Source: Candidatus Methylomirabilis sp.
Lineage (GTDB): Bacteria; DYJV01
NCBI GenBank assembly: GCA_020722945.1
Contig: DYJV01000033.1
Span: 14,854-24,813, forward strand
Direction: 5' to 3'
Length of the DNA stretch: 9,960 bases
The translations under genes were made by a program, and so were the position numbers. Positions 1 to 9,960 of the stretch are shown here, piece by piece (positions within the stretch are counted from its first letter, which is position 1; each line of letters begins with the position of its first letter). The notes under the pieces are model-generated. The model did no database searches. It was not told where the DNA came from and was given only the letters and a program-made list of their open reading frames with translations.

Positions 1-67
1 AAGATAAGTAGACTTCACTTTAAAAATAGAAGTGGATATTTTGGTTTTGTGATAACATAAGTTTTAC

Positions 68-96
68 TTGACTTATTCAATATTGTATTTTATAAA
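68..96 (+). promoter_or_regulatory. Sigma70-type promoter of the small TPR protein gene
   Basis: A -35 box TTGACT (68-73) and a -10 box TATAAA (91-96) are separated by exactly 17 bases. Transcription would start near 103, leaving a leader of about 27 bases that carries the AGGAGGT ribosome binding site just before the start codon at 130. This is the best promoter match in the window. It is read from consensus only. Confidence 0.7.
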
Positions 97-129
97 AAGG
101 CAATACTTAAAATATTAAAGGAGGTATTA

Positions 130-375
130 ATGAAAAAAATTATTTTAGCTGTTATTTTTACATTTCTTTTATCTACTTTCAGTTTTGCTGCTGATATTAA
201 AGATTTGGTTGATAAAGGGGACAAGGCTTGTAAAATAGGTAATTTTATGGCTGCCAAAAAGTTTTATAAAGAAGCTATTCAGTCTGATCCCAAAAATGAA
301 GATCTATGGAAAAAGTATGAAAAATCTCTTAAAAGCCTCTATGGTGGCGGTGCTACAGAAAGTGGTGGTTGCTAA
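130..375 (+). CDS. Small exported TPR-like protein with Cys-terminal tail
   Basis: An 81-residue protein of unknown function. Residues 1-20 form a clear Sec signal peptide: two lysines, a hydrophobic core, and a small-residue cleavage site around Ala20/Ala21. The mature part is about 60 residues. Residues 25-58 look like one tetratricopeptide helix pair (GD-A---G-F--A---Y--AI--DP pattern, with Asp53-Pro54 closing the repeat), followed by a charged helix. The C-terminus is Gly-rich and ends GGGATESGGC, so the last residue is Cys81; the only other cysteine is Cys34. No lipobox is present, so export to the periplasm rather than lipidation is expected. The start is well supported by an AGGAGGT site a few bases upstream and by the promoter at 68-96. 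A terminator follows, so it is probably monocistronic. A single TPR suggests a protein-protein contact role, but that is inference. Confidence 0.8.
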   Translation: MKKIILAVIFTFLLSTFSFAADIKDLVDKGDKACKIGNFMAAKKFYKEAIQSDPKNEDLWKKYEKSLKSLYGGGATESGGC

Positions 376-411
376 TACTATCTGATAGTAAGTTTCTGTA
401 ATTTTAATTTT

Positions 412-459
412 AAAGCCAGTCAAAGCATATATCTTCTCTTTGTCTGGCTTTGTTTTTTT
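412..459 (+). terminator. Intrinsic terminator after the TPR protein gene
   Basis: The arms 412-425 and 438-451 pair over 14 positions with one mismatch (AAAGCCAG then CAAAG against CTTTG then CTGGCTTT). The loop is 12 bases, and a run of seven T follows at 453-459. This is a classic rho-independent terminator. It separates the small exported protein from the TorD-family gene, which therefore needs its own promoter or read-through. Confidence 0.88.
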
Positions 460-490
460 ATAAATCCAATATTTATCACACAAAATCATA

Positions 491-964
491 ATGCACAATC
501 TTATCCACTTAATAAATAGAGTATCATCTGCTTTCACTTATCCCTCGCCAAAAGTATTAAATCCTTGCCAACTTTCAAATATTACTAACTTAGAGGTAGA
601 GTATACAAAATTATTTGTAAATAGTTTTTATCAAACACCTATCTCTCTTAATTTATCTTTTTATACAGAGAGAGAACCATCTAAAATATTAAGTGAGCTA
701 TCAAATATTTACCAATCTTTAAATCTCCAAATAGACTCTTCAGTAAAGGAGAGGGCTGACCATCTTACTATACTCCTCGAATTTTTTGGTATATTAATTG
801 AAGATAGCACCCCAAAAGATTTTATTGCACTATTTTATAATAATTACCTCAGATACTTCAAAAAAATTCCTGAATTAGTAAAACAGCGGAGTAAAGATAG
901 CTTTTATATTGAGGCAGCAGATATTTTAGATCAATTTTTTAAAGAAGTGGAAGAAAGGTTATAA
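491..964 (+). CDS. TorD-family molybdoenzyme maturation chaperone
   Basis: A 157-residue cytoplasmic, largely helical protein of the TorD/DmsD/NarJ-like family. These chaperones bind apo-forms of DMSO-reductase-superfamily molybdoenzymes, assist cofactor insertion and proofread Tat export. Family hallmarks visible are an N-terminal R--S-AF-YP stretch (residues 10-18), the signature LEVEYTKLFV (34-43), a Pro/Tyr segment (50-60), and ADHL---LEF (89-98), where the family has its conserved (A/P)DH motif. Typical members are about 180-230 residues, so this is a short version. The ATG is the first in-frame start after a stop at 461-463, but no convincing ribosome binding site precedes it, so the start is less certain than the family call. 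The TAA stop shares one base with the ATG of the helicase gene downstream, indicating translational coupling. No molybdoenzyme is in the window; its partner could lie to the left or elsewhere. Confidence 0.82.
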   Translation: MHNLIHLINRVSSAFTYPSPKVLNPCQLSNITNLEVEYTKLFVNSFYQTPISLNLSFYTEREPSKILSELSNIYQSLNLQIDSSVKERADHLTILLEFFGILIEDSTPKDFIALFYNNYLRYFKKIPELVKQRSKDSFYIEAADILDQFFKEVEERL

Positions 965-2868
965 TGCTTAAAGAGTATTCAAAAAGATATTTTGATAAAG
1001 ATGGGATACTTTCAAAAAATATAAGCAACTTTGAAGATAGAGAAAGCCAGAGAGTAATGGCTGATACGGTATCCGAAATGCTTACAGAAGGTGGTTTTTT
1101 TATAGTAGAAGCAGGGACAGGAACAGGGAAATCTATATCTTATCTGATCCCATCGATTCTTTCTCAACAGAGGGTTCTTATTGCTACCAAAAGTAAAAAT
1201 TTACAAGAGCAGCTTTTCTTTAAAGATATACAAATGATAAAATCTCTTATCCCATTCAATTTTAAAAGTATCTGTATTAAGGGGAGAAACAACTATCTCT
1301 GCAAAAATAAACTCTCAAAACTCCGAGTTAAAAACTTTCTCTTTAAACTTGATATAATAGAAGATGTAGCCAAATGGGCAGAAGTAACAGTGACAGGGGA
1401 TATTGCAGAGTTAGGAGATATTGCTTCCAATGTCCATTCTCTAAATATCACATCTACTTCTGAAAGTTGTCTTGGTAGTAAATGTAGATTCTTTAACGAG
1501 TGTTTTGTATACAGATTAAAGATAGAAGCTGAAAAATCAGATATAATAATAGCAAATTATCATCTGTTATTTGCAGATTACAGAGTAAAAAATGAAGGAT
1601 TTGGGAAAGTTTTACCTAATTTCAAATATCTAATATGTGATGAGGCTCACTCAATTGAAGATATTGCAACAGAGTATTTTAGCAGCAGCATATCGAGATA
1701 CCAGATTGCAAATTTCTTTAAAGATATAGATTTTGAAAAGTTTAAATCTGCAAAGAAGCTTGAAAATGTCTTTAATGAATTTTTTGCAATAGTTGAAAGC
1801 TCTATAAATGAAGATAAGAAGATAGAAATTGAAAATATAAAGAGTAAGAAGTTAGAAGATAAGGGGGAAGAGACTCTTAATCTTCTCAATATATTTATAA
1901 ATGAGCTACAAGATAATGGTTCAGAAGAGCTGTCCATCGACAGGCAAGATAGTATCAATTTAATAAAAAGAGCTTTGTCATTTATAGAAACATTAAATAA
2001 TATTTTTTTTAATGATGATAAATTTCTCATTAAATGGGTTGAAAGAGCAAACAAGAATATATTGTTAAAATACTCCCCAGTTGATATCTCTTCAAATCTT
2101 AAAGATTTTTTTTCTGAACTTAAAGGTGTTCTTTTTACCTCAGCAACATTGTCAGTAAACAGAAATTTCAGTTTCTTCAAAAATAGGCTTGGTATCACCA
2201 ATTCAAATAGTGAAAAGATATTTAACTCTAATTTTGATTACAAAAAGCAGGCACTTCTATTTATTCCCAAATCAATGCCGGAACCAAATGAAAATTCTTT
2301 CCCTGATAAGATGGCTTCAGAACTTGAAAATTTAATCAATATAACCAATGGCAATGCTTTTGTTCTCTTTACAAACATAAGAAATATGGAGAAGGTGTAT
2401 AGTATTGTCAAGGATAAGATTGATTACCCTATATTTATACAGGGGGAAGCATCCAATTTATTTTTACTTGATAATTTTAGAAGCAACCGTAACTCAATAC
2501 TTTTTGGGAGTTTCTCATTTTGGGAAGGTATAGATATACAAGGTGAGAATCTATCTCTTGTAGTAATTGAAAAATTACCTTTTTCTGTTCCGTCTGACCC
2601 ATTAAAGAGAGCAAGAATAGAGAAAGTAAAATCTGATAATGGCTCACCCTTCTTTGATTATCAGGTTCCAGAAGCTGTAATGCTCCTTAAACAGGGTGTT
2701 GGTAGGCTCATAAGAAGTAGAACTGATGTAGGTATTATTTCAATTTTTGATACAAGGTTGATAAATAAAAGTTATGGTAAAGTTTTCATAAAAAATATTC
2801 CTGAAATGGAGATATTGCATGATCTTAATAAGTTAGAAGAAAAATATAAGATATTAAAAAAATATTGA
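964..2868 (+). CDS. dinG: DinG/YoaA-type Fe-S DNA helicase
   Basis: A 634-residue superfamily 2, XPD-like ATP-dependent 5'-3' DNA helicase, a group acting in DNA repair and resolution of R-loops or G-quadruplexes. Motifs in order: Walker A EAGTGTGKS (49-57), motif Ia region around 72-82, four cysteines placed as in the 4Fe-4S domain (Cys113, Cys169, Cys174, Cys180), the DEAH box (226-229), TSATL (392-396), motif V FWEGIDIQG (519-527), motif VI QGVGRLIRS (577-585) and a terminal DTRL (596-599). Length matches YoaA (about 636) better than E. coli DinG (about 716). No N-terminal exonuclease domain is present, unlike Bacillus-type DinG. The gene begins within the stop codon of the torD-like gene (TAATG overlap), with a weak GAAAGG site inside that gene's end. 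Family and all catalytic motifs are clear. The choice between DinG and YoaA naming is not settled by sequence reading alone. Confidence 0.92.
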   Translation: MLKEYSKRYFDKDGILSKNISNFEDRESQRVMADTVSEMLTEGGFFIVEAGTGTGKSISYLIPSILSQQRVLIATKSKNLQEQLFFKDIQMIKSLIPFNFKSICIKGRNNYLCKNKLSKLRVKNFLFKLDIIEDVAKWAEVTVTGDIAELGDIASNVHSLNITSTSESCLGSKCRFFNECFVYRLKIEAEKSDIIIANYHLLFADYRVKNEGFGKVLPNFKYLICDEAHSIEDIATEYFSSSISRYQIANFFKDIDFEKFKSAKKLENVFNEFFAIVESSINEDKKIEIENIKSKKLEDKGEETLNLLNIFINELQDNGSEELSIDRQDSINLIKRALSFIETLNNIFFNDDKFLIKWVERANKNILLKYSPVDISSNLKDFFSELKGVLFTSATLSVNRNFSFFKNRLGITNSNSEKIFNSNFDYKKQALLFIPKSMPEPNENSFPDKMASELENLINITNGNAFVLFTNIRNMEKVYSIVKDKIDYPIFIQGEASNLFLLDNFRSNRNSILFGSFSFWEGIDIQGENLSLVVIEKLPFSVPSDPLKRARIEKVKSDNGSPFFDYQVPEAVMLLKQGVGRLIRSRTDVGIISIFDTRLINKSYGKVFIKNIPEMEILHDLNKLEEKYKILKKY

Positions 2869-2925
2869 ACCTATCGAATTATTATTGTATGACTTTAATA
2901 ATTTTATTTTTTTCAGGGGGTTGTT

Positions 2926-4125
2926 ATGGATGTTAATGAACAGTTAAACCTTATAAAAAAGGGTGCTAATGAAATATTAAGAGTAGAAGAGCTAATAGAT
3001 AAGATAAATAAAAAAGGGAAGCTAAAAATAAAAGCAGGATTTGACCCAACTGCTCCTGACTTACATTTAGGGCATACTGTTTTGATCCAGAAGCTGAAAC
3101 ATTTTCAGGATTTGGGACATTATGTATATTTTTTAATAGGAGATTTCACTGGTAGAATTGGTGATCCTACCGGAAAATCTGAAACAAGAAAAGCTCTTAC
3201 AGAGGAGGAGGTCAGAAAAAATGCTGAAACCTACAAAGAGCAAATTTTTAAAATTCTTGATGAATCAAAGACAAGAGTGGTCTTTAATAGTGAATGGCTT
3301 TCATCTTTATCTACTGAGCAGATGGTAAAGTTATGTTCAAAATATACAGTTGCGAGGATGCTTGAGAGGGATGATTTTAATATGAGACTGAAAAACAATA
3401 TCCCTATAAGTATTCACGAATTTCTATATCCACTTTTTCAAGGATACGATTCTGTTGCAATTGAGAGTGATGTTGAGCTTGGTGGGACAGACCAAAAATT
3501 TAATCTTTTGGTAGGTAGAGAGTTGCAGAGGGATTTTGCTCAAGAGCCTCAAGTTATACTTACAGTTCCAATATTAGAAGGGTTGGATGGTAAAAATAAG
3601 ATGAGTAAATCTCTTGGGAATTATATTGGGATACAGGAGAATCCAAATGATATTTATGGAAAAGTAATGTCTATATCAGATGAACTGATGGTGAGGTATT
3701 ATGAGCTTTTGAGTGATATATCTTACAACGATTTTATAAAGTTAAAGGCTGATCTAAAAAGTGGGGAGTTACACCCTATGCAAGCAAAGAAAAATCTTGC
3801 ATTTGAAATTGTAAAAAGATTTCACGGATACACAAAAGCAAAAGAAGCTGAGGATTATTTTGTTCAGCTATTTACCAAACGAGAAGCCCCAGAAGAGATT
3901 GAAGACCTTGATATTGCTATATCTGAGGGTAAGATAACAATATTTAAGCTCATCAAAGATGCCAACCTTGTTCCTTCATATAGTGAGGCGAAACGCCTAA
4001 TAAAACAGGGTGGAGTCAAGATTGACAATGAAAAGGTTTCAGATGAGAATATCGAGTTGTCAAAAGGATTTACAGGAATTATAAAAGTTGGTAAAAAAAT
4101 AATTAAAAAGATAACTATTAAATAA
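2926..4125 (+). CDS. tyrS: Tyrosyl-tRNA synthetase
   Basis: A 399-residue class I aminoacyl-tRNA synthetase that charges tRNA-Tyr with tyrosine in the cytoplasm. The Rossmann catalytic domain carries the HIGH-type motif HLGH (47-50) preceded by [10 protein letters not shown], the conserved GGTDQKFN segment (186-193), and KMSKS (225-229) in [11 protein letters not shown]. The C-terminal 60 residues (about 339-399) form an S4 RNA-binding domain, with the hallmark [17 protein letters not shown] at 351-367. Length and motif style fit the TyrZ-like bacterial branch (about 400-420 residues), so the protein is complete. A GGGGG-containing ribosome binding site sits at 2916-2920, six bases less one before the ATG. 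The 57-base gap from the helicase gene shows only a weak possible promoter (TTGAAC at 2865, TATGAC at 2888, 17 bases apart). No T-box leader is visible. Confidence 0.97.
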
Positions 4126-4153
4126 CTGACTATAGTTATTTCACAAATCAAAT

Positions 4154-4160
4154 AAAGGAG
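4154..4160 (+). promoter_or_regulatory. Ribosome binding site fixing the TTG start of hisG
   Basis: AAAGGAG lies seven bases before the TTG at 4168. No in-frame ATG lies close by that would preserve the conserved N-terminal beta strand (LGIPKGSLQ), so this site decides in favour of the TTG start. Confidence 0.8.
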
Positions 4161-4167
4161 TTAAAAT

Positions 4168-5034
4168 TTGAAACTTAAATTAGGTATTCCAAAAGGTTCA
4201 CTACAAGATGCTACCATAAATCTTTTTACAAAAGCTGGGTATAAAATATCTGTTAATTCAAGGTCTTACTTCCCCTCAATTGATGATCCAGAGATAGAGT
4301 GTATGCTGATAAGAGCACAAGAGATGGCAAGGTATGTTGAATCTGGGGTTTTGGATGCAGGTATCACAGGGCATGATTGGGTAGTTGAAAATGGTGCTGA
4401 TGTGATTGAGGTTAAGGAACTGCAATATGCAAAAGCAACGCTAAACAAAGTTAGATGGGTTTTGGCTGTTCAGGAATCTTCAAATATTAACAAGGCTGAA
4501 GATCTTCAAGGGAAAACAATCTCTACTGAAGTTGTCAATATTACCCGAAATTATCTAAATAGCAAGGGTGTAAATGCAAAGGTAGAATTCTCTTACGGAG
4601 CCACAGAGGTTAAAGTTCCACATCTTGCAGATGCAATTGTTGAAATCACAGAAACAGGTTCATCGCTAAAGGCAAACAAGCTTAAGATCATAGATACTAT
4701 CTTGGAAACAACCACGGTTTTTATTGCAAACCAAAATTCTTACAAAGATGATAGCAAGAGAAGAAAGATAGACAAATTGATAATGCTTCTTGAAGCGGCA
4801 CTGAATGCACAGACAAGAGTTGCAATAATGATGAATGTCCCTAAAGATCGACTAAATGATTTTTTAAATGTTATACCTGATAAAATGCCCACAATTTCTA
4901 CACTTTCGGATCAGAAATGGCTTGACCTTATTGTTATCTTAAAAGAGGAGAGGGTCAGAGATCTTATCCCTATATTCAAAGAGTTAGGGGCATCTGGAAT
5001 AGTCGAATTGCCGCTCAATAAATTTTTGGAGTGA
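4168..5034 (+). CDS. hisG: ATP phosphoribosyltransferase, long form
   Basis: A 288-residue HisG catalysing the first step of histidine synthesis: ATP plus PRPP gives N1-(5-phosphoribosyl)-ATP. N-terminal LGIPKGSLQ (5-13), the domain I segment [18 protein letters not shown] (54-71), and the PRPP-binding loop [12 protein letters not shown] (159-170) are all typical. Residues from about 213 to the end form the C-terminal ACT-like domain of long-form HisG, which mediates hexamer formation and feedback inhibition by histidine. Such enzymes work without HisZ. Translation starts at TTG, supported by a well-spaced AAAGGAG. The gene sits 42 bases after tyrS and only four bases before the next gene, whose ribosome binding site lies inside the end of hisG. 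No other his genes are in the window, so the histidine pathway is scattered in this genome or lies outside the window. Confidence 0.96.
5028..5033 (+). promoter_or_regulatory. Ribosome binding site inside the hisG end
   Basis: GGAGTG overlaps the last codons and stop of hisG and lies about six bases before the TTG at 5039. It supports that TTG as the start of the lyase-family gene, since the conserved TLRDG motif begins only eleven codons later and no ATG precedes it. The position implies translational coupling to hisG. Confidence 0.65.
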
Positions 5035-5038
5035 TAAA

Positions 5039-5911
5039 TTGTCATCTTTTATAACTTTAAATGATGTAACATTGAGAGATGGTCTCCAAAATGAACCTTA
5101 CTTTGTTCCAACAGAGGATAAAGTAGCACTTGCAAATCTTATTCTTGATTCGAATATAAAAAGTATGGAGCTCACATCATTTGTTAACCCCAAGGCAGTC
5201 CCTCAGCTTTCAGACAATCTTGAACTTTCCTCATCAGAAGATTTGAAAGATGGTTATTTTAGTGCGTTAGTACCCAATCCAAAAGGTTACGAAAGAGCCT
5301 TAAAATCAACTAAAATAAAGGAGATTGTTCTTTTTGTGAGTGCTTGTGAAAAGCATAATCTCAAAAATGTCTCTAAAAGTATTGATGATAGCCTAAATAA
5401 TTTTTTGGAAATATTTAGACAGAACACCCGTTTTGTTATAAAGCCTTCAATATCAATGGTTTTTGGATCACCATTTACAGGTGGCTTCCCTGAGGAGAGA
5501 GTCCTTTTTAAAATTATCCAATTTTTTATAAAAATGGGGGTAAAAGAGATAACACTTTCAGACACATGGGGAGCTGTTGATTACAAAAATTTTGAAAAAC
5601 AGTTGAAGAGTATTTTAAAAAATTTTGATTCACTGCTATTTTCACTTCATTTGCATAGTATTGGAGCATCTATCTCAGATAAATTAAGATCTTCACTTGA
5701 TAATGGGATCGCCAAATTTGACACTGCTTTTATGGATCTTGGAGGGTGTCCATTTTCGCCTGAAAAGGGTGGGAACCTGAATATTAGGGAAATTATTAAA
5801 ATATCATATTCTAAAGGTTACAAAACAGGGATTGAAGCAGAAAATATTGAAAATATAGAACAATTTATACTAAATATGAAGAAAGAAGAGTTAAAAAAAG
5901 AGCCAGCATAA
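5039..5911 (+). CDS. HMG-CoA lyase family protein with intact active site
   Basis: A 290-residue TIM-barrel protein of the HMGL-like (pyruvate carboxyltransferase) family, most like hydroxymethylglutaryl-CoA lyase, which splits HMG-CoA into acetoacetate and acetyl-CoA. Catalytic positions known from human HMGCL can be matched: Arg13-Asp14 in TLRDG (Arg41/Asp42), Glu44 in MELTSF (Glu72), metal ligands His204 and His206, Cys237 in the LGGCPFSPEKGGN loop (Cys266), and Asn246 nine residues later (Asn275). Oddities: the Asp usually following the second His is Ser207, the usual GCP(Y)EG motif reads GSPFTG (143-148), and the C-terminal region after the Cys loop is short and lysine-rich. The start is TTG, with its ribosome binding site inside hisG. 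The neighbours suggest a plus-strand operon with hisG, although the chemistry relates instead to the convergent acyl-CoA operon. Family is sure; the exact substrate is not. Confidence 0.88.
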   Translation: MSSFITLNDVTLRDGLQNEPYFVPTEDKVALANLILDSNIKSMELTSFVNPKAVPQLSDNLELSSSEDLKDGYFSALVPNPKGYERALKSTKIKEIVLFVSACEKHNLKNVSKSIDDSLNNFLEIFRQNTRFVIKPSISMVFGSPFTGGFPEERVLFKIIQFFIKMGVKEITLSDTWGAVDYKNFEKQLKSILKNFDSLLFSLHLHSIGASISDKLRSSLDNGIAKFDTAFMDLGGCPFSPEKGGNLNIREIIKISYSKGYKTGIEAENIENIEQFILNMKKEELKKEPA

Positions 5912-5921
5912 AGCTGGCTCT
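5893..5921 (-). terminator. Intrinsic terminator of the minus-strand acyl-CoA operon
   Basis: A perfect 9-bp stem (5899-5907 with 5913-5921, core GAGCCAGC/GCTGGCTC) encloses a 5-base loop. Read on the minus strand it is followed by seven T (complement of 5893-5899), a textbook intrinsic terminator. On the plus strand the same hairpin has no immediate T-run, and the stop codon of the plus-strand lyase gene starts in its loop. Minus transcripts therefore end inside the 3' end of the convergent gene. Confidence 0.85.
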
Positions 5922-5942
5922 CATATATCTTGCCTTAAATTT

Positions 5943-6959
5943 TTATCTTCCTGTAAATTCTTTAGGTATTCTACCACTTCTTATACACTCTGATCTTAAT
6001 TTTCTACCAACAATTTTCTCAACCATTTGACCGATTTCGAGTATCTTGTCAATATTTATCCCTGTCTCTATCTTCATTTCATCAAGCATAACAAGAACAT
6101 CTTCAGTAGGTATCAACCCTACGATATTAGGATCTTTGTAGTAATATTTGCCAGTGCCTGCAATAGGAACGCCATCCATAAAATTTGCTGGTTGACCACC
6201 TATCCCACCAAAACAACCTTCAAAATGAGTAATACCTGCTTGTAAAGCGGCAATAACATTAGCAGTCCCCCATCCCCTTGTTTGGTGAAAATGTGCTATA
6301 TGAAGCTCTGTTTTTGGAAATGCGTCCATTATCATAGAGAAATATTCGTAAACTTTGTTTGGAGGAGCAGAACCATCATGGTCAGCATGTTCAATATCAG
6401 TAGCTCCTATATCGAGCCATCTTTTGGTAAATTCAACAGCTTTTTTAAGTTCTGTAGGACCCTCAATAGGACAACCCCAAATAGTGCTTACTGTCCCACA
6501 TACTTCAATACCTGCTTCTCTTGCCATCTTTACATACTTCTCTGACATATCCCAATACTCTTTTAAAGAAATACCTGAATTCCTTTTATGGTGGCTTTCA
6601 CTTGTAGAAACCATAAGTAAAATTCTATCAGGTCCCCAACCCTCTTTTTTTGCATTAATGGCTCTCTCAATGGCTTTTTCTCTGATAGTTATAACAGTAA
6701 ACTTTGCATCTTTTATCTTATCTGCAACTTTTTTGCTTGCTCTGATAGCTTTCATAAGCTCTTCTGCATCTTTAAATTGAGGCATATATTGAGGAGGACC
6801 AAAATTTGTAACTTCCATATTTTTTACCCCAGCAAGTAACAACTGCTCTAATACCCACAATTTTGCTTGTGTAGGGATAAAAATCTCCTCATGTTGGAAA
6901 CCATCTCTAACAGTAATATCTCCCCAAGTGATTTTTTTAGGGTATTTAAGTTCTGCCAT
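5943..6959 (-). CDS. HMG-CoA lyase-like protein lacking the signature Cys
   Basis: A 338-residue HMGL-like TIM-barrel protein. It has TVRDGFQHEE (16-25, with Arg18-Asp19), MEVTNFG (48-54, Glu49), a WGCPIEG stretch (161-167, matching the lyase GCPYEG motif), and HFHQTRG (223-229) with both metal-binding His. A C-terminal part (TEDV--ML----IETGINIDKIL) is typical of HMG-CoA lyases. The signature loop reads CFGGIGGQPANF: the catalytic Cys of GLGGCP is Gln256, and the Asn nine residues later is Pro265. Cys249 lies seven residues upstream of that Gln. The reaction may thus differ from standard HMG-CoA cleavage, perhaps on another acyl-CoA or 2-oxoacid, but this is inference. It starts at ATG behind AAAAGGAGG and lies 25 bases after the carboxyltransferase gene, so the two are surely co-transcribed. 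It is about 40 residues longer than mature human HMG-CoA lyase. Confidence 0.87.
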   Translation of the reverse strand: MAELKYPKKITWGDITVRDGFQHEEIFIPTQAKLWVLEQLLLAGVKNMEVTNFGPPQYMPQFKDAEELMKAIRASKKVADKIKDAKFTVITIREKAIERAINAKKEGWGPDRILLMVSTSESHHKRNSGISLKEYWDMSEKYVKMAREAGIEVCGTVSTIWGCPIEGPTELKKAVEFTKRWLDIGATDIEHADHDGSAPPNKVYEYFSMIMDAFPKTELHIAHFHQTRGWGTANVIAALQAGITHFEGCFGGIGGQPANFMDGVPIAGTGKYYYKDPNIVGLIPTEDVLVMLDEMKIETGINIDKILEIGQMVEKIVGRKLRSECIRSGRIPKEFTGR

Positions 6960-6984
6960 ACATTTCCTCCTTTTCTATGATATT

Positions 6985-8718
6985 TTAGCCGACTATAACT
7001 CTCGGAGTCAACATTTGGTGATGTGGGCAAACTGAAGTAGGATTTTGATACGCAGCTTCAGCAAATGTTGTCAAATATTTTCTAACTTTATCAAAAGATA
7101 CTATCTCATCTATAAAACCTTTTTGAGCACAATATATAGGTCTTGATTTTGCATAATACTCTTTTGCAAGAGCATTCATTTTGTCTATCGTAGGCTGTAA
7201 ATCTTTTCCAGCTTCTTTATCTTTTACAAGTCTTCTTGCAAATGTAGCTGTAGAAGCTGTCTCTCCGTGCATTACATATATCTCTGTTGTAGGAACTCCT
7301 ATTGTAAAAGCATTGTTCCTATTGCCTTGTGGTCCACCCATAATGTAGTGAGCAGCAGCAGAACCTTTTCTCACGACTACACACATCATAGGAACTTGAG
7401 AAGATTCAATTGAGTATATAAGTGATTGTCCAATACCGAGAAGCTCAGCCTGCTCAGCAATATCACCAACATCAATTCCTGAAGTGTCTTGTAACCAAAT
7501 TACAGGCATTCTATCTCTACCGCACAATGTAACAAATTCGTTCATTTTTATTAAACCTTGTCTGTAAATTTTTCCACCAATACCAATGTATTGTCCATTT
7601 GCATATTCAGGGTATTTTGCACCGAGAAAGCCCTGTCTGTTAGCAATAACACCAACAGGAAGACCATTCATCTTAGCAATACCACAATATACTTCTGGGC
7701 CATATGATGGTTTAAATTCAAGATGCTCACTCCCATCAAATAATCTTGATAAAACTTCATCCATATTGTAAACCATCTTTTGGTTGAATGGAATAAGGTA
7801 GTTTAGGTCATCTTGAGAGAATTTGGGCTCTTTAGGAGTATCAACTCTAAATATCTCTGGATTGTATGAAGGGTATTTAGCAAGATAATCTTTAATAGCA
7901 TCCAATACACCCTCTTCTGTATCAAATACTTTTTTAAAGAAACCTGTCTGATCGTGATGTATCTTGGTGCTTCCTGGTGGAACAGCCTTAAATTTTTTGG
8001 TAGCTTCTATAAGCTGCTCTGCACCTTGGATATCAAAATTCCCTTTTGGAGCCATACCACTAACAATACCGCCCCCACCAACAGCCATATTAGCATTTTT
8101 ATGTGCAAATATGGTAGCAGGACTTATTGCGTGATAACCACCACCAGCAGGGTTTGTCCCATAAACACCTACAATAACAGGGATACCCTTTTGTATAAGT
8201 TCGGCATGTCTAAAAAATGTTCTCCCGCCTGATCTTCTTCCTGCGTAAACCTCTTCCTGCTCAGCAAGACTAACTCCTGAGCAGTTTAGTATCCAAACAA
8301 GTGGAATTCTTAATGTTTCTGCAATATCTTGTGCTCTGAATATATTTTCACTCTGTCCAGGGATCCATGCACCAGCAACAACTTTGTTATTTGAAGCTAT
8401 AAGTGATACCCATTTGCCTGATATCTTTGCAAGACCATTGATAACTCCTGTTGAGCCGTATTGATTGAAAGCAGGATCATATAAAGAGTTGAGTGGAATA
8501 AATTCATCGCAGATATAGTTGATTCTTTCAAATGCAGTTTTCTCGCCTCTTTTGTAAACTTGCTCATCAGGTGAGCCTGCATTTTTAGCTTTTTCAAGAG
8601 CTTCAAGAACCTCCTTCTCAACTTTTTTGATATTAGCAATATCATCTGCTGCCTTTTGTCTCTGTTTTTCTGTCAACTCTTTTCCAAATGGTTTCATTTG
8701 TTTAAAATACTTCCACAT
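6985..8718 (-). CDS. GcdA-type biotin-dependent carboxyltransferase (glutaconyl-CoA decarboxylase alpha-like)
   Basis: A 577-residue acyl-CoA carboxyltransferase with two crotonase-fold halves. Such proteins move CO2 between an acyl-CoA and biotin. The N-half oxyanion region GTNPAGGGYH lies at 187-196, the C-half GSAAAHYIMGG at 452-462. From memory, the sequence and length closely follow the alpha subunit of Acidaminococcus glutaconyl-CoA decarboxylase (about 587 residues), for example NCSGV (145-149), ELIQKGIPVIVGVYGTNP (173-190) and the EAAYQNP--VCPHHQM end (554-569). It differs from the shorter MccB/PccB type. As GcdA it would take CO2 off glutaconyl-CoA and pass it to biotin for a sodium-pumping membrane subunit. 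With a biotin carboxylase it could instead carboxylate, e.g. methylcrotonyl-CoA. Neither partner is in the window. It starts at ATG behind AAAAGGAGG. Family is very sure; substrate and direction are open. Confidence 0.93.
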   Translation of the reverse strand: MWKYFKQMKPFGKELTEKQRQKAADDIANIKKVEKEVLEALEKAKNAGSPDEQVYKRGEKTAFERINYICDEFIPLNSLYDPAFNQYGSTGVINGLAKISGKWVSLIASNNKVVAGAWIPGQSENIFRAQDIAETLRIPLVWILNCSGVSLAEQEEVYAGRRSGGRTFFRHAELIQKGIPVIVGVYGTNPAGGGYHAISPATIFAHKNANMAVGGGGIVSGMAPKGNFDIQGAEQLIEATKKFKAVPPGSTKIHHDQTGFFKKVFDTEEGVLDAIKDYLAKYPSYNPEIFRVDTPKEPKFSQDDLNYLIPFNQKMVYNMDEVLSRLFDGSEHLEFKPSYGPEVYCGIAKMNGLPVGVIANRQGFLGAKYPEYANGQYIGIGGKIYRQGLIKMNEFVTLCGRDRMPVIWLQDTSGIDVGDIAEQAELLGIGQSLIYSIESSQVPMMCVVVRKGSAAAHYIMGGPQGNRNNAFTIGVPTTEIYVMHGETASTATFARRLVKDKEAGKDLQPTIDKMNALAKEYYAKSRPIYCAQKGFIDEIVSFDKVRKYLTTFAEAAYQNPTSVCPHHQMLTPRVIVG

Positions 8719-8765
8719 AACAACCTCCTTTTATTGTATAAAATAATCTACCATCAATTCAATTA

Positions 8766-8811
8766 CCCTGAAAAATTTAGAAATTATGTATAATATATGA
8801 TACAATCAGGG
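8766..8811. repeat. Nested inverted repeat between hydratase and carboxyltransferase genes
   Basis: CCCTGA (8766-8771) pairs with TCAGGG (8806-8811), and inside it GTAT (8788-8791) pairs with ATAC (8800-8803). It lies in the middle of a 147-base gap in an otherwise tight operon. There is no T-run after it on either strand, so it is not an ordinary terminator. An operator or RNA-processing site is possible but unproven. Confidence 0.35.
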
Positions 8812-8865
8812 ATATATGATGTAAGTTTCCACTTTTGAATGCAAAAAAATTGCCAAATATAGTGG

Positions 8866-9648
8866 TTATTCACCCTTATACTGAGGTTTTCTCTTCTCTT
8901 TAAAAGCTTCCAACCCTTCAATCCTATCTTTTGTAGGGATAAGAATATTGTAGCATTGGGTTTCAAAAGCAAGTCCAGTATAAATATCAGCTTCACTACC
9001 ATAATTGATAGCCATTTTTGCCTGTTCAACAGCAATAGGTCCATTTTGACAAATTGCATCTGCCATTTGAAGAGCTTCAGTCATGAGGTTTTCTGGGGCA
9101 ACTACCTTGTTTACCATATTTATCTCGTAAGCCTCATCAGCATTAATACGTTTTGCAAGAAAGATTAGCTCCTTTGCCTTGCCTTTACCAACTGCCCTTA
9201 CTAATCTCTGTGTCCCGCCAGCACCAGGTATAATTGCCAAAGAAGTTTCTGTGAGACCCATTTTAGCAGTAGATGATGCAATCCGTATGTCACTTGCAAG
9301 AGCAAGCTCTGTCCCTCCACCAAGAGCAATACCGTTAATAGCAGCAATTACAGGTTTGGGAAGATACTCTACAGCAGTAAATGTAGTTCTTATTGTAAAG
9401 ATATATCTTTTAACATCATCAGGTGATAGTTCTCTTCTCTCTTTGAGATCTGCACCTGAACAGAAAGCTTTGTCCCCAGCTCCTGTGATGATAATTACCC
9501 TTATACCTTTATCAAAGTTAGCCTCAGTAATAAAATGATTAAGCTCTTTTAACATTCCAAAATTAAGAGAGTTCATACTTTCAGGTCTATTGAGAGTTAG
9601 AATTGCAGTAAGGGCTTTCTGTTCAACTTTTATAAATTGGTAATCCAT
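8866..9648 (-). CDS. Enoyl-CoA hydratase, AUH/LiuC (methylglutaconyl-CoA hydratase)-like
   Basis: A 260-residue crotonase-family enzyme that adds water to a 2-enoyl-CoA. The oxyanion hole is formed by Ala66 in SGADLKE (64-70) and Gly111 in ALGGGTEL (108-115). Both catalytic glutamates of true hydratases are present: Glu114 and Glu134, twenty residues apart as in rat mitochondrial hydratase (Glu144/Glu164). The stretch AKMGLTETSLAIIPGAGGT (128-146) and the C-terminal IPTKDR-EGL-AFKEKR---YKGE pattern (237-260) are strikingly like human AUH, a methylglutaconyl-CoA hydratase. General short-chain enoyl-CoA hydratases of anaerobes can share these features, so crotonyl-CoA remains possible. The ATG lies behind a perfect AAAGGAGG. 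It is the first gene of the minus-strand set, 147 bases before the carboxyltransferase gene. Product pairing with the lyase-like gene supports a hydration step to HMG-CoA or a similar intermediate. Confidence 0.93.
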   Translation of the reverse strand: MDYQFIKVEQKALTAILTLNRPESMNSLNFGMLKELNHFITEANFDKGIRVIIITGAGDKAFCSGADLKERRELSPDDVKRYIFTIRTTFTAVEYLPKPVIAAINGIALGGGTELALASDIRIASSTAKMGLTETSLAIIPGAGGTQRLVRAVGKGKAKELIFLAKRINADEAYEINMVNKVVAPENLMTEALQMADAICQNGPIAVEQAKMAINYGSEADIYTGLAFETQCYNILIPTKDRIEGLEAFKEKRKPQYKGE

Positions 9649-9705
9649 AAGATTTCCTCCTTTAAGATAATTTTATACAATAGAAAAATTAATTATATTA
9701 ATCAT

Positions 9706-9734
9706 ATTATAAATTTGGTAGAAAAGCAATAAAA
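9706..9734 (-). promoter_or_regulatory. Possible promoter of the acyl-CoA operon
   Basis: On the minus strand a perfect TATAAT (complement of 9706-9711) stands about 58 bases before the hydratase start codon. At 17 bases spacing the -35 position reads only TTTTAT, a poor match, and in such AT-rich DNA a TATAAT can occur by chance. This is a tentative site. Confidence 0.25.
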
Positions 9735-9781
9735 ATTACGTAAACTGTAAAATATCGTAGGAGTGAAAGCACTTGATCTCA

Positions 9782-9803
9782 AATAAAAAATCTCTTTTTT
9801 ATT
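9782..9803. repeat. A/T dyad adjoining the first double-hairpin element
   Basis: AATAAAAAA (9782-9790) and TTTTTTATT (9795-9803) form a perfect 9-bp A/T stem with a TCTC loop. Its right arm ends on the ATT that opens the first double-hairpin element. The second element has a less perfect A/T dyad at the same place, so the dyad may be part of the repeat unit. Confidence 0.5.
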
Positions 9804-9845
9804 CCCCTCTGCTCAAGGGGTGGCATCGTCAGATGACGGGGTGGT
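9801..9845. repeat. REP-like double-hairpin element, copy 1
   Basis: A 45-base element. It opens with ATTCCCCTCT, closes with CGGGGTGGT, and contains two small hairpins: CCCCT/AGGGG (9804-9808 with 9816-9820) and CGTC/GACG (9827-9830 with 9835-9838). It matches copy 2 in both ends and in layout, while loop and second-stem sequences differ. This looks like a dispersed extragenic palindromic element rather than coding DNA. Confidence 0.7.
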
Positions 9846-9854
9846 GGTTATTAA

Positions 9855-9882
9855 TGTTGAATTTTGAATGTTTAATTTTGAA
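9855..9882 (+). repeat. 14-bp tandem repeat, two units
   Basis: Units 9855-9868 (TGTTGAATTTTGAA) and 9869-9882 (TGTTTAATTTTGAA) differ at one position. They lie between the two double-hairpin elements and are directly followed by TTGACAACGG. No coding potential is seen. Confidence 0.6.
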
Positions 9883-9911
9883 TTGACAACGGATAATTAT
9901 TTTTTTTAAAA

Positions 9912-9952
9912 ATTCCCCTCTACGGAGGGGTGCCGCAAAGCGGCGGGGTGGT
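9912..9952. repeat. REP-like double-hairpin element, copy 2
   Basis: A 41-base direct repeat of the element at 9801, in the same orientation. It opens with ATTCCCCTCT, forms CCCCTC/GAGGGG (9915-9920 with 9925-9930) with a TACG loop and CCGC/GCGG (9933-9936 with 9940-9943), and closes with CGGGGTGGT. The second stem differs from copy 1 on both arms yet still pairs, which means the structure rather than the base sequence is kept. Confidence 0.72.
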
Positions 9953-9960
9953 CATTCTTT

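Follow-up and report, generated by a model that had tools for sequence, protein, structure and literature searches.

A glutaconyl-CoA decarboxylase-type carboxyltransferase in the MccB position of a leucine/isovalerate-type operon of Candidatus Methylomirabilis sp.

The stretch of DNA analysed here (9,960 nucleotides; "the window") raises the question of which reaction a carboxyltransferase of the GcdA type catalyzes when its gene lies in an operon that resembles those for leucine or isovalerate breakdown, where MccB, the carboxyltransferase of methylcrotonyl-CoA carboxylase (MCC), might be expected. It is established chemistry that GcdA acts on the same carbon, the gamma carbon, as MCC. GcdA and MccB have similar substrates, and the operon is a natural experiment on their interchangeability; it also bears on how the methylcrotonyl-CoA step proceeds in anaerobes that have no biotin carboxylase dedicated to it. 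The source bacterium belongs to a little-known anaerobic lineage, and its genome assembly is 98% complete, in 184 contigs.

The operon consists of three co-directional genes on the minus strand, encoding an enoyl-CoA hydratase (8866-9648), the GcdA-type carboxyltransferase (6985-8718) and a protein with an HMG-CoA-lyase fold that we call HMGL-B (5943-6959). This order had been given, with correct coordinates and identities, in an earlier note made from the sequence alone. The genes are separated by 147 bp (hydratase to carboxyltransferase) and 25 bp (carboxyltransferase to HMGL-B), and no site resembling a terminator was seen between them on the minus strand. A terminator-like hairpin (minus strand, 5898-5922), with a 10-pair stem followed by TTTTT, closes the operon 3' of HMGL-B, and the three genes are probably co-transcribed. 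Upstream of the hydratase gene, the contig extends for 312 bp and breaks at a dispersed intergenic repeat (9761-9960, unstranded); similar stretches occur on other contigs of this genome, several of them at contig ends.

Judged by its sequence, the middle gene encodes the alpha subunit of glutaconyl-CoA decarboxylase. The best PDB matches of its 577-residue product are the GcdA structures 1pix (E = 2e-220) and 3gf3 (E = 2e-218), to which it is 56-57% identical, versus E = 4e-38 for the MccB structure 3u9r, 1e-38 to 1e-41 for the next matches, and only 22-26% identity to the MccBs of related operons; over its full length it is nearer to GcdA than to MccB, PccB or MmdA. The earlier description of this protein as GcdA-alpha-like and not MccB is thus borne out. 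Phe191 has been put forward as an active-site rule for MCC (PMC4673880), and the aligned residue in the operon protein is Gly, as in classical GcdA. However, geranyl-CoA carboxylase also has Gly at this position, yet accepts methylcrotonyl-CoA. The pocket loop reads GGRTFF, compared with FGRTFY in human MCC and GGGTPFF in classical GcdA. Relative to the Na+-translocating glutaconyl-CoA decarboxylases of Acidaminococcus fermentans and Clostridium symbiosum, the similarity of the alpha subunit is nearly full-length and the genome contains a pump-family beta subunit, but there is no gcdABCD cluster and the loop differs. In addition, none of the genome's Biotin_lipoyl matches was recognised as a GcdC-like carrier with a long flexible linker, which is a feature of the holoenzyme and not of the alpha subunit.

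The genes on either side of the carboxyltransferase have a different affiliation. The hydratase (260 residues; ECH_1, E = 4e-66) is of the methylglutaconyl-CoA-hydratase-like lineage: human AUH is among its matches (E = 8e-69), its best PDB match is 3kqf, and it scores 357.8 bits against PRK07657, about 5 bits under the cut-off of 363. In a phylogenetic tree it groups with 31 hydratases of Desulfobacterota operons that contain HMGL-B, most of them linked to MccB (SH support 0.986), and it is 63-67% identical to the closest hydratases of such operons. This grouping upholds the earlier view of an AUH-like hydratase in a leucine-like frame. We also compared the neighbourhoods of 80 HMGL-B loci. 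The order hydratase-MccB-HMGL-B was present in 26 of them, another 26 had no labelled gene directly upstream on the HMGL-B strand, and GcdA was beside HMGL-B in none. Because the middle gene of the matching loci is MccB and never GcdA, we conclude from gene order that this is an anaerobic leucine/isovalerate-type operon in which GcdA occupies the position of MccB. The isovalerate/leucine clusters of Desulfacinum and other Desulfobacterota likewise encode a carboxyltransferase between orthologues of the hydratase and HMGL-B, in the same order, although theirs is MccB and, in the source genome, the acyl-CoA dehydrogenase is encoded elsewhere. In Desulfococcus multivorans, an isovalerate/leucine gene cluster, with an HmgL that may correspond to HMGL-B, is induced by isovalerate (PMC5109826). 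The earlier remark that no biotin carboxylase adjoins the operon is true for the available DNA, but it is not distinctive, since none of the 26 hydratase-MccB-HMGL-B loci has one in the available flanking DNA either. All the enzyme families involved are known, except for HMGL-B in detail, and we found GcdA in a leucine-type operon in no other genome. At the threshold used, GcdA was matched in two of 386 sampled genomes, the source genome and G139. The closest GcdAs, 67-68% identical, are from genomes G386 and G139, where gcdA is a lone gene or lies at a contig end.

We then considered which partners the rest of the genome could supply. Neither MccB nor MccA was found across the assembly, so a plain leucine operon with MccAB encoded elsewhere was rejected, and the earlier suggestion of a normal leucine route with distant partners fails as stated, although GcdA itself could be the leucine carboxyltransferase. 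AccC was the only biotin carboxylase found. The Biotin_lipoyl search returned a 69-residue biotin carrier, AccB and two weaker matches. One beta subunit of a sodium-pump decarboxylase is encoded on contig C161 (454 bits; cut-off 190.6), unlinked to the operon, and is a candidate partner of GcdA. The earlier note had named a finding that would make this an ordinary glutaconyl-CoA system, namely an MccA/MccB operon elsewhere together with GcdB and GcdC linked to glutarate genes; no MccA/MccB operon was found elsewhere, and the beta subunit and carrier are unlinked to glutarate genes.

A putative source of glutaconyl-CoA for GcdA is provided by a glutaryl-CoA dehydrogenase on contig C69, which scores 619 bits against the non-decarboxylating family NF045552 (cut-off 470) and has the Desulfococcus glutaryl-CoA dehydrogenase 3mpi as its best PDB match (E = 2e-150). 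It has an Arg that is absent from the genome's other acyl-CoA dehydrogenases, except for a neighbour on C69, and a Val-Glu-Gly-Thr motif; non-decarboxylating glutaryl-CoA dehydrogenases are distinguished by a Val/Tyr rule. The same cluster encodes two enzymes of the lower benzoyl-CoA pathway, 6-hydroxycyclohexene-carbonyl-CoA dehydrogenase (TIGR03201, 492.6 bits; cut-off 338.65) and 6-oxocyclohexene-carbonyl-CoA hydrolase (TIGR03200, 581.7 bits; cut-off 464.45). In the related genome G001, the cluster begins in the same way. Another C69 dehydrogenase, of the decarboxylating type known from humans, could bypass GcdA. For a 2-hydroxyglutarate route to glutaconyl-CoA, the genome has one pair of CoA-transferase genes and a protein resembling HGD-D, which fall short of a demonstrated full set.

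Because the genome has the benzoyl-CoA lower-pathway enzymes, the non-decarboxylating dehydrogenase, a beta subunit and a small biotin carrier, we favour the hypothesis that GcdA is a subunit of a glutaconyl-CoA decarboxylase that serves the breakdown of aromatics via glutaryl-CoA, and that its gene resides in a hybrid operon. We consider this somewhat probable. Aromatic compounds of the benzoyl-CoA type would be converted to glutaryl-CoA, and the non-decarboxylating dehydrogenase would yield glutaconyl-CoA. GcdA would then transfer the carboxyl group of glutaconyl-CoA to a biotin carrier, releasing crotonyl-CoA, and the carboxybiotin would probably be split by the lone sodium-pump beta subunit. 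Among the three readings in the earlier note, whose leucine-like frame and GcdA assignment both held, glutarate or glutaconate breakdown thus has the strongest genomic support, and the other two have less. A precedent is Geobacter bemidjiensis, in which the gene for a non-decarboxylating dehydrogenase adjoins gcdA (Gbem_1452-1453) and the other Gcd subunits are reportedly absent (PMC2996986). Both genomes combine such a dehydrogenase, GcdA and aromatic-degradation genes with an incomplete Gcd set. However, the G. bemidjiensis genes are adjacent, whereas here gcdA is in a leucine-type operon and the dehydrogenase is on another contig, and a beta subunit is present in the source genome.

Several observations run against the glutaconyl-CoA reading. 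GcdA is unlinked to the C69 cluster, its flanking genes suggest leucine and not glutarate, and no carrier of the long-linker type was found. Moreover, the closest GcdAs occur in G386 and G139, where no dehydrogenase exceeds the NF045552 cut-off (best scores 296 and 358 bits, respectively), while G001 has a dehydrogenase of this type and no detected GcdA. The idea that GcdA is always paired with the non-decarboxylating dehydrogenase is rejected by this dissociation in both directions. Because G386 and G139 have the closest GcdA without an NF045552-family dehydrogenase, a leucine role, or a dual one, is conceivable. In such a role, the GcdA-type enzyme would have taken over from MccB the carboxylation of 3-methylcrotonyl-CoA (or its reverse) in leucine/isovalerate breakdown, alone or besides acting on glutaconyl-CoA, with carboxybiotin derived from AccC, from transcarboxylation with oxaloacetate or from glutaconyl-CoA. 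In favour of this takeover, GcdA occupies precisely the position of MccB, flanked by orthologues of the hydratase and HMGL-B of the relatives, and neither MccB nor MccA was found in the genome; the common site of action agrees with it, as carboxylation in the MCC-type lineage is at the gamma carbon (PMC4673880), and the GGRTFF loop is nearer to that of human MCC than to that of classical GcdA. An acyl-CoA dehydrogenase encoded on contig C136 shares 72% identity with one from the relatives' operons and is clustered with a DUF6125 gene that is also found in those operons, and G386 has the same dehydrogenase type and a DUF6125-like gene. However, the low identity to the relatives' MccBs and the Gly aligned to Phe191 count against the takeover, none of the genome's acyl-CoA dehydrogenases has an isovaleryl-type signature, the genome needs GcdA for a separate purpose, and G386, of which about 1.1 of 2.0 Mb was read, may itself encode MccB or HMGL-B. 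We therefore regard it as possible but unlikely. Apart from the structural comparison in PMC4673880, we found no literature that connects GcdA with the methylcrotonyl-CoA step. A more specific scheme, which we consider improbable, is that one GcdA-type carboxyltransferase serves both branches and passes CO2 from glutaconyl-CoA to 3-methylcrotonyl-CoA via a shared biotin carrier; isovalerate would then be oxidized without an ATP-dependent biotin carboxylase, and HMGL-B would complete the route.

The transcript might instead combine separate pathways, with the hydratase acting on crotonyl-CoA from GcdA, which would require a hydratase, and HMGL-B catalyzing an unrelated lyase reaction. In many genomes HMGL-B does lie apart from MccB, including the 26 loci with no labelled upstream gene, but its linkage to the hydratase in many relatives and the grouping of the hydratase with MccB-linked ones make this explanation rather improbable. 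Most doubtful is the earlier proposal of a possibly ion-pumping route in the reverse direction, in which HMG-CoA would be dehydrated, decarboxylated to 3-methylcrotonyl-CoA with pumping of sodium, and reduced to isovaleryl-CoA. The sodium-pump beta subunit and a KASIII-like gene in the C136 cluster might be seen as parts of it, but the beta subunit is alone and unlinked, and the KASIII-like protein matches FabH and not HMG-CoA synthase, of which there is no demonstrated copy. There is no other sign of isovaleryl-CoA synthesis. The enzymes AibA/B are CoA-transferase-like, unlike GcdA. A comparable route, LiuC-AibAB-AibC, is known with other enzymes in myxobacteria, where AibA/B perform the decarboxylation (PMC5004256). 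We consider the reverse route very improbable here.

The last gene of the operon is of interest beyond this locus, as HMGL-B is a widespread enzyme without an assigned function that lacks the cysteine used by HMG-CoA lyases. It occurs at 503 places in prokaryote genomes, and the named hosts are mostly anaerobes. The protein (338 residues; HMGL-like, E = 2.5e-37) has a predicted structure (pLDDT 86.8) whose fold is that of human HMGCL and the Bacillus and Pseudomonas enzymes, with Z scores of 36-39.5 for eight HMG-CoA lyase entries and 29.6 for the next family. The Arg, Asp, Glu and His residues that align with the active site are retained. In contrast, in the lyase numbering, the catalytic Cys266 is replaced by Gln in all 40 aligned HMGL-Bs and the metal ligand Asn275 by Leu in 39 of them, and HMGL-B has an additional loop of about 17 residues. 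Gln256 and Asn259 of HMGL-B are invariant among the 40. A second, cysteine-containing HMG-CoA-lyase-like gene, HMGL-A (plus strand, 5039-5911), converges on the operon just past the terminator, which in its plus-strand copy may also terminate HMGL-A; this gene lies beyond the range covered by the earlier note. It starts 4 bp after hisG, and its product retains the motif GGCPFSP, scores 222 bits against PRK05692 (cut-off 246) and has the HMG-CoA lyase 1ydo as its best PDB match (E = 9e-46).

A terminator-like hairpin (5898-5922) ends the minus-strand set of three genes, which encode an enoyl-CoA hydratase (8866-9648), a GcdA-type carboxyltransferase (6985-8718) and an HMGL-like protein that we name HMGL-B (5943-6959). 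The operon frame is of the leucine/isovalerate kind, and GcdA occupies the slot that is held elsewhere by MccB. We base this conclusion on gene order in relatives, on proteomics of Desulfococcus multivorans and on the position of the hydratase in a tree. When one genome per species was scanned, 503 HMGL-B relatives came up; the 80 loci that we kept (identity 70-77%) belong to Desulfobacterota, Bacteroidota, Chlorobiota/Ignavibacteria, Clostridia-type bacteria, Cloacimonadota and other bacteria. A co-directional hydratase and then MccB lie directly upstream of HMGL-B in 26 of the 80; GcdA occurs in none of the 80. The window's hydratase is sister to Desulfobacterota hydratases of HMGL-B operons (SH 0.986), and the likeness to a leucine/isovalerate operon proposed in the earlier note holds up in the neighbourhood comparison. 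In D. multivorans, hydratase, Mcc and HmgL were detected solely in isovalerate-grown cells (PMC5109826). The hydratase scores 357.8 bits against PRK07657 (cut-off 363), and its top PDB match is 3kqf, with human AUH ranking lower.

Among the relatives, the Desulfacinum MccB has human MCC beta as its top match (E 4e-137). The Desulfacinum acyl-CoA dehydrogenase carries the isovaleryl-type signature EIGAGTSE and the Glu of the LDIER motif. A dehydrogenase 84-100% identical to it is present in 10 of the 26 hydratase-MccB-HMGL-B loci; others of the 26 have a second type, ACD-b. Bacteroidota operons additionally hold MccA or an OadA-like biotin protein, a CoA-transferase and a cysteine-containing HMGL. 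In six Bacteroidota-type operons (L055, L065, L077, L079, L081 and L100), an OadA/5S-like protein (728 aa with a biotin domain in L100) is encoded near MccB and MccA was not recognised; this combination is possibly a methylcrotonyl-CoA transcarboxylase. HMGL-B, which among the 503 relatives often adjoins a cysteine-containing HMGL, shares its fold with HMG-CoA lyases (Z 36-39.5, versus 29.6 for the next family), with a loop insertion relative to these lyases. Cys266 is replaced by Gln in 40/40 aligned sequences, and the invariant Asn259 may take over metal binding.

The carboxyltransferase is GcdA-like rather than MccB-like, as previously suggested: it is 56-57% identical to the GcdA structures 1pix and 3gf3 (E about 1e-220), versus 22-26% to MccBs of related operons. 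GcdA by itself only moves carboxyl back and forth between acyl-CoA and biotin; a beta subunit is normally required for decarboxylation, and AccC or a transcarboxylation partner for carboxylation. The three-gene operon encodes none of these, and we infer the direction and mechanism of the reaction here. The source genome (a draft of 2.51 Mb in 184 contigs, completeness 98.1%, contamination 5.8%) has only two other carboxyltransferases: MmdA beside methylmalonyl-CoA mutase (C10), and, on C41, an MmdA/PccB-like protein whose neighbours are an acyl-CoA dehydrogenase, a TetR-like regulator and a CoA ligase. The single biotin carboxylase is AccC, adjoining AccB, despite which AccD was not recognised in a Carboxyl_trans search of the genome. 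One sodium-pump decarboxylase beta subunit exists, on C161 and not in the operon, and the one 69-aa biotin carrier (C72) has an OadA/PycB-like protein as its neighbour.

Contig C69 carries a dehydrogenase that scores 619 against the non-decarboxylating glutaryl-CoA dehydrogenase family NF045552 (cut-off 470) and best matches the Desulfococcus glutaryl-CoA dehydrogenase. The product of such enzymes is glutaconyl-CoA. The cluster also encodes 6-hydroxycyclohexene-carbonyl-CoA dehydrogenase and 6-oxocyclohexene-carbonyl-CoA hydrolase, both above cut-offs, and a second dehydrogenase resembling the human glutaryl-CoA dehydrogenase. The motifs of the pair are VEGT, as in the Desulfococcus non-decarboxylating type, and YEGT, like the human decarboxylating enzyme. 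The two glutaryl-CoA-dehydrogenase-like genes lie either side of a regulator-like gene (C69, 156-4371). G001, a MAG and the sole genome listed from the same taxonomic order (remaining relatives share the domain only), has this pair of dehydrogenases along with SDR and hydratase genes, all arranged as on C69, so C69 probably belongs to the source genome despite the contamination.

The source genome's ACD-b, 72% identical to that of HMGL-B locus L051, is on C136, where a KASIII/FabH-like gene (14062-15057) lies between a hydratase and DUF6125. ACD-b is also present in G386 and G139, genomes of a small separate phylum, where it adjoins MeaB and a hydratase (on C103 and C100, respectively). A DUF6125-like gene lies near it in G386, and methylmalonyl-CoA-mutase-like genes in G139.

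With modest confidence, we consider glutaconyl-CoA decarboxylation to be the most likely function of GcdA here. The genome has a source of the substrate, since the C69 dehydrogenase would supply glutaconyl-CoA, and the sodium-pump beta subunit could be the partner of GcdA. There is also a known precedent in G. bemidjiensis (PMC2996986). However, gcdA and C69 are unlinked, and GcdA and the dehydrogenase are dissociated in other genomes: G386 and G139 bear the closest GcdA, together with ACD-b, and have no dehydrogenase above the NF045552 cut-off, and in G001 GcdA was not detected, though an NF045552-type dehydrogenase is present. These observations leave room for GcdA to act in the leucine branch in place of MccB, which we regard as rather unlikely. 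A hint in the same direction, read from sequence, is the pocket loop, which is GGRTFF in the window and GGRSFF in G386 versus GGGTPFF in classical GcdA, and which adjoins the residue that sets MCC selectivity.

On the plus strand, the window encodes a small ORF, a TorD-like chaperone, a YoaA/DinG helicase, tyrS and hisG (the latter two named from sequence, without a family search) and a cysteine-containing HMGL-like gene. In the stretch 4168-5911, this last gene starts 4 bp past hisG, and because of this small gap it may be co-transcribed with hisG rather than with the acyl-CoA genes. The window (14854-24813 of contig C48) and its contig share the same end, where a dispersed repeat (ACCACCCCG...CCCCTCC...GAGGGGAAT) occupies 9761-9960. 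The repeat also occurs on C10, C20, C136 and C164, is placed between genes and at contig ends, and is probably the cause of the assembly break upstream of the hydratase.
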